Part shown: one piece after another, positions 1 through 56,483 of the stretch
How positions within the stretch are numbered: the first letter of the stretch is position 1
Layout of the letters: the number at the start of each line of letters is the position of its first letter
IMG/VR virus record: IMGVR_UViG_3300034093_004958
Location: 1-56,483 of that record
Source: a virus
Strand: one strand, 5' to 3'
DNA length: 56,483 nt
Program-made: the position numbers and the translations under genes
The notes under the pieces: generated by a model
What the model was told of the DNA's origin: nothing
The model's input: the letters and a program-made list of their open reading frames with translations, nothing else
The model's database searches: none

Positions 1-82
1 AGTATTTATCATATCTTACTCCAGCACGATTCAAAGCAATCTGCCCACAACTCATTCCGTCAAATAAACTTAATACATTCAT
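1..82 (-). CDS. DNA (cytosine-5) methyltransferase, N-terminal fragment cut by window edge
   Basis: Only the first 27 codons are inside the window, read leftward from an ATG at 82. They begin MNVLSLFDGMSCGQIALNRA, which matches the SAM-binding motif I of C5-cytosine methyltransferases (LFDG.s.G..al..aG). The enzyme transfers a methyl group from S-adenosylmethionine to cytosine in DNA; phages use it to protect DNA from host restriction. The window also carries a SAM synthetase at 11.1 kb, so SAM supply may be linked. Specificity cannot be judged from this fragment. The leader in front of the start is one copy of a 43-bp direct repeat. Confidence 0.85.
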   Translation of the reverse strand, partial: MNVLSLFDGMSCGQIALNRAGVRYDKY

Positions 83-84
83 AT

Positions 85-127
85 CATTCTCACATAAAAA
101 TATCTATTTAATTATAGTTATTTATTT
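85..127. repeat. 43-bp direct repeat, copy 1 (left of HNH gene)
   Basis: Bases 85-127 are identical to 700-742 over 43 nt, beginning CATTCTCACATAAAAATATC. This copy lies between the methyltransferase start and the HNH endonuclease stop. The two copies are 615 bp apart and bracket the HNH gene. Confidence 0.9.
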
Positions 128-639
128 TATTTTATTTCTACATGTTTCCAAAACTTTCTTCTTAAAATCCTGCTTACCTGCTGTTGACCAATCCCAAAAT
201 GATCCGCAATTCTTTGTTGAGTCCATTTTTCTATATTTCTTAAACGAAAGATTTCTATAACAATGGCTTCAGTTATTTTAGCACTTCCATTTTTTTCGCC
301 TTTAGCGTTTAACCCAAGTTTTTTAGCATGATCTATATTTTGTTTACATGTGCACCACTCAAGATTGCTAACATGATTATTTAATTTATTTCCGTCGATA
401 TGATTGACTTGTTTGTAATTATTTGGATTAGGTATAAAGCAAATAGCAACTAATCTATGTACAGAATATTTTTTTTCTGTACCATTAAACGATAAACCAA
501 CTCGCATATAACCCCTGGTATTATTAATACTAGGTATTTTTCGCTTTCTTTTGCCTGTACCACGATAATTAAAGCTATCAACATTTCCAAAATTAGAAAC
601 TTTATATCGCTCGCTAAAATCTTCCCAAAGTTCTTGCAT
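127..639 (-). CDS. HNH homing endonuclease (NUMOD4 + HNH + HTH)
   Basis: A 170-residue protein with the usual order of phage free-standing homing endonucleases. An N-terminal NUMOD4-like segment (LWEDFSERYKVSNFGNVDS) is followed by an HNH core near residues 60-105 (VHRLVA, NHIDGNKLNNHVSNLEW) and a C-terminal helix-turn-helix (WTQQRIADHFGIGQQQVSRI), probably for DNA recognition. Such enzymes cut intron-less or HNH-less alleles and spread by repair. Flanking 43-bp direct repeats suggest the gene arrived with a copy of its neighbour's leader. It sits between the methyltransferase and a hypothetical gene on the same strand. Confident on family, not on target. Confidence 0.9.
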   Translation of the reverse strand: MQELWEDFSERYKVSNFGNVDSFNYRGTGKRKRKIPSINNTRGYMRVGLSFNGTEKKYSVHRLVAICFIPNPNNYKQVNHIDGNKLNNHVSNLEWCTCKQNIDHAKKLGLNAKGEKNGSAKITEAIVIEIFRLRNIEKWTQQRIADHFGIGQQQVSRILRRKFWKHVEIK

Positions 640-699
640 CTCACATTTCCATAATATTTATTATTTATGTTTTAGTAGAAACACAATAAAAAGATATGA

Positions 700-742
700 C
701 ATTCTCACATAAAAATATCTATTTAATTATAGTTATTTATTT
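700..742. repeat. 43-bp direct repeat, copy 2 (right of HNH gene)
   Basis: Identical to 85-127. On the minus strand each copy lies just downstream of a stop codon (that of the 741-1043 gene here, that of the HNH gene at copy 1) and upstream of the next gene. The repeat therefore behaves as a duplicated intergenic leader. Confidence 0.9.
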
Positions 743-1043
743 AATTTTGTTTAATATGTAAAGTATCTTTCATTTTTATTAAATCATCTTTAACTTCTTC
801 AAAGTTATCAGGAGAAAAAACATCTGTTCTATAAGACATTTTAAATCTAAAACTGGAGTCAGAGTAGAATCCTTTCTTTACTGATTCATTTGTTTTATCA
901 CAAAATCCTCTGCGAACTGCTTCGTCTCTTACGTACCTTGCAAGTAAAAAGGATTCTTTAGTAGGAGAAATTTCATGCACAGCGTTTGCTACCCACTCAG
1001 GAAGCCCAAGTTTATTTACAATATTTTTCCTATGATCACCCAT
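741..1043 (-). CDS. hypothetical protein, 100 aa
   Basis: I do not recognise this protein. It is a small, charged, soluble 100-residue protein starting MGDHRKNIVNKLGLPEWVAN, with no signal peptide or membrane segment and no clear motif. The second half is rich in Phe, Ser and Asp/Lys. It lies upstream of the HNH gene in a minus-strand run, and its stop overlaps the end of repeat copy 2. The open frame and tight spacing to neighbours support a real gene. Confidence 0.6.
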   Translation of the reverse strand: MGDHRKNIVNKLGLPEWVANAVHEISPTKESFLLARYVRDEAVRRGFCDKTNESVKKGFYSDSSFRFKMSYRTDVFSPDNFEEVKDDLIKMKDTLHIKQN

Positions 1044-1066
1044 ATGTATCCATTAATAGAAACATT

Positions 1067-1615
1067 TTAATTACCTGAAAAGTCTATTCTTCTTGAAACA
1101 AAAGTATATGTACTATACTCTAATGTAACTATAAGCTTACCACATCCATATTTATTTTTATCCCAAGATACCCATGTATTATCTTCATTCTCTTCGGTTG
1201 GATATCCCCATGAATCATAGGAATCTAATAAAACATGGAACAATTTTTGATTCAGTAGTTCCTCGTTCTTAGTTTGCCAAGTTTCGGTAATATGTGATAT
1301 ACCTTTACTTCCTACAGCGACCCAAAGGCTCCATTCATATGCTTTGTCTTTATGATAAATTATAAACTCTTTTTCTTTTGAATTATTTCTTTTTACTTTT
1401 ATTAACTTGACACCAGTTTTCTTGGATAAGTCTCGTAAAAAAGCTATAGCTTGAATAGAATCCCTCGCAGGGTTTTCAAGGTCTTTAATACAAGGTGAGG
1501 TCATATATGTATTAACTACTTTAAAAAAGTAGTCATACTTAGATTTTGTATCCTTTGCATAGACTGGAAAAAGAGAGAGGAAGAAGAGAAGAATAATGCT
1601 GCTTATATACTTCAT
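1067..1615 (-). CDS. exported protein of unknown function
   Basis: I chose the ATG at 1615 because it gives a clean signal peptide, MKYISSIILLFFLSLFPVYA, with likely cleavage after VYA. An upstream ATG at 1642 would add nine charged residues in front of it. The mature part is about 160 residues, mixed alpha/beta, with two cysteines and many Trp/Tyr, and shows no motif I know. A CAAATATA on the plus strand at 1640-1647 reads as TATATTTG on this strand, like a Bacteroidota -7 element. It is one of several exported products in this window. Confidence 0.7.
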   Translation of the reverse strand: MKYISSIILLFFLSLFPVYAKDTKSKYDYFFKVVNTYMTSPCIKDLENPARDSIQAIAFLRDLSKKTGVKLIKVKRNNSKEKEFIIYHKDKAYEWSLWVAVGSKGISHITETWQTKNEELLNQKLFHVLLDSYDSWGYPTEENEDNTWVSWDKNKYGCGKLIVTLEYSTYTFVSRRIDFSGN

Positions 1616-1680
1616 ATATTTTCTTTTTAATAATTTATACAAATATAGTAATAAAAGTTTTTAAAAACTATATAAAAAAT

Positions 1681-2316
1681 TTATTCAATCTCATGATTAT
1701 AAAAATAGTAAGCTGTATTACCGTAACTTCTATCAATGTCTTCACTTGATCTTAGAGGATTATCAATTTTAATTTTGGGAGGATTATTTTTATCATAAGG
1801 GATGATAAAGTCTGGATTATGCCATCTTAATAAATTATTAGGTTGTATGCAAAAATTGCCATCTTCTAATTCTATAAATTGGTAGCATTTACTATCCATA
1901 TCTTGAGAATATCCTACATGTATTTCATTTACATCTGTATAATAGTCATCAATGGTAAAATGATAAATACCACTACGCCATTTCTTATCTCTACAAAATA
2001 CATCTACTCTTTTATGTTGTAAAAATTTAAAACAACATGTTGATATAGCACTAGATTGACAATCCCAAGTTTGTAACAATTGTAATCTAGTTTGTTCATT
2101 TGAAGACAAAATATCAAAATTTTCTTTATGAAAGAATGCATTGATTGGTATATTCCAAAATACTGCTCCAAGTTCACTTTGAAAGTGAAATAACATTGGA
2201 TAATTTATCATAGATTTCACCCCAAAGATATATCCCTGTAAATGTTTTTCATAACCTGTTATTTCCTTTCTGATATAACATTGTATATTAGGAGTGTTAG
2301 CATTTAATTGTGCCAT
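1681..2316 (-). CDS. hypothetical protein, 211 aa
   Basis: Not recognised. A 211-residue soluble protein starting MAQLNANTPNIQCYIRKE, rich in aromatic residues and Asn, with scattered cysteines (QTWDCQSSAISTCCF near the middle). It has no signal peptide and no membrane helix. It is transcribed leftward, downstream of a terminator hairpin that separates it from the GNAT gene. The even aromatic content and predicted beta strands would suit a compact beta-rich enzyme or virion protein, but that is a guess. Confidence 0.6.
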   Translation of the reverse strand: MAQLNANTPNIQCYIRKEITGYEKHLQGYIFGVKSMINYPMLFHFQSELGAVFWNIPINAFFHKENFDILSSNEQTRLQLLQTWDCQSSAISTCCFKFLQHKRVDVFCRDKKWRSGIYHFTIDDYYTDVNEIHVGYSQDMDSKCYQFIELEDGNFCIQPNNLLRWHNPDFIIPYDKNNPPKIKIDNPLRSSEDIDRSYGNTAYYFYNHEIE

Positions 2317-2380
2317 CTGATATTGTTTTTGAAATTATATATGTTTTATTGAGTATCAATTTTTATTACTTATAAAAAAA

Positions 2381-2412
2381 TAGCATATGATTTATGTATT
2401 CATCATATGCTA
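2381..2412 (-). terminator. rho-independent terminator after the GNAT gene
   Basis: An 11-bp perfect inverted repeat (TAGCATATGAT / ATCATATGCTA) is followed, on the minus strand, by a run of seven T. It sits just downstream of the stop of the 2444-2860 gene. Confidence 0.8.
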
Positions 2413-2443
2413 TAATATTATCTTAATTTATATAAATAGTAAT

Positions 2444-2860
2444 TTATAAAAATTTGTTATGTTCGTATACTTTAGAAAAGTTTGATGTTTTAAAGCCATG
2501 TTTTGCATAAAATTTTAATGAGTTTTCAGTAGCATTAAGAAAAATCCATTTAATTCCAAATTCTTTAACGTGGGATTCGAAATAATTTAATATTTTACTT
2601 CCATAACCGTTGCCTTGTTTCGCTGGATCTGTTGCAATATACCACAACATACATCCATCGTACGATAGTCTTTCAGCCAGTAACACAGAAACTAAGATAC
2701 TTCCCTCTTCATACAATCCGAAAGCAAAACACTCAGTATCTGTTATAAAGTTCAGAGTACTACTTATGTCAGGATAAGTACCCTCAGATGATCTGAGCGA
2801 GTCTTGTTTTAAGATCGCAAGAAGATTGTCGATGTCTCCCAATTCCAATTGTTTAATCAT
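2444..2860 (-). CDS. GNAT-family N-acetyltransferase
   Basis: A 138-residue protein of the usual size for a single GNAT domain. The acetyl-CoA loop (motif A) is visible as ATDPAKQGNGYGSKILNYF, followed by FLNATENSLKFYAKHGF, the typical end where a residue near the Tyr helps catalysis. GNAT enzymes transfer an acetyl group from acetyl-CoA to an amine on a protein or small molecule. The substrate cannot be told. Monocistronic, with its own terminator downstream. Phages use such enzymes to modify host proteins or nucleobases. Confidence 0.85.
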   Translation of the reverse strand: MIKQLELGDIDNLLAILKQDSLRSSEGTYPDISSTLNFITDTECFAFGLYEEGSILVSVLLAERLSYDGCMLWYIATDPAKQGNGYGSKILNYFESHVKEFGIKWIFLNATENSLKFYAKHGFKTSNFSKVYEHNKFL

Positions 2861-3344
2861 ATATTAATTGATTAATTTTTATAAGAAAAATTCAACATAT
2901 ACTAATCATTAATTAATATTGATTAGATACATATAAACTTTATCTTATTTTTTTGATATATCAGATTATTTTAAACGTTAAAGCCAATAGAATACACTTC
3001 ACCTTCATAGTCTTTCAAATTTGAAGATTAGTTATTACCGTTTTTAATTTTTGTAGTTCGTGAGGAAGAATTTAGCCAATGACTCGTTTGCTGCTTTTTT
3101 GTCCTTCAAAAGTGTAAACTTTTAATTACCTATATACAATAGAAAAAGTATAATACGTTAATGTATACTTTCCTATCTAGTGTTAGGTTTAAATTTATTA
3201 CTTTAATGGTAAGTATTATATATCTATTTTTTTTCTGTTTTTTTTCAAAAAAATGCTTTTTAGAAAAGTTTTTTCAAAATTTTTTTTATTTATGTAAATT
3301 TTTTAATTTTGTTAAATTTTTTTTTCAAAAAGGAGTAATCCACT
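2861..3344. other. gene-free divergent region, about 480 nt
   Basis: The leftward block ends here and a rightward gene starts. No convincing ORF is present. A TTTGATATATC motif on the plus strand at 2952-2962 resembles the phage-type promoter seen elsewhere. The next 180 nt are less AT-rich than the rest and contain short inverted repeats (such as TCAAATTTGA), so an untranslated RNA is possible. The stretch 3220-3330 is nearly pure T/A. Nothing more specific can be supported. Confidence 0.4.
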
Positions 3345-3728
3345 ATGGATTTACAATCATTTACTTTGGGGATTGTTAGTGTAGTGATATCGATTATGAT
3401 TGGTGTCATTATATTTACATTCTTGAGAGTGCAAAAGTATCGTAAAGAGATTACATCTCTGAAGGAAGATTTAAGGCATTTAAATAATTTTATGCATGAT
3501 TCTTTGCAAAAAACACAGGATCGTCTTTCGAAAATAATGGAAGGTGATAGGCAGGAAATGTTTAAAATGTTTGATGAATTCAAACGAGATTTGAATATTG
3601 TAAAAGAAGATATACAGTCAAAAGAATCTTCTCTTACTAGTCACATTAATCAACGATTCGATAAATTTGAAAATAGGCTAAATACTTCCTGTTTCAAAAG
3701 TAATAATGATGATACATTATATTCATAA
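3345..3728 (+). CDS. membrane-anchored coiled-coil protein
   Basis: A 127-residue protein with one N-terminal membrane helix (GIVSVVISIMIGVIIFTFL) and a long charged helix with heptad spacing from about residue 30 to 110. This is a single-pass inner-membrane protein with a cytoplasmic coiled coil. The start is fixed by a good Shine-Dalgarno, AAAAAGGAG, 9-10 nt upstream, which is rare in this genome. It is alone on its strand and has its own terminator. The architecture resembles the protein at 23782. Function unknown; phage membrane coiled coils can act in lysis control or exclusion. Confidence 0.75.
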   Translation: MDLQSFTLGIVSVVISIMIGVIIFTFLRVQKYRKEITSLKEDLRHLNNFMHDSLQKTQDRLSKIMEGDRQEMFKMFDEFKRDLNIVKEDIQSKESSLTSHINQRFDKFENRLNTSCFKSNNDDTLYS

Positions 3729-3750
3729 GTATAATTTAAATTAAAACAAA

Positions 3751-3784
3751 AAAGAGTCTTCTTTTCAGGAGACTCTTTTTTTGT
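3751..3784 (+). terminator. rho-independent terminator
   Basis: Stem AAAGAGTCT / AGACTCTTT with a 10-nt loop, then a T tract, 22 nt after the stop of the coiled-coil gene. Confidence 0.85.
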
Positions 3785-3894
3785 TCCCATACATCCCAAA
3801 TGCAAGATATATGAGACAGTTAACAGTTTTGATATTTAGTTAACATATTAATATACGAAAATAATTTTACTTATTATATTGCTTTTAAAAAATA

Positions 3895-5475
3895 TTAGCA
3901 ACCAGTTTTTTCTTTATATTCTGTTAGAATAGAAATTACTGATGGAATACTTTCTATTGGTATTTTATTTTCTTCTATTATTTCTAAATTCAAGCATGGA
4001 TTTGAACCGAACTCCAAGAACTGACGAATTATTTCTAATAGGCTAGAATCTTGTGTTTTAATGTATCTGCTGATGATTAAAACTATTGGTGTAAACCTTT
4101 TAGCTCCTGGAGCAAGAGCATTTAGGTTCATTCCTTTTTCTATGAACGATGAAATTAATTCTGAATAGTCTTTATATGATAATGAATCTTCACTTCCATT
4201 TGGGCTTATTTTTATTGATGATATGAAGAATGCAGATTTATTTTCTATTTCTTCTAAATTTTTTGAACTTTTATCATAATTTGGTAAATCCTTTAATACG
4301 ATAAGAGTTTTATATTTCTTTTCATATAATGCCTCTAAAAGAATATTTGATTTTCCATGTTCTTTTGTTCCAGCACCATCAGCACCTTTAGAAATCAGAT
4401 ACTTACACATTTTCATCGTTTCTATATCTTCTTGTTCTAAAGGTAGTGTTGGAGACTTTGAACTTATACACATCATAATAGGAGTCAATCCATTTTCTAA
4501 CTTTTCATTAATAGCTTCTGGATATTTATCAAAGTACGTTTTAATAATTTTTTCATTGAGAGTTTTTAATCCTAAAATCAAAACTTTATCTAGATCTTTT
4601 CTTGAAAGTTTTGAGAACAGATCAGTCTGATAAATCATTGTTGCTATGCTATCAAATTTCTTTTTAGGATCTTGTAAGTATTTATTTAAAAATGAACCGA
4701 GAGAATCTTTTAATACTGGATTATTAGTTTTCCAGAACTCCAAAAGAGATTCTATAAACTGTGGGTGGCTTTTGATAAAATCATCAAAGGAAACTTCACT
4801 ATTCCTATAATCTTTAAATTCAAAGTTCTTTTTTACACCAAGGAATAGTTGATGATTTAACATTTTATCCTTTTTATTATGAAAGATATAAAGAGGTGAA
4901 TCATTTGAATATGTTTCGTAATGCTCCCTTTCATTAGAAGGAGATGCTGTGCACCATTGTGCACCATCACACCAGAATCTAGACTGTGGATATGTAAGTG
5001 GGATTATAATCTGCCATTCAGGATCATCATGTATTTCAATATATTCGTCATGAATAGCAATCTTACTTTTAGCTTTCTTTTCTTTTAATCTTTCTTTTTT
5101 TGAGATATGCAGTTCATTTTCTTGAATGTAACTTGTAACTTCTCTTAGATCATCAAAAGTCTTTGCATTATTTATATTCTTGTATGTATTCTCTATTGGT
5201 AGACGTTGTTTCCCCAAATTATAAATACGTAGAAGTTCTTTGACATTACTTAGTTCAATCTTAAATTCAGAGAAGTCATATTTTTTGTACATATTAAAAA
5301 GCCACTGACGATACTCTTTATTTTCAGTCGGATCTGCATTTAATATTTCTTCACCTAATTCATCAGTCATCTGAACTCCATCTGTAGATGTATATTCAGA
5401 GAAATATGATTTATATAATTCTACATAATTCTTATCTTCAAATAAAAATTCAAACGATTTAAATGAGGTTATCAT
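3895..5475 (-). CDS. capsid-targeted protein with WCTA domain and ankyrin repeats
   Basis: A 526-residue protein. The N-terminus MITSFKSFEFLFED has the form of a T4-type capsid-targeting signal (Phe/Glu-rich amphipathic helix ending in a [LIF]xE site). Around residues 150-200 lies a domain with PLTYPQSRFWCDGAQWCTA followed by LYIFHNKKDK, shared with the 26800-28128 protein. The C-terminal half carries ankyrin-like units (NGLTPIMMCI, YLISKGADGAG, FIEKGMNLNA, FLEFGSNPCL). Ankyrin repeats bind other proteins. If packaged and injected, it could act on host proteins at the start of infection. Packaging is inferred from the N-terminus only. Confidence 0.75.
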   Translation of the reverse strand: MITSFKSFEFLFEDKNYVELYKSYFSEYTSTDGVQMTDELGEEILNADPTENKEYRQWLFNMYKKYDFSEFKIELSNVKELLRIYNLGKQRLPIENTYKNINNAKTFDDLREVTSYIQENELHISKKERLKEKKAKSKIAIHDEYIEIHDDPEWQIIIPLTYPQSRFWCDGAQWCTASPSNEREHYETYSNDSPLYIFHNKKDKMLNHQLFLGVKKNFEFKDYRNSEVSFDDFIKSHPQFIESLLEFWKTNNPVLKDSLGSFLNKYLQDPKKKFDSIATMIYQTDLFSKLSRKDLDKVLILGLKTLNEKIIKTYFDKYPEAINEKLENGLTPIMMCISSKSPTLPLEQEDIETMKMCKYLISKGADGAGTKEHGKSNILLEALYEKKYKTLIVLKDLPNYDKSSKNLEEIENKSAFFISSIKISPNGSEDSLSYKDYSELISSFIEKGMNLNALAPGAKRFTPIVLIISRYIKTQDSSLLEIIRQFLEFGSNPCLNLEIIEENKIPIESIPSVISILTEYKEKTGC

Positions 5476-5542
5476 ATATTTATTATTTTTAAACTAATAG
5501 CATAGTAACATATATATATATTAAATGTAAGGTAATTATAAA

Positions 5543-5579
5543 AAGAAAAAACCCACATGTTATACATAGGGTTTTTCTT
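5543..5579 (-). terminator. rho-independent terminator
   Basis: Inverted repeat AAAAACCC / GGGTTTTT with a long inner loop between the stop at 5606 and the start at 5475. On the minus strand it ends in a T-rich tract. Confidence 0.7.
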
Positions 5580-5605
5580 AATACAACTTTAGAATTATAT
5601 TTATA

Positions 5606-6121
5606 CTACAAAATATTTTCAAGTTCTTTCATTTTATTATATTTATTATCTAATTTTTCTTTGTCTATATCAAGAAATGAAATATCTTTTAAATCTTTAG
5701 TAAAAACTAATACTACTGCATCTTTCCTATTACTTCTTCTATAGATTCTGTATAATTCTGGGGATGTTACAAAGTTTTCTTTGTCTATTATCTTAGAATC
5801 TAAAAGCTCAATAAGTCTAGGTCTTTCTACTAATATCCACGATTTCTTAGTTTCAAATGCAATGACTTGAGCTTTACCGTGAACCCATCCTTTTTTTCCA
5901 TGAACATTTCTAAGTTCTAACCAATGTATATCTTCATTATAATCTTCATCGTTTCTATTAAGTTTTTTCATTGTTTTAACATCAATATTGATAGTAAATG
6001 AAAAATCCCAATGCTCGTGTATATCTTCATATTCAGAAGCCATTTTGGTTTCTCCAAAAATCTTGAAGAGTTCACATAAAAGATATTCTGCTTCTTTACC
6101 TTTTTTTAAAAATGATATCAT
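5606..6121 (-). CDS. putative PD-(D/E)XK-type nuclease-like phage protein
   Basis: A 171-residue protein with GKEAEYLLCELF at the N-terminus and a segment HWDFSFTINIDVKTMKK followed by HWLELRN. A Glu helix, then Asp, then an hDVK strand is the usual spacing of the PD-(D/E)XK nuclease fold. A later half (AQVIAFETKKSWILVER) completes a mixed sheet. A DNA-processing role is plausible but inferred; the active site was not proven. It is the first gene of a leftward pair with the gene at 3895, separated by a terminator. Confidence 0.5.
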   Translation of the reverse strand: MISFLKKGKEAEYLLCELFKIFGETKMASEYEDIHEHWDFSFTINIDVKTMKKLNRNDEDYNEDIHWLELRNVHGKKGWVHGKAQVIAFETKKSWILVERPRLIELLDSKIIDKENFVTSPELYRIYRRSNRKDAVVLVFTKDLKDISFLDIDKEKLDNKYNKMKELENIL

Positions 6122-6213
6122 GATGTATTTTAAATAATAATTAAAATTTCAAAAATTATGTGGTACTTATACTTTAAATATTATCAAGAATATTTAAACA
6201 ATTAGATACATAC

Positions 6214-6456
6214 TTACATTTTTTTTGTAGGATCAAATTCGTCATTAAGGTTTCCGCATTTTGTACAAATAGCTGTTTCAATAGGTATTAATACTTCTTC
6301 ACCATTTGGAGAAGCAATTGCTGAAAGTTTTTTAAACATTAATACTGGCTGAAAAAAGGTATTACCGCATTCCGCACACAATATATCAGTTGCAAGTGAA
6401 ATATCCAGTTGCATTTGTTGGTTTGGATTACCTTGTGAATTATTAGGTTTATTCAT
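6214..6456 (-). CDS. small zinc-ribbon protein of T4-like phages
   Basis: An 80-residue protein with two Cys pairs, CAEC near residue 27 and CTKC near residue 64, separated by a hydrophobic segment (PVLMFKKLSAIASPNGEEV). This is a zinc ribbon. The N-terminus is Asn/Gln rich and flexible. From memory, similar proteins are widespread in T4-like marine and freshwater phages and are often encoded among structural genes; the role is unknown. It is 17 nt downstream of the gene at 6473 and probably shares its message. Confidence 0.7.
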   Translation of the reverse strand: MNKPNNSQGNPNQQMQLDISLATDILCAECGNTFFQPVLMFKKLSAIASPNGEEVLIPIETAICTKCGNLNDEFDPTKKM

Positions 6457-6472
6457 TTTTTTTCCTTGAAAA

Positions 6473-6778
6473 TTAAAAATTTATTAATCCGATCTTTGCA
6501 TATTTAATTAAAGTATCCACACCTTTCCCACGATATTCAGTACTCTTACAAGTAAAAAAACCAGTACCTGGATAAAATTCAATAGTACCTTTTATACCTT
6601 TGATAATAAAGAAGCTATCATTAAATTTTGATTCATATATTAAACCAGATTTCTTTATCTTAGAAACTGCGAAATCTCTGCCAGCATCCTTTGAAGGGTC
6701 TTGTGGTTTTCTTTTATTGATTCCTTCATAAACTGGTTCACCGAAGAAATAACCTACGTTTTGTTCTTTTCTTTGCAT
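6473..6778 (-). CDS. hypothetical protein, 101 aa
   Basis: Not recognised. A basic 101-residue protein starting MQRKEQNVGYFFGEPVYEG, with a beta-rich second half (SFFIIKGIKGTIEFYPGTGFF). No signal or membrane segment. It precedes the zinc-ribbon gene with a 16-nt gap, so the two are likely co-transcribed. Confidence 0.6.
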   Translation of the reverse strand: MQRKEQNVGYFFGEPVYEGINKRKPQDPSKDAGRDFAVSKIKKSGLIYESKFNDSFFIIKGIKGTIEFYPGTGFFTCKSTEYRGKGVDTLIKYAKIGLINF

Positions 6779-6882
6779 GTTTCTTTAAAGTTAAATTATT
6801 TTAATTACGATATTCTTTTGATCTGAATTAATGAATTTTGTTGTTTTATGTTATAAAGGATAAACAAAAAAAGTTTAATTTT

Positions 6883-7314
6883 TTAATTTGATCTAAGATA
6901 ATCATATTCACAAGGTATCCATTTAATATATTCGAATAAATAATAAGATGCGATTGTATCATATTCAATTTTATCTATATCTATATTTAATTCTAAAGCA
7001 ATCTTATATCCCCTATCCCAAGCTTCAATCTCATCTTTCATTATTTGGAAAGATGCTATTTTATCAACAGGCTTATTTACACCAAGTTCATGTATCTTCC
7101 AATTTCGTTCTGAAAAAGAGTCATCGAATCTATTCATCATATGACCCAATTCATGTAATATTGAATATAACCAGGTCTTTGTGGGTTTGCTTCTCCATAC
7201 TTCTGTTATTAATCGTTCATTATGATCAAATGACCACATATTACTTTTAATAACTTCTATATTTTCTCTCATACAATAATAACGAATCAATGCATGTGAT
7301 CTTAAGATATCCAT
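6883..7314 (-). CDS. HExxH zinc metallopeptidase-like protein
   Basis: A 143-residue protein carrying SILHELGHMMNRF near residue 52, the HExxH zinc-binding and catalytic motif of zincin peptidases. A downstream Glu in KDEIEAWDRGYKIA could be the third ligand, as in IrrE/ImmA and SprT-type minimal zincins. ImmA-type proteases cleave repressors; a phage copy might cleave a host regulator. No signal peptide, so it acts in the cytoplasm. The substrate is unknown, and it lacks the helix-turn-helix often found with IrrE. Confidence 0.75.
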   Translation of the reverse strand: MDILRSHALIRYYCMRENIEVIKSNMWSFDHNERLITEVWRSKPTKTWLYSILHELGHMMNRFDDSFSERNWKIHELGVNKPVDKIASFQIMKDEIEAWDRGYKIALELNIDIDKIEYDTIASYYLFEYIKWIPCEYDYLRSN

Positions 7315-7339
7315 GTGAACTACCTAAACTGGATAGTAA

Positions 7340-7366
7340 AAGAAGTCTACCATAAGTAGACTTCTT
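7340..7366 (-). terminator. rho-independent terminator
   Basis: Perfect 11-bp stem AAGAAGTCTAC / GTAGACTTCTT with a 5-nt loop, T-rich on the minus strand. It lies between the small gene at 7392 and the metallopeptidase start. Confidence 0.8.
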
Positions 7367-7391
7367 AAACTTCAATGATTTTAAAAATATA

Positions 7392-7490
7392 TTATTTTTG
7401 TTTCATAACATTTTTAACAACAGCAACAACAGCGATAGCAAGTGCAGCAATAGATGCGATCTTTACAATTTTTTTCATAATATTCTTCAT
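7392..7490 (-). CDS. 32-aa membrane peptide
   Basis: A short ORF of 32 codons: MKNIMKKIVKIASIAALAIA, then VVAVVKN and a basic tail. It has one hydrophobic helix flanked by lysines and its own terminator hairpin downstream. A second in-frame ATG at 7478 gives 28 residues. The strict Lys/Ala/Val pattern and placement between a start and a terminator support a real gene. It may be a membrane-active peptide; no further call is possible. Confidence 0.55.
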   Translation of the reverse strand: MKNIMKKIVKIASIAALAIAVVAVVKNVMKQK

Positions 7491-7527
7491 TTGATTAAGT
7501 TATTTAATATATGTATCTAAATTCGTT

Positions 7528-7764
7528 TTAATTTTTAAAAGCTTCGCTATCTTCACTAGGTAAAGATTCATTTGTTGTGTGTTGTAGAATAATCGATAGG
7601 AGTGTTTTATAATCTCCTTTCACTGCCTCAGATGTTACAATATTAATTTCTTCTTGTAACCATCCTTCTTGTTGTGCTTGGATTGAAAATGCTAAAAGTA
7701 AATTAATAGCATTACCATCTAATTTTTTTGTATCCAAGGTGATTGGGTTTTTTGGTACTAACAT
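7528..7764 (-). CDS. conserved small phage protein (GNAxxLL / GDY type)
   Basis: A 78-residue acidic helical protein with LDGNAINLLLAFSIQAQQEG and VKGDYKTLLSIILQH. This pattern (hydrophobic helix starting GNA, later sGDY..ll) resembles a small protein family I recall from many tailed phages, of unknown function. It has no signal or membrane helix. It follows the exported protein at 7785 by 20 nt, so the two are probably one message. Confidence 0.65.
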   Translation of the reverse strand: MLVPKNPITLDTKKLDGNAINLLLAFSIQAQQEGWLQEEINIVTSEAVKGDYKTLLSIILQHTTNESLPSEDSEAFKN

Positions 7765-7784
7765 ACTTCCTCTTTAAATGTGAA

Positions 7785-8327
7785 TTATTTCATTCGTCCA
7801 GAATACTGAGTAATTATATATGTGTCTTTATTTACAATATTATTAGTAAGCATAGTCATAATATTCTTATCACAACTAGTATTAAGCCATGTATAAGATG
7901 TGGACTTTTCATCATTTGCATATATCTTTCCCTTTTCTTTATATATGATTTCTAATTTATTCTTTAGGGCCTCAGCTATTTTAACTCCAGAAATTGACTT
8001 CACGATCAAAATAATTCCAACATTTTTGATTTGAGAATCACTATTAAATATAATTTCAAATTTTAATAAGTTTTGGTGTTTCCAGGATAAAGTAGAATCA
8101 GTTTCTTCAATACTATAACCGTCTCGAACAAGTGCATATTTAATAATTTCTCTGGTAGCATTCCAAGGTAAAATCCATTGTTTTCCTTCATCTGGAATTA
8201 AGTCATATTCTTCGCAATATGAAGTTAGAACTCCCTTCCTCCACCCAATAGAACTAAGTGCATCAACTTGAGCAAATGATGTGTCCACTGTCATTACAAA
8301 TGCGATAAGCATAATAATCTTTTTCAT
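7785..8327 (-). CDS. exported protein of unknown function
   Basis: A 180-residue protein with signal peptide MKKIIMLIAFVMTVDTSFAQ, the FAQ end being typical of Bacteroidota. The mature domain of about 160 residues is mixed alpha/beta, with a repeated strand pattern (FEIIFNSDSQIKNVGIILIV) and two cysteines. Not recognised. It is driven by a strong host-like promoter at 8393-8424, suggesting early expression by host RNA polymerase. It would act in the periplasm or outside the cell. Confidence 0.7.
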   Translation of the reverse strand: MKKIIMLIAFVMTVDTSFAQVDALSSIGWRKGVLTSYCEEYDLIPDEGKQWILPWNATREIIKYALVRDGYSIEETDSTLSWKHQNLLKFEIIFNSDSQIKNVGIILIVKSISGVKIAEALKNKLEIIYKEKGKIYANDEKSTSYTWLNTSCDKNIMTMLTNNIVNKDTYIITQYSGRMK

Positions 8328-8392
8328 AACGTTCCTTAAATAATAAAACTAATAAATAATAACTTCTACATAAGTGTGTTTACTTTCTGATA

Positions 8393-8424
8393 CAAACCTA
8401 ATAAAAAATATTGAATTATCCAAA
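8393..8424 (-). promoter_or_regulatory. Bacteroidota-type promoter (TTTG-N20-TAGGTTTG)
   Basis: On the minus strand TTTG (8421-8424) is followed after 20 nt by TAGGTTTG (8393-8400), fitting the Bacteroidota consensus TTTG-N19/20-TAnnTTTG. It points at the gene starting at 8327. Confidence 0.7.
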
Positions 8425-8518
8425 TATTTTTTTATTAGTTTATTTTATTATTATCGTTGTATAGTTTTTAGAAATGTTAAGTACATGATAAATATAGATT
8501 TATAGAGTTTAAGCCGAT

Positions 8519-9178
8519 TTAATTATTATCGAATAAATCTATCAATTCTGGATCTTTATTATCTTTTGCCAATTCCAATGGAGTTTTACCATCTTCATTT
8601 TTAATCATTGGGTCAGCTCCTGCATCTAATAAATATTTAATTGCCTCTGGGGATTTATAGTAGAATAATACAGCCCAATGTAAAGATGTATTTCCATTAT
8701 CAGACTGAATATTTGGATCTGCACCGTTTTTTAAAAGAAGTTTAATACCTTCATTATTATCTTGATGCAAAGTATACATTAAAGGCGTCCATGTCCAAGT
8801 GTTATCTTTTATATTAACTTCAGCACCTGCATCTATTAAAATTTTGAGGAATTCTGTGCTATTATAAATTCTACGATCTTTTGAAGCATAATGAATTGCT
8901 GTAAATCCCTTATTATCTTTTATATTAGGATTGACCCCAGCTTCTAATAGTATCTTACAAAAATTTATATTACCGAAACTTACAGAATAATTCAAAACCG
9001 TCCAACCATCGTCATCTTTCCAATCAAGTTCAGCACCCATAGTAATTAAAGTTTTTACTAGAGTTAAATTTGGTTTACCACTTGCAAGTTCATCGATAAT
9101 CATTTGAGTTTTCTTCTGAGGTGTAACCATCATAAGCTCATATGGATCAAAGTCTTCAAATAACTTAATATATTTCAT
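8519..9178 (-). CDS. capsid-targeted ankyrin-repeat protein
   Basis: A 219-residue protein. The N-terminus MKYIKLFEDFDPYELM fits the capsid-targeting pattern of this phage (M-K-x-I-K-x-F-E-x-F/W). The rest is at least five ankyrin repeats: DDDGWTVLNYSVSFGN, DNKGFTAIHYASK, WTPLMYTLHQDN, DNGNTSLHWAV and EDGKTPLELAKDN, each with the TPL/TAL helix start and the G(A/N)DP turn. This is a pure protein-binding scaffold. If packaged with the DNA it could bind a host target at entry. It overlaps the next gene's stop by 4 nt, so translation is likely coupled. Confidence 0.85.
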   Translation of the reverse strand: MKYIKLFEDFDPYELMMVTPQKKTQMIIDELASGKPNLTLVKTLITMGAELDWKDDDGWTVLNYSVSFGNINFCKILLEAGVNPNIKDNKGFTAIHYASKDRRIYNSTEFLKILIDAGAEVNIKDNTWTWTPLMYTLHQDNNEGIKLLLKNGADPNIQSDNGNTSLHWAVLFYYKSPEAIKYLLDAGADPMIKNEDGKTPLELAKDNKDPELIDLFDNN

Positions 9179-9990
9179 CCTATTATTTCTTTATCTTTAA
9201 TAGTATATCCTTCTACTGAACCTACTTGAGTATAATCAAATCCTTGTAAAACAGCTATCTTCTGTTCTGGGAAAAATCCGTATTCCACAGCAAAACACGC
9301 TTGACCCACAACTTCTGTAAATAAAGCAGGTAAAGCTTCTGGTGGAGCTAATTTCGCATGATTATTATAAGAAGCAATTTCTCCTTTATCTCCGAATGGA
9401 TGATCACCTAAAATATGAACTATAAAATCATGCACACATCTAAATATAACATTATCAGCAACAGTAAAAATTGGATGATTTGAATAGTCAACACTTATCA
9501 TCAAGCTACCTGTGTTCTCCCATTGTTCTTTCATATCTTGTTGTGAGATATAAGGTTCACCCTCTGTCTTTTGGATTACAAATAGATTACCATCTAAATC
9601 TAAAGTAGTTCCTACTTGTGAATCTTCTTGAGATATTAATATAATTTGAGTTTTAGATAATAATCTTTTGAAAAGAATATGATTAGAAATATTTAAGGCT
9701 TTCCAATGTTTTACTGCTATTTCATCAAATAATGGTGAATCATTATATGCTTTTGCAACAAGTTTTCGGTAAGTCCCCCATTCTTTTAACAATAACTTCT
9801 CGGATATGTTATTTCCGTGTTTAGAATTATAATTTTCAATTACCCAAGATTCAAAACTTTTTATTTTCATACGTAATCTTTTTTTTCTTCCTGCACAATG
9901 CGCCCTTTGAGAAAATCCTTTAGGGTTTTTGCAATCTATGCTTCGTTTATACTTTTGTGACCATTTTTCAAATAACTCAAGATGAGGCAT
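9175..9990 (-). CDS. capsid-targeted protein with CxxPKGFSQxAHCxGRKKR segment
   Basis: A 271-residue ORF with two targeting-like starts. It begins MPHLELFEKWSQKYKRS, followed by the basic segment CKNPKGFSQRAHCAGRKKR, a motif I recall from proteins of T4-like phages. At residue 41 a second start appears, MKIKSFESWVIENYN, which alone would be a good capsid-targeting signal. The remaining 220 residues (HDFIVHILGDHPFGDKGE, VVGQACFAVEYG) are not recognised. Either the first 40 residues are a fused small prohead protein or translation can begin at both methionines. Confidence 0.7.
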   Translation of the reverse strand: MPHLELFEKWSQKYKRSIDCKNPKGFSQRAHCAGRKKRLRMKIKSFESWVIENYNSKHGNNISEKLLLKEWGTYRKLVAKAYNDSPLFDEIAVKHWKALNISNHILFKRLLSKTQIILISQEDSQVGTTLDLDGNLFVIQKTEGEPYISQQDMKEQWENTGSLMISVDYSNHPIFTVADNVIFRCVHDFIVHILGDHPFGDKGEIASYNNHAKLAPPEALPALFTEVVGQACFAVEYGFFPEQKIAVLQGFDYTQVGSVEGYTIKDKEIIG

Positions 9991-10014
9991 CTTTTTTTAT
10001 TATTTTAGTAGTAA

Positions 10015-10028
10015 GTATATATCTAAAC
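10015..10028 (-). promoter_or_regulatory. phage-type promoter motif (TTTAGATATATAC)
   Basis: On the minus strand GTTTAGATATATAC lies about 25 nt upstream of the ATG at 9990. It differs by one base from the recurrent TTTGATATATAC motif described in the findings. Confidence 0.5.
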
Positions 10029-10090
10029 TGATCTTCATTAAGTAAAACATAGTTATATTAATAAAAATATTATAACATATAATCATTCAT

Positions 10091-10125
10091 AGTAAAATAG
10101 TCAGGTTAATCCTGACTATTTTACT
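10091..10125. terminator. strong terminator hairpin
   Basis: A 15-bp perfect stem, AGTAAAATAGTCAGG / CCTGACTATTTTACT, with loop TTAAT. It lies downstream of the leftward gene ending at 10139. Confidence 0.85.
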
Positions 10126-10138
10126 ACAAAACATAATG

Positions 10139-10432
10139 TTATTGCAAATTGAGTTTTCTTAAAATCATAGACTGCGTCATATAAATTAGAGATACATATG
10201 CATCAGATTTATCTTTTAGATTACTAACTATGGTAAGTATATCATCAGAGTTTAAAACTCCACCCCTCTCTACATGTTGGGCTACATGATTAGGAAGAAT
10301 AGTAATCTTAGATGAATTTTCTACAGGAGTAAGAGATAGTTCAAACTTTTTATTTTCATTATCATCTTCAGTTATTATTAAATAAGCATTCATCGGTTTG
10401 ATATTATTCACCTGAAACTCCTTTTTGTTCAA
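10139..10432 (-). CDS. hypothetical protein, 97 aa
   Basis: Not recognised. A 97-residue soluble protein with a beta-rich first half (AYLIITEDDNENKKFELSLT) and a helical end (DAYVSLIYMTQSMILRKL). Its start overlaps the end of the upstream gene at 10404 by 29 nt, so the two are translationally coupled. Both are small and acidic. A strong terminator follows. Confidence 0.6.
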   Translation of the reverse strand: MNKKEFQVNNIKPMNAYLIITEDDNENKKFELSLTPVENSSKITILPNHVAQHVERGGVLNSDDILTIVSNLKDKSDAYVSLIYMTQSMILRKLNLQ

Positions 10433-10631
10433 TTAGCATTTTCATTGCTTTAACAACTTCTATTGCTTGATCATACTCAATGATGAACTCTTGATCATTA
10501 TTAATAGCAACATGAAAACTGGATTTGCTTCCAGAAAAAGAAACTACAACTCCATCATTAAGAGAAACAAAGTAATCTTGATCTTTTGGATGGATTGCGA
10601 TTCCAGTAATTGTCTTTTGATATTCTGCCAT
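10404..10631 (-). CDS. hypothetical protein, 75 aa
   Basis: Not recognised. A 75-residue acidic protein, MAEYQKTITGIAIHPKDQDY, with predicted strands then a C-terminal helix (EYDQAIEVVKAMKMLIEQK). It overlaps the 10139-10432 gene and follows the 49-aa gene at 10660, forming a three-gene leftward operon under the host-like promoter at 10841. Confidence 0.6.
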   Translation of the reverse strand: MAEYQKTITGIAIHPKDQDYFVSLNDGVVVSFSGSKSSFHVAINNDQEFIIEYDQAIEVVKAMKMLIEQKGVSGE

Positions 10632-10659
10632 ACTGATTCCTTAAATATAGTTATTAGAA

Positions 10660-10809
10660 TTAACTATACTTATATAACCTACATGCATATTTGTTTATCT
10701 TTTTCTTTTTATCTTCTACTGTTCTAGTTTTAAATCGTCCATCATAAGCTCCTGACTCTAGCATATTGAGGCGTTTAATTTTTAGATAAATATTTTCTCT
10801 CTTTTTCAT
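10660..10809 (-). CDS. small basic phage protein (SGAYDGRFKTRTV type), 49 aa
   Basis: A short ORF of 49 codons starting MKKRENIYLKIKRLNML. The core ESGAYDGRFKTRTVEDKKKK is a pattern I recall from small basic proteins of T4-like phages. The high Lys/Arg content suggests nucleic-acid binding or a virion-internal role. It is preceded on its strand by a good Bacteroidota-type promoter and followed by the 10404 gene, which together support it as a genuine gene. Confidence 0.7.
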   Translation of the reverse strand: MKKRENIYLKIKRLNMLESGAYDGRFKTRTVEDKKKKINKYACRLYKYS

Positions 10810-10840
10810 AATAAAATTCCTTAATTGTTAATATCTAATA

Positions 10841-10872
10841 CAAACATAATAAATAATGTATTCTCAAACAAA
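10841..10872 (-). promoter_or_regulatory. Bacteroidota-type promoter (TTTG-N20-TATGTTTG)
   Basis: On the minus strand TTTG (10869-10872) precedes TATGTTTG (10841-10848) by 20 nt. It is 32 nt in front of the ATG at 10809. Confidence 0.7.
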
Positions 10873-10950
10873 TTATTTAAAAAGATTAATAAAAATTATT
10901 TTGGATTATTTAGATTTGTTTATTAGTTTTGAACTGTTATTAAAAATTTA

Positions 10951-11082
10951 ATGAAAAAAATGGTTAACAGAAAATTAGTTGAAATTATTAAAGTAAGTTT
11001 TATTCTGACAGCTTTTATGGTTGCAATGTATATCATTTTAGCAATAGCTTTAGTTATAGATCTAGACCTTATACCTAGATAA
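10951..11082 (+). CDS. 43-aa single-pass membrane protein
   Basis: A short ORF of 43 codons: MKKMVNRKLVEIIKVSFILT followed by a hydrophobic helix (AFMVAMYIILAIALVI) and an acidic end DLDLIPR. A basic N-terminus and acidic C-terminus suggest an N-in topology. It starts 36 nt upstream of metK, likely the same message. Function unknown. Confidence 0.55.
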   Translation: MKKMVNRKLVEIIKVSFILTAFMVAMYIILAIALVIDLDLIPR

Positions 11083-11117
11083 ATGTATTATTTTTATATA
11101 TTTTTTTGAGTTTTTTA

Positions 11118-12338
11118 ATGAATAGTAATCCGTATGTATGGACAAGTGAATATGTTTCACCAGGACATCCTGATAAGATAGCAGATCAAATTTCAGATGC
11201 TATACTTGATGCATACCTAAATATTGATCATAATGCAAAAGTTGCATGTGAGACCTTAGTTAAAGGTAATAATGTTTATATAGCTGGCGAAATTTCTTCG
11301 CATACACAAATAGGAAATAGTTCTTTAGAGTCCATTGTTAGAAAAACAATTTCAAATATAGGATATGATTCTAATGAACATATATTTAATAGTAATTCAT
11401 GCTCTATAATTTTTGATATTTCAAAACAATCTCCAGAGATTAATGGAGCAGTTGTTTCTGATAATGGAGATATTGTTGCAGGTGATCAAGGTATTATGTT
11501 TGGATATGCAACAAATGAAACACCAACAAAAATGCCTCTTCCAATTTATTTAGCAAAACAATTTATTATGGAAGCATATGAAGGTATTGATAATAAGTAT
11601 GCTTTTAGACCTGATATGAAAAGTCAAGTATCTATAAATTTTGAACATGGTAGAGCAAAAAGCATACATTCAGTAGTTTTTTCTACCTGTCATACTGAAG
11701 AATTATCTTTAAAAGATGTACGAGATCTTTTTCACGCTATGGTTCTACCTAATGTTTTAGAAAGTTTTCCTGAACATATTCAAGAATTATTTGATGATAC
11801 TACTAAATATTTTATTAACCCTGCTGGAGCTTGGAATATCGGAGGACCAGTTTCTGATTCAGGATTAACAGGTAGAAAAATTGTAGTAGATCAATATGGA
11901 GCAGACTGTGAAATTGGCGGTGGAGCTTTCTCAGGAAAAGATCCTAGTAAAGTTGACAGAAGTGGAGCATATATGGCTCGACATATTGCTTTAACTACTC
12001 TTAAAAATCACCCTGAAGCAGATAAGATTAAAGTTCAATTGGCATATGCTATTGGTGAAAAATATCCAGTTTCATATAGAATATACAATCCAGTTACTGG
12101 TCAAGAATATGGTCTTGAAGATTTTACTTTAGAAGATTTAACTCCTAATTCTATTATTGAAACTTTAGGATTAAAAAATCCTATCTATGCAAAAACAGCT
12201 AAGTATGGTCATTTCGGTAATGAGTCTTATATTAAAAATGGCATTGAGTATTTTAAATGGGAAAACAATTTATACAAACCTAATATCGAACATTTGATAT
12301 ATAACAAAAAATCTATGCATCATAGTGAAACATTTTAA
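11118..12338 (+). CDS. metK: S-adenosylmethionine synthetase
   Basis: A 406-residue protein of near-normal length for MetK, which makes S-adenosylmethionine from methionine and ATP as a cytoplasmic tetramer. Visible motifs: SPGHPDKIADQISDAILDA near the N-terminus, GDQGIMFGYA, the glycine loop GGGAFSGKDPSKVDRS, and the C-terminal AKYGHFG. I took the ATG at 11118; an in-frame TTG at 11106 would add four residues without support. The neighbouring cytosine methyltransferase would use its product. Phage MetK is uncommon, and the copy is AT-rich like the rest, so it is well adapted to this genome. Confidence 0.95.
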   Translation: MNSNPYVWTSEYVSPGHPDKIADQISDAILDAYLNIDHNAKVACETLVKGNNVYIAGEISSHTQIGNSSLESIVRKTISNIGYDSNEHIFNSNSCSIIFDISKQSPEINGAVVSDNGDIVAGDQGIMFGYATNETPTKMPLPIYLAKQFIMEAYEGIDNKYAFRPDMKSQVSINFEHGRAKSIHSVVFSTCHTEELSLKDVRDLFHAMVLPNVLESFPEHIQELFDDTTKYFINPAGAWNIGGPVSDSGLTGRKIVVDQYGADCEIGGGAFSGKDPSKVDRSGAYMARHIALTTLKNHPEADKIKVQLAYAIGEKYPVSYRIYNPVTGQEYGLEDFTLEDLTPNSIIETLGLKNPIYAKTAKYGHFGNESYIKNGIEYFKWENNLYKPNIEHLIYNKKSMHHSETF

Positions 12339-12858
12339 ACTATATGAACATTATCATAATAATGTAGAGCATTTACAATATGACATTACTCTAGAAAACG
12401 AAGTTCAGTTATATCATTATACTAAATTAGATTTGGGCAATGAAGTTATTCTTTCTCCAGAGGAAAGTAAAAATAAAAGATTGTCATGGTCAATGAGAGA
12501 GTATAAACGCTCAGATATTCCTCGTGTATTTTACTATGTTAATGTAAAAAAAACTGAACGAAGTATAGTTGAAAATAGTAATTTTTTATATACTGGTTTT
12601 GTAAATGGTAAAGATATTATAAAGGTTTCAAATGCGATCCGATCTTATAACAAGAACCCACAAGAATTTGAAAAATTAAATCCAAATGCTTATAATTCTG
12701 TAAAAGAATTTGTTGATAAAGGAAGTTCAAATTATAATATACTTTTTGAAAATCTAAAGCATTTTTTTAAGGGTGCATATTACAAATTTGAAAATGAAAT
12801 GGAAGTTGTAATTCTCTTTCAATCATTAAAAGTGTTTCAAATAGATTATATACAATAA
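12325..12858 (+). CDS. capsid-targeted hypothetical protein
   Basis: A 177-residue protein whose GTG start lies inside the last codons of metK, a 14-nt overlap that points to coupled translation. The N-terminus MKHFKLYEHYHNN matches the capsid-targeting pattern. The body (LSPEESKNKRLSWSMREYKR, PRVFYYVNVKKTERSI) resembles no family I can name. GTG is chosen because no other start preserves the targeting helix. Confidence 0.65.
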   Translation: MKHFKLYEHYHNNVEHLQYDITLENEVQLYHYTKLDLGNEVILSPEESKNKRLSWSMREYKRSDIPRVFYYVNVKKTERSIVENSNFLYTGFVNGKDIIKVSNAIRSYNKNPQEFEKLNPNAYNSVKEFVDKGSSNYNILFENLKHFFKGAYYKFENEMEVVILFQSLKVFQIDYIQ

Positions 12859-12871
12859 AACAAACAATATT

Positions 12872-13462
12872 ATGAAAAGAAATGGTTTTTTAAATTTATT
12901 AAGAGTCACATTTAAAGATTTTATACATGGAAAAAAAATGTACGAAGAAATAGTTCCTCGTAATTATTTTCATGCTTTACAAATGAATAGTTTCTCTATT
13001 GATAAAAGTAATGATCCTTCAGCTGAAACTCTTTATTTTGATTTTCCAGAAGATTTTGAATTAACTGAAACGAGCATTGAATATTTTGAAAATAAAGGTG
13101 GGATTATCGTTTTCTCTACTGAAATAAATGCTGTTTCCTTAAGTAAAAGAAAACTTATTAATTACATTTATTCTAAAATTCAGTCTATAAAAAATTCAAT
13201 GTTTGTAAATAAAAAGATTGAAACTATATTTAGAAAACATGAATCTCTTAAAGGTGTTGGGATGACTGTTGGAAGTTTTGTTAATGGAAAATACGTAGCA
13301 GATGACGGAACCATATATACTGAAAAATCTATTTCAGTTGAAATCATTGGAGTTCCAACATCTGTTTTAAATGAAGTTGCTGATAGTATCAGAAAGGAAT
13401 TTAATCAAGAGGCTGTACTGGTTAGAAATTACGAAGAGAATTTAATATACTTAGTTAAATAA
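12872..13462 (+). CDS. hypothetical protein, 196 aa
   Basis: Not recognised. A 196-residue soluble protein. The second half shows regular strands with FVNGKYVADDGTIYTEKSIS and VEIIGVPTSVLNEVADSIRK, suggesting an alpha/beta domain. It lies between two capsid-targeted proteins with gaps of 13 and 21 nt, so it is in the same operon, but it has no clear targeting signal itself. Confidence 0.6.
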   Translation: MKRNGFLNLLRVTFKDFIHGKKMYEEIVPRNYFHALQMNSFSIDKSNDPSAETLYFDFPEDFELTETSIEYFENKGGIIVFSTEINAVSLSKRKLINYIYSKIQSIKNSMFVNKKIETIFRKHESLKGVGMTVGSFVNGKYVADDGTIYTEKSISVEIIGVPTSVLNEVADSIRKEFNQEAVLVRNYEENLIYLVK

Positions 13463-13483
13463 GTATTACATTAATTAAACTAT

Positions 13484-14575
13484 ATGAAGCATATCAAGTT
13501 ATTTGAATATTGGATACATGAAGAAAACAAAGAGCTAACTTTAACAGGAGATTATCAGTCTAAAAAATTTATTACCAATTTTTATGAAATGATTCGGTAT
13601 TGGAATATACCTTTGCCAGGTTCAATCTCTCAAGATGCTTTTAAAGTTGCTATAGAATTTCTTGATGATTTAAAAGTAAGAGGACAAGCCATAGAAACAC
13701 AAATAAAAGCTATGGCAAGTAAAACTGAGAATAAAGGAAAAACTTTAGCTCAAATTCTTAAAGATACTCCAGATGAAAATAAAGAAGATATGTTCAGGTA
13801 TTATGTAAATTTTTATTCTAATAATATAACCTGCTATAAGTTTTATGCATTTATGTGGAAAGGAACAAACCCTCAAGCTCAGATTATTATTAATAATTTG
13901 AAAAAAAATATAGAAGATATAAGCCACGATACAAAAGTACCAACTAGTGCATATATTTCATTTTTATTTAATAGCCCATTTTTTAATACTAAACGAAGAA
14001 TAGTTCCATATACTGATTCTAATGTAGATGCAGGTGCACAAGAGTTTAGAAATATTATGATATCAGGTATTGGTTTATTTTGCATTATAATGTTTTTTTG
14101 TGGATTGGCTACTGATTCTTTAGATTATTATAAAACAAATAAAGAAAAATCTCAAGTAATTAGAGAGTCATATATTTTTCTTATGAATATGCATAAAAGA
14201 GGATGGTATGATATTACTGGAGATTTAAATATAATTGAAGATCCAAAAGTAGAAGATAGTAATAGCTCTAAAACTTTATATCCAGAGGATTGGCTTTATA
14301 ATTTATTTACATCTGATAACGAAAAGAATAATGAAACATTTAGATCCGAATATTTTGAATCATTAAGAGATTATTCTATAAATTATTATAAAACTGCTCA
14401 ACTCGATGTTGTAACAAAATATCTTATGGATTTACATTTTATTACACATAGTGACATTCATGAGTTTATAAAAGCAGGAAGTTCTATTGTCCCATCTTTA
14501 GCATCTAACTCGATCCAGTCCAATATTATAACTGGAGAAATTTTGGTTGATAAAATTTCGAAAATTCCGACCTAA
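13484..14575 (+). CDS. capsid-targeted protein with a membrane segment
   Basis: A 363-residue protein. MKHIKLFEYWIHEENKE is a clear targeting-like N-terminus with a possible cleavage site after WIHE. Residues 190-210 form one hydrophobic helix (IMISGIGLFCIIMFFCGLAT). The rest is helical and charged. A packaged protein with a membrane segment could insert in the host inner membrane during DNA entry; this is inference. It belongs to the metK operon. Confidence 0.7.
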   Translation: MKHIKLFEYWIHEENKELTLTGDYQSKKFITNFYEMIRYWNIPLPGSISQDAFKVAIEFLDDLKVRGQAIETQIKAMASKTENKGKTLAQILKDTPDENKEDMFRYYVNFYSNNITCYKFYAFMWKGTNPQAQIIINNLKKNIEDISHDTKVPTSAYISFLFNSPFFNTKRRIVPYTDSNVDAGAQEFRNIMISGIGLFCIIMFFCGLATDSLDYYKTNKEKSQVIRESYIFLMNMHKRGWYDITGDLNIIEDPKVEDSNSSKTLYPEDWLYNLFTSDNEKNNETFRSEYFESLRDYSINYYKTAQLDVVTKYLMDLHFITHSDIHEFIKAGSSIVPSLASNSIQSNIITGEILVDKISKIPT

Positions 14576-14616
14576 CACATATTTTTTTAATTAACTTTAG
14601 ATTTAAGAATTAGTTT

Positions 14617-14904
14617 ATGAATGTTTATGTAGCTATTGGAGAAAATATTTTTAAAGATTCAGGAAAATGTATTAATGAAAAAACATTAGGAGTTTTTAAA
14701 AATCAAAGAGCAGCTGAATATTTTATTTTAGATTTCCACGAAAAACTTTGTTTAACCAATAAAAAGAAATACAGAAAGTCAGAAAATACTATGATAAATG
14801 GAGATGTTTGTTTTTCATTGTCATTTGAAACTGAAACCAATATATTTAGCTTTACAGTAAGAGAATTCGAGTTCAACGAAAGAAAGATTAAAAATTCTTA
14901 TTAA
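14617..14904 (+). CDS. hypothetical protein, 95 aa
   Basis: Not recognised. A 95-residue protein beginning MNVYVAIGENIFKDSGKC, with an alternating strand/helix pattern (LGVFKNQRAAEYFILDFHEK). It resembles in shape, not in sequence, the small protein at 24261 (translated as MHIYLVRKK..., VYGxFxxKxxAxxWI-like), which has a similar 'external-input strand then helix' layout. No signal or membrane segment. Confidence 0.55.
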   Translation: MNVYVAIGENIFKDSGKCINEKTLGVFKNQRAAEYFILDFHEKLCLTNKKKYRKSENTMINGDVCFSLSFETETNIFSFTVREFEFNERKIKNSY

Positions 14905-14982
14905 ACAAAATAATACGATATTAAATTTGTATTTTATCTTATGAAATTTATTGTATTTGTATTAACTTTAGGGAATTGATTC

Positions 14983-15243
14983 ATGACAAGTAAAACCGAT
15001 TGCGATTGTCTTTTAGGATTTATATCAGGTGATAAAATCTATAGAAGCAATTTAGATTTCGAGCTTGAAAGAACTACAACTGTTCAATCACAGTTTTATG
15101 ATATGGGATTATTGAAAGGTAAACCTTTAAAAGCTAAAGATATTCTTGATAATAGAAGGGGATATATTTCTAGGTTTACTTATTGTCCTTATTGTGGAGA
15201 AAAATTTAATTGGAAAAATATAATAAATAACTATATTGAATAA
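14983..15243 (+). CDS. small cysteine-rich (zinc-binding) protein, 86 aa
   Basis: An 86-residue protein with a CDC pair near the N-terminus (SKTDCDCLLGF) and a C-terminal FTYCPYCGEKFNW knuckle. Four cysteines in two pairs suggest one zinc site bringing the ends together. The C-terminal CPYCGxxF is common in small bacterial and phage zinc-ribbon proteins. Function unknown. A shared terminator follows. Confidence 0.65.
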   Translation: MTSKTDCDCLLGFISGDKIYRSNLDFELERTTTVQSQFYDMGLLKGKPLKAKDILDNRRGYISRFTYCPYCGEKFNWKNIINNYIE

Positions 15244-15276
15244 AAACCCCAAGCATGAAGATGATTGGGGTTTTTT
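15242..15276. terminator. bidirectional terminator
   Basis: Stem AAAAACCCCAA / TTGGGGTTTTT between two convergent genes, with T tracts on both strands. Confidence 0.85.
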
Positions 15277-15281
15277 AATTT

Positions 15282-16919
15282 TTAGTTATTATTTTCTTTT
15301 AACCATGTTTCATAATTATCAAAATATGATTCTTTCATTAATTTAGTTTTAATTTTAGAAGCATGTCTTTTTAAAGATTTAAAATCTTTTTTTGGAAGTT
15401 TGACTACTTTTTGTGGAACTATTTTTTCAGTCACTACTATTTCAGGTGCTTGTAAATCTATATTTGTTTTTGACTTAGCTAATAAATTAAGAGTATTGTT
15501 AAATTTTTTAGATAAATTTTCTATTGGTGACGTAACTGATTGAATCGAAGGTTTGATAGAAGATGTAAATTTTGACATAGCATCCGAAATCGGTTTTCCT
15601 AAAGATGATACCGCACCCGATAACATACCCATCGTACCCCCTTTTTTTCCTTCTTCTTCACAAGACTTTACAAAGTCTCCTACCTGATTAGGTATTTTAA
15701 AAGCTGTATCTATACCATTTTGAATCGTACCAACTGATTTCAAAACAGTATCTTTCATATCAGAAGGAATTAAATATTCTAATGCTACTGTACCACCTAA
15801 AGAAATTAAGTGCGGTTGTAAATCTTTTACTAAAGATTCTGGTTTAATTCCATCTTTACCTTTTATTCCAGCCATTGATAAAAGTGTACTTCCCAAACCA
15901 CTAGCATTTTCTTTACTAAAAAAAGATTGACCTTGTGTTTTTAATGAATCATCTGACTTATCAAATAATGATGTTATATCAGTGATACCTGATAAGACAT
16001 CTGGAGATGGATTTATTACTCCTATAATATCTTTAGCTCCTAATATTAAAGAATTTGATCCTGCCAAAATATTAGGCCCATGTTTTGTCAAAGCAGTTCC
16101 AACATCCAAAGCTGATTTTGCTGAACCTATTGTAGATTTTAAATCTGAAATTGGATCCTTAATTTTAGTATATCCATCATATAACCCTAATAATCCAGTT
16201 GCTCCACCTACAATTGTAGACATAAGTTGTCCAGTTCCTGGTGCAAAAACTTGACCAACTGTTCCATAAATACCTCTAAATAAAGTGGATATTGTTTGAA
16301 CTTGTTTAATCCAATCGTCTCCTACAAAGACTGCTACTGAATCGTAACAAGTTCCTATAAATCCCACAACTGATTTAGCAGCGTCCCCTAAACTATTTGC
16401 CCATCCTCCTACTGTATCGACAACTGAATTAACAGCATCCCCTATAATTTTACCTGCACCTGAGAATACATCTCCTATAACATCAAAAATTCCTTCGTTT
16501 AAAGAATTGCTCATTAATATATTATAGGATTCTTTAGAAATAGCAAAAGATCTGTCATTATAAAAAATAAATGTATGAGTTTTTGATTCAAAAAGTATAG
16601 GAGTTTTATTTGATTTTGAAGATTCATTAAACCATTCTTCTCTATGTGTATAGAATAGTTGAGTTTCATATAATGCAAAAATTTTATTTTTTGAATATTC
16701 ATCTTCACTTTCATTAAGAAAAGGAAATGCTTCATTAATAAATTCATCTCTTGAAATAGCTGATGTAAAACTATGTTCATCTAATCTATTTAAATTAGGT
16801 CTATCCAAAATTTCCCAACTTTCAGATATATCATATTTACTTTGAGATATAGTATAGTCTGTTTCATGCTCATTACCCTGTTCTTCTAGTTTCGCCCAAT
16901 CATTAAATTTTTTTATCAT
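15282..16919 (-). CDS. capsid-targeted Gly/Ala/Ser-rich protein, possible membrane-active virion protein
   Basis: A 545-residue protein with a targeting-like start MIKKFNDWAKLEEQG. After a charged N-terminal third, residues 140-420 are rich in Gly, Ala, Ser and Ile with many amphipathic or weakly hydrophobic helices (GAGKIIGDAVNSVVDTVGG, STIVGGATGLLGLYDG). The end is basic. This composition is like phage internal or pilot proteins that interact with membranes during ejection. No enzymatic motif. The protein at 18221 has a comparable build, with a similar position on the other strand. Confidence 0.65.
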   Translation of the reverse strand: MIKKFNDWAKLEEQGNEHETDYTISQSKYDISESWEILDRPNLNRLDEHSFTSAISRDEFINEAFPFLNESEDEYSKNKIFALYETQLFYTHREEWFNESSKSNKTPILFESKTHTFIFYNDRSFAISKESYNILMSNSLNEGIFDVIGDVFSGAGKIIGDAVNSVVDTVGGWANSLGDAAKSVVGFIGTCYDSVAVFVGDDWIKQVQTISTLFRGIYGTVGQVFAPGTGQLMSTIVGGATGLLGLYDGYTKIKDPISDLKSTIGSAKSALDVGTALTKHGPNILAGSNSLILGAKDIIGVINPSPDVLSGITDITSLFDKSDDSLKTQGQSFFSKENASGLGSTLLSMAGIKGKDGIKPESLVKDLQPHLISLGGTVALEYLIPSDMKDTVLKSVGTIQNGIDTAFKIPNQVGDFVKSCEEEGKKGGTMGMLSGAVSSLGKPISDAMSKFTSSIKPSIQSVTSPIENLSKKFNNTLNLLAKSKTNIDLQAPEIVVTEKIVPQKVVKLPKKDFKSLKRHASKIKTKLMKESYFDNYETWLKENNN

Positions 16920-17068
16920 ACTAATTTGTTTTTTTTTCTGTTATTTTAATTAGTCCATTTTATTCTTTTGAACTTAATTCCTATATATTTATATATTTAA
17001 AAAAATTTAATTAATTTAATGTTTAAATTTGTTAGAAATAAATAAAGCTATTAATATACGATACTAAA

Positions 17069-17452
17069 ATGAATACACATGCATTATGTAATGGTCTTAA
17101 TGATTCTGCTAAAACTATATTGAGTAATAATATAGAAAAGGGATTTAATAACCCAAATTATAATATAGGCGAGCTTTTAATGCTTATTACTAGCGAATTG
17201 GGAGAAGCTCTAGAATCTCATAGAAAAGGTAAGTTTTCTAATTGGGAATCTTTTTATAGTGATTCTTCTAAAGTTGGAGATAATGAAAGTTTTAAAATGC
17301 ATATAAAAGATACATTTGAAGATGAGATTGCTGATGCAATTATAAGATTATTGGATTTATCAGCAAGACTTCATATAGATATAGAAAAACATATTAATGC
17401 GAAAGTGGATTATAATAAAACAAGACCACATTTGCATGGGAAAACTTATTAA
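17069..17452 (+). CDS. MazG-like nucleotide pyrophosphohydrolase
   Basis: A 127-residue protein of the all-alpha NTP pyrophosphatase superfamily. The metal-binding motif is seen as SELGEALESHRKGK (ExxE type) and FEDEIADAIIRLLDL (ExxD), with the typical phage ending KVDYNKTRPHLHGK. It cleaves nucleoside triphosphates to monophosphates and pyrophosphate; phage versions are thought to adjust dNTP or (p)ppGpp pools. The next gene starts 2 nt after its stop, so the two are one unit. Confidence 0.85.
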   Translation: MNTHALCNGLNDSAKTILSNNIEKGFNNPNYNIGELLMLITSELGEALESHRKGKFSNWESFYSDSSKVGDNESFKMHIKDTFEDEIADAIIRLLDLSARLHIDIEKHINAKVDYNKTRPHLHGKTY

Positions 17453-17454
17453 AC

Positions 17455-18132
17455 ATGGAAAAAATTATGTATACCCCAACTCCTGATGATGAAGTTCAAA
17501 TAACAAGAAAGATGTATGGTTTCAATTGTTATTTTGGAATAGTAAAAAAAGAAAAACTTTCATTTTTTGATAAAATCAGTAAAATATTTGGTTTTGCTGA
17601 TGATTGGATTGATTATAAATATGTTTGTGATATTTATGACAATGGTAATTTTTATGATTCTAAAATGATGTATAGTTCAGAGTTCTTAGAATTTATTGAA
17701 AACAAATATGATATAAGAAACATACTATGGAATACAGTTAAAGGATTATCTAAAAATCATATTAAAGATGGATTTACAATGTATGGTGTTGCGTATGGAA
17801 AAGGAATTCATTCAATGTACACTTATAATTTAGACACCATTGAATTTGTAGGTACAGATATATTTGAAAATAAGAATTATATTGCTCCAGATTTAGTCAA
17901 AATGATTTTTGATACAGTTTTAGATTTACCTCATGTTGAGATATTTCATACTGGAGAATGGAATAAAGAAGTTCAAGATGAATATGTTTACAATAACTAT
18001 GTTGAAAACACCAACGAGACGCTCCCACATGCTGGAGTAGTGATCAAACATGTTTCTGGAAATAGGGATAAAATATGTACAATCTATAATCCAGAATTTA
18101 TAATATTTTTAGGTAGAACTGATCTTATTTAA
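17455..18132 (+). CDS. hypothetical protein, 225 aa
   Basis: Not recognised. A 225-residue soluble protein, MEKIMYTPTPDDEVQITRKM, with aromatic-rich sequence and a mid segment KGLSKNHIKDGFTMYGVAYG that could be a nucleotidyl-transfer or RNA-ligase-like strand (no KxDG motif is clear). The start almost touches the MazG stop (2 nt), suggesting joint expression. An ATG at 17455 and one at 17467 are both possible. Confidence 0.6.
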   Translation: MEKIMYTPTPDDEVQITRKMYGFNCYFGIVKKEKLSFFDKISKIFGFADDWIDYKYVCDIYDNGNFYDSKMMYSSEFLEFIENKYDIRNILWNTVKGLSKNHIKDGFTMYGVAYGKGIHSMYTYNLDTIEFVGTDIFENKNYIAPDLVKMIFDTVLDLPHVEIFHTGEWNKEVQDEYVYNNYVENTNETLPHAGVVIKHVSGNRDKICTIYNPEFIIFLGRTDLI

Positions 18133-18184
18133 CATAGATATTTTCATATTATAATATTAATATTTTTTTAGAATGTAAAAATAA

Positions 18185-18196
18185 TTTGATATATAC
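18185..18196 (+). promoter_or_regulatory. phage-type promoter motif TTTGATATATAC
   Basis: Exact 12-mer found three times on the plus strand in this window (also 24979 and 26659). Here it is 24 nt upstream of the ATG at 18221, a normal leader distance. Confidence 0.6.
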
Positions 18197-18220
18197 TTAT
18201 CATTAAATAAAAAAATAGAC

Positions 18221-20770
18221 ATGGATTACATCAAAACGTTTGAATCTTTCAATTTTTCAATTGAAAATTTATCAAAACTTAATGAAGCTGAGGTAGATTC
18301 TCTTTTTCAATCTGCTTTTAAAAGTGTTTTAGGTGGAGCTAAGTTAACAGATAAACCTGCCGCTGAAATTAAAAAAGATCTTGAAAGCAAATTAAGCAGT
18401 ATAAAGAATAATTATAAAGATGCATTAAGTAATTATATCAAAGATAAATATGATGCAAAATGGTATTCGTCCATTTTGGATATAGTTGCAGCTCCAAGCT
18501 CAGGATTTATTAGTGTAACAGGTGCAAAAACAGAAGATACAAGTTCAGTAAAAGCAAGAGAAGATGCGAAATCTAAATTTGAACAACAACCTAACGGAAA
18601 AAGTTTAGTAGAAGAAAGTCCATTAGTTGCAGCATTGATAAAGAATGTTGTGTTAGTTGCTTTACCAGATGGATTAGAGCTAAAAGAGGGAATGAATACA
18701 AAAAATATATCTCCAAATACTAAAAGCTTGACTGAAATGTTATATGAAACATCTTTAGATCATGCAACTAAATTGTTTGAATCTGCAACATCGGGATTAG
18801 AAAGTTTATCAGATATTAGCTTTGAATTTGAAACAGTTGGGGATAAAATTAAAAAAAATGATGATAATTTAAAGAAATATAGAGGCGAACTTAAAGATTT
18901 AGCTAATTCTAATGATGCAAAAGATTGGAATAAAATGATTGAAATGTATTGTATTATAAATACATTGAGAGCTCAGCAGTGTGCCTTGATGGCCGCTCAA
19001 GCTGAATATGAGTTTCTATCTGGTTCTTTTAAGAAAACCTTTTTAGGGGATGTTGAAGGATACGCACAAGCACTATTTGAAATCGCATTCTTTTTATTAT
19101 CTTCACTTGTTGTATCAAAAGCTATTAATGCTCTTGGACAAACATCTTTTATTCAAACTCTTAAAGAAACAGTTTCTAGTGCAGCTCCTACTATAATTCC
19201 TGGATTTCAAAGTGCTATGAACAAAATTATGACTGAAGTTGTAAACCCTGCTTCTAAAAATCCTCTTTTTATGGCTGCTGTACTAGGTGCATACACAATT
19301 ATAAGAGGTGGTCAAATTGCAAAAGAATTAGCTTTTGAACAAAGTGAGCAATATTTACTATTAGCACTTGAGCAATTCATTCCAACAATTAGTGCTGTAA
19401 ACGTTTCTTTGGCTACATGCTATAATTCATTTACGTCTATTTCTGATGTTATGAACAGTAAAAGTTGGAGTCCTAAAAATATATGGAAAGAAGCACTAGA
19501 TGGAAATCTTGATGAAAAAGAGGCTTATACTAAGAGACAATTAGAAAAAATAACTTCTGAACTTTATAATTTAACTTTAGCTGAAATTAGATCCGAAAAT
19601 AGTCCTCTTATTAAAGCTGTAAATTCTATGGAAGTAAATACTCAAATACGTTCATCTTTAACTCCAGATATTATATTTAATAGTCCTATCAGAGGTGCAA
19701 CAGGCTTATATACTTTTATGGGTAAATTAGGTTTAGCTGGAGATTGGATGAAACGTATTGAAGATATATTTGATACTATTGAAAAACCTATGATAGAAAA
19801 ATTAGAAGATCTATTTATAAGTGATGATGTGTATACTAAATTTATAAATAAAGAAAATCCAACACATGCAGCTTTGGGTGGATTAATTTTTATTGCACAA
19901 TCTAATGTGATAATAAAAAATCCAACATTGTTTATGAAGATTCTTGATTATGAACCTGAATTTCCAGATATTAAATTTCTGCGAGCATCTTTTAAAGCAA
20001 GTGTTGAACCTCTTGAAATTAGACCATTTCCTACATTAGTTGATTTTTCTGAACCTGAAGTTGAATCATGTGGAGTATTTGTAAGTATTGTAGATAATAA
20101 AGACAATATTTATAAATCAAGAATTGGTATGCTATATTTCGAAAAGGGATTAGCTACATTAGCTTCAGAAAAAGGTATTACGGGTATTGATGGATTCTCT
20201 CAACTTCTACAAGATTATAAATTTAATTTTGTTGTTGTTGGAAATGCTGATGTTTCAGGACCACAAGAGCAAAAACGTCAGGGAGGATTTATAGGTAATA
20301 GATTACTTTCAGAACTAAGAGCAAATACATTTGTATCTTCTGTTAAGAAATCAGGAGATGAAAAAATTTCAGCTTTAGGTTGTGGTAAGATGTATGCAAG
20401 GAACTATCCAGATTACATAAAAAAAGATTTTTCTACAAGTAAAATAGCTGAGTTATTAGGTGTGTCTAAAACTGATGATAGTTTTAGAAAAAATATGGCA
20501 AATGATAGAAGAATAGAAGTTATCATTTTCCCAGAAAATGTAGATTTTCAATATTTTGCAAATAATGATCCTTTAATTGAAAAAGTTTGTAAAAAACCAT
20601 TTTCTGAAACCGATGATGATAAACTTATTAGAATGAGAGGTGGAAAATGGTTTATTGATAAATCTGCTGAATCTAAATATAGTTTATTCTTTCCTAAAAG
20701 AGGAGAAAAGGCAACAAATGAAAGTAATAGAACGTATGTAATGTCTTTTGATTATTTTTTGAATTCTTAA
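18221..20770 (+). CDS. capsid-targeted protein with OmpA-like C-terminal domain
   Basis: An 849-residue protein. The N-terminus MDYIKTFESFNFSIENLSKL followed by NEAE fits a targeting signal ending in an LNE cleavage site. The middle is helical and alanine-rich with hydrophobic stretches (ALFEIAFFLLSSLVVSKAI near residue 287; FMAAVLGAYTIIRGGQIAK near 350). Residues 665-835 resemble the OmpA peptidoglycan-binding fold: VVVGNADVSGP, GNRLLSELRANTFV, and NDRRIEVIIF close to the usual NRRVEI. Such a domain binds peptidoglycan. A packaged protein with helical hydrophobic middle and wall-binding end suggests a role at genome entry. Confidence 0.7.
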   Translation: MDYIKTFESFNFSIENLSKLNEAEVDSLFQSAFKSVLGGAKLTDKPAAEIKKDLESKLSSIKNNYKDALSNYIKDKYDAKWYSSILDIVAAPSSGFISVTGAKTEDTSSVKAREDAKSKFEQQPNGKSLVEESPLVAALIKNVVLVALPDGLELKEGMNTKNISPNTKSLTEMLYETSLDHATKLFESATSGLESLSDISFEFETVGDKIKKNDDNLKKYRGELKDLANSNDAKDWNKMIEMYCIINTLRAQQCALMAAQAEYEFLSGSFKKTFLGDVEGYAQALFEIAFFLLSSLVVSKAINALGQTSFIQTLKETVSSAAPTIIPGFQSAMNKIMTEVVNPASKNPLFMAAVLGAYTIIRGGQIAKELAFEQSEQYLLLALEQFIPTISAVNVSLATCYNSFTSISDVMNSKSWSPKNIWKEALDGNLDEKEAYTKRQLEKITSELYNLTLAEIRSENSPLIKAVNSMEVNTQIRSSLTPDIIFNSPIRGATGLYTFMGKLGLAGDWMKRIEDIFDTIEKPMIEKLEDLFISDDVYTKFINKENPTHAALGGLIFIAQSNVIIKNPTLFMKILDYEPEFPDIKFLRASFKASVEPLEIRPFPTLVDFSEPEVESCGVFVSIVDNKDNIYKSRIGMLYFEKGLATLASEKGITGIDGFSQLLQDYKFNFVVVGNADVSGPQEQKRQGGFIGNRLLSELRANTFVSSVKKSGDEKISALGCGKMYARNYPDYIKKDFSTSKIAELLGVSKTDDSFRKNMANDRRIEVIIFPENVDFQYFANNDPLIEKVCKKPFSETDDDKLIRMRGGKWFIDKSAESKYSLFFPKRGEKATNESNRTYVMSFDYFLNS

Positions 20771-20786
20771 GATAAACTAACTTTAT

Positions 20787-20813
20787 AAAAAGGGGGCATA
20801 AGCCCCCTTTTTT
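20787..20813 (+). terminator. rho-independent terminator
   Basis: Stem AAAAAGGGGGC / GCCCCCTTTTT with a 4-nt loop, then T. It is 17 nt after the stop of the 849-aa gene. Confidence 0.9.
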
Positions 20814-20899
20814 ATTTTTAAAATAAATTTGTAAATTCAAACTTTTTTATTACATTTGTACCAGATATTATTTTTATTATCATTGTAACGGATGTATGT

Positions 20900-21490
20900 A
20901 TGAAATATATTTTTGTCTTACTTATGCTACTTTCAATAGAAAGATCCAATGCTCAAGACTCTTTATCGACTATATTTATCAAACTTTATAACGAATATAG
21001 AATTCAAAATAATCTCTCCACACTTGTATATGACGTGGAATTAGATTCTTTGGCTATGATTAGACTTATCGAATCATCAACTGGTGTAGATGATTGTTTT
21101 TCTGATCCTATTCTTGGTATGAAATGCGAAAATGAAAATAAAAATCTACATTTTAGATTCAAATCTAATAAGTCAGATTTCAATAATAAAAATCTCAACA
21201 TAATGGTACTTTCTGAAAATATGAATGTATATCCAGGATTTACTATCTATAAAAAAGATGTTTCAGTTTTGAAAAATGTAAATGATTCAGATTATATTAT
21301 AACTAATAATGATTCTATTCCTTTAGAAGTAGTACAAGGTTTTCTTGAAAGCTGGATTGGAAGCCATAATCACAATTTGAATCTTCTAGATAAAAATGCA
21401 ACACGTTTTGCATTTAAGATTTTCACTACTATGCATAATAATTATTCATGGATACATGCTTGTTTTCTTATAGGTCAAGATAAAAAATAA
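20900..21490 (+). CDS. secreted CAP/SCP-like protein
   Basis: A 196-residue protein with signal peptide MKYIFVLLMLLSIERSNAQ. The mature part starts with FIKLYNEYRIQNNLSTLVYD followed by LDSLAMIR, the opening of CAP (SCP/PR-1) domains. It later shows FLESWIGSHNHNLNLLDKNA, matching the W..S..H..nll motif with a conserved His. CAP proteins are secreted and bind lipids or metals; the role in phages is unknown. A TACATTTG element at 20861-20868 may be a -7 promoter box. It begins a block of exported proteins. Confidence 0.7.
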   Translation: MKYIFVLLMLLSIERSNAQDSLSTIFIKLYNEYRIQNNLSTLVYDVELDSLAMIRLIESSTGVDDCFSDPILGMKCENENKNLHFRFKSNKSDFNNKNLNIMVLSENMNVYPGFTIYKKDVSVLKNVNDSDYIITNNDSIPLEVVQGFLESWIGSHNHNLNLLDKNATRFAFKIFTTMHNNYSWIHACFLIGQDKK

Positions 21491-21491
21491 T

Positions 21492-21863
21492 TTAAAAATA
21501 GAATATTATAGAAAATCTTATACCATTCAAAGTTAGATTAGATATTGTTGTATTAATAAGTAAAGAAAAATCTATTATTTCATTATTATTCAAATCATAA
21601 TTATAATCCAATCCCACTCCATAATTAAAAACTGATTCAGTGCCATATGTACTATCACGTTGAACTTTTTTTATATTTAGAAGTGTAAAACTAAAATCAA
21701 AAAATGTAGTTTGTTTTTCATCTGCCTGTTCAGGATAAAATTTTAAATATGTTTTTTCAATAATTGGTTTTTTACTTACTGAATCAGAATTTATAAAATA
21801 ATACTGAGATGAGCTATAATTTTGAGGAAGTAATAATAGTATTAAAATTAATAAATAACGCAT
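21492..21863 (-). CDS. exported beta-rich protein, 123 aa
   Basis: A 123-residue protein with signal peptide MRYLLILILLLLPQNYSSSQ and a beta-strand-rich C-terminal half (GLDYNYDLNNNEIIDFSLLI, GIRFSIIFYF ending in Phe). The alternating hydrophobic pattern and terminal Phe recall an outer-membrane beta-barrel end, but the protein is too short for a full barrel on its own. Convergent with the CAP gene, with 1 nt between stops. Confidence 0.55.
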   Translation of the reverse strand: MRYLLILILLLLPQNYSSSQYYFINSDSVSKKPIIEKTYLKFYPEQADEKQTTFFDFSFTLLNIKKVQRDSTYGTESVFNYGVGLDYNYDLNNNEIIDFSLLINTTISNLTLNGIRFSIIFYF

Positions 21864-21904
21864 TTTTTAAGTTATTTTAGAAAGATATATATTTCATAAT
21901 AAAC

Positions 21905-21935
21905 AAAAAACCCCAATCTTTTGATTGGGGTTTCT
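21905..21935 (-). terminator. rho-independent terminator
   Basis: Perfect stem AAACCCCAATC / GATTGGGGTTT with a 4-nt loop, downstream of the 21957-23180 gene on the minus strand, T-rich at its end. Confidence 0.85.
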
Positions 21936-21956
21936 TATTATTAGTATCGAGGATAA

Positions 21957-23180
21957 TTATTGAACTACTATCCAATTTAAACCATTATACCAAAGAGTCC
22001 TAGACTGTCCTGCTGGGATTGTAATATTGAAAGAAGGATCTAGATTCCATATTGTTTTATCTAATGTAAGTGTATTTGCAGTTGCTCCATTTTGAATGGT
22101 AATAAGTTGTTGATTCTGTGGACTCCACACTGTATTTAATATGTAATCAACAGCAACACGTGAAACGAAATATCGTGTTGTATTAGAAATTGATCCAGGA
22201 GCAGATAATACAATCGTTACATTTGATGTTTTATGATGTGGATTCATCTGCCATGAAAGTCCATTGATACCACGAGTTAGTACTGTACCTACAAATGCAT
22301 TCTCTGCACCTTCTATTGCTAAAAGATTTACAGATCCATTTTTAATATGTCGTGCTAAAACGACTGAATCTTGAAGATTGCTTGCAATCGTTGAAGTTGC
22401 TGAATGACCAGAATTATTTGAATATAAAGCTGTATCTGCATATACAGAATGATATGAACTTGTAGAGTAAATAGCTGAATCAGAATGATAAGAATGTCCT
22501 GAGTTTAAGGCATAAAATGAAGTATCTGCAATATCTGATTTTCCAGCACTAGCAGCATATCCTGCAACCTTCGAATAAATAGCAAGTAGAGCAACATCAG
22601 ATGTATCTGCATATGATGAGTGCATAGAATGCTTAGAATTTACAGATGAATCTGCAATTAAGCTGCGAACTGAACGAGCTGATTTAACAGAAGAATCTGC
22701 TACATTAGAAACTAAACTTCTTAATGATAAAACAGACGTATCAGCTACACCTGCTCTTCTAGCTAATCCAGCTTTTTCCGCATTTAAAGCATTAGTTGCA
22801 AGTTCTGATTTTGCACTGAATCTTGAAGAGACAGCATAAGGAACTTTATGTAAAGCAAGTTTACCAAGATTAACATCATTAAGATAGGCGTAAACAAAAA
22901 TATTACCTTGATTTTTCATGAGAATAGAATCTGGAATATTTTCTAATAGTACATTAATCATACCACTATTGACTTCCACTTTCATTCCTTCTACATACCA
23001 AAAAGCTGACGTATTGATATGTGAATTCTCATTAAAATTATTATCAGCCAAATATGCTGAAAATGATCCTTCTGTACCAATTGCACTAGTTGGAATATGT
23101 GCTTGGTATTGTAAATTTGTTGTTTGTGCAGACAAATTAACTGCAATTAAAGCAAATATTGCTATTAATAGGTTTTTCAT
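21957..23180 (-). CDS. exported fibre-like protein with repeated ADTS units
   Basis: A 407-residue protein with signal peptide MKNLLIAIFALIAVNLSAQ. Residues 25-120 form a beta-rich head. Residues 120-270 hold a repeat of about 14 residues built on A-D-(T/S)-S (GVADTSVLSL, NVADSSVKSA, SYADTSDVALL, DIADTSFYAL, VYADTALYS), typical of extended beta-helical shafts. A C-terminal domain of about 110 residues (LTRGINGLSW, GLNWIVVQ) could be a binding head. It looks like a tail fibre, yet the signal peptide says it is exported by the cell. It precedes its terminator and follows a T9SS-tagged gene in the same operon. Confidence 0.7.
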   Translation of the reverse strand: MKNLLIAIFALIAVNLSAQTTNLQYQAHIPTSAIGTEGSFSAYLADNNFNENSHINTSAFWYVEGMKVEVNSGMINVLLENIPDSILMKNQGNIFVYAYLNDVNLGKLALHKVPYAVSSRFSAKSELATNALNAEKAGLARRAGVADTSVLSLRSLVSNVADSSVKSARSVRSLIADSSVNSKHSMHSSYADTSDVALLAIYSKVAGYAASAGKSDIADTSFYALNSGHSYHSDSAIYSTSSYHSVYADTALYSNNSGHSATSTIASNLQDSVVLARHIKNGSVNLLAIEGAENAFVGTVLTRGINGLSWQMNPHHKTSNVTIVLSAPGSISNTTRYFVSRVAVDYILNTVWSPQNQQLITIQNGATANTLTLDKTIWNLDPSFNITIPAGQSRTLWYNGLNWIVVQ

Positions 23181-23195
23181 GTATTCCTCTTATTA

Positions 23196-23651
23196 TTAAT
23201 TATAAATTACTCTTGATGAGTATGTTTGATTTAAAGGTGTTGTAAATTTAATAAAAAATACACCTCTATATGGGAGTGTAATTATTTGGCTTTGTAGATC
23301 AACAGCGTTCTCTACTATTTTCCCATACAAATCAGTAATAATAACATTTTTCACATCATTCATGTTATAAAATACATGTTCCTGACTTGTAGGATTGGGA
23401 TACACATTTACTCCCAAAAATTCAACTATGCCTCCATCTACTGATGTAGTAAGTTGTCTTGGTATTCTTATACCAATATGAGCGTGGCTATATAGGATTG
23501 AACCATTAACCCTTTTATAACCAGCTATTACCTGACCCAGTGTGGCATTTTTATTACCACCCGTAACAATCTTTTTGAATAGATTGTTACTCTCATTTCC
23601 CTTTGTTACGGTAATAGAATAACAAAGGAGAAATACAAGGATATACCTCAT
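23196..23651 (-). CDS. exported protein with T9SS C-terminal sorting domain
   Basis: A 151-residue protein with signal peptide MRYILVFLLCYSITVTKG. Residues 78-151 match the type A sorting domain of the type IX secretion system: VYPNPTSQEHVFYN, then VIITDLYGKIV, IITLPYRGVFFIKF and a final RVIYN. Such domains direct cargo across the outer membrane and to the surface, and occur only in Bacteroidota and relatives. The N-terminal 60 residues (ATLGQVIAGYK) are too small for a known enzyme. Its start is 545 nt upstream of the fibre-like gene stop boundary and the two ORFs are 15 nt apart, so one message is likely. Confidence 0.8.
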   Translation of the reverse strand: MRYILVFLLCYSITVTKGNESNNLFKKIVTGGNKNATLGQVIAGYKRVNGSILYSHAHIGIRIPRQLTTSVDGGIVEFLGVNVYPNPTSQEHVFYNMNDVKNVIITDLYGKIVENAVDLQSQIITLPYRGVFFIKFTTPLNQTYSSRVIYN

Positions 23652-23781
23652 TTAAAAACTCCATTAAAATTTAAAAAGTAAAACTACTAGTTTCACATTC
23701 TCATTATATTAGAATTTAGTAATATGTTTAATTTGATAATTAGATAATAAAAGATATATATTCTTTAAATGATCTTTCGTT

Positions 23782-24180
23782 ATGGATATTACTACTAGAA
23801 AATTTATATTTACACTTCCTACGTTGATAGGTATTTTATCTGCTGTTTCAACAATAATTGGTGGATATTGGTATTTTAAAAATACCTTAGAATCAACAAA
23901 ATCTAATATATCTTTAGCAAATGAAAATTATAAAAAAATGAATGTAGAAATTCAAATACTTAGAGAACAATTATACGATATGGCACTATCATATAATAAA
24001 AATGTACACTTAGAAAACGAAATACATTCTAATTATAAAAGAGGAAGACGACATTTTACTAATGAATCTGATTCACATCAAACAAATTCAAATGAACTTG
24101 TCACGAAGAATAACAAAAGAGATACTATAAACCTGAGTCATATAAAAAGTAAAAGTCATATGTTAAAATCATCACAATAA
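23782..24180 (+). CDS. membrane-anchored coiled-coil protein, 132 aa
   Basis: A 132-residue protein with one membrane helix near the N-terminus (IFTLPTLIGILSAVSTIIGG) followed by a helix with heptads (ANENYKKMNVEIQILREQL) and a hydrophilic Asn/His/Ser-rich tail. Similar in build to the protein at 3345. A motif AAAAGATATATATTC lies about 30 nt upstream, a variant of the phage-type promoter. Function unknown. Confidence 0.7.
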   Translation: MDITTRKFIFTLPTLIGILSAVSTIIGGYWYFKNTLESTKSNISLANENYKKMNVEIQILREQLYDMALSYNKNVHLENEIHSNYKRGRRHFTNESDSHQTNSNELVTKNNKRDTINLSHIKSKSHMLKSSQ

Positions 24181-24260
24181 AATATTTTTTAAAAATGTTT
24201 CATATGTGTAAACTTTATAATCCTTTTTTCTATAATGAGAAGTATAATTAGGAGATAATA

Positions 24261-24443
24261 ATGCATATTTATTTAGTAAGAAAAAAAAGAAAACTAAACG
24301 TAAAGCGTAGCTATATTACCATATATGGAATGTTTACAACTAAAGTAAAAGCTCAGAATTGGATCAATAATCAATTCATACCTGGACATTTTATAATTGA
24401 TGAGGTTTTGACTGATGCTGAAGTACATATGGAAATTTGGTAA
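24261..24443 (+). CDS. small hypothetical protein, 60 aa
   Basis: A 60-residue basic protein: MHIYLVRKKRKLNVKRSYIT then YGMFTTKVKAQNWINNQF. This 'report strand, basic turn, helix with K.kA..WI' pattern is frequent in small phage proteins of unknown function. A Shine-Dalgarno-like AGGAG lies 8-10 nt upstream of the ATG, supporting the start. Confidence 0.65.
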   Translation: MHIYLVRKKRKLNVKRSYITIYGMFTTKVKAQNWINNQFIPGHFIIDEVLTDAEVHMEIW

Positions 24444-24484
24444 TTCTAAACTGTTTTCCTCAAATTATTATAATATTTAAAATC

Positions 24485-24778
24485 ATGTACAACCCAGAGA
24501 TATTCTTTGTCACTTTTATACCAGAAACTAATTCCTTTTTAGCTCATGCTCGTAAAATATTACAAAATAATTTGGTGTATGTAGCAGAAAGATTAGAGAT
24601 AGATTCAATGATTTTATATCCTGAAAGAAATAATGTAAATATTGCTAGTGAATACAAGCCTTACTTAGAAGAAGCTATTGAAAAAGTTGTTCTAAACCAT
24701 GAGTTACATGTTTTCATTAATGAACTTATTGAGATTTGCAATAAATACCCTGAAAGCTTAGTAAGGGTAGCGGAGTAA
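24485..24778 (+). CDS. hypothetical protein, 97 aa
   Basis: Not recognised. A 97-residue acidic, mostly helical protein starting MYNPEIFFVTFIPETNSFLA. I chose the ATG at 24485; an in-frame TTG at 24437 would add a hydrophobic stretch that overlaps the upstream gene and looks unnatural. It is followed by a set of hairpins. Confidence 0.6.
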   Translation: MYNPEIFFVTFIPETNSFLAHARKILQNNLVYVAERLEIDSMILYPERNNVNIASEYKPYLEEAIEKVVLNHELHVFINELIEICNKYPESLVRVAE

Positions 24779-24887
24779 CTTTAGGTGGTGCTAAACACCT
24801 AAATCAATTCTAAAGGATTATGCTAAACTCCAAATAAAATTTCCTTTAGAAATAAAGAAGCCAAAGCCATAAAACTTTGGTTTTTTT
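24779..24887 (+). terminator. hairpin series ending in a terminator
   Basis: Three hairpins in tandem: TTAGGTG / CACCTAA at about 24781-24802, CTAAAGGA / TCCTTTAG at about 24812-24849, then AAGCCAAAG / CTTTGGTTT at 24858-24883 followed by seven T. The last is a standard terminator for the 24485 gene. The first two are unusual in front of a terminator and may be part of the structured region that follows. Confidence 0.65.
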
Positions 24888-24902
24888 ATTTATAGAACAG
24901 AG

Positions 24903-24950
24903 CGTAAAACCCATCGGTCTTTAGCCGATGGGATGCAAGCGACTAAACCT
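24903..24950 (+). repeat. IS200/IS605-like left-end hairpin
   Basis: Perfect 8-bp stem CCCATCGG / CCGATGGG with loop TCTTTAG, followed by GATGCAAGCGAC. As I recall, subterminal hairpins of this form (CCC..TTTAG..GGGATGCAAGC) mark the left end of IS200/IS605-family transposons and are recognised by the TnpA Y1 transposase. No transposase gene is present in the window. Confidence 0.5.
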
Positions 24951-24978
24951 AAAAAAACGTTCTTTCTATTTAAAAAAG

Positions 24979-25140
24979 TTTGATATATACATTATATGTC
25001 TGAAGATATATCTGGGCAGGGACTGTCCAGTACACGGGTGGAGACTTTAATAAGACTTTGATAGCAAAGCATAAGTCAGCGAAGCCCGAAGCTCATTTTA
25101 GCTTTAGCAAATGGGTAGTTCACGATATATATACATATAT
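24979..25140 (+). ncRNA. orphan TnpB-type guide RNA scaffold (reRNA/omegaRNA-like), candidate
   Basis: A promoter motif TTTGATATATAC (24979-24990) is followed by about 130 nt of compact, less AT-rich, pairing-prone sequence. The end has the form of an IS200/IS605 right end: GCGAAGCCC, a hairpin CTCATTT / AAATGGG (25092-25098 with 25109-25115), then GGGTAGTTCAC ending at 25123. In TnpB systems this segment is the 3' scaffold of the guide RNA and the guide follows it directly, here GATATATATACATATATAAT. One frame reads GTVQYTGGDFNKTLIAKHKS and KPEAHFSF, like a TnpB C-terminus remnant. No TnpB is encoded. Inferred by motif memory; needs covariance testing. Confidence 0.45.
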
Positions 25141-25201
25141 AATCAAGAAGCCTTAATTTTTTTGCTTAATTTTTTTTGATTCACAAGGCTTCTTGATTAT
25201 A
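25138..25201. terminator. long inverted repeat with T-rich loop
   Basis: A perfect 17-bp arm (core AATCAAGAAGCCTT / AAGGCTTCTTGATT, 25141-25154 with 25185-25198) encloses a 30-nt loop with two poly-T runs. It closes the candidate RNA gene and may terminate or protect its 3' end. It is longer than the other terminators in the window. Confidence 0.6.
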
Positions 25202-25215
25202 CTTTTAATAATTCT

Positions 25216-25557
25216 ATGAGATATAAACATATAAAACAATATTCTGATTTTTTTGTAAAAAATCATCAAGAGAAAACTGAAACTCTTAAAAATCCAAAAA
25301 GTTTCAGAGAATTAAATTATTTTGGTACTTTTAGATGGGAAGCTTGTAGAAGTTATAATCTAGATACATTTTACCAAAGAATTATAAATGGAGATTTCTT
25401 TATAATATTAAATCTAAGAAATCATCCAATATGTTTGATAGATATAGTCACTAAGATTATAATTGATTTTGATAATAAAGAATATAAAAATTTAGATTAT
25501 TATAATTATTTAAAAAAGTATCCAGAAATTTATAAGTATCTTATATCATTGGACTGA
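25216..25557 (+). CDS. hypothetical protein, 113 aa
   Basis: A 113-residue soluble protein starting MRYKHIKQYSDFFVKNHQEK. The first 15 residues loosely resemble the capsid-targeting pattern but lack the FE core, so I do not count it. The rest (FRWEACRSYNLDTFYQRIIN, IKYLISLD-like end) is not recognised. Aromatic-rich, no membrane segment. Confidence 0.6.
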   Translation: MRYKHIKQYSDFFVKNHQEKTETLKNPKSFRELNYFGTFRWEACRSYNLDTFYQRIINGDFFIILNLRNHPICLIDIVTKIIIDFDNKEYKNLDYYNYLKKYPEIYKYLISLD

Positions 25558-25700
25558 AAAATATCTATTGTTTCATTTTCATCATAAGCTCTATAATATC
25601 TAATTAGACTCATCTCAGAATTATAAAAATCCTTAATGCCGTGAGAGATTAACATTATTTGATACAATGTATTTTTCATAAAATATAGTTTATTAATTTA

Positions 25701-26642
25701 TTACCATGTTAAAATGGTTGGTATTGCTCTTGAAGTAGAAATAAGAGCTTCTCCATTTCTTACAAAAAGTGAAGATCCACCGCCATCTAGATTTATAGCA
25801 TGATGTGCTCCTGCACTTTGTAGTTTATTTGCAAACCCTATTATGTCACTACTAGGTGTGACCATAACTATAATTTCATTAGTAGATGTAATTCCTATTG
25901 CTGTTCTCGGTCTAAATGAAGCATCTTTTGGACCTTGTTTTTTTATATTAACAAAGCCTTCCTTTACTAAATAATGACTACCCGAAAACGCTTCGACTGG
26001 ATTTGGTATTTCATTAATATTACCAATAATTTTTATATCGGGTTTAGTAACCATTAAAGGCCACCATTTACCTAAAGTATCAAGTTTTGCTCCATAGTTT
26101 ATACTATTCGAAAAAAAATTTGCGGTAGGGCTACCATTTGATTCAAAAAAAGTTAGATTTATAAAATTCTTATATCCCTTTTGAATCCATTCTTGTATTG
26201 TTAATCTTTTAAAATCAGAATCAAAAACAACTTTAATTGCAGATGGGTCTATAATTTCAATTCTATCACTACCATTGTCTTTTACGATAGATAATTTTTG
26301 CTCTACTCCATATGCTATAGTATCTTTCTTAATTTCTTTACTAGGGAGTAGATAACTTAAATTAATTGACGCTAAGGTATAGCTATCTATAAGTCCAGTA
26401 GGACTTAAACCTTTAAATTGTTGTAATTTAACTAATGAATCTTTTGATTCTAATCCAAATTTTCCATCGACAGCCGTTTTTCCATTTTGTCGAATTTGAT
26501 TCATATACCCATTATTAACTAGATACGTTTGAACCTCAATGATATTACTTTCAGAAAATCCTTGGTTATCATAAGAACTTTCATTTAAAGTAACCCATTC
26601 TAACCAGGATTCAAATAATAATATATTGTTGTTTTTGTTCAT
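25701..26642 (-). CDS. capsid-targeted phosphodiester glycosidase with peptidoglycan-binding domain
   Basis: A 313-residue protein in three parts. The N-terminus (NILLFESWLEWVTLNES) is a targeting-like helix ending in TLNE. Residues 25-95 are a PG_binding_1 domain (VQTYLVNNGYM, VDGKFGLESKDSLVKLQQF, GLIDSYTLASI). Residues 115-313 match the phosphodiester glycosidase (NAGPA) domain: RPRTAIGI, IIVMVTPSSDIIGFANKL, AGAHHAINLDGGGSSLFV. That family removes GlcNAc from phosphodiester-linked sugars and is found in wall and capsule metabolism. A close paralogue lies at 37047. As a packaged protein it could act on the cell envelope during entry. Confidence 0.8.
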   Translation of the reverse strand: MNKNNNILLFESWLEWVTLNESSYDNQGFSESNIIEVQTYLVNNGYMNQIRQNGKTAVDGKFGLESKDSLVKLQQFKGLSPTGLIDSYTLASINLSYLLPSKEIKKDTIAYGVEQKLSIVKDNGSDRIEIIDPSAIKVVFDSDFKRLTIQEWIQKGYKNFINLTFFESNGSPTANFFSNSINYGAKLDTLGKWWPLMVTKPDIKIIGNINEIPNPVEAFSGSHYLVKEGFVNIKKQGPKDASFRPRTAIGITSTNEIIVMVTPSSDIIGFANKLQSAGAHHAINLDGGGSSLFVRNGEALISTSRAIPTILTW

Positions 26643-26658
26643 AATGCTTTTTAAAATA

Positions 26659-26670
26659 TTTGATATATAC
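26659..26670 (+). promoter_or_regulatory. phage-type promoter motif TTTGATATATAC
   Basis: Third exact copy of the 12-mer. It lies 19 nt upstream of a 35-codon plus-strand ORF. The TATATA core is symmetric, so it could also serve the minus-strand gene starting at 26642. Confidence 0.55.
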
Positions 26671-26689
26671 TGAAAATTTTTAAATCTTT

Positions 26690-26797
26690 ATGGAAGACAC
26701 AATTGCACTTGAAATCCATGAAACATCAGTTTCAGTAATACTATCTAATTTAACCGATGAAGAATTTGATTCATTTAGTGATTGTATAATCTTCTAA
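26690..26797 (+). CDS. small acidic protein, 35 aa
   Basis: A 35-codon ORF, MEDTIALEIHETSVSVILSN then LTDEEFDSFSDCIIF. It fills the gap between two minus-strand genes on the opposite strand, with the promoter motif just upstream and its stop 2 nt before the next gene's stop. It is strongly acidic. The coding signal is weak because of the size, but the placement is convincing. Confidence 0.5.
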   Translation: MEDTIALEIHETSVSVILSNLTDEEFDSFSDCIIF

Positions 26798-26799
26798 AT

Positions 26800-28128
26800 T
26801 TATTCTTCATCATTAAACATAGAGATTTGACTTGGATGATAGAATGGCTTCGTATCACTTTCACCTTCTTCCCATTCACCTAAGTCATTTATTACTAGTC
26901 CTTCTATCTTTACATGTTTTCTTATTTCTTCAGCAGTCATTCTAATCATAGAATTACGACTATTTGATAATGGAGTTCCTTTATAATTAAAATTACCTTC
27001 AACTGTTAAAGGTGCTCCTTCAATAGATATAAGTTTTTTATTATTACTTACATCATATTCACTTCCTATAGTCTTGGGACTTCCATGAAGATTTTCTATA
27101 TCTGTATTAGTAAAAGTAAAATTATAACCAACTTCTTCTGGAAGTCTACAATATACCATAGAAGTTATATCATAATTCTTCTCATTTTCAAAAACTAAAT
27201 CACCATAAATTTTTCTAAAAGAACCTAAATACCCTTCCGAAGGATCAGTATAAGTAGGTATATAAACATCTCCATCATAATCTATCGAACCGTCTTCATT
27301 TTCTTCTGCTTTTGCTGGATCAAGTTCTAAACTTTGTAAATCATACCACCAAGATGGTTTTTCTATTTCGTTCCATTCAAATGCATCTGCTTCCAAACCT
27401 GTGATTTCTTCTACAACTTCAAAAGATATTGAATCGTCATTCTTATTAAAGCATTCCATATGATCTCCATATGGATATACAGCTACTGCCATTTTTGTAT
27501 ACAAACCTAAGTCATATTCATCAGGCATTTCTCCATATACACTATAATACCAATCTTCAATCAAGGATATATTTTTAACCATAATATAAAAAAGATTGAT
27601 TTCCTTATTAAGTGTATAATCTTTCCAATAAGTATCACTACTACTTGTTGTACACCATTTCGTATCATTCCCCCATTCTCGACTTGCTTCATGTGACTGA
27701 GGAACAACTACTAGTAAATCTTTATTATCCTTAATCACGATAAAATCTCCACTTTTAAGGTCAGTTGCTTCTTTTTCTACTTCTTCAATTTCAGCATCTT
27801 CTACTGCATTTCTCAAAGACTTATAATTTTTAAAATAATTTATGTCTGTTTTTGCGATTTTATTTCTATTAACAAGTGTATCAAAACGCTTAATTGTAAC
27901 CCCTATTTGTTGTATGGATTCTTCATCTTCATGCTTTCCCTTCAAATAAAAATCAAGGATTTTTTCAATGTATTTCTTATTTGTAGATAAATCGAAACCC
28001 AAAGCTTCTTCAAATTCTTTTTCAGTTACCTTTTCGGTATCTAAAAATCTGGTTCTAGCTGTTGAAAGTGATTCATTAATAAAAGAATTAATATTCTTCC
28101 ATTCTTCATATAATTTCAAAAATCTCAT
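26800..28128 (-). CDS. capsid-targeted protein with GxxTKWCTT domain
   Basis: A 442-residue acidic protein. MRFLKLYEEWKNINSFINES is a targeting-like start with a FINE cleavage site. Around residues 135-185 it carries DLLVVVPQSHEASREWGNDT then KWCTTSSSDTYWKDY and LFYIMVKN, the same domain as in the 3895-5475 protein (P.(S/T)...(R)..W..(G)..WCT). The C-terminal part (ENLHGSPKTIGSEYDVSNNK, LISIEGAPLTVEGNF) looks like leucine-rich-repeat-type units. The WCT domain is recurrent in T4-like phages to my memory, without known function. A TTTGATATATATAG promoter motif lies 25 nt upstream. Confidence 0.7.
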   Translation of the reverse strand: MRFLKLYEEWKNINSFINESLSTARTRFLDTEKVTEKEFEEALGFDLSTNKKYIEKILDFYLKGKHEDEESIQQIGVTIKRFDTLVNRNKIAKTDINYFKNYKSLRNAVEDAEIEEVEKEATDLKSGDFIVIKDNKDLLVVVPQSHEASREWGNDTKWCTTSSSDTYWKDYTLNKEINLFYIMVKNISLIEDWYYSVYGEMPDEYDLGLYTKMAVAVYPYGDHMECFNKNDDSISFEVVEEITGLEADAFEWNEIEKPSWWYDLQSLELDPAKAEENEDGSIDYDGDVYIPTYTDPSEGYLGSFRKIYGDLVFENEKNYDITSMVYCRLPEEVGYNFTFTNTDIENLHGSPKTIGSEYDVSNNKKLISIEGAPLTVEGNFNYKGTPLSNSRNSMIRMTAEEIRKHVKIEGLVINDLGEWEEGESDTKPFYHPSQISMFNDEE

Positions 28129-28152
28129 ATCATTTGGCCTTTTATATTCAAT

Positions 28153-28166
28153 CTATATATATCAAA
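28153..28166 (-). promoter_or_regulatory. phage-type promoter motif (TTTGATATATATAG)
   Basis: Read on the minus strand, 25 nt upstream of the ATG at 28128. Same spacing as the copy at 18185. Confidence 0.6.
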
Positions 28167-28221
28167 TACATTTTAGGAATTATTTTTATTACTTTTATAA
28201 ATATATAGAATAAAAAGGACT

Positions 28222-28359
28222 ATGAAGAAAGCAGGAAGTGGTAACGAAAAAAAGAAGTCAGCACCTAAAAAGACAAGACAAGGTAAAAGTATTAATACTA
28301 AATTGGCCCCTACACCATCTAGTCAGAAAAAGAAACTATACAGAGGTCAAGGGAAATAA
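28222..28359 (+). CDS. small very basic phage protein, 45 aa
   Basis: A 45-codon ORF: MKKAGSGNEKKKSAPKKTRQ followed by GKSINTKLAPTPSSQKKKLY and a YRGQGK end. The TRQGKS..T...P...KK.YRGQG pattern matches tiny basic proteins common in T4-like phages. The high Lys/Arg content suggests DNA or RNA binding. Its own terminator follows directly. A frame-shifted 66-residue ORF overlaps this region and is a shadow. Confidence 0.8.
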   Translation: MKKAGSGNEKKKSAPKKTRQGKSINTKLAPTPSSQKKKLYRGQGK

Positions 28360-28362
28360 ATT

Positions 28363-28384
28363 AAGCCTCGTAAGAGGCTTTTTT
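28363..28384 (+). terminator. rho-independent terminator
   Basis: Stem AAGCCTC / GAGGCTT with a 4-nt loop and a T run, 4 nt after the stop of the basic protein gene. Confidence 0.9.
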
Positions 28385-28473
28385 GCTTTATATAAAGAAA
28401 TCTTAACATGTCATAATCTCCCAAAATCTAAATTTTAAATGTATCTTAAATAAGCCGTTTTATATATAATTAT

Positions 28474-29448
28474 ATGAATATTTTATATGGAATACAGCTC
28501 AATGGTAATGGTCATATTACCAGATCAATAGAATTAATCGATAATCTTTTAAAAAAAGATTTTACAGTTGATATTATAGCTTCGGGTAATAATTCGAATT
28601 TAAATTTACCATTTAGTCTCCTTAAAAAGTACAGGGGATTATCTCTTTATTATGATTCAAGTGGTAAAATAAATTGGTGGGACTCTGTTAAAGATGCTAA
28701 TATTAATCAACTCATAAAAGACACAAATCTAGATACATCTAAATACGATTTAGTTATTTCTGATTTTGAACCAGTATCAGCATGGTCAGCTTATAGAAAT
28801 AATAAAAAATGTATTAACATCTCAAATCAAAATTCTTTGCTATCAAATAAATCTCCTCGTTTTAAGAACGAATTAATAGCTAATTCTTTCTTGAAGTACT
28901 TTGCTTACAGCAAATATAGAATTGGACTCCACTACAAAGAATATGATCAAAATATTTATCAACCTATAATATCTAATAAAATATTAGAATCTACTACTTC
29001 TAATGAAGATGTAATTCTCGTATATCTTCCAGCTTATAGTTTGAATTTTCTTAAAACTCTGTTTAAACAATTTACATCTTTTAATTGGATCATTTATTCT
29101 AAAGAAAGTAAATTAATTGAAACAGAAACGAATGTAACTACATGCCCATTAAACTTAAATAATTTTCAAAAACATTTGGTCAGATGTTCTGGTGTAATTA
29201 CTGCATCTGGTTTTACAACAACGTCAGAAGCTTTAGTGTTAAACAAAAAATTATGGTCTATACCTATAAAAGGTCAGTATGAGCAGATTTGTAATTCAAA
29301 GGCTCTTCAAGAAATGGGTATATTTATTGAAGATATTAACTCTGAAAATATTAAGAAATGGTTAGAAGAGTTTAGCCATATAAACTATACTTGGAATAAT
29401 CCAATAAATTCTATAATTAATAAAATTATTGAAATATATGAAGATTAA
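28474..29448 (+). CDS. MurG-like (GT28 superfamily) glycosyltransferase
   Basis: A 324-residue protein with a GT-B layout. The N-terminus MNILYGIQLNGNGHITRSIE contains the GxGH..R motif of GT28/MurG relatives. The C-terminal donor-binding half shows CSGVITASGFTTTSEALVLN and KLWSIPIKGQYEQICNSKAL, typical of the TIGR00661-type family that includes uncharacterised bacterial transferases. The donor and acceptor are unknown. It overlaps the start of the next gene, an LpxH-like hydrolase, so the two probably act together on a glycolipid or surface glycan. Confidence 0.8.
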   Translation: MNILYGIQLNGNGHITRSIELIDNLLKKDFTVDIIASGNNSNLNLPFSLLKKYRGLSLYYDSSGKINWWDSVKDANINQLIKDTNLDTSKYDLVISDFEPVSAWSAYRNNKKCINISNQNSLLSNKSPRFKNELIANSFLKYFAYSKYRIGLHYKEYDQNIYQPIISNKILESTTSNEDVILVYLPAYSLNFLKTLFKQFTSFNWIIYSKESKLIETETNVTTCPLNLNNFQKHLVRCSGVITASGFTTTSEALVLNKKLWSIPIKGQYEQICNSKALQEMGIFIEDINSENIKKWLEEFSHINYTWNNPINSIINKIIEIYED

Positions 29449-30172
29449 AACTCTTTTCATATCCGATGTTCATCTGGGGACTATTAAATCTCAGCCTGAA
29501 AAGTTACTCAAAGTTTTTAAAGAATATGATTTTGAGGAGCTGATTATTATAGGTGATTTCATAGATATGACTTCTTTAAAGAGAAAAATATACTGGAATG
29601 AAAATCACTCAGCAGTAATTCAAAAGATTATAAAAATGTCAAGGAAAAATGTTTCAGTAAAGTATATTCTAGGAAATCATGATTATTATTTGAGAGACTT
29701 AATTGAGGAAGAAAATATTAATTTAGGTAATATTCTAATTTGTGATGAAGTTATTTACGAAACAATTAAAGGTGAAAAGATATTTATTTGCCATGGAGAT
29801 CAGTTTGATGGATTTGTTAGAATACATCCTTTTATTTATTATCTTGGTGATATAGCCTATGAGTTTAGTTATACCGTTAATAGGATCTACAATAAAGTAA
29901 GATATGTTTTCGGTTTAAACTATTGGTCTCTATCTAAATATTTAAAGAATAAAGTAAAAAATGCGGTTTCTTATCTTAATGATTTTAAATTCTTAGCTAT
30001 TCAAAAGATACATCAATCAGAATGCGATTCTATTATGATTGGACATATTCACCATCCATGTATTGAAAAAATTGGTAATAAAAATTATTACAATACTGGA
30101 GATTTTTGTGAATCATGCTCGTTTTTATATGAGGATTATGAAGGAAATATAAAGCTTATTATAGTAGATTAA
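29438..30172 (+). CDS. LpxH-like calcineurin-type metallophosphoesterase
   Basis: A 244-residue protein with the full set of metallophosphoesterase motifs: FISDVHLGT, IIGDFIDMT, ILGNHDYYL, FICHGDQFDG and IGHIHHP. The order and size fit the UDP-2,3-diacylglucosamine hydrolase family (LpxH and relatives), which cuts a pyrophosphate bond in lipid A synthesis. I use the ATG at 29438, which overlaps the glycosyltransferase stop by 11 nt; an ATG at 29429 is also possible. With the transferase it may remodel host lipid A or another nucleotide-linked lipid. Confidence 0.85.
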   Translation: MKIKTLFISDVHLGTIKSQPEKLLKVFKEYDFEELIIIGDFIDMTSLKRKIYWNENHSAVIQKIIKMSRKNVSVKYILGNHDYYLRDLIEEENINLGNILICDEVIYETIKGEKIFICHGDQFDGFVRIHPFIYYLGDIAYEFSYTVNRIYNKVRYVFGLNYWSLSKYLKNKVKNAVSYLNDFKFLAIQKIHQSECDSIMIGHIHHPCIEKIGNKNYYNTGDFCESCSFLYEDYEGNIKLIIVD

Positions 30173-30437
30173 TATTTAGTTTTTTAACAAGTATTTTTAA
30201 TTCTCCACTTCCTTTTATTAATCTATGATATGTTTCCTTTGGAATAAATATTGTTCTATTTAGTTCTATAGGTAATTGATTATCAAATTGAAATTTCCAA
30301 TTTGAAGGTTCGAACGATTGTATTATTCTATCTTCTCTATCTCGATGCCAAACTAGTTCATGAGAATCTATATCTTGTGAAAATACTCTTATGAAGGTAT
30401 CTTCATTAATTTGCTCTTCATTAAAAGGAAAATCCAT
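30159..30437 (-). CDS. small cupin-like phage protein, 92 aa
   Basis: A 92-residue beta-rich protein with a pattern I recall from T4-like phages: HELVWHRDREDRIIQSFEPS, then WKFQFDNQLPIELNRT and FIPKETYHRLIKGSGELKI. HRDRED and the later H in TYHRLIKG resemble metal-binding positions of a short cupin. Function unknown, possibly a metal-dependent modifying enzyme. Tail-to-tail with the LpxH-like gene, overlapping by 14 nt. Confidence 0.7.
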   Translation of the reverse strand: MDFPFNEEQINEDTFIRVFSQDIDSHELVWHRDREDRIIQSFEPSNWKFQFDNQLPIELNRTIFIPKETYHRLIKGSGELKILVKKLNINLL

Positions 30438-30443
30438 AATGTT

Positions 30444-31031
30444 TTACCAATAACCAGGATAACTTTTACCACCCCATAAATGTGCATAACGATTTACTCG
30501 ACATGCCCAATAACCTGGAGTTGTTTTATCTTTTTTTAAATGACATTTATGTCTAGCTGCAAAGTTTTTTCTGGCCTCTGGATCAGAAACCTTGGCTTTA
30601 AGACCACCAGTTACATCTCCAAAATGAACTATTTTTACTTTACCAGTTTTAGGATTTTTTACATATACTTTGTATTTCTTTGGTCCACTACTTCGTGTGG
30701 GTTTATTTAAATCAACTTTACGCCCTTGATATTCAGCTTCGAGTAGTTCAATATATTCATCAGAGAACAGAGGTAAATCGAGAGGTACTAAAGAATTTTC
30801 ATAATTTTCAAATAATCCAATGTCAGTTGATGTAAGTAACTGTGAATCTAGTTCATCTAAGTTATCCAATTGACCACTTTCAAATAATATTCTAGATTCC
30901 TTTAACAATTCAAAATAAGAATCAGACTCAGGCCTAAATACATTATCTATAGGTGAAATATTGTTAGAAACATGATAGTCCATGTTTTCAGACATTTCTA
31001 TGAATTTTTCAAAGTCTTTTATTTGCTTCAT
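30444..31031 (-). CDS. capsid-targeted protein with basic C-terminal domain
   Basis: A 195-residue protein. I took the ATG at 31031 because it starts MKQIKDFEKFIEMSENMD, a targeting-like helix, and does not overlap the upstream gene; a start at 31061 would. The middle is acidic. The last 75 residues are basic with YKVYVKNPKTGKVKIVHFGD, EARKNFAARHKCHLKKDKTT and PGYWACRVNRYAHLWG, a domain seen in T4-like phages with two conserved Cys and Trp residues. A DNA-binding internal virion protein is plausible. Confidence 0.75.
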   Translation of the reverse strand: MKQIKDFEKFIEMSENMDYHVSNNISPIDNVFRPESDSYFELLKESRILFESGQLDNLDELDSQLLTSTDIGLFENYENSLVPLDLPLFSDEYIELLEAEYQGRKVDLNKPTRSSGPKKYKVYVKNPKTGKVKIVHFGDVTGGLKAKVSDPEARKNFAARHKCHLKKDKTTPGYWACRVNRYAHLWGGKSYPGYW

Positions 31032-31044
31032 AATAATTGAATAT

Positions 31045-31278
31045 TTATTGTATATATTCAATTATTGATTCATAATGTTTACTAGCCTGATCTTTTAAAT
31101 AATCTACATCTTCTGAAGTTTCTATAATGTCATAAAAATCAAGATTGAATAGGTCAGAAGAATAATTTAAAGTATAAATATCTTCGCAAGATAATATCCA
31201 GTAGAGTGATGATGTTCTTTCTTGTTTGGCTTGTAATACATTATCTTTGGGAAAATATTCCCATTGTAATTTTTGCAT
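31045..31278 (-). CDS. hypothetical protein, 77 aa
   Basis: A 77-residue acidic protein starting MQKLQWEYFPKDNVLQAKQE, aromatic-rich and mostly helical at the end. Not recognised. It is in a leftward operon: 2 nt downstream of the 31281 gene and 13 nt upstream of the chosen start of the 30444 gene. Confidence 0.6.
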   Translation of the reverse strand: MQKLQWEYFPKDNVLQAKQERTSSLYWILSCEDIYTLNYSSDLFNLDFYDIIETSEDVDYLKDQASKHYESIIEYIQ

Positions 31279-31280
31279 AA

Positions 31281-31520
31281 TTAGGATTCTTTAATAATAT
31301 TTTTAATTTCTTCTTTTAATTCTCTAGCTCGTTCTCCTCTAAAAGTTGAGGAATTAGATAAGAAATAGGTTAATATACTCTCTGCATTATCAAATCCATA
31401 TTTGTCATTTTTATTTGCAAGAAACTGCATAGCATCTAAATAAGGTACAGCTCCAAAATATATCTTGGATCCCCATTCAGTTTTAATATCTTTAGCAATT
31501 TGAAAAATAGGTCTGCTCAT
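31281..31520 (-). CDS. conserved small phage protein (YFGAVPYLDAM type)
   Basis: A 79-residue helical protein with WGSKIYFGAVPYLDAMQFLA, ILTYFLSNSSTFRGERARE and a lysine-rich end. I recall this pattern from a family present in many T4-like and other phages; its function is unknown. It is the first gene of a four-gene leftward operon (31520 to 30159) with a textbook Bacteroidota promoter in front, suggesting early expression by host polymerase. Confidence 0.8.
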   Translation of the reverse strand: MSRPIFQIAKDIKTEWGSKIYFGAVPYLDAMQFLANKNDKYGFDNAESILTYFLSNSSTFRGERARELKEEIKNIIKES

Positions 31521-31553
31521 ATAACACCATTAATATTTATTATTAGTTCTTTA

Positions 31554-31584
31554 CAAATATAATAACAAATTTTTAAAAAACAAA
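31554..31584 (-). promoter_or_regulatory. Bacteroidota-type promoter (TTTG-N19-TATATTTG)
   Basis: On the minus strand TTTG (31581-31584) precedes TATATTTG (31554-31561) by 19 nt, a full match to the phylum consensus. It lies 33 nt upstream of the ATG at 31520. Confidence 0.75.
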
Positions 31585-31634
31585 TAATAATGAACAACTT
31601 TTGAAAGTTTAATATAATATAGAAAAGGAATTTT

Positions 31635-32078
31635 ATGGAAAAGCAACAAAATAGTGTAGCGATTGAGTATATTAATGTACCAGTTCTTATTTTAAACGGT
31701 GAAATAGAAAATGTTCGCTCGAACATAGTTTATACAGTCGATGATAATGGTATCAAAAAATTAGTTACTTCTGAAGATGATGCTAAAAATCTTCTTTATA
31801 ATTACTTTAATTCATCTAAAGAAGAACAAGAAATATTCAATAGGATTAAAGAAGAAGATGTAGATAATGCTCATATTGTTATTGAGTTTCCTTGTGAAGA
31901 AAAAAATTATATAAAAAACTTGAATTACAATATATCTTTAGAATTTATTGGTTATAATTCAGAAAATAAAAATCCTCAATTTAAAATAATTCATGATACA
32001 ATATCAGGAAATCCAAAATTAACAATACAATCTCTAAATCAAGCTGTAGTAATTAAAGAACAATTTCAACTATTCTAA
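31635..32078 (+). CDS. hypothetical protein, 147 aa
   Basis: A 147-residue acidic protein, MEKQQNSVAIEYINVPVLIL, with regular beta strands and no signal. Not recognised. AAAAGGAATTTTATGG shows a good ribosome-binding site (AAAGGA), and the promoter-like TTTAATATAATATAG lies upstream. Its own terminator follows. Confidence 0.65.
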   Translation: MEKQQNSVAIEYINVPVLILNGEIENVRSNIVYTVDDNGIKKLVTSEDDAKNLLYNYFNSSKEEQEIFNRIKEEDVDNAHIVIEFPCEEKNYIKNLNYNISLEFIGYNSENKNPQFKIIHDTISGNPKLTIQSLNQAVVIKEQFQLF

Positions 32079-32108
32079 AAAAAGCCCCTCTAAATTGAGG
32101 GGCTTTTT
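32079..32108 (+). terminator. rho-independent terminator
   Basis: Stem AAAAAGCCCCTC / GAGGGGCTTTTT with a 6-nt loop, overlapping the stop region of the 147-aa gene. Confidence 0.9.
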
Positions 32109-32131
32109 CATATATACTCTAAAAAATTCAG

Positions 32132-32482
32132 ATGGGTAAACACGTTAAACTGTTCGAAACATACTTTAATATTAAAGAAGTCGTACATGGGGATTTAAGT
32201 GACATAACACTTAAAATATATGTACCAACCAAAAAAATAGACTTTGACAAATTTGAACCTAAATTAAATAATGTACTTAGATTAACCACTCAATATTATA
32301 AAACTAAATGTTATAAAAATATGTTTATATGTAATATAAAGATTGATGCTAATTCTTATAGATTTTCAACAGATTTCTTTTCTCATATGTTAAATGAACT
32401 TAAAATTCATTTGGATTTTTTCAAACTAGAAGTTGAAAAATCTGATGTGGTAGATTCCGAAATTAATTTATATTTAAAGTAA
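32132..32482 (+). CDS. capsid-targeted small protein, 116 aa
   Basis: A 116-residue protein starting MGKHVKLFETYFNIKEVVHG, a targeting-like helix (KLFETYFNIKE). The rest is a small basic alpha/beta domain (DITLKIYVPTKKIDFDKFEP, YFCNIKIDANSYRF-like strands) that I do not recognise. It follows a terminator, with a CATATATACTC motif just upstream that could be its promoter. Confidence 0.65.
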   Translation: MGKHVKLFETYFNIKEVVHGDLSDITLKIYVPTKKIDFDKFEPKLNNVLRLTTQYYKTKCYKNMFICNIKIDANSYRFSTDFFSHMLNELKIHLDFFKLEVEKSDVVDSEINLYLK

Positions 32483-32487
32483 ACAGA

Positions 32488-33114
32488 TCAACCTCTTTTC
32501 TTTTCTTTTGATAATTTATTATGAAATAACCAATCATTAAATCTCTTAAGTTGTTCTGGATTTAAAATTTCTGAAAAAGAAGAAATAAATTCTTTGTCAC
32601 AAGACTCCATACAATCTTTAACTTTAAATTTATCATTGAGAGCCACGATATTCATTTTGATAGTTCTATTTAATTCTGTCATTTTAGTCCTTGCTTCTAA
32701 TCTGCTTATCAATCCAGAATCTAATTGTGTTTTAATCGACTCCCTTACGACCTTCGCAGAATCTAATATTTTTCTTTCTTCTAATTTAATACTAGATAAA
32801 CAAGACTTGATACAGTCTTCATGTTTTTTGAGATAAATAGATGCTAATGTTCTTTGCATACTATCTAAATCAAGTCTTTTAATAATACCATGAAAAATAT
32901 TTCTTTTGGGACTTGATCTCAAAGAATCTTTTATTATCTTAACATCAACAATATTATCATATGAATCATTTATAAATTCAGGGGAATAAGCATTCACAGA
33001 GAATGTAGAATAATTTAACTTTTCGATAGATTCGATGTCAACAGGTGTTTGAACTAAACCTTCATTACACGAAATGAATAATAATCCAATAATCAAATAC
33101 TTAAATAGTTTCAT
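32488..33114 (-). CDS. lipoprotein, 208 aa, Spy/LTxxQ-like helical body
   Basis: A 208-residue protein with a type II signal: MKLFKYLIIGLLFISCNEG, the Cys at position 16 being the lipid site. The mature protein is long and helical, with FINDSYDN, LEARTKMTELNRTIKMNIVA and a C-terminal EILNPEQLKRFNDWLFH that resembles the LTxxQ motif of Spy/CpxP periplasmic chaperones. Four cysteines (CIKSC, CMESC) could form disulfides. A phage lipoprotein in the periplasm or outer membrane may serve in superinfection exclusion or lysis (outer spanin), but no partner was found. Confidence 0.75.
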   Translation of the reverse strand: MKLFKYLIIGLLFISCNEGLVQTPVDIESIEKLNYSTFSVNAYSPEFINDSYDNIVDVKIIKDSLRSSPKRNIFHGIIKRLDLDSMQRTLASIYLKKHEDCIKSCLSSIKLEERKILDSAKVVRESIKTQLDSGLISRLEARTKMTELNRTIKMNIVALNDKFKVKDCMESCDKEFISSFSEILNPEQLKRFNDWLFHNKLSKEKKRG

Positions 33115-33213
33115 AAATTATATTTATTTTAATTATATATCTTTTTTTGATAAAAAAATAATATGATATATAATTGATAATAACTATTCAATCAGAGTTA
33201 GGTTACACATTTC

Positions 33214-34806
33214 ATGAATTCAGCTCTTCAGTTCATCAATAGCAATATTACACCAAATAATCAGAAGTTAGCATTATCTGCATTGGAAGAATTATTACAA
33301 TTTAAAGAAAGTGATGATTTATATTATAGTTGCGGATTGATATCTGCAAACTTAAATGAATTCAATAATTCTTTATATTATTTTAATAAAGCCTTAGAAT
33401 TAAATCCATATCATAAACAATCTCTTTTTGATTTAGGTGCAATAAGTTCTCACTTAGGTAATTGGGATAATTCAATTATGTATGGAGATAGATTAATTGA
33501 TTTAGACCCATCATATAATAATATATTAATACATGTTGCAAATACATATTCATATGTAGGAAATCATAATATATCAATTGAATACTTTAAAAAGGCAATT
33601 GATATTAACCCTTATAATTTAACGGCTTGGTCTGATTTATTTTTATCATTGAATTATGTAGACATTAATATTGAAGATAGAATATCTTTAAGAAATAAAT
33701 TTTCGAGTTTATTTTCATCTTTAATAAAAAATGAATCACCTCAATTACAAAAAAGAAATAAATATAAAGTTGCTTACATTTCTTCTGATTTTAGAAATCA
33801 TGCAGTAAGTTATTTTTTAAAGGGGTTAATTACAAAACATAATAAAGAAAAATTTGATATTTATTTTTATAGTTGCAGTAATATTGAAGATGATATAACA
33901 GAACAATTTAAAAACTCTGGTAACTTTATAAATTGTTATAATATGTCAACTGAAGATGTAGTACAACGTATCAAAAATGATGAGATTGATATTTTAATTG
34001 ATTTAAATGGATTCACTCAATCAAATAGGTTAGAACTTTTTTTATATAATTGTGCTCCTATTCAAGTTTCTTGGTTAGGATTTCTTAATTCTCTTGGAAT
34101 TCCTTCTATAAAATATAAAATTTCAGATGAAAATTTAATTGATAATGATACTGAAGGATATTATTATGAAAATATAATTAAGCTCAAAAATTCTTTAATT
34201 TATGATCCACCTAGCACATACCCTAAAATAACACCTTTACCATATACAAAGAATCAATTTATTACATTCGGTTATTTTAATAATTTAAGAAAACTAAATG
34301 TAAACGTACTCGATACATGGATTGAAATTTTTAAAAATAACCCTAATTGTAAATTAATAATAATAAAAAGTAGTTTTGATAAATTAAATCAAAATTTAGT
34401 TTCATATTTTAATTCTAAAGATTTTTTTAATATTGAATTAAGAGATGAATCAACGTTATATGATCTCATGCATAATATAAGTGAAGTAGATATAGCTTTA
34501 GACCCTTTCCCACATTCAGGTGGAGCAACTACTGCTCATTGCCTTTGGATGGGTGTACCAGTGTTAACTATAGATGGAAAATTAGAATTTGAAAGAATAT
34601 CCAGTTCAATATCTAAATCATTAGGTTTGGATATATTTATAGCCAAAGATAAAGATCAGTATATGAAAAAAGGTATACATTTAAACATGAACGAATTAGA
34701 AAATATAAGATGTAATTTAAGAAGTAGATTCCCTAAAGCTGAATCTGTAATACATGAATTAGAAAGTAACTTTGAAAAAATGCTAACAAAAAATTTTATT
34801 ACTTAA
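33214..34806 (+). CDS. TPR-containing O-GlcNAc transferase-like glycosyltransferase (GT41)
   Basis: A 530-residue protein. Residues 15-160 hold three to four TPR units (SLYYFNKALELNPYHKQSLF, NSIMYGDRLIDLDPSYNNI, SIEYFKKAIDINPYNLTAW). The rest matches GT41: VAYISSDFRNHAVSYFLKG, ILIDLNGFTQSNRLELF, APIQVSWLGFLNSLGIP, and ALDPFPHSGGATTAHCLWMG then VPVLTI. The family transfers sugar (GlcNAc from UDP-GlcNAc) to Ser/Thr of proteins bound by the TPRs. In a phage it could glycosylate virion or host proteins. It overlaps the convergent HNH gene by 8 nt. Confidence 0.9.
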   Translation: MNSALQFINSNITPNNQKLALSALEELLQFKESDDLYYSCGLISANLNEFNNSLYYFNKALELNPYHKQSLFDLGAISSHLGNWDNSIMYGDRLIDLDPSYNNILIHVANTYSYVGNHNISIEYFKKAIDINPYNLTAWSDLFLSLNYVDINIEDRISLRNKFSSLFSSLIKNESPQLQKRNKYKVAYISSDFRNHAVSYFLKGLITKHNKEKFDIYFYSCSNIEDDITEQFKNSGNFINCYNMSTEDVVQRIKNDEIDILIDLNGFTQSNRLELFLYNCAPIQVSWLGFLNSLGIPSIKYKISDENLIDNDTEGYYYENIIKLKNSLIYDPPSTYPKITPLPYTKNQFITFGYFNNLRKLNVNVLDTWIEIFKNNPNCKLIIIKSSFDKLNQNLVSYFNSKDFFNIELRDESTLYDLMHNISEVDIALDPFPHSGGATTAHCLWMGVPVLTIDGKLEFERISSSISKSLGLDIFIAKDKDQYMKKGIHLNMNELENIRCNLRSRFPKAESVIHELESNFEKMLTKNFIT

Positions 34807-35146
34807 TATTTTTTTTTCTATCTATAGTTTGATAATAAAATTCTGTAAATTCTTTAAATGATATTAAACCGTATCTGATAGCTACTTTAATTATGTACAG
34901 TTTTTTAATTTTATTTATAATATTTTGTAATGCAAAATTAAATTTATGTATATTGTGTGAATCTTTATAGTGATTACAAATATCACATGCAGGCATTAAA
35001 TTTTCAAAGTCATCAGTACCACCTTTAGATTGAGGAATAAAATGATCTATTTTCATTTCATATAAAGATATGTTATTACCGCAATAGGCACATTTGTTAT
35101 TATATTTATTCAGAACACTTTTTCGCAAAGATTCCTTCATACTCAA
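34799..35146 (-). CDS. HNH endonuclease with zinc-binding cysteines
   Basis: A 115-residue protein with the McrA-type HNH core: NKCAYCGNNISLYEMKIDHF, IPQSKGGTDDFENLMPACDI and CNHYKD. The CxxC pairs hold a structural zinc, and DH...N...H forms the active site. Likely a free-standing homing endonuclease or nicking enzyme. It has no NUMOD or HTH region, so the C-terminal basic helix (KIKKLYIIKVAIRYG) probably binds DNA. Confidence 0.85.
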   Translation of the reverse strand: MSMKESLRKSVLNKYNNKCAYCGNNISLYEMKIDHFIPQSKGGTDDFENLMPACDICNHYKDSHNIHKFNFALQNIINKIKKLYIIKVAIRYGLISFKEFTEFYYQTIDRKKNIK

Positions 35147-35187
35147 TATATAATTTTATTAATTATATACTTCAATTATAAAAAAAT

Positions 35188-35364
35188 ATGATAGCTTTAT
35201 TATCCGAGATTCAAAAATTTTTAAAAAGTATATTATTTATTGAACTAACAAAGAGTTTTTCTATAATATGTATTATACTATTTGTTGTGTTTTTTATAAT
35301 TTACCCAGTTTACTTAAAATTACTTTCTAAATGGAGAAATAAATATGGAAGAAATATTCAATAA
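35188..35364 (+). CDS. 58-aa single-pass membrane protein
   Basis: A short ORF, MIALLSEIQKFLKSILFIEL, with a hydrophobic segment SIICIILFVVFFIIYPVYL, then a basic end (KWRNKYGRNIQ). It overlaps the next gene by 20 nt, so the two are coupled. Type and size fit a small inner-membrane protein; function unknown. Confidence 0.6.
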   Translation: MIALLSEIQKFLKSILFIELTKSFSIICIILFVVFFIIYPVYLKLLSKWRNKYGRNIQ

Positions 35365-35590
35365 TCTTACTGAACTTGAAAAAAAAATCGTAGATTATGT
35401 CTGTAGTGCTAAAACAGTTAGGATGAGTGATATTTTAAATTATATTAAAGGTTACAGTTCAGAATATATGCAAAATAGAGTAAGAGATCTAGTAATTAAA
35501 GAAGTTTTAATTACGCATCAAAATCCTATTGTTCCAGAATGGACATATGAATTAAGTTACTTTTACAAAAGTTATAAAAACTTACTATAA
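35345..35590 (+). CDS. putative small winged-helix protein, 81 aa
   Basis: An 81-residue protein with TELEKKIVDYVCSAKTVRMS, then DILNYIKGYSSEYMQNRVRD, then LVIKEVLITHQ and an aromatic tail. The layout helix, helix, recognition helix (SEYMQNRVRDL), then beta-wing is that of a winged helix DNA-binding domain. It could be a transcription regulator. This is inferred from secondary structure alone. Convergent with the IMPDH/GMPR gene. Confidence 0.55.
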   Translation: MEEIFNNLTELEKKIVDYVCSAKTVRMSDILNYIKGYSSEYMQNRVRDLVIKEVLITHQNPIVPEWTYELSYFYKSYKNLL

Positions 35591-35592
35591 TA

Positions 35593-36666
35593 TTAGTATT
35601 TAAGATTTATTGCATGTGGATTACTTTCTTGTAAAGAATTACTTGAAACTTCTACATACACAGAAGTCTCATATAAATTACTGAGACGTTCTACTCCTGA
35701 ATAAGAGCATCCGCTTCCTACACCACCTATAATATTTTGTAAGAACTCAGCTACCTTACCTTTATAAGGAACCGTAGTTGATATACCTTCAGATACAGAG
35801 ACTCCACCTAACCAATCCTGTTGAGCTTCTTTTGAAGCCATGCCTCTAAATTCTTTTATAGGTCTGCCTAACGTATCATATATAATATTGCCTGGAGATT
35901 CATCATATCCAGAAAGTAATGACCCTAACATAACAGCATTTGCACCAGAAGCGAATGATTTGACCATATCACCTGTGTTTCGAATACCTCCATCTGCAAT
36001 TATACTATAAATTCCTGATTTAAAGAATTCTGTATTTCTTTCTTTACAATCTATTATAGAATATAATGTAGGCATACCATGACCAGAAACAATCCTAGTA
36101 GTACATGCACTGCCTCCACCTATACCGACTCGTACTGAATCTGCACCTGATATAAGCAAATTGGAAAATGAAAGATGTGTTGAAACATTTCCACACATAA
36201 TATGTATATCGTTTGGTACTATACTTCTTAGATATTTAACAGCATCAATGGCTCGTTTAGCCTGACCATTTGCTGTATCTATACATAAAACTTTTACTCC
36301 AGTTTCTAAAATATTATGAACTATTACTTTGTCATTTGCTTCTAACAAAGAAATAGCAACACCCTTTAAACCTTCTACTTTGTTTAAATGCTCTATTCTT
36401 TTTTCAATATTCATAAATCTATGGATTATTCCTAAACCTCCGTATGTAGAAAGTAAAGAAGCCATTTCCCACTCACATACTGTATCCATAGGAGAAGCAA
36501 TTATAGGTAATTTTAAATCTAGCATGGCTAAATAATTTTCCTCGTTTCCTAACTTCATAGATAAATCAACAGAATATCTACTTTTTACTTCTGAATTATG
36601 TTTTGGGATAAGTAAAATATCATCAAAACAAAGAGCTTTTTCAATAAATGGACTATATTTTTTCAT
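35593..36666 (-). CDS. IMP dehydrogenase / GMP reductase family enzyme
   Basis: A 357-residue TIM-barrel enzyme without the CBS pair usual in bacterial IMP dehydrogenase, hence close in size to GMP reductase. Motifs: CFDDILLIPKHNS at the N-terminus, LPIIASPMDTV, VRVGIGGGSACTTR with the catalytic Cys, GIRNTGDMVKSFASGANAVM, and EGISTTVPYKGKVAEFL, then GGVGSGCSYSG. GMP reductase turns GMP to IMP; IMPDH does the reverse-direction oxidation of IMP to XMP. The active-site loop GG.SACTTR has Ala where GMPR usually has Val and IMPDH Ile, so I leave the choice open. Either would tune host purine pools. Confidence 0.85.
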   Translation of the reverse strand: MKKYSPFIEKALCFDDILLIPKHNSEVKSRYSVDLSMKLGNEENYLAMLDLKLPIIASPMDTVCEWEMASLLSTYGGLGIIHRFMNIEKRIEHLNKVEGLKGVAISLLEANDKVIVHNILETGVKVLCIDTANGQAKRAIDAVKYLRSIVPNDIHIMCGNVSTHLSFSNLLISGADSVRVGIGGGSACTTRIVSGHGMPTLYSIIDCKERNTEFFKSGIYSIIADGGIRNTGDMVKSFASGANAVMLGSLLSGYDESPGNIIYDTLGRPIKEFRGMASKEAQQDWLGGVSVSEGISTTVPYKGKVAEFLQNIIGGVGSGCSYSGVERLSNLYETSVYVEVSSNSLQESNPHAINLKY

Positions 36667-36755
36667 ACTTAAAATAAAATATTTAACAATACATATTTAT
36701 ATCATAAATAAAAAAAAAGTTTCACATCTATGATATATAAAAAAAAAGTTTATTC

Positions 36756-37043
36756 ATGAGTGATATATTTAGATTCGATCAATTTATACTAAACGAAGCA
36801 AAAAATTCAAAAACTCTTTCAAGAATTCATATTAAGCCAGGTAAAATGCACAAGTTATTAGGCATTCCTGAAAAGGAAAGAATCGAAGATCATTTCAACG
36901 ATGGTAAACATCTTGCTATGACATTAGTAAAAGCGTTGGGTGGAGATCAAAGAAAAGCATCTGGAATGTTGGCATGGGTTGCAAATATTCAAAAGGGACC
37001 TAGTATATTTGATGAAGCTCTATCATCATTAAAGGAATTTTAA
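36756..37043 (+). CDS. capsid-targeted small protein, 95 aa
   Basis: A 95-residue protein. MSDIFRFDQFILNEAKNSKT is a textbook targeting-like start ending in FILNE. The body has HIKPGKMHKLLGIPEKERIE and KALGGDQRKASGMLAWVANI, a small basic helical domain. The first 20 residues would be removed in a mature virion if a gp21-type protease cuts after LNE. It is 3 nt upstream of another targeted gene. A TATGATATATAAAA motif precedes it. Confidence 0.75.
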   Translation: MSDIFRFDQFILNEAKNSKTLSRIHIKPGKMHKLLGIPEKERIEDHFNDGKHLAMTLVKALGGDQRKASGMLAWVANIQKGPSIFDEALSSLKEF

Positions 37044-37046
37044 ATT

Positions 37047-37793
37047 ATGAAAATACTAAGATTTGAAGATTGGTGTATTAATGAAAATAGAAATACTAAA
37101 TTAAATGAACTTGATGATTATATGCAATCATATAAGCCTCAAAATTCTCCTGCTGGAAAAGACTATACGAATTATGCCAAATCAATGTTTAAACCAAAAC
37201 CATCTATTATTAAAGATAGTGGTGGAGATCTAATAGAAATAATAGATCCATTAGCAATTAAAGTTGATTTTGATTTTAATTTTCGTAAACTGACTATCAG
37301 TGAATGGATTGATAGAGGAAATAAAAACTTTATAAATCTTAGTTTTTTTGAACCTAGCGGTAAACCCACCGCAAACTTTTTTTCGAAAAGTATAAACCAT
37401 GGAGCAAAACTTGATACTTTAGGTAAACGTTGGCCTATGATGGTTATTAAACCAGAATTAAAGATAGTTGATAATATTTCTGAAGATCCATATCCAATTG
37501 AAGCATTTTCTGGTAGTGTTTCTTTAGTTAAAAATGGAGTTATTCAAAAACATACGCAAGGTAATAAAGACGCTGAGCTAAGACCCCGAACTGGTATAGG
37601 TACAACATTGAAAAACGAAATTATCATTATGGTTACTCCTAGAAGTGACTTAATAGGGTTTGCAAATAAATTACTAAATGCTGGGGCTTATCACGCTATC
37701 AATTTGGATGGGGGTAGTTCATCTCTATTTGTAAGAAATGGACAAACACTTTTTTCTACTACAAGTCCTGTATCAACTATTTTAACATGGTAA
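37047..37793 (+). CDS. capsid-targeted phosphodiester glycosidase paralogue
   Basis: A 248-residue protein: MKILRFEDWCINENRN (targeting-like, INE site), a 40-residue linker, then the same NAGPA-type domain as the 25701 protein: RPRTGIGT, IIIMVTPRSDLIGFANKL, AGAYHAINLDGGSSSLFV, ending in TILTW. The two proteins share most residues over about 180 positions, so they are a recent-to-moderate duplication. This one lacks the PG-binding domain and carries GSSS in place of GGSS, which could affect activity. Probably packaged with the DNA. Confidence 0.8.
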   Translation: MKILRFEDWCINENRNTKLNELDDYMQSYKPQNSPAGKDYTNYAKSMFKPKPSIIKDSGGDLIEIIDPLAIKVDFDFNFRKLTISEWIDRGNKNFINLSFFEPSGKPTANFFSKSINHGAKLDTLGKRWPMMVIKPELKIVDNISEDPYPIEAFSGSVSLVKNGVIQKHTQGNKDAELRPRTGIGTTLKNEIIIMVTPRSDLIGFANKLLNAGAYHAINLDGGSSSLFVRNGQTLFSTTSPVSTILTW

Positions 37794-37905
37794 TTTAAAA
37801 GTGTATTAAGTAACTTTTACTATAGACTAACGTTTAGTTTTTATGAATTTGTTTTAAAATTATTAAATATTTTAAAAAGTTTTACATATTGTAAAATTAA
37901 TAAAA

Positions 37906-37937
37906 TTTGGGGTTTGTTTATTTTATTTGTATTTTTG
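37906..37937 (+). promoter_or_regulatory. Bacteroidota-type promoter (TTTG-N20-TATTTTTG)
   Basis: TTTG at 37906-37909 and TATTTTTG at 37930-37937, spaced 20 nt. It is 92 nt before the HU start and has a terminator hairpin between. Confidence 0.65.
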
Positions 37938-37985
37938 TAATGTTGATGAATGAAAATATATTATAATTTATTTTTATTTAGTAAT

Positions 37986-38008
37986 TTGCCTGCACAGGCA
38001 ATTTTTTT
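37986..38008 (+). terminator. leader terminator/attenuator before HU gene
   Basis: Perfect 7-bp GC-rich stem TTGCCTG / CAGGCAA with a 2-nt loop and seven T, located downstream of the promoter at 37906 and 22 nt before the HU ATG. It would end transcripts prematurely unless bypassed. Confidence 0.7.
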
Positions 38009-38029
38009 ATTTATATATTTGGAGTTATT

Positions 38030-38317
38030 ATGACCAAAACAGAATTTATTAAAACTCTTGTTGAAAAGTCTGAAAAAGATAAAAAAACAATTGATTCTGT
38101 CATTTCAGCTATTGATGAAATTGTAAAAACACAATTAGCATTAGGTCAAAATGTACCATTTGGAACTTTAGGAACTTTTAAAGTTACAAATCGTAAAGCT
38201 AGAGAAGTAAAAAACCCTATCACTGGAGAAACTATTCAAGTTCCTGAAAAAACAGTAGTTAAATTTGGAGTTTCAAAATTATTAAAAGAAATGATTGCAA
38301 ATAGTTCTGCTAAATAA
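38030..38317 (+). CDS. HU-family DNA-binding protein
   Basis: A 95-residue protein that matches the HU/IHF fold in full: MTKTEFIKTLVEKSEKDKKT, FGTLGTFKVTNRKAREVKNP, then TGETIQVPEKTVVKFGVSKL. The arm residues (RKAREVKNPITGETI) carry the DNA-bending motif. HU dimers bend and compact DNA in the cytoplasm or virion. A GGAG ribosome site is 8-9 nt upstream of the ATG. It has its own promoter, an attenuator-like hairpin in the leader, and a terminator. Confidence 0.95.
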   Translation: MTKTEFIKTLVEKSEKDKKTIDSVISAIDEIVKTQLALGQNVPFGTLGTFKVTNRKAREVKNPITGETIQVPEKTVVKFGVSKLLKEMIANSSAK

Positions 38318-38333
38318 AATCATTGTGAATGAT

Positions 38334-38364
38334 AAAGGGTCTCTATAATATGAGACCCTTTTAT
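38334..38364 (+). terminator. rho-independent terminator
   Basis: Stem AAAGGGTCTC / GAGACCCTTT with an 8-nt loop and T run, downstream of HU. Confidence 0.85.
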
Positions 38365-38402
38365 TTTATAAAATAATATGTATATTTAATTGATATTTAG
38401 TT

Positions 38403-39389
38403 ATGAATAAAAAGACTTTGAAAATTGGTATATTTTATGACGGTAATTTTATTAACCATGTTTCTGATTTTTATGTATATAGACATGCAATACATAGCCG
38501 TCTTTATTTAAAAGGATTACAAGATTTTGCTGTAAAATTAATTGCTAAGAAAGAAGATATAAATGTAGAGTTTTGTAAAATTGTTGATTCTCATATTTAT
38601 AAAGGTAGATTTACAGCAAAGTCAGCAGATGAAAGAGATGTATTATATGGTGAAAGAGTTTTTGATGATGCTTGTATGTATGATGGTATTACTACACATT
38701 ATATTCCGATAAAAAAACAACGTGGGAAGATGATTGAAAAGGGAACTGATGTTTGGCTTGCTTTAGATGCATATGAAGCTGCACTACAAAAGAATTTAGA
38801 TATAGTTGTTATAGTAACAAGTGATACAGATTTTAAGCCTCTTATAAGAAAATTGCATTCGTTAGGTGCTAAAACTATGCTTTTAAGTTGGAATCTTGAA
38901 TGGGAGCAGGAAGGAGAAATTCAGGTTACTAAAACATCTCGTGATTTAACAGAAGAAGTAACATGGTTTATAGATGTTGCAAAAGAATTTTTAAATAATT
39001 CTGAAGAGTTAAAATCTATATTTGTACAAAAAAACGATAAAGAACAAAAAGAAGGTTATCAAACAAGTAACTATAAAACTAAATATTTAAAATATAAATC
39101 TTACGATACCAAAGATAGTGATTTATCAAATCAAGTTCCAGATGTTGAGTTCGATCCTGAACAAAGAGTAGAATCAGAAATACAAAGTATCAAAAATGGT
39201 TATGGATTTATTTTATATCCAGAACATAACATTTTCTTCCATGCTAAAGATATTATTAATTGTAATTTTGAAGATTTAGAAATAGGTGATGCTGTAGAAT
39301 TTCAAATCTATTGTAAACCTAATGGAGAAATGGTAGCTAAACAGATTAGTTTATTATTTGCTTCTGATGAAGATTCAACACAATATTAA
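38403..39389 (+). CDS. NYN-domain ribonuclease fused to cold-shock domain
   Basis: A 328-residue protein. Residues 1-200 are a NYN (PIN-like) nuclease of the LabA/DUF88 type: IGIFYDGNFI, EKGTDVWLALDAYEAA and VIVTSDTDFKPLIRKL give the acidic metal-binding residues. A charged linker follows, then residues 255-320 form a cold-shock/OB domain (IKNGYGFILYPEHNIFFHAK, DLEIGDAVEFQIYCKPNGE), with the GYGFI and FFHA RNA-binding motifs. The pairing suggests an RNA-directed endonuclease of host or phage transcripts. Such fusions are uncommon to my knowledge. Confidence 0.85.
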   Translation: MNKKTLKIGIFYDGNFINHVSDFYVYRHAIHSRLYLKGLQDFAVKLIAKKEDINVEFCKIVDSHIYKGRFTAKSADERDVLYGERVFDDACMYDGITTHYIPIKKQRGKMIEKGTDVWLALDAYEAALQKNLDIVVIVTSDTDFKPLIRKLHSLGAKTMLLSWNLEWEQEGEIQVTKTSRDLTEEVTWFIDVAKEFLNNSEELKSIFVQKNDKEQKEGYQTSNYKTKYLKYKSYDTKDSDLSNQVPDVEFDPEQRVESEIQSIKNGYGFILYPEHNIFFHAKDIINCNFEDLEIGDAVEFQIYCKPNGEMVAKQISLLFASDEDSTQY

Positions 39390-39457
39390 TTTTGATTGCA
39401 AATCTTTTTGTCAAATACAATAGTATTTTCATATATATACTTAAAATATACTATCAA

Positions 39458-39763
39458 ATGGCTGTTTTTACTAATTATAAAAAATATTTAGATAGAGTAG
39501 AAAATCAAACAAATTTGGATAATTGGGGATTTGATAATAATTCTATCTACAGAATATTTGAATTTAAAGATTTTAATAAAGCTATATTATTTGTAAATGC
39601 TGTAGCTGATTTTGCAGAAGAAATTCAACATCATCCTGACATATTGATATACGATTACAAGTATGTCAAGGTTTTTTTAAAATCTCATGAAGAAAACAAG
39701 GTAACTGAAAAGGACTACAAATCAGCACATCTTATAGATAATATATATAACACGACATTTTAA
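39458..39763 (+). CDS. pterin-4a-carbinolamine dehydratase
   Basis: A 101-residue protein of the PCD/DCoH family. Visible: WGFDNNSIYRIFEFKDF, then AILFVNAVADFAEEIQHHPD, then VKVFLKSHEENKVTEKDYKS. The HHPD pair and the later His in KSHEE are the active-site residues. The enzyme dehydrates 4a-hydroxy-tetrahydropterin, recycling the cofactor of aromatic amino acid hydroxylases. I chose the ATG at 39458; an ORF from 39392 adds a hydrophobic stretch that does not belong to the family. No hydroxylase is in the window. Confidence 0.85.
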   Translation: MAVFTNYKKYLDRVENQTNLDNWGFDNNSIYRIFEFKDFNKAILFVNAVADFAEEIQHHPDILIYDYKYVKVFLKSHEENKVTEKDYKSAHLIDNIYNTTF

Positions 39764-39852
39764 TAACCTTCATTATCCAATTTAAGTTTAAACGGACTGA
39801 ATTATAGTTATGCATTTAACTATAATATCTGTCATATTTATTTAAAATAATT

Positions 39853-40137
39853 ATGCAAAATATATCTTCTTATTCTTTACATACCGATCTATATCTTATG
39901 GATATTGAAAAATGTCTGTTAGCTCATGGTTTACTAAACGAATTTGAAAATATTGAAAAAAAACATTCAAAAACTATTCAATCTATATCTAGATATCAAC
40001 AAAGTTTTTATAATTCTATAAGTTATAGTAATAAAGCTCTAAATAATAAAATAACTATGGATTGTAATATAGAATATAGTAAAGAATTAATTGATAGAGT
40101 TTTTGATATAAAAAGAAAACTATATAGAGGTCTTTAA
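39853..40137 (+). CDS. hypothetical protein, 94 aa
   Basis: Not recognised. A 94-residue helical protein: MQNISSYSLHTDLYLMDIEK and later YSKELIDRVFDIKRKLYRGL, rich in Ser, Tyr and Ile. It is 12 nt upstream of the SLOG gene and so in its operon. No signal or membrane segment. Confidence 0.6.
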   Translation: MQNISSYSLHTDLYLMDIEKCLLAHGLLNEFENIEKKHSKTIQSISRYQQSFYNSISYSNKALNNKITMDCNIEYSKELIDRVFDIKRKLYRGL

Positions 40138-40149
40138 CATTAATATTTT

Positions 40150-40578
40150 ATGATACATTTAGAAAATAATTCAAACATATATCTCAATTTAGGAGTAGTA
40201 GGAAGTCGAACATTTATAGATAGAGACTTAATATTCGCATGGCTATGTAGAGTTAATAAGGATTTAGGCCCATTCGATAAAATTATTACTGGTGATTCAC
40301 AGGGTGCAGATTTAATAGCTGAGTCATGGGCAAAAGACAAAAATATAGAAACCAAAATATGCTATGCTGATTGGACTACATTAGGAACAAAAGCAAGCTT
40401 TTTAAGAAATATTTCAATTATAGATAATTCAGATTTTGTTATAGCATTTTGGGATGGAGATTCTAAAGGTACTGCTCATGCTATAAGAGTTACTCGAATG
40501 GAAAATAAACCTTTATTGGTAATTTCAAAAAATGGTTCTAATTATGAATTATTATCTACTATTAGATTTTTAGATTAA
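40150..40578 (+). CDS. SLOG-fold protein (DUF2493 / YspA-like)
   Basis: A 142-residue Rossmann-like protein with VVGSRTFIDRDLIFAW at the N-terminus, IITGDSQGADLIAESWAKD, then DFVIAFWDGDSKGTAHAIRV. The GSR and GADxxAExWA motifs are those of the SLOG (DprA/LOG-related) DUF2493 family, which is thought to bind nucleotides or their derivatives. It occurs in T4-like phages and near defence genes. The next gene, dCMP deaminase, starts 12 nt after its stop. Confidence 0.8.
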   Translation: MIHLENNSNIYLNLGVVGSRTFIDRDLIFAWLCRVNKDLGPFDKIITGDSQGADLIAESWAKDKNIETKICYADWTTLGTKASFLRNISIIDNSDFVIAFWDGDSKGTAHAIRVTRMENKPLLVISKNGSNYELLSTIRFLD

Positions 40579-40590
40579 TTTTTAAATTAT

Positions 40591-41019
40591 ATGAATGATA
40601 CAAGACCAAGTTGGGAAGAATACTTTTTAGATATAGCCGAAAAAGTTTCAACAAGATCTACTTGTTTGCGATTAAAAGTTGGATGTGTTCTCGTAGCCGA
40701 AGATAATAAAATATTATCTACTGGATATAATGGGTCTCCAAAAGGTATGCCTCATTGTTTAGATGAAGGATGCTTAAAGAATGAAGAAGGAAGATGTATT
40801 AGGACCGTTCATGCTGAAATAAATGCTATTTTATCTGTAGATTCACATTTAAGAAGAAATAGTACTTTATTTTGTACACATGAACCATGTGAGCATTGTA
40901 CCAAATCTATAATACAAGCTGGCATCATAAAGGTAGTATATGAACATCCTTACCCTAATATAGTTAATAAGTTTTTTAGTACATATATCAAGTGGATACA
41001 CTATAAAAAAAGGAGCTAA
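40591..41019 (+). CDS. deoxycytidylate (dCMP) deaminase
   Basis: A 142-residue protein with the zinc deaminase signature: TVHAEINAI (HAE) and THEPCEHCTKSIIQAG (PCxxC). STGYNGSPKGMPHC and a GCLKNEEGRCIR loop are typical of dCMP deaminase, which gives dUMP for dTMP synthesis. It is an ordinary gene in T4-like phages. The SLOG and PCD genes lie upstream, and a bidirectional terminator follows, shared with clpC. Confidence 0.95.
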   Translation: MNDTRPSWEEYFLDIAEKVSTRSTCLRLKVGCVLVAEDNKILSTGYNGSPKGMPHCLDEGCLKNEEGRCIRTVHAEINAILSVDSHLRRNSTLFCTHEPCEHCTKSIIQAGIIKVVYEHPYPNIVNKFFSTYIKWIHYKKRS

Positions 41020-41035
41020 TATTTAGCTCCTTTTT
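41007..41035. terminator. bidirectional terminator
   Basis: Stem AAAAAGGAGCTAA / TTAGCTCCTTTTT with a 3-nt loop between the convergent dCMP deaminase and clpC genes; T tracts on both strands. Confidence 0.9.
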
Positions 41036-41038
41036 AGT

Positions 41039-43522
41039 TTATGCTTCTATTTCTAAGTTAGTATTATAAGTGAAGATCAGTTTATCAAGTTTTTTATCAA
41101 CTTTTATTTTCACTTCAGAACCATCTTTAATTAAGCCAGACAGTAATTCTTCAGATAATGGATCTTCTAGATATTTTTGAATGCTTCTTCGTAATGGACG
41201 TGCACCATATTTTTCATCAAATCCTTTATCTACTAAAAACTCCTTACATGTTTTAGAAATATTTAACGTTATATGTTTATCAGATAAACGACTTTCTAAT
41301 TTTTGGAGTTGAATATTTAAGATACTTATCATATCTTCTTTTTTTAACTTTTTAAAATAAACAATACCATCAAGACGATTGATGAATTCTGGAGAGAACA
41401 TAGTTTTTATAGCTGAATCTATTGTTTCTATAATATGCGATTCATCACTAGTATCTTTATTAATAGAAAAACCTAAACTTCCACCAGCTTTAATATCTCT
41501 TTGTCCAATATTAGATGTCATTATTAGTATTGTGTTTCTAAAATCTACTTTTCTTCCTAATCCATCAGTAAGATGACCATCATCAAATACTTGAAGTAAT
41601 GTATTTAAAGCATCTGGATGTGCCTTTTCTACTTCATCTAATAAAACTACGCTAAAAGGTTTTCTTCGAACTTTTTCAGTTAATTGACCACCTTCTTCGT
41701 AACCTATATAGCCTGGAGGAGCTCCAATTAATTTACTTACAGAAAATTTTTCCATATATTCAGACATGTCTACTCTAATTAAAGAATTTTCACTATCAAA
41801 TAAATGTTTAGCTAATGTTTTAGCAAGCTCTGTTTTACCTACACCAGTTGGACCAGTAAATAGAAATACTCCAGTTGGTCTAGAAGGATCTTTAAGACCT
41901 GATCTTGATCTTCTGATTGATTTTGCTAAAATATCTATCGCTTCATTTTGACCTATAACGTATTTCTTTAATTCATTATTAATGTTCATAAGTTTTTTTG
42001 CTTCATCTTCAGATACCTTTGTAACAGGAATACCAGTCATTATAGAAATTACTTTTGCTACATCTTCCTCAGTTACAATTTGTTGATTATCATCTAAAGA
42101 TTTTTCCCATGAAAATTTTATTGCTTCTAAATCTACCTGTATATTCCTTTCTCTATCACGAAGTTTAGCAGCTTCTTCAAAATTTTGATTTCTTATAGCC
42201 TGATTTTTTTCAATACTAATTTCACCTAATTCTTGTTCTAATGACAAAATTTCTTTTGGCACTTCGATATTTGATAATCTAACTCTAGCCCCAGATTCAT
42301 CTAGTACATCAAATGCTTTATCTGGAAAGAATCTATCAGTAATATATCGTTCAGATAATTTTACACAAGCTTTGATAGCATCGTCAGTGTATTTTACACC
42401 ATGATGCTTTTCATATTTATCTTTCACATTAGTAATAATTTCTAATGTTTCTTCTCTAGTAGGAGCTTCTATAATTATTTTTTGAAATCTTCTATCTAAA
42501 GCACCATCCTTTTCAATATGTTCTCTATATTCATTGAGTGTTGATGCACCAATACATTGAATCTCACCTCTAGCTAAAGCTGGTTTTAACATATTAGCAG
42601 CATCTAAAGAACCAGAAGCACCACCAGCACCAACAAGAGTATGTAATTCATCAATAAATAATATTATATCTTCATTTTTTTCAAGTTCTTGAACAACAGA
42701 CTTCATACGTTCTTCAAATTGTCCTCTATATTTAGTCCCTGCAACCATTGATCCCAAGTCTAAAGAAATAACACGTTTGTTCATTAAAGCTCTTGGAACT
42801 TTTCTTTCAATTATTTTTAAAGCTAAACCTTCAACTATTGCTGTTTTACCAACACCAGGTTCACCTATTAAAACAGGGTTATTCTTTTTTCTTCTTGCAA
42901 TAACTTGTACAACTCTTTCAATCTCATTAATTCTACCAATTACTGGATCTAATTTTCCTTCTGCCGCTAACTTTGTTAAATCTCTTCCAAAATTATCTAA
43001 AACTGGAGTTTTGGTTTTAGTTGTAGTATTAGGTTTAGGTTTTTTTAATGCAGATCTGTTTATGGTTGAAGATAATGTTTCATCATCATTGTTAATGTAT
43101 AAATCTAATTCTTTTCTAAATGTATCATAATTTATATCTTGAGCGTGCAAAGATTTGGAAGCTTCATTCTCCTCATCTCTCAAAATAGATAGTATTAAAT
43201 GTTCACTTCCTATTTTCTCAGATTTGTACAATTTAGATTCTAAATAAGTTACCTTTAATACTTTTTCAGCTGTTTTTGAAACAGATAAATTTGTCGTTTG
43301 GATTGAAACTTTACTTGTATCTAATTCTTTAACAATTGATTTTTGTAATTGTTTTAAATCTGTATTAAGAGATTTTAGTACTTCAATTCCTATACCTTCA
43401 TTACGTTTTAAAACACCTAATAGTAGATGTCCTATCTGAATGGTATCATGTCCTAATCTCATTGCTTCTTCTCTTGAATTTCTAATGACTTCTTGAAGTC
43501 CTTCCGAGAAATTTGCTTCCAT
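41039..43522 (-). CDS. clpC: ClpC-type AAA+ protease ATPase
   Basis: An 827-residue Clp/Hsp100 ATPase of normal length. The N-domain starts [20 protein letters not shown] with [16 protein letters not shown]1 has Walker [10 protein letters not shown] and [14 protein letters not shown]-like middle segment ([18 protein letters not shown]) marks ClpC rather than ClpB. D2 has GPTGVGKTE and [12 protein letters not shown], and the loop SLGFSIN, matching the LGF motif through which ClpC docks on ClpP. It unfolds proteins and feeds them to ClpP. The phage clpP is 76 nt upstream on the same strand. A TTGATATATAAAATTT motif lies 45-60 nt upstream of the start. Confidence 0.93.
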
Positions 43523-43563
43523 ATATGTTCCTTTTTGTTCTAGTTATTGGTAGTATCTTTTCT

Positions 43564-43580
43564 AAATTTTATATATCAAT
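43564..43580 (-). promoter_or_regulatory. phage-type promoter motif (ATTGATATATAAAATTT)
   Basis: On the minus strand between the stop of clpP and the start of clpC; variant of the recurrent TTTGATATATA motif. It could give clpC its own message. Confidence 0.5.
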
Positions 43581-43598
43581 TGTAATACACTACAATTG

Positions 43599-44237
43599 CT
43601 ATAGAATTTTATCTATGATACCATAATTTAATGCTTCCTCAGAAGACATCCAATTGTCTCTGTCTGCATCTTTCATAATTTTTTCAACACTCTGACCTGT
43701 ATGCTTTGAAATTACACTATATAAACTTTCTCGAATTTTAATCATTTCTCTTGTATAAATTTCTATATCTGATGCTTGACCTTGTGTACCACCTAAAGGC
43801 TGATGCATCATAACTCTTGAATGTGGCAAGGCATATCTTTTCCCCTTTGCTCCTGCGGTCAAAATCACTTGACCCATAGAAGCTGCCATACCAACACATA
43901 TCGTCGATACATCAGGCTTTATGTATTGCATAGTATCATATATAGCCATACCTGCACTAACACTGCCTCCTGGTGAATTTACATAAAGATGTATGTCTTT
44001 ATTAGGATCTTCAGACTGTAAAAATAAAAGTTGGGCTATAATTATGGAAGAAGCATAATCATCAATACCACTACCCAAATAAATAATTCGATCTTTTAAT
44101 AATCTTGAGAAGATATCATATGATCGTTCTCCTCGTGAACTTTGTTCAATTACGTAAGGAATTAAATGAGATTTCATATTTTCTTTTAAAAATGAATAAT
44201 CAACTTTAGTTATAACCTTTTTATTATAAAATTGCAA
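43599..44237 (-). CDS. clpP: ATP-dependent Clp protease proteolytic subunit
   Basis: A 212-residue serine protease with all catalytic residues in place: Ser120 in VGMAASMGQ, His145 in [11 protein letters not shown] and Asp194 in [27 protein letters not shown] and RYALPHSRV are family motifs. It forms tetradecameric degradation chambers in the cytoplasm with ClpC or ClpX. The N-terminal 30 residues ([20 protein letters not shown]) replace the usual propeptide. It sits beside clpC and the tmRNA. GMAASM in place of the usual GQAASM is a small change by the active serine. Confidence 0.95.
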
Positions 44238-44331
44238 TTAGTTCAAACTAATAAGAAAATGTTTTAATTAATCAATTATGATATATCGTATACATAATAA
44301 AAAATATATAGGTTAAATTTAACTTTGTAAC

Positions 44332-44727
44332 ATGATTACAATTGTATCCATCCATTGGGATGTAAGAAATAAAGGATGGGTAATAGATTCAGATAAATGT
44401 AAGATCAAGTCTAATAAAAAAAATATTGTTGAAATTTCTATTTCTGGTGTTCGTAAAAATATATTCATACATAAAGACATATTTAAATATCTAGAAATAT
44501 TCTACCCTACAGAATATAATAGTAATGATTATAGTAATATAGATTGGGCTGCTTATTCATTGAGGGATTGTATATTCTTTATAGAAAATACTCAGGATTT
44601 AAAAAAAGGGTTATGTTATTTCTATCGAAATTTGGAAAAGGTAGAAATAAATGAAGAACTTAATGGAAATAAAATAGATTATTTTATAGATAGATCATCA
44701 TTTTCTCATGGATTTTTTATTTCTTAA
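44332..44727 (+). CDS. hypothetical protein, 131 aa
   Basis: Not recognised. A 131-residue soluble protein, MITIVSIHWDVRNKGWVIDS, with strands in the first half and aromatic Asp/Asn-rich helices after. It lies between the divergently transcribed clpP and the tmRNA. Because of the position it may serve the same module, for example as an adaptor, but the sequence gives no direct support. A motif TATGATATATCG is 50 nt upstream. Confidence 0.55.
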   Translation: MITIVSIHWDVRNKGWVIDSDKCKIKSNKKNIVEISISGVRKNIFIHKDIFKYLEIFYPTEYNSNDYSNIDWAAYSLRDCIFFIENTQDLKKGLCYFYRNLEKVEINEELNGNKIDYFIDRSSFSHGFFIS

Positions 44728-44784
44728 ATTATTTTAATAAATAATTTGAACTTTTCAAAATAATTTACTATATTGATAATAAAT

Positions 44785-45173
44785 GGGGGTGTCATTGGTT
44801 TCGATTAGCTTTTGACGCATCAAGAAGCAACCCGTGCTGATACTCGGTGGAGCACGATAATACAACTGAGTAATTTATAAATGGCAAAAACACACATATT
44901 TTCAATCATTATCCAATGGTTGAAGTATCTCAGAACCAATACGCAATAGCGGCTTGATTCCGAGTGATATAATTTGCGGTCGTTCTCATTATATCACTCG
45001 TCGCTTATAACGACATATATCATAAGAAGCTTTCGTTTTATGAAGAACTTTAGAAAGCACAGTTGCTATCGGCTGCTCTTTGCCTAAATAGATAACTTAT
45101 TATAAAAGAGATATGGTTGTAGTGTTCTAATAACTTGGAAGTTAAGACAGGGGTTCGATTCCCCTCACCTCCA
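44785..45173 (+). ncRNA. ssrA: transfer-messenger RNA (tmRNA)
   Basis: A one-piece tmRNA of about 389 nt. The acceptor stem pairs GGGGGTG (44785-44791) with CACCTCC (45166-45172), discriminator A at 45173; CCA is not encoded. The T arm is AGGGGTTCGATTCCCCT. Pseudoknot PK1 is clear: CGTGCT (44833-44838) with AGCACG (44851-44856), and CTCGGT (44843-44848) with ACTGAG (44865-44870). The tag frame runs from a GGC resume codon at 44883 to TGA at 44955-44957 and codes GKNTHIF...QNQYAIAA, 24 residues. A 13-bp hairpin (CGAGTGATATAAT) follows. With SmpB it rescues stalled ribosomes and tags their products for Clp proteases. Confidence 0.95.
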
Positions 45174-45239
45174 CAAATTTATTTTTTATTATCATTTTAT
45201 TTATTATATTTGTATTAACATAATTTTAAAGGTAATAAA

Positions 45240-46043
45240 ATGAATAATTGGAAAACAAAAAGCTCATATGATATTCTTGAAGAATTTTCAAAGATATTAT
45301 CTCATTCATCTTTTGATAAACACGCTCCTACATGGAATCCAAGACTTAATAAAATAACCAGAATTCTTGTTGAGTCTAATATTCCATATGAAACTATCCA
45401 TTATAATGTTCCATTTTATAAAAGGGATTTTACAAATATTTATATTTCTTTTTCAAAGGATTTAAATATTCCAGGGCTTATGTTTTTAGCACATCATGAT
45501 ATTGTAAATGAAGATTCTGAAAATTGTCAGGATAATACTGCATCTATAAGTCATTTGTTAAAATTGGCATTAGACTTAAATGATAATCCTCCTCCTATAC
45601 CTATACATATTGCAATAGTTGATTCAGAAGAACATGTAAATCCATATTGTTGTGGAAGTCAAGTTCTTTCTGAAGATATTAAATGTGGTAAGTTTGGAGA
45701 TATATCCGCTTGTATAAACTTGGAACTAACAGGACTAGGAAAACATATATGGGTAAGTTCGTTTGAAAAATTTGAGGATATATGTGATCCTTATATACAA
45801 TTACTTAATGCAAAAAAAGTCCAAACTCCATATAATGATGCCTTTGTTCTTTCTTTACATGGAATACCTGCAATGTGTATAGGAATTCTTGATGATTATG
45901 ATATAGATGTTGCCTTAAATGGCTATGGTTATCCAAACATTTGGAATTTGTGTCATAGAATGGAAGATACATTTGATAAAATATCTAAAGAAGATATGGA
46001 TGAATTTTATTTTAAACTTTTGAGCATTTGCAATTATGAATGA
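45240..46043 (+). CDS. M28-family zinc aminopeptidase-like protein
   Basis: A 267-residue protein with a set of dizinc peptidase motifs: FLAHHDIVNED, CQDNTASISHLLKLA, IVDSEEHV, INLELTGLG and a C-terminal LCHRMEDTFDKIS. The order H-x-D, D, EE, E and H is that of the M28 (and M20) clan that trims N-terminal residues from peptides. No signal peptide, so it acts in the cytoplasm. It starts 66 nt after the tmRNA. A role in recycling peptides from Clp proteolysis is tempting but inferred. A TATATTTG box at 45205-45212 may be its -7 element. Confidence 0.8.
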   Translation: MNNWKTKSSYDILEEFSKILSHSSFDKHAPTWNPRLNKITRILVESNIPYETIHYNVPFYKRDFTNIYISFSKDLNIPGLMFLAHHDIVNEDSENCQDNTASISHLLKLALDLNDNPPPIPIHIAIVDSEEHVNPYCCGSQVLSEDIKCGKFGDISACINLELTGLGKHIWVSSFEKFEDICDPYIQLLNAKKVQTPYNDAFVLSLHGIPAMCIGILDDYDIDVALNGYGYPNIWNLCHRMEDTFDKISKEDMDEFYFKLLSICNYE

Positions 46044-46227
46044 AGAATATGGAAGAAGAAATTTATCATATAGAAATTTAAAACAACAAAAGATAGAATT
46101 AGATGAATCAAAAATAAATCCAATACTAAAAAAATTAATTCAACGAATGAATCAAGAACATTTCATGGAAGAAGAACCTAATGTTCTTATTAGATTGGAA
46201 GAATATAAAAAAAGGTTTTCTGATTAA
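46036..46227 (+). CDS. small acidic protein, 63 aa
   Basis: A 63-residue helical protein, MNEEYGRRNLSYRNLKQQKI, ending NVLIRLEEYKKRFSD, that overlaps the peptidase stop by 8 nt. This suggests translation coupling and a shared role. Charged at both ends, not recognised. Confidence 0.65.
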   Translation: MNEEYGRRNLSYRNLKQQKIELDESKINPILKKLIQRMNQEHFMEEEPNVLIRLEEYKKRFSD

Positions 46228-46280
46228 AATTTATTTTTAAAAATGATATATAAATTTCACTTAAAAATAAAGTAAGATAT

Positions 46281-46622
46281 ATGACAATTTTTTTAATAAG
46301 CTTTTCTTTAATAATTTTAGTTTCTGCATATTTTTTTATTTCTGATTATTTATTTCTTTTTCAAAAACCTTCTAGTGATTCAGAAAAAGAATCTGTTGAA
46401 ACTTCAAATGAAAAGCAAAATGTTGAATTATATCCAATTCCAGAAGATGTAGAAAGTATTAATTCTACTCATAAAAAAGTTAAAAAGAATAGAAAAGTCA
46501 AAGACAAAGATACTGTTAAAATAAAAAAGAATGAAGTGTTAACGACAGGTACAGATTTCATTCAGAAATCTCAGGAACCCCAAACGGGTAAATCGAGAAG
46601 AGGAAGGAAGAAAAAAAGTTAA
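46281..46622 (+). CDS. membrane-anchored Lys-rich protein, 113 aa
   Basis: A 113-residue protein with one N-terminal hydrophobic helix (TIFLISFSLIILVSAYFFIS) and a long disordered tail rich in Ser, Glu and Lys that ends RRGRKKKS. The positive tail would sit in the cytoplasm or bind nucleic acid at the membrane. Its message is closed by the terminator at 46626. A TGATATATAAATTT motif is 30 nt upstream. Confidence 0.65.
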   Translation: MTIFLISFSLIILVSAYFFISDYLFLFQKPSSDSEKESVETSNEKQNVELYPIPEDVESINSTHKKVKKNRKVKDKDTVKIKKNEVLTTGTDFIQKSQEPQTGKSRRGRKKKS

Positions 46623-46625
46623 ATT

Positions 46626-46650
46626 AAGCCCTGAAATCAGGGCTTTTTAT
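46626..46650 (+). terminator. rho-independent terminator
   Basis: Stem AAGCCCTGA / TCAGGGCTT with a 2-nt loop and T run, 3 nt after the stop. Confidence 0.9.
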
Positions 46651-46726
46651 TTTTATTTCTAAATTGAATGAACAAATATATTATTTTGCATAAAATAATA
46701 TGCACGATCATATTGGTTAAATTACA

Positions 46727-46948
46727 ATGATTACAATTGATGATTTAGAGCGATTAAGTGAAATCGTTAAAATAAAAAAGTTATGTGAAGAGTGTAATAT
46801 TAATTATTCCACTATTATGGCTAAAATAAATAGAAAAACTGAACTTTCTATTAAAGAGAGTGAGTTAATATATACATTTTTACTTGGTAATGGGTTAAAA
46901 TTTCAAGATGTTTCTCACATTAGTATAGAAGAATTAAAAAAATCATAG
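46727..46948 (+). CDS. small helix-turn-helix-like protein, 73 aa
   Basis: A 73-residue protein: MITIDDLERLSEIVKIKKLC, then EECNINYSTIMAKINRKTEL and IKESELIYTFLLGNG. The part CEECNINYSTIMAKI is a plausible turn-recognition helix of an HTH (Cro/C1-like), so it may bind DNA. It is 2 nt upstream of the next gene, making a pair. Confidence 0.6.
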   Translation: MITIDDLERLSEIVKIKKLCEECNINYSTIMAKINRKTELSIKESELIYTFLLGNGLKFQDVSHISIEELKKS

Positions 46949-46950
46949 CT

Positions 46951-47190
46951 ATGAAAATTAGTGAGTTAAGAAAATTTGTAAATGCTATCCCAAAAGAAAT
47001 GGATGATTTTCAAATAATATATAGAAGATTTGAAGATGAAGATGATAATGTATTATTTTTAGATTATCCTCTTATTAGCATATATGTGGATGAAGAAAAT
47101 CAAGAATCTATATTTCTAGATGAAGATGGATGGCACTATTTTAAAACAAATTTATTAATAACTGATGATGAAGAAACTGATGAAGAATAA
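46951..47190 (+). CDS. small acidic protein, 79 aa
   Basis: A 79-residue strongly acidic protein, MKISELRKFVNAIPKEMDDF, ending DDEETDEE. The first 20 residues (ISELRKFVNAIPKEMDDFQI) recall a short alpha/beta unit frequent in small phage proteins. It may pair with the upstream HTH-like protein. Its end overlaps the next small ORF by 11 nt. Confidence 0.6.
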   Translation: MKISELRKFVNAIPKEMDDFQIIYRRFEDEDDNVLFLDYPLISIYVDEENQESIFLDEDGWHYFKTNLLITDDEETDEE

Positions 47191-47281
47191 AATATTTCCA
47201 GAATATCATTGTACTGAAGATAATATAATGTTTATATCTATTTCAATTTGTATCATTTTTTTAGTAGGTTCTTTTTTATGA
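47180..47281 (+). CDS. 33-aa membrane peptide, overlapping both neighbours
   Basis: A 33-codon ORF: MKNKIFPEYHCTEDNIMFIS followed by a hydrophobic ISICIIFLVGSFL. Its start overlaps the acidic gene by 11 nt and its TGA overlaps the next ATG (ATGA), a classic coupled arrangement. It has a short N-terminal polar part, a membrane helix and no C-terminal tail. Confidence 0.55.
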   Translation: MKNKIFPEYHCTEDNIMFISISICIIFLVGSFL

Positions 47282-47457
47282 AAGAAATATTTTTTTTAAT
47301 TATTATTATACTCAATCTCATTTCAATTTATTTTATTTCTAACACATTATGTTCTTATTGGAAATTTTTATTGCCTAAAAGAAAATATACGTATGTATCA
47401 CTTCTACTTTTTTTATTATTATTTTTATTTCTTTTTGTTTTATATGTAAAAAAATAG
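47278..47457 (+). CDS. two-helix small membrane protein, 59 aa
   Basis: A 59-residue protein with two membrane helices (FFLIIIILNLISIYFISNTL; VSLLLFLLLFLFLFVLYV) and a basic connecting loop (KFLLPKRKYT). I used the ATG at 47278, coupled to the preceding stop, rather than an upstream start at 47248 that lies inside the other ORF. Size and topology are like a class II holin, but no lysis enzyme is nearby. Confidence 0.6.
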   Translation: MKEIFFLIIIILNLISIYFISNTLCSYWKFLLPKRKYTYVSLLLFLLLFLFLFVLYVKK

Positions 47458-47558
47458 TTTAACTTAGATATATAGATTTCTATATACTAAAGATTTAAGA
47501 TATTTAGAATGTTTTAATACTTTATAAATAATAACTATTTTTAAAATTACTATTTCTT

Positions 47559-47936
47559 ATGGTTGCATTAGCAGCTTCTGAATTCTATGAAGATAGAACA
47601 AATGTAGATGAAATGATTCGAGTCATATCAGATTCCACAGAAAGGATTGAGATAATTAGAACTAACTTTGAAACTTTATTAAATGATATGTATGATAATA
47701 TGATTGAAAAAGATCAAAACTTTGTCTACATACTTTCTCAGAAGTTTAAAAAACAAATAGAAAACCTACCTGATTATAGAGATTTATATACAATTTTAGT
47801 TGAAATAGATCTTAATACTTCCAAGCTTAAAACAACTCAAGATTCTTTTACCTTAATAGAAATATGTCAAGAGCATAAAGTTATTTTTGAAGAATACATA
47901 GACCTTCAGAAAATTTTTATCAATTTATACAACTAA
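47559..47936 (+). CDS. helical hypothetical protein, 125 aa
   Basis: A 125-residue acidic, all-helical protein, MVALAASEFYEDRTNVDEMI, with long amphipathic helices. Not recognised. It opens the group of genes that runs into the spike protein, and could be a chaperone or structural subunit of the baseplate. A TAGATATATAG motif is about 90 nt upstream. Confidence 0.55.
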   Translation: MVALAASEFYEDRTNVDEMIRVISDSTERIEIIRTNFETLLNDMYDNMIEKDQNFVYILSQKFKKQIENLPDYRDLYTILVEIDLNTSKLKTTQDSFTLIEICQEHKVIFEEYIDLQKIFINLYN

Positions 47937-48023
47937 CCTCTCTTCTTAACACTGTTATAGCTATTTATTTTTCTAAAATTAAAACTTTTAGATATATAAA
48001 GTAATAAATAAATTTCAACTGCT

Positions 48024-48755
48024 ATGACACTTGATGAACTCGTTGAACTAACTCAAGATGAACTTACTGTTTCGAGTGGTTTACCAAACTCAATATCCCC
48101 TAGAGAAATTGAACGTATTATAAAAAATGCTGAACGCTGGTTTTTTATAAATTATAAAAACGCAGTAGAAAGTGACTTTTATATTATTCCACATTCTTAT
48201 TTTGAATCTCAAGAATTTAAAAATAGAAGATTTGTACAGTTACCTGATTGTGTAATGACAATTTCTGATTTTAGGGAAATTAGAGGAGGTTCTCGTATTG
48301 GTATTGTGGATCGTGATATTACTGAAAATAAGATTATAGCATCTGAATTATTTTTATCACCTGTTACTGGCACTGATTTGGTTATGAGAACTGCTCAATA
48401 TGCATATTGGGATATTACAAAAGCATACTTCTTGGATACTATAGCTTATTCGTTTAACCAAAATTCCAAAAGAATTAAAGTTACTGGTAGAAATCCTAGA
48501 ACGAGTTCAGTTGTTAAATGTTATTCAAAGATATCTCAAGAATCTCTTTATAATGATGATTTATTTATAAGATGGGTTTTTGCTAAAAGTAAAATTCAAT
48601 TAGGATTTATGTATACTCTTTATACATTTCAATTACCATCGGGAGTCACATTAAATGGTAATATATTAAAAGATGCAGGCGAAAAAGAGTTACAAGAAGT
48701 TAAAGAACAAATTGATAAAGAAGCACCACCAAGTTGGTTTATACAATTTAATTGA
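48024..48755 (+). CDS. putative virion structural protein, 243 aa
   Basis: A 243-residue protein starting MTLDELVELTQDELTVSSGL. Pattern SPREIERIIKNAERWFFINY, then beta-rich DCVMTISDFREIRGGSRIGI and helical C-terminus. Position just before DUF3008-like, repeat and spike proteins suggests a neck or baseplate part. Not recognised as a known T4 gene product. The phage-type motif TTTAGATATATAAAG lies 35 nt upstream. Confidence 0.6.
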   Translation: MTLDELVELTQDELTVSSGLPNSISPREIERIIKNAERWFFINYKNAVESDFYIIPHSYFESQEFKNRRFVQLPDCVMTISDFREIRGGSRIGIVDRDITENKIIASELFLSPVTGTDLVMRTAQYAYWDITKAYFLDTIAYSFNQNSKRIKVTGRNPRTSSVVKCYSKISQESLYNDDLFIRWVFAKSKIQLGFMYTLYTFQLPSGVTLNGNILKDAGEKELQEVKEQIDKEAPPSWFIQFN

Positions 48756-48792
48756 TTGTATTATAACAAGATATATAAAATAAATATTAGAT

Positions 48793-49341
48793 ATGCCTGC
48801 TAAATCAATTGCACAATTAAGACTTATGAGAATGGCTTATGCTTATAAATTAGGAAAATTAAAATCTGAACCTTCTCAAGAAGTAAAAGATATTGCTGAT
48901 TCAATGACAGTAAGAGAGCTTACACATTATATAAAAACATCTGAAAAAAATCTTCCTATGCATGTAGACGAAGAGTTTGCAACACTAGCTAGTACTCCAG
49001 GTATGGGTTCAGTTACAGCACCAACTGCTACTACAACAGGAAGTGGGGATTCTTTTAATTCTTATGGTTTGTATACTCAAAATTTTTTAGATAAAACAAA
49101 AAAAGATAGGAAATCAAAGAAAAATGATCCTATGAAACATTATCATCCAGAAAAAGGAATTGTGAAATTTCAACCACATGGTAGTATCTTACATTTTGAA
49201 GATTTTATAAAAAATTTACAAATTAAAAATAAAGAAGAGTTTAACGATTATAATGACGAAAAAGATACAGAAGGTGATATAACGGCTAAAGATGGTTTTA
49301 GTGGTCGAGAACTAAATAATGATGGTGCTTTTGAAGAATAA
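48793..49341 (+). CDS. DUF3008-like virion-associated protein
   Basis: A 182-residue protein. The N-terminus MPAKSIAQLRLMRMAYAYKL, then EVKDIADSMTVRELTHYIKT, follows the DUF3008 pattern (MPAKS.aQqrl..ma...k.g......v..iA.sm....l..fa) seen in many T4-like phages. A linker of Thr/Gly and a basic middle segment (NFLDKTKKDRKSKKNDPMKH) follow, and the end is acidic. Likely a structural or internal protein. An AAGATATATAAAA motif is about 20 nt upstream. Confidence 0.75.
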   Translation: MPAKSIAQLRLMRMAYAYKLGKLKSEPSQEVKDIADSMTVRELTHYIKTSEKNLPMHVDEEFATLASTPGMGSVTAPTATTTGSGDSFNSYGLYTQNFLDKTKKDRKSKKNDPMKHYHPEKGIVKFQPHGSILHFEDFIKNLQIKNKEEFNDYNDEKDTEGDITAKDGFSGRELNNDGAFEE

Positions 49342-49365
49342 AAACAAAGTTTAATTTTTAAAATT

Positions 49366-52300
49366 ATGATGTATGCAGCCGATCAGTTTTTACGTAAGTT
49401 TTTAGGTATTTCTAGTATAGTGGATCCTGGAATACTAAATAATTATAATCATGAAGACCCTACATATCCTATATTTCATATTAAGTTTGCTTTTAACCCA
49501 CCAGAAGCAAAGCACCCAGATTATGTTACAAATAGATTACTAAGTGACCTCAAAGATGAAACGTCTCAGGTAGCTCCAGAATCAGCTATAAAATTTCTGT
49601 ATAATGTAGGGGAGCCTGAAAGAGCAATTATGCTAAGAAAATTCAACTTAGCTTTAAAGTCAATTAGTGAACAAACCCCATGGTATTTTCAAGGTATAAG
49701 TGGAATAGAAGGTTTATTTAAACATGCATATCCATCTGAAGGTAGAGGTGAAGCAGGACTTACGGATGCAGTTATTGACATATCTACATTGGATAGTATT
49801 GACTTTAGGATTACGGCTTTAAAGGATCTTTATAGAAAAGCAGCATATGATAGGAAGTATAGAAGATGGGTTTTACCTGTCAATATGAGAAGATTTCGAA
49901 TGACTATTATGGTCGGAGATGCAAGACAATTAGCTATAACAGAAGATAATTACTCTATAAATGGTAAACAAGCGTTACAAGCATTAAGAGATATAGATAT
50001 TTTTAATGCTAGTAATATAGGTGGAAAACTTCTAGGTAAAGTTCGTGATGGATCTTTATCTTTTGTTAAAAGACTTCAATGGTGGGATAATCATTTTTCA
50101 TGTTTAGTATTTGACTGTCAAGATTGTGAATTTGATATGAATAGTTTTAGTGGAATAAATAGCTTAAGTCACCCAAGACTTAAAGATACTACTCTTGCTC
50201 AGAGTCTAAAAATAAAAATAGGAAGAGTTATAGAAAGTAATACATATAGTCTTTTGGAATATTCATTAAGTGATAATTTAATTGAAAATTTTTTAAAGTC
50301 TGAAAATAAATCAGATGTAATAAAACTTTCTCAAACTTTAAATGCGGCTTTTAAACCTAAGGTTCCTTATTGGAATAATTATCAAAATCTAGAAAGAGAT
50401 AAAGGGGATAATAAAAGAATTATTACTGAAGATGGTGGATTTGGAAGTGCTATATCTCAAGGTGCAAATGCTGCTGCTGCTGCTTTAGGCATAGATGGTA
50501 TCACGCAAGGTACAAATCTTGGTGGTGGAGGTGGAATTTTAGGTTCTTTAGGCTCTATTGTTGATTTTGCTGGAGATACTGCATCAGAAATAGCTCAAGA
50601 AGCTTTAGGTTTGGCAACTGAACAAATCACAAAGAATGTATTTGGTAATGATCTTTATCGTTCAGCAGCAGGTATAGGGCTTGGTATTTTAAATGGAGAT
50701 TTAAATCAAGTAGCTCAAAACTTTGTAAATCCTGCTATTGCAGGTGCTTTAGGTATTAACATAGAATCTTCAGGAAGACCAATACAACCAAATCTCAGGG
50801 ATGGTATTCCAACTAAATTAGAATTAGTAGCACCAAATGTACAAAAGTCTTTAAGCGACATTCAAGCAAATCTTTCAGGTCAAGGTGCAGATCCAAGATT
50901 TCAATCAATTGGAAGACCTGGGGGAAGTTTATTTAATAATCCTAATCCAACTGAAAAACTTTTTGATCAAAAAAATATTGATCTACAAGCTTCAAGAGTT
51001 GAAAAAGAAATGCCTCAAAATATTGAGTTCCAAACTGTTAGAAAAGAAACTAAAATTAATCCTAAAAAAGAAGTTTTAACTGGAGCAACTAAAAAAACTA
51101 CATTTGATGAATCTTTAATAAACTTGGAAGGAGCAGGTAAAAAATTAGATTTAACTCCAAGTAGTGCAAATCTAAGTGGTGCTCAACCTCTAAAAGATTT
51201 AACCCCTAATAATGCAGATTTAGTAGGTGCTCAACCTCTTAAAGACTTAGTACCTGATAATGCAGATTTAGTAGGTGCTCAACCTCTAAAAGACTTGATT
51301 CCTGATAATGCAGATTTAGTAGGTGCTCAACCTCTTAAAGACTTGATTCCTAATAATGCAGATTTAGTAGGTGCAGAACCTCTTAAAGACTTGATTCCTG
51401 ATAATGCAGATTTAGTAGGTGCACAACCTCTTAAAGACTTAGTACCTAATAATGCAGATTTAGTAGGTGCAGAACCTCTTAAAGAGTTAGTACCTGTAAA
51501 TGCAAATTTAATTGGGGCTGAATCTTTAAAAGACTTAGTACCTACAAGTGCAGAACTAACAGGAGCTGAAGCACTAAAGAAAATTGATCCTGCAAAAGTT
51601 ATATTAGAAGGTCAAGATCCATTATTGAGTTTTGATCAAAAATCTATAACTTTAACAGGTACAACTCCTCTTACAAAATTCGCTTCTGCAAATGAAACTT
51701 TAGTGGGTGCAAAAGTGCTCACAGATTTAGCTCAAAGTAAAATTAATTTAGAGGGTACAGAGCCTTTAAATAGTTTAAGTTCTACAAATGTAGATTTAGC
51801 TGGAAAAACACCATTGAGTAAATTTGAAGAATCTAAAATAGATCTTACAGAATCAAAAGTATTAAGGGATCTTCCTAATTTAAAAGAAGAATTGATTTCT
51901 CCCACTAAGCAAACAAGTTTTAATGAAACTACAGCTGATTTAGATGGAATAAAACCTCAAACTAAGTTTGCTGAAGACAATGTAAATTTAGAAGGAAGTG
52001 CAATTAAGTCAAGTTCAATTAAAAATGCTAATTTAATAGGAACACTACCAATTTCTAAATTGAATGAAAGTAATGTTGAATTAACTGGAAATAATAAAAA
52101 TACTGTAAAAGAACTTGGAGTTGCAGAACTAAATGGAAAAACACCAGCGGATAAACTTTCTGAGAGTAATGTTGGAAATATGGAATATAATGAAAGCTTA
52201 ACATCTACTTCATTAGGAAAAGAAACGTTACTTGGCAAAGAGCCTGTCACAGCTTTTTCTGAAAATAATATAGGTAATATGAAAAATGAAGTTCCGAATA

Positions 52301-53199
52301 CTTTATCTTCATTAGGAACAGAAACATTGCTTGGAACAAAACCTCTTACGAATTTATCTGAAACTAATGTTAATCTTGTAGGAGCTACAGTACAAAATAA
52401 AATTTCTGAAAAAATTGAATTAAACAGTGCAAGTATAACTACAAAAATGGATAAAAATGTTCGTTTAGAAGGTACAGCTCCATTAAATCATATGAATGAT
52501 AATGTAGAATTGAAAGGTGCTATAAATATAAATACAACATTTCCATCTACAAATATTAATCTAGAAGGTAAAGAGGGTGCTACTTTACTACCTAATCAAA
52601 ATGTAGAATTAGAAGGTAAGCAGCCTCAGAGTAATACCATAAGTAATGCTTTTGAAGGTCAACGTACTCTAGGTATAAATAAAAATAAAAAAACTTCCCA
52701 AGGAAATGTTGAACTAGAAATTTCGAAACCTCTACAGGTTCTACCAACAAAAAATGTTGATACAGAAACAAGAAGTTCTTCATATACAATAGGTCAAAAT
52801 GTATTTCAGGAAAATAAAGGTATAGGGATAAAAAGTAATAATCAAACACTGCCACAAAGTCGTATAGAGTTTGAAACATCTTCTGTTATGGGAAATACAA
52901 CTTCTGAAAATGTAGGTTTTGAAACTCCCTTTACTAGAGAGAATACAACTTCTGAAAATGTAGGTTTTAAAACTCCTTTTACTAAAGAGAATACAACTTC
53001 TGAAAATGTAGGTTTAGAAGCACCTTCTATTCAAGAAAATACAAATTATAAAAATGTAGGTTTAGAAGCACCTTCTGTTCAAGAGAATACAGGTTACAAA
53101 AATGTACAATTAGGAGTACCTTCAGTTAATACACCAATAAGAGAAGTTTCTGGAGAACTGTCTGTTGTAAAAAATCCTAAAGATTCAAACTCACAATAA
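49366..53199 (+). CDS. large structural protein with long 16-residue repeat region
   Basis: A 1277-residue protein. Residues 1-345 are a folded domain starting MMYAADQFLRKFLGISSIVD (WVLPVNMRRFRMTIMVGDAR). A Gly/Ala-rich hydrophobic stretch follows (residues 360-460). From about residue 575 on there is a degenerate 16-residue repeat, core NADLVGAQPLKDLIPD, with more than twenty units, then a second set near residues 1175-1260 (TTSENVGFETPFTREN). The DNA repeat is nearly exact at 51211-51498. It lies directly before the spike gene, so it should be a tail or baseplate component. The repeat could form an extended fibre or beta solenoid. Confidence 0.7.
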   Translation: MMYAADQFLRKFLGISSIVDPGILNNYNHEDPTYPIFHIKFAFNPPEAKHPDYVTNRLLSDLKDETSQVAPESAIKFLYNVGEPERAIMLRKFNLALKSISEQTPWYFQGISGIEGLFKHAYPSEGRGEAGLTDAVIDISTLDSIDFRITALKDLYRKAAYDRKYRRWVLPVNMRRFRMTIMVGDARQLAITEDNYSINGKQALQALRDIDIFNASNIGGKLLGKVRDGSLSFVKRLQWWDNHFSCLVFDCQDCEFDMNSFSGINSLSHPRLKDTTLAQSLKIKIGRVIESNTYSLLEYSLSDNLIENFLKSENKSDVIKLSQTLNAAFKPKVPYWNNYQNLERDKGDNKRIITEDGGFGSAISQGANAAAAALGIDGITQGTNLGGGGGILGSLGSIVDFAGDTASEIAQEALGLATEQITKNVFGNDLYRSAAGIGLGILNGDLNQVAQNFVNPAIAGALGINIESSGRPIQPNLRDGIPTKLELVAPNVQKSLSDIQANLSGQGADPRFQSIGRPGGSLFNNPNPTEKLFDQKNIDLQASRVEKEMPQNIEFQTVRKETKINPKKEVLTGATKKTTFDESLINLEGAGKKLDLTPSSANLSGAQPLKDLTPNNADLVGAQPLKDLVPDNADLVGAQPLKDLIPDNADLVGAQPLKDLIPNNADLVGAEPLKDLIPDNADLVGAQPLKDLVPNNADLVGAEPLKELVPVNANLIGAESLKDLVPTSAELTGAEALKKIDPAKVILEGQDPLLSFDQKSITLTGTTPLTKFASANETLVGAKVLTDLAQSKINLEGTEPLNSLSSTNVDLAGKTPLSKFEESKIDLTESKVLRDLPNLKEELISPTKQTSFNETTADLDGIKPQTKFAEDNVNLEGSAIKSSSIKNANLIGTLPISKLNESNVELTGNNKNTVKELGVAELNGKTPADKLSESNVGNMEYNESLTSTSLGKETLLGKEPVTAFSENNIGNMKNEVPNTLSSLGTETLLGTKPLTNLSETNVNLVGATVQNKISEKIELNSASITTKMDKNVRLEGTAPLNHMNDNVELKGAININTTFPSTNINLEGKEGATLLPNQNVELEGKQPQSNTISNAFEGQRTLGINKNKKTSQGNVELEISKPLQVLPTKNVDTETRSSSYTIGQNVFQENKGIGIKSNNQTLPQSRIEFETSSVMGNTTSENVGFETPFTRENTTSENVGFKTPFTKENTTSENVGLEAPSIQENTNYKNVGLEAPSVQENTGYKNVQLGVPSVNTPIREVSGELSVVKNPKDSNSQ
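51163..51594 (+). repeat. 48-bp tandem coding repeat (nine units)
   Basis: Units of 48 nt begin at 51163, 51211, 51259, 51307, 51355, 51403, 51451, 51499 and 51547. Units 2-7 are nearly identical (AATGCAGATTTAGTAGGTGC...). Each encodes N-A-D-L-V-G-A-(Q/E)-P-L-K-D-L-(I/V)-P-(D/N). Confidence 0.95.
52894..53133 (+). repeat. 48-bp tandem coding repeat, second set (five units)
   Basis: Units of 48 nt at 52894, 52942, 52990, 53038 and 53086 encode N-T-T-S-E-N-V-G-(F/L)-E-(T/A)-P-x-x-x-E. The period equals that of the first set, so both probably come from one ancestral 16-residue repeat. Confidence 0.9.
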
Positions 53200-53216
53200 T
53201 TTTATGTTTTTATTTT

Positions 53217-53228
53217 TTTGATATATAA
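53217..53228 (+). promoter_or_regulatory. phage-type promoter motif (TTTGATATATAA)
   Basis: Lies only 5 nt upstream of the ATG at 53234, so if used the message would be almost leaderless, or the motif serves further downstream genes. Confidence 0.4.
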
Positions 53229-53233
53229 ATACT

Positions 53234-53983
53234 ATGGAAAGAAATAATACATATTTTGGAAAAGTAGTAATCAATGATGATCCTGAAAGAATCGGTAGAT
53301 GTAAAGTAAAAGTTCTTGGGGTCTTCGATGAATTACAAGACAACGATCTACCTTGGGCGTTTCCTGCTTATAATATGTCATTTGCAGGAGGAGAATCAAA
53401 AGGTTATGGATCTATAAGTGTTCCAAAATTGGATACTATAGTACGAATACGATTTGAAAATGGAGACACATATTTTCCTGTATATTGGAGTATTCCAATT
53501 GCAAATGAAACTATGAAGTCTGAATTGAATGATTCATATTTAAATTCTCATGTAATTACTTACGATGAAGATGAAAATATGAAAATTCTATATAGTCCTT
53601 CAATTGGTTTAAAATACCATTTTAATGGATCTCATGTAACGATAAATCCTGATAAATCTATAACTATTGAACATGATGCAACTCAGTCAGTTATAGAATT
53701 AAATGGATCAAATATAACTATTGTAGCTAATAATAAAATTGAAGCAACAGCTCCAACTAAAATAGAAATAAATAGTTCAAATGTACATGTTAATGGTGTG
53801 AAAACAGAATTAGGAGCAGCTCCAGTATTTTCAAATATATGTGCGGAGCCCCTTTGGGTTTTTTTAAAAGCATTAGCAGCAGCAGCAGATGCAAAATGGC
53901 CTCCATCACCAGGAGTACTTTCAGCACTTGCTGCAACTGCTGAAGTAGCAAGTACATCAAAAACTGTAAAAACTTCATTATAA
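53234..53983 (+). CDS. gp5-like baseplate spike / hub protein with OB domain
   Basis: A 249-residue protein. The N-terminal MERNNTYFGKVVINDDPERI, GRCKVKVLGVFDEL and DLPWAFPAYNMSF follow the OB domain of T4 gp5 and phage spike proteins (DP...GR..VRv.G......LPWA.P). ISVPKLDTIVRIRFENGDTY and PVYWSIP are family strands. A beta-helical middle (ATQSVIELNGSNITIVANNK) and a short Ala-rich end follow. It would trimerise to form the central spike of the tail. There is no lysozyme domain, unlike T4 gp5. Confidence 0.85.
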   Translation: MERNNTYFGKVVINDDPERIGRCKVKVLGVFDELQDNDLPWAFPAYNMSFAGGESKGYGSISVPKLDTIVRIRFENGDTYFPVYWSIPIANETMKSELNDSYLNSHVITYDEDENMKILYSPSIGLKYHFNGSHVTINPDKSITIEHDATQSVIELNGSNITIVANNKIEATAPTKIEINSSNVHVNGVKTELGAAPVFSNICAEPLWVFLKALAAAADAKWPPSPGVLSALAATAEVASTSKTVKTSL

Positions 53984-53984
53984 A

Positions 53985-56483
53985 ATGGCTAAATCACTAC
54001 TTCAAATAACGCCTTATGCCTTGGTAGAATTAGATTACGACACTACAGTAATATCTACCAATACGCAGTCTTTTTTGTTTTTCAATTCTTCATATACAAA
54101 TGAAAGACAATTACTGAATGTTACAAAAGGAAATAATCCAACATCTAATATTTTAGATAGATCTGCTGTACGTTTGACTGATTCTAGAACTTGGGCACAT
54201 TTAGATCAAGATAGAGCTATCCCTTATAATAGTTATGATTCTGCAAATCTTTCTCAAAGTTTATTAAGTGATTATACTAGTACACAATGGCCAGTTGAAT
54301 ATGAAACTTTAAAATTACATTTACTATCAGGATATAATCTAGAAGATTTAGATGGTTTACTTCTTAGTGTTGAATACCCTGAAGTTTCTGGAAAGAATTG
54401 TACAGTTGCTCAAATAGCTTATTTAAAAGGCGATGAGTTTATTAAATTCAATGCTAGACCAATTGTAATTTCAGGACGAAGTTATGATAGATATATTGAA
54501 GTGTTAATACCCTCTCTTTTTAGTCTTAACGATGAATTTTATGCTAACCCTACATCTGGAGCTTTAGCTTATTGGTTAAGTTCTAATAACAAAGGTTTTT
54601 TGAGAAGCGGTTTAATTTCTATTACATTAAGAGAAATTACTACATCATCAGATAATGGAACAGTTCTTTCATTAACGGCAGGTAATGTTACAAATATAAC
54701 ATATAAACAACAGGATGCATATAGTTTATTAAGTGCTGTTATCATTGAAAATGATGAAGAAGATTGTTTTGAATATTACCCTTCATGGCAAGGTGGATTT
54801 GTAGAAGATTTAGTTTCTAGTTTAAATTCAGTTGGTGGAGATTATTATGTTTTTCATGAACTATATATTTATGAGCAATTAGGGTTTAGTCAAGTACAAA
54901 GCGATTATTTTGTTTCTATACAAGAAGGTAATTTTAATGAGCCTAAAAAATTTAGGCCTATTTTAAAAAATGCAGATTCCGCATATTCCTTTAGTATAGA
55001 TTATGTAATGAGACTTACAGACAAAGATACTGGAAATCAAATTGTAAGGACAGCCTCTATCACTTCATTTGAGCCTAAAAGACATGGAAGAAAAATAGAA
55101 AAAGTTAATTTAGAGGGTTCAGTAAGATCCTTTAAAATTTACAACAAAATTATAGAAGAAACTAAACTTCAAGTTAATAGAAAAGTAGTAGATAAAAGAG
55201 TAGAAAAATTATATACTCCTACATTTTTTGATTTTAATGAAGTAGCTGTAAATACATCTAATGTAATCTTAAAAACTGATGGAACATTTACTACTGAATC
55301 TGTTTGGAATTGGGATGTTATTTTTGGACAAGGCGAAGCTATTATGCTTATACATCCTTATGAGAACTATGTTAAATTTAAAATGCATAGATATTTAGAA
55401 AATAATGTTACGACTTCTTTAGATTTACGTTATGATGTTGATTTATTTTTAGTAATAGAATACGCTGGAAAAAGAGTAAGGTTTTCTAAATTAGAAGGAT
55501 TTTATTCGACAAATTTAGCTGAAGGTGAAATAGTATTTAAGATACCTGCGAAAGATTCTTCTGCTATTTATTCTAATGAAGGTGGCATATTTTATATCAC
55601 ATCAAAAGTTCCATCCTTTATAAAAGTTAAAGTTATGGACAATTTTGTTGGAGGAATTGCTAATAAAGAAATTAATATTATTTCTAAAGAATTTTATTCT
55701 AAGGGAGACACAGATTTATTTGAATTGATATATGATGGGGTTACTTATTTTGTTCCTAAAAATATGCTTCAAGTTATTCAAGTTATTCCTACAGGATCAG
55801 GAGTTAGTGAAACTACTTTATATACAGGTAAATGGAGAAGAATGCAAGATGCAGATACTGTAAAAGATGATATTGAAAAAATAAGAAGAAATGAACTTGA
55901 AAGGGTTTTAAATAATATTAGAACTTCTCAACTATCTTTGAATACTCGTCAATCTGAATTAAGTCAAAAATCATCTGAACTTGCAGCGTTAGAAGCTAAA
56001 TTAAATGCGCAATCCTCCTCACAAAATGCACAAGCAGATTTACTTAATTCTCTACAAAGAGATGTTGCAAGTAAAGATAAAATAAATAATCAAAGAGAAT
56101 TAGATTTAAGAGAACAAGCTAGGAAGGCAGCAGAAAAAGAAAATCAAAATATAGCTGCATTTCAAGACCAATTAAATAAGATTTTAAAATCTATTGAGGA
56201 CCTTGAAAATGTAAGTGGTGAAGGTGCTGGTGGAGGTGAAGGTAACCAAGGTGGAGGTAATCAAGGTGGAGGTAACCAAGGTGGTGAAGGTGGAGGAAAC
56301 CAAGGTGGAGGTAACCAAGGTGGTGAAGGTGGAGGAAACCAAGGTGGAGGTAACCAAGGTGAGGGTTTGGGTAATCAAGGTGGAGGTACACAAGGATACC
56401 AAGGTGGAGATAATCCAGGTGGGGGAGGGATAGTCAAAACAGTGGTAACGCAAAATGATGTAATTAATCCTACGCTTGGATTA
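53985..56483 (+). CDS. large tail/fibre-like protein with coiled coil and Gly-rich repeats, cut by window edge
   Basis: An open frame of 833 codons from the ATG at 53985 to the end of the window with no stop. It starts MAKSLLQITPYALVELDYDT, with 600 residues of beta-rich, aromatic sequence (AYWLSSNNKGFLRSGLISIT, KRHGRKIEKVNLEGSVRSFK). Residues 630-740 are a coiled coil (DDIEKIRRNELERVLNNIRT, RELDLREQARKAAEKE). From about residue 745 a Gly-rich repeat (GGGNQGGGNQGG) follows, then IVKTVVTQNDVINPT. It begins 1 nt after the spike stop, suggesting a baseplate or fibre protein. The true end lies outside. Confidence 0.75.
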   Translation, partial: MAKSLLQITPYALVELDYDTTVISTNTQSFLFFNSSYTNERQLLNVTKGNNPTSNILDRSAVRLTDSRTWAHLDQDRAIPYNSYDSANLSQSLLSDYTSTQWPVEYETLKLHLLSGYNLEDLDGLLLSVEYPEVSGKNCTVAQIAYLKGDEFIKFNARPIVISGRSYDRYIEVLIPSLFSLNDEFYANPTSGALAYWLSSNNKGFLRSGLISITLREITTSSDNGTVLSLTAGNVTNITYKQQDAYSLLSAVIIENDEEDCFEYYPSWQGGFVEDLVSSLNSVGGDYYVFHELYIYEQLGFSQVQSDYFVSIQEGNFNEPKKFRPILKNADSAYSFSIDYVMRLTDKDTGNQIVRTASITSFEPKRHGRKIEKVNLEGSVRSFKIYNKIIEETKLQVNRKVVDKRVEKLYTPTFFDFNEVAVNTSNVILKTDGTFTTESVWNWDVIFGQGEAIMLIHPYENYVKFKMHRYLENNVTTSLDLRYDVDLFLVIEYAGKRVRFSKLEGFYSTNLAEGEIVFKIPAKDSSAIYSNEGGIFYITSKVPSFIKVKVMDNFVGGIANKEINIISKEFYSKGDTDLFELIYDGVTYFVPKNMLQVIQVIPTGSGVSETTLYTGKWRRMQDADTVKDDIEKIRRNELERVLNNIRTSQLSLNTRQSELSQKSSELAALEAKLNAQSSSQNAQADLLNSLQRDVASKDKINNQRELDLREQARKAAEKENQNIAAFQDQLNKILKSIEDLENVSGEGAGGGEGNQGGGNQGGGNQGGEGGGNQGGGNQGGEGGGNQGGGNQGEGLGNQGGGTQGYQGGDNPGGGGIVKTVVTQNDVINPTLGL
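56214..56430 (+). repeat. Gly-rich tandem repeat (GGNQG units)
   Basis: Repeats built on GGTGGAGGTAACCAAGGTG, in-frame multiples of 3, code for GGGNQG with some GEGGGNQG. G-rich on the coding strand in an AT-rich genome; composition is unlike its surroundings. Confidence 0.9.

Follow-up and report, generated by a model that had tools for sequence, protein, structure and literature searches.

The 56,483-nt stretch of DNA analysed here (the window), an IMG/VR virus contig that resembles a piece of a large phage, carries at 24889-25123 a 230-bp non-autonomous IS200/IS605 element of the PATE/MITE class. Read directly from the sequence in the 5' to 3' direction, the element is comprised of a TTTAT motif, a left-end (LE) hairpin, a phage-type promoter, a complete reRNA scaffold and a right end (RE), GGGTAGTTCAC, followed by the guide, and it is located between two short genes without assigned function. 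That this is a reRNA-bearing non-autonomous IS605 element is, as a structural statement, close to certain and, judged by its sequence, the scaffold is the reRNA of the TnpB family found in L012, a viral contig. We propose that the element supplies a phage-expressed guide RNA that would be used in trans by a foreign TnpB against element-free copies, as a form of retention or gene drive, and we consider this statement, taken whole, to have an even chance of being right.

Both ends of the window element are those of a complete tnpA/tnpB element. In L012, which was found through the RE DNA pattern, an LE at 4889-4932 (TTTATATAACGGAGCGTAAAACCC..GGGATGTAAGCGAC) adjoins tnpA, followed by tnpB and then by an RE at 6996-7030 (GAAGCCC..GGGTAGTTCAC). 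A preliminary description of this DNA had proposed the order of a TnpB element with its genes removed, and this order holds, as both ends match L012 and the scaffold corresponds to the reRNA of that TnpB family. The LE-like hairpin named in the same description is found at 24910-24943, its arms CCCATCGG (24910-24917) and CCGATGGG (24925-24932) being followed by ATGCAAGCGAC to 24943, and it is the only match to the LE pattern within the window. Taken alone, the LE pattern GAGCGTAAAACCC..GGGATGYAAGCGAC has matches in 81 viral stretches, while LE and RE together define 63 elements of 186 bp to 2.5 kb, nearly all of which have TTTAT (or TTGAT) in the same place. The window element shows two features expected of a PATE: its near-terminal LE and RE hairpins are the same as in autonomous IS605 elements (L012 and others), and neither a transposase nor a tnpB gene is present in the window; in 24890-25210, there is no ORF of at least 60 aa.

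The borders can be compared with those of a 1.8-kb sister element in L114, for which a matching empty site is found in L075 (99% over 400 bp). This comparison places the right border just after TTCAC and identifies TTTAT as the left motif, which the empty site keeps, with 8 bp of the junction being ambiguous because they are shared at the border. The 8 bp repeated at the L075 empty site (ACGACGAG) are also the start of the left end of the L114 element. Among relatives of the gene downstream of the window locus, only L009, from the same phage, matched, and no empty allele was found. The limits originally given for the window element, 24903-25201, are corrected to approximately 24889-24894 on the left (TTTAT plus AGAACAGAGCG) and 25123 on the right. 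A 17-bp inverted repeat that had been taken for a transposon end does exist, but it can be ruled out in that role, as the element stops at 25123 and the repeat falls in the flank (Table 1).

Table 1. Positions of the element's parts and of neighbouring features in the window.
Feature	Position	Strand	Basis
TTTAT target / transposon-adjacent motif (TAM)	24889-24893	+	T-T-[TG]-A-T upstream of LE in nearly all 63 LE/RE pairs
Left end (LE): hairpin CCCATCGG-TCTTTAG-CCGATGGG, plus GATGCAAGCGAC	24894-24943	+	Matches LE of complete tnpA-tnpB element L012 4889-4932
Phage-type promoter AAAGTTTGATATATACATTATAT (predicted)	24975-24997	+	Exact copy before scaffold in L008/L011
reRNA/omegaRNA scaffold, derived from tnpB 3' end, without tnpB	25009-25123	+	tnpB homology, covarying structure, model R1
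reRNA helix 1 (CTGGGCAG-GGA-CTGTCCAG)	25012-25030	+	Both-side changes in 5/8 pairs, 19 sequences
Right end (RE) hairpin GAAGCTC (25088)...GGGTAGTTCAC (25113-25123)	25088-25123	+	RE shared with L012 and >119 viral stretches
Guide region (GATATATATACATATATAAT), flanking DNA that would serve as guide	25124-25143	+	Position set by RE boundary
17-bp inverted repeat, flank, terminator-like	25138-25201	.	Arms 25138-25154 / 25185-25201, beyond RE boundary

The guide-RNA-like scaffold of the preliminary description is borne out by both homology and fold. It matches the 3' end of tnpB in L179 (77% identity over 90 nt, E 2e-14) and also several other tnpB sequences, and in tnpB-bearing copies the open frame continues through the scaffold. 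One window frame does resemble a TnpB C-terminus, as had been remarked (IWAGTVQYTGGDFNKTLIAKHKSAKPEAHFSFSKWVVH; compare IISSGTGDYTGGAINKTSFEKHKAVKPEAHLSLANG in L060), yet there is a stop just upstream of it. This stop, together with a 2-nt frameshifting insertion in the scaffold of L008, which is accommodated in a loop and leaves the base pairs intact, rules out a protein-coding reading.

The sequence from 24903 to 25201 folds far better than expected by chance (z -4.0). Across 19 sequences, a 30-pair structure has 95.8% of its cells paired and double changes in 15 of its 30 pairs, with a covariation score of 0.356 compared to 0.141 ± 0.013 for shuffled and 0.05-0.10 for slid controls; none of 500 shuffles reached any of five measures. 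Double changes are also found when only copies without a full tnpB are considered (n = 14; 10 of 24 pairs, mostly in the first and middle helix). At columns 9/27, the window and L008 have C-G in common, with A-U in most relatives. A covariance model of the scaffold, R1, has a seed that includes the window and several mini-elements, and its E-values are rough; the window's score of 112 bits is not independent because the window is in this seed, while matches outside the seed are found in L131 (92.5 bits), L236 (Parabacteroides phage PF672P2, 87.6 bits), and L270 and L276 (91.3 bits).

Rfam models, including those of IscB omegaRNA and HEARO, gave only chance matches at the locus, none of which reached a gathering score, using gathering and permissive thresholds, and a blastn search against phages returned one weak match, leading to a TnpB element. 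The preliminary description had named two outcomes that would speak against a guide RNA, namely that the scaffold resembles no TnpB RNA or that the region matches a different known RNA family; the homology to tnpB 3' ends and the Rfam searches revealed neither. The locus instead has what is expected of a reRNA, namely homology to the tnpB 3' end plus RE and a conserved structured scaffold that ends at the RE border with the guide 3' of it.

As the preliminary description had stated, no TnpB accompanies the scaffold: PF01797 and PF07282 (TnpA and TnpB) are absent from the 56-kb contig, itself a genome fragment. Its genes include a tmRNA, SAM synthetase, IMP dehydrogenase, an ATP-dependent protease, an RNA-ligase-like protein and baseplate proteins. 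The phage-borne tmRNA gene is found at 44785-45174 (+) and encodes the tag GKNTHIFNHYPMVEVSQNQYAIAA. R1 has no match in six huge-phage genomes, two of which carry TnpB of other groups.

The phage-type promoter reported earlier has its core, TTGATATATA, at 24980-24989 and is recurrent before window genes. Allowing at most one mismatch, the core is found on the sense strand before 15 of 72 chosen window genes, compared to 4 on the antisense strand and 3.1 in shuffles (maximum 11 in 50), and because of this difference we regard the motif as recurrent in the phage and, by prediction, plausibly a phage promoter. Given its position directly before the scaffold, the phage could transcribe a stand-alone guide RNA. 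The same promoter is found in L008, L010 and L011, contigs of one phage type whose tail-sheath-like protein is closest to those of 460-735 kb phages. In these contigs, the promoter border and scaffold are 94% identical to those of the window, the flanks are unrelated, and there is no LE, so that the L008 copy is probably not mobile by TnpA. Scaffolds without a left end and without tnpB are also located between phage genes in L093 and L131.

Sister elements were surveyed in viral contigs, many of which are fragments, with viral labels as given by IMG/VR and near-identical copies inflating the counts. The scaffold pattern has 125 distinct occurrences. In 70 of them, tnpB extends for at least 300 bp upstream, a further 16 are located at contig edges, and the remaining 39 include about 4 chance matches (L280, L303, L306 and L312) and some copies with short tnpB remnants. 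When distinct mini-elements were picked by their left end only, a full-length R1 match was found in 19 of 21, some of the 19 having been in the R1 seed, and none of the 21 was ends-only; those outside the 19 are L044 5253-5544 and L094. In the shortest mini-element, L276 (156 bp), almost no sequence separates LE from the first helix. Scaffold retention in 19 of 21 mini-elements and the LE-less promoter-scaffold copy therefore indicate that the RNA, beyond mere ends, is retained. The preliminary suggestion that the locus is kept as an RNA gene gains support from the covariation and from the occurrence of this promoter and scaffold, without an LE, in other phage contigs. The existence of dozens of similar mini-elements in other viral contigs suggests that the guide RNA works with a TnpB from another source. 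A blastn search of one sister mini-element against plasmids gave no match.

The main rival explanation is that the element is an inert PATE mobilised by TnpA in trans, in which the scaffold is a tnpB passenger and the promoter match is accidental, owing to AT-rich DNA, or serves other genes. We consider this unlikely. Haloquadratum has many ends-only and deleted IS605 elements, and such elements are also present in Halanaerobium (PMC3119063, PMC7290912). Scaffolds are damaged in the sisters L082 and L077, and a partner TnpB is not found in the window. However, an inert remnant does not account well for the near-universal full-length scaffolds of the LE-defined mini-elements, for compensatory pairs in copies without full tnpB, or for the conservation of the exact promoter and scaffold in L008 without an LE.

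The AT-rich, guide-like stretch noted earlier is present at 25124-25143; guides of this kind are approximately 16 nt long (PMC8612924). In the contigs tested, no guide target with fewer than 3 mismatches was found beside TTTAT or TTGAT. The leader can pair with the guide both in the window (24990-25014 with 25124-25143) and in L008 (2758-2782 with 2894-2913), and only 1.3% and 0.4%, respectively, of the AT-rich 20-mers drawn from each contig pair with the leader as well as the guide does. Such pairing could close or block the guide, and it comes cheaply because both segments are TATA-rich, promoter-like DNA.

This pairing bears on the next rival, in which the locus encodes an anti-TnpB decoy, a phage RNA that mimics a reRNA and loads host TnpB with a useless guide, thereby shielding phage DNA. 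RNA anti-CRISPRs act on Cas as decoy RNAs in this way. A stand-alone scaffold with a phage-type promoter in phage DNA, a possibly blocked guide in both the window and L008, and guides without a good TAM-flanked target in the contigs tested are consistent with a decoy, but LE, RE and the target motif indicate arrival as a transposon, leader-guide pairing is cheap between such sequences, and TnpB restriction of these phages is without support. Overall, we regard a decoy as distinctly improbable.

A domesticated regulatory guide, whose partner would be a nuclease-dead, TldR-like TnpB that silences a promoter, is more improbable still, to the point of being far-fetched. TldR is a protein encoded together with its guide, and the window contig has no TnpB-family domain and hence no nuclease-dead TnpB beside the guide. 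In L008, the guide region coincides with a phage-type promoter motif that precedes the next gene, and phage-encoded TldR guides are known, those of temperate phages being alike in that the TnpB-derived RNA guide is phage-borne (PMC13418256). Neither TldR nor another TnpB is present in the contigs, though, and the guides have no closely matching TTTAT- or TTGAT-flanked target in those tested.

Use of the guide in trans, the reading we favour, would begin with an internal deletion of a tnpA-tnpB element that spared LE, the complete reRNA scaffold and RE. With the phage-type promoter directly 5' of the scaffold, the phage would transcribe a free-standing TnpB guide RNA during infection, whose 3' guide would be the DNA to the right of the insertion, from 25124. 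A TnpB provided in trans by the host, by a co-infecting element or from phage sequence beyond the contig may load this RNA and cut TTTAT joined directly to the guide sequence, a target presented by the same phage locus without the element, either once the element has been excised or on the genome of a co-infecting phage. The element would be kept or spread when the cut is repaired from the filled copy, and TnpA in trans may also move it. The ends, the covarying scaffold, its retention in sisters and the LE-less promoter-scaffold copies argue for this reading, as do two precedents. In ISDra2, excision leaves a donor joint composed of the TAM and the right flank, which TnpB with its reRNA has been proposed to cleave (PMC8612924). 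Element-free plasmids, in turn, are the target of a gene drive by the TnpB of IS200/605 (PMC11870625). Arguing against it are the pairing of the AT-rich, possibly blocked guide with its own leader, the failure to find a TnpB or an empty allele in the contig fragment and the relatives searched, and some mini-elements that keep tnpB 3' remnants simply as deletion endpoints. The broader proposal, that large phages made TnpB guide RNAs into stand-alone genes with phage promoters, borrowing or disarming the TnpB of hosts or rivals, whether through a gene drive in trans on phages that lack the element or as decoys, is tentative, and we lean somewhat against it.

Palindrome-associated transposable elements (PATEs) of Haloquadratum walsbyi (PMC3119063) and Halanaerobium (PMC7290912) likewise lack genes, have palindromes near their termini and derive from IS605 elements by deletion of the core; a 271-nt Halanaerobium PATE retains the entire RE together with 58 nt of tnpB (PMC7290912). 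In contrast to these, the window element is found in phage DNA, has a complete covarying reRNA with a phage-type promoter in front, and has a related LE-less copy in other phage contigs. ISDra2/IS608-type elements (PMC8612924) share its LE and RE hairpins, a 5-nt target/TAM (TTTAT in the window), a reRNA derived from the tnpB 3' end plus RE, and a guide taken from the right flank, whereas the window element is missing tnpA and tnpB and has its own promoter motif for the reRNA. The plasmid TnpB gene drive (PMC11870625) has the same proposed logic, in which the guide records the insertion site and element-free copies are cut, but in the window case the nuclease would act in trans and the replicon is a phage.

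Within the literature searched, two features are new: PATE-like elements systematically retain a covarying reRNA, and a reRNA is combined with a phage-type promoter into a free-standing RNA gene. Stand-alone omegaRNAs have reportedly been described for IscB. Should the RNA prove to be in use, TnpB nucleases and their guide RNAs would be separable in evolution, and TnpB would be parasitised or blocked in trans by phages and by elements that carry no genes of their own. Use would also account for the retention in mini-IS605 elements of a 115-nt scaffold that is seemingly dispensable for transposition; in Haloquadratum, an ends-only element of 52 bp has apparently moved (PMC3119063). TnpB is the ancestor of Cas12, and the change from transposon guide RNA to free-standing RNA gene would be a step akin to the route toward CRISPR-Cas12. 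The system supplies testable RNA-TnpB pairs.

The survey of sister elements yielded several further observations. The 93-kb contig IMGVR_UViG_3300025839_000011 (L044, L070, L087, L190) has 12 scaffold matches compared to 4 TnpB and 3 TnpA matches, and two related contigs share many of these scaffold matches. Mini-elements in L087, L089, L183 and L190 have left and right flanks that are exchanged among related contigs, the pattern expected if recombination between two copies had rearranged the genome. Related scaffolds with near-identical upstream sequence, different guides and no tnpB (L021, L033, L041) occur three times in one Epsilonproteobacteria genome. By Pfam, IS605-type ends surround GIY-YIG/NUMOD homing-endonuclease-like genes that replace tnpB in L208 (2430-3235) and L102 (26-875, minus strand), and such a gene is found beside tnpB, inside IS605-type ends, in L078 (3292-5793); in all three, the endonuclease-like reading frame extends into the reRNA right end. 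A further ORF, in L084 (3726-4654), is without a Pfam match and appears HNH-like by eye.
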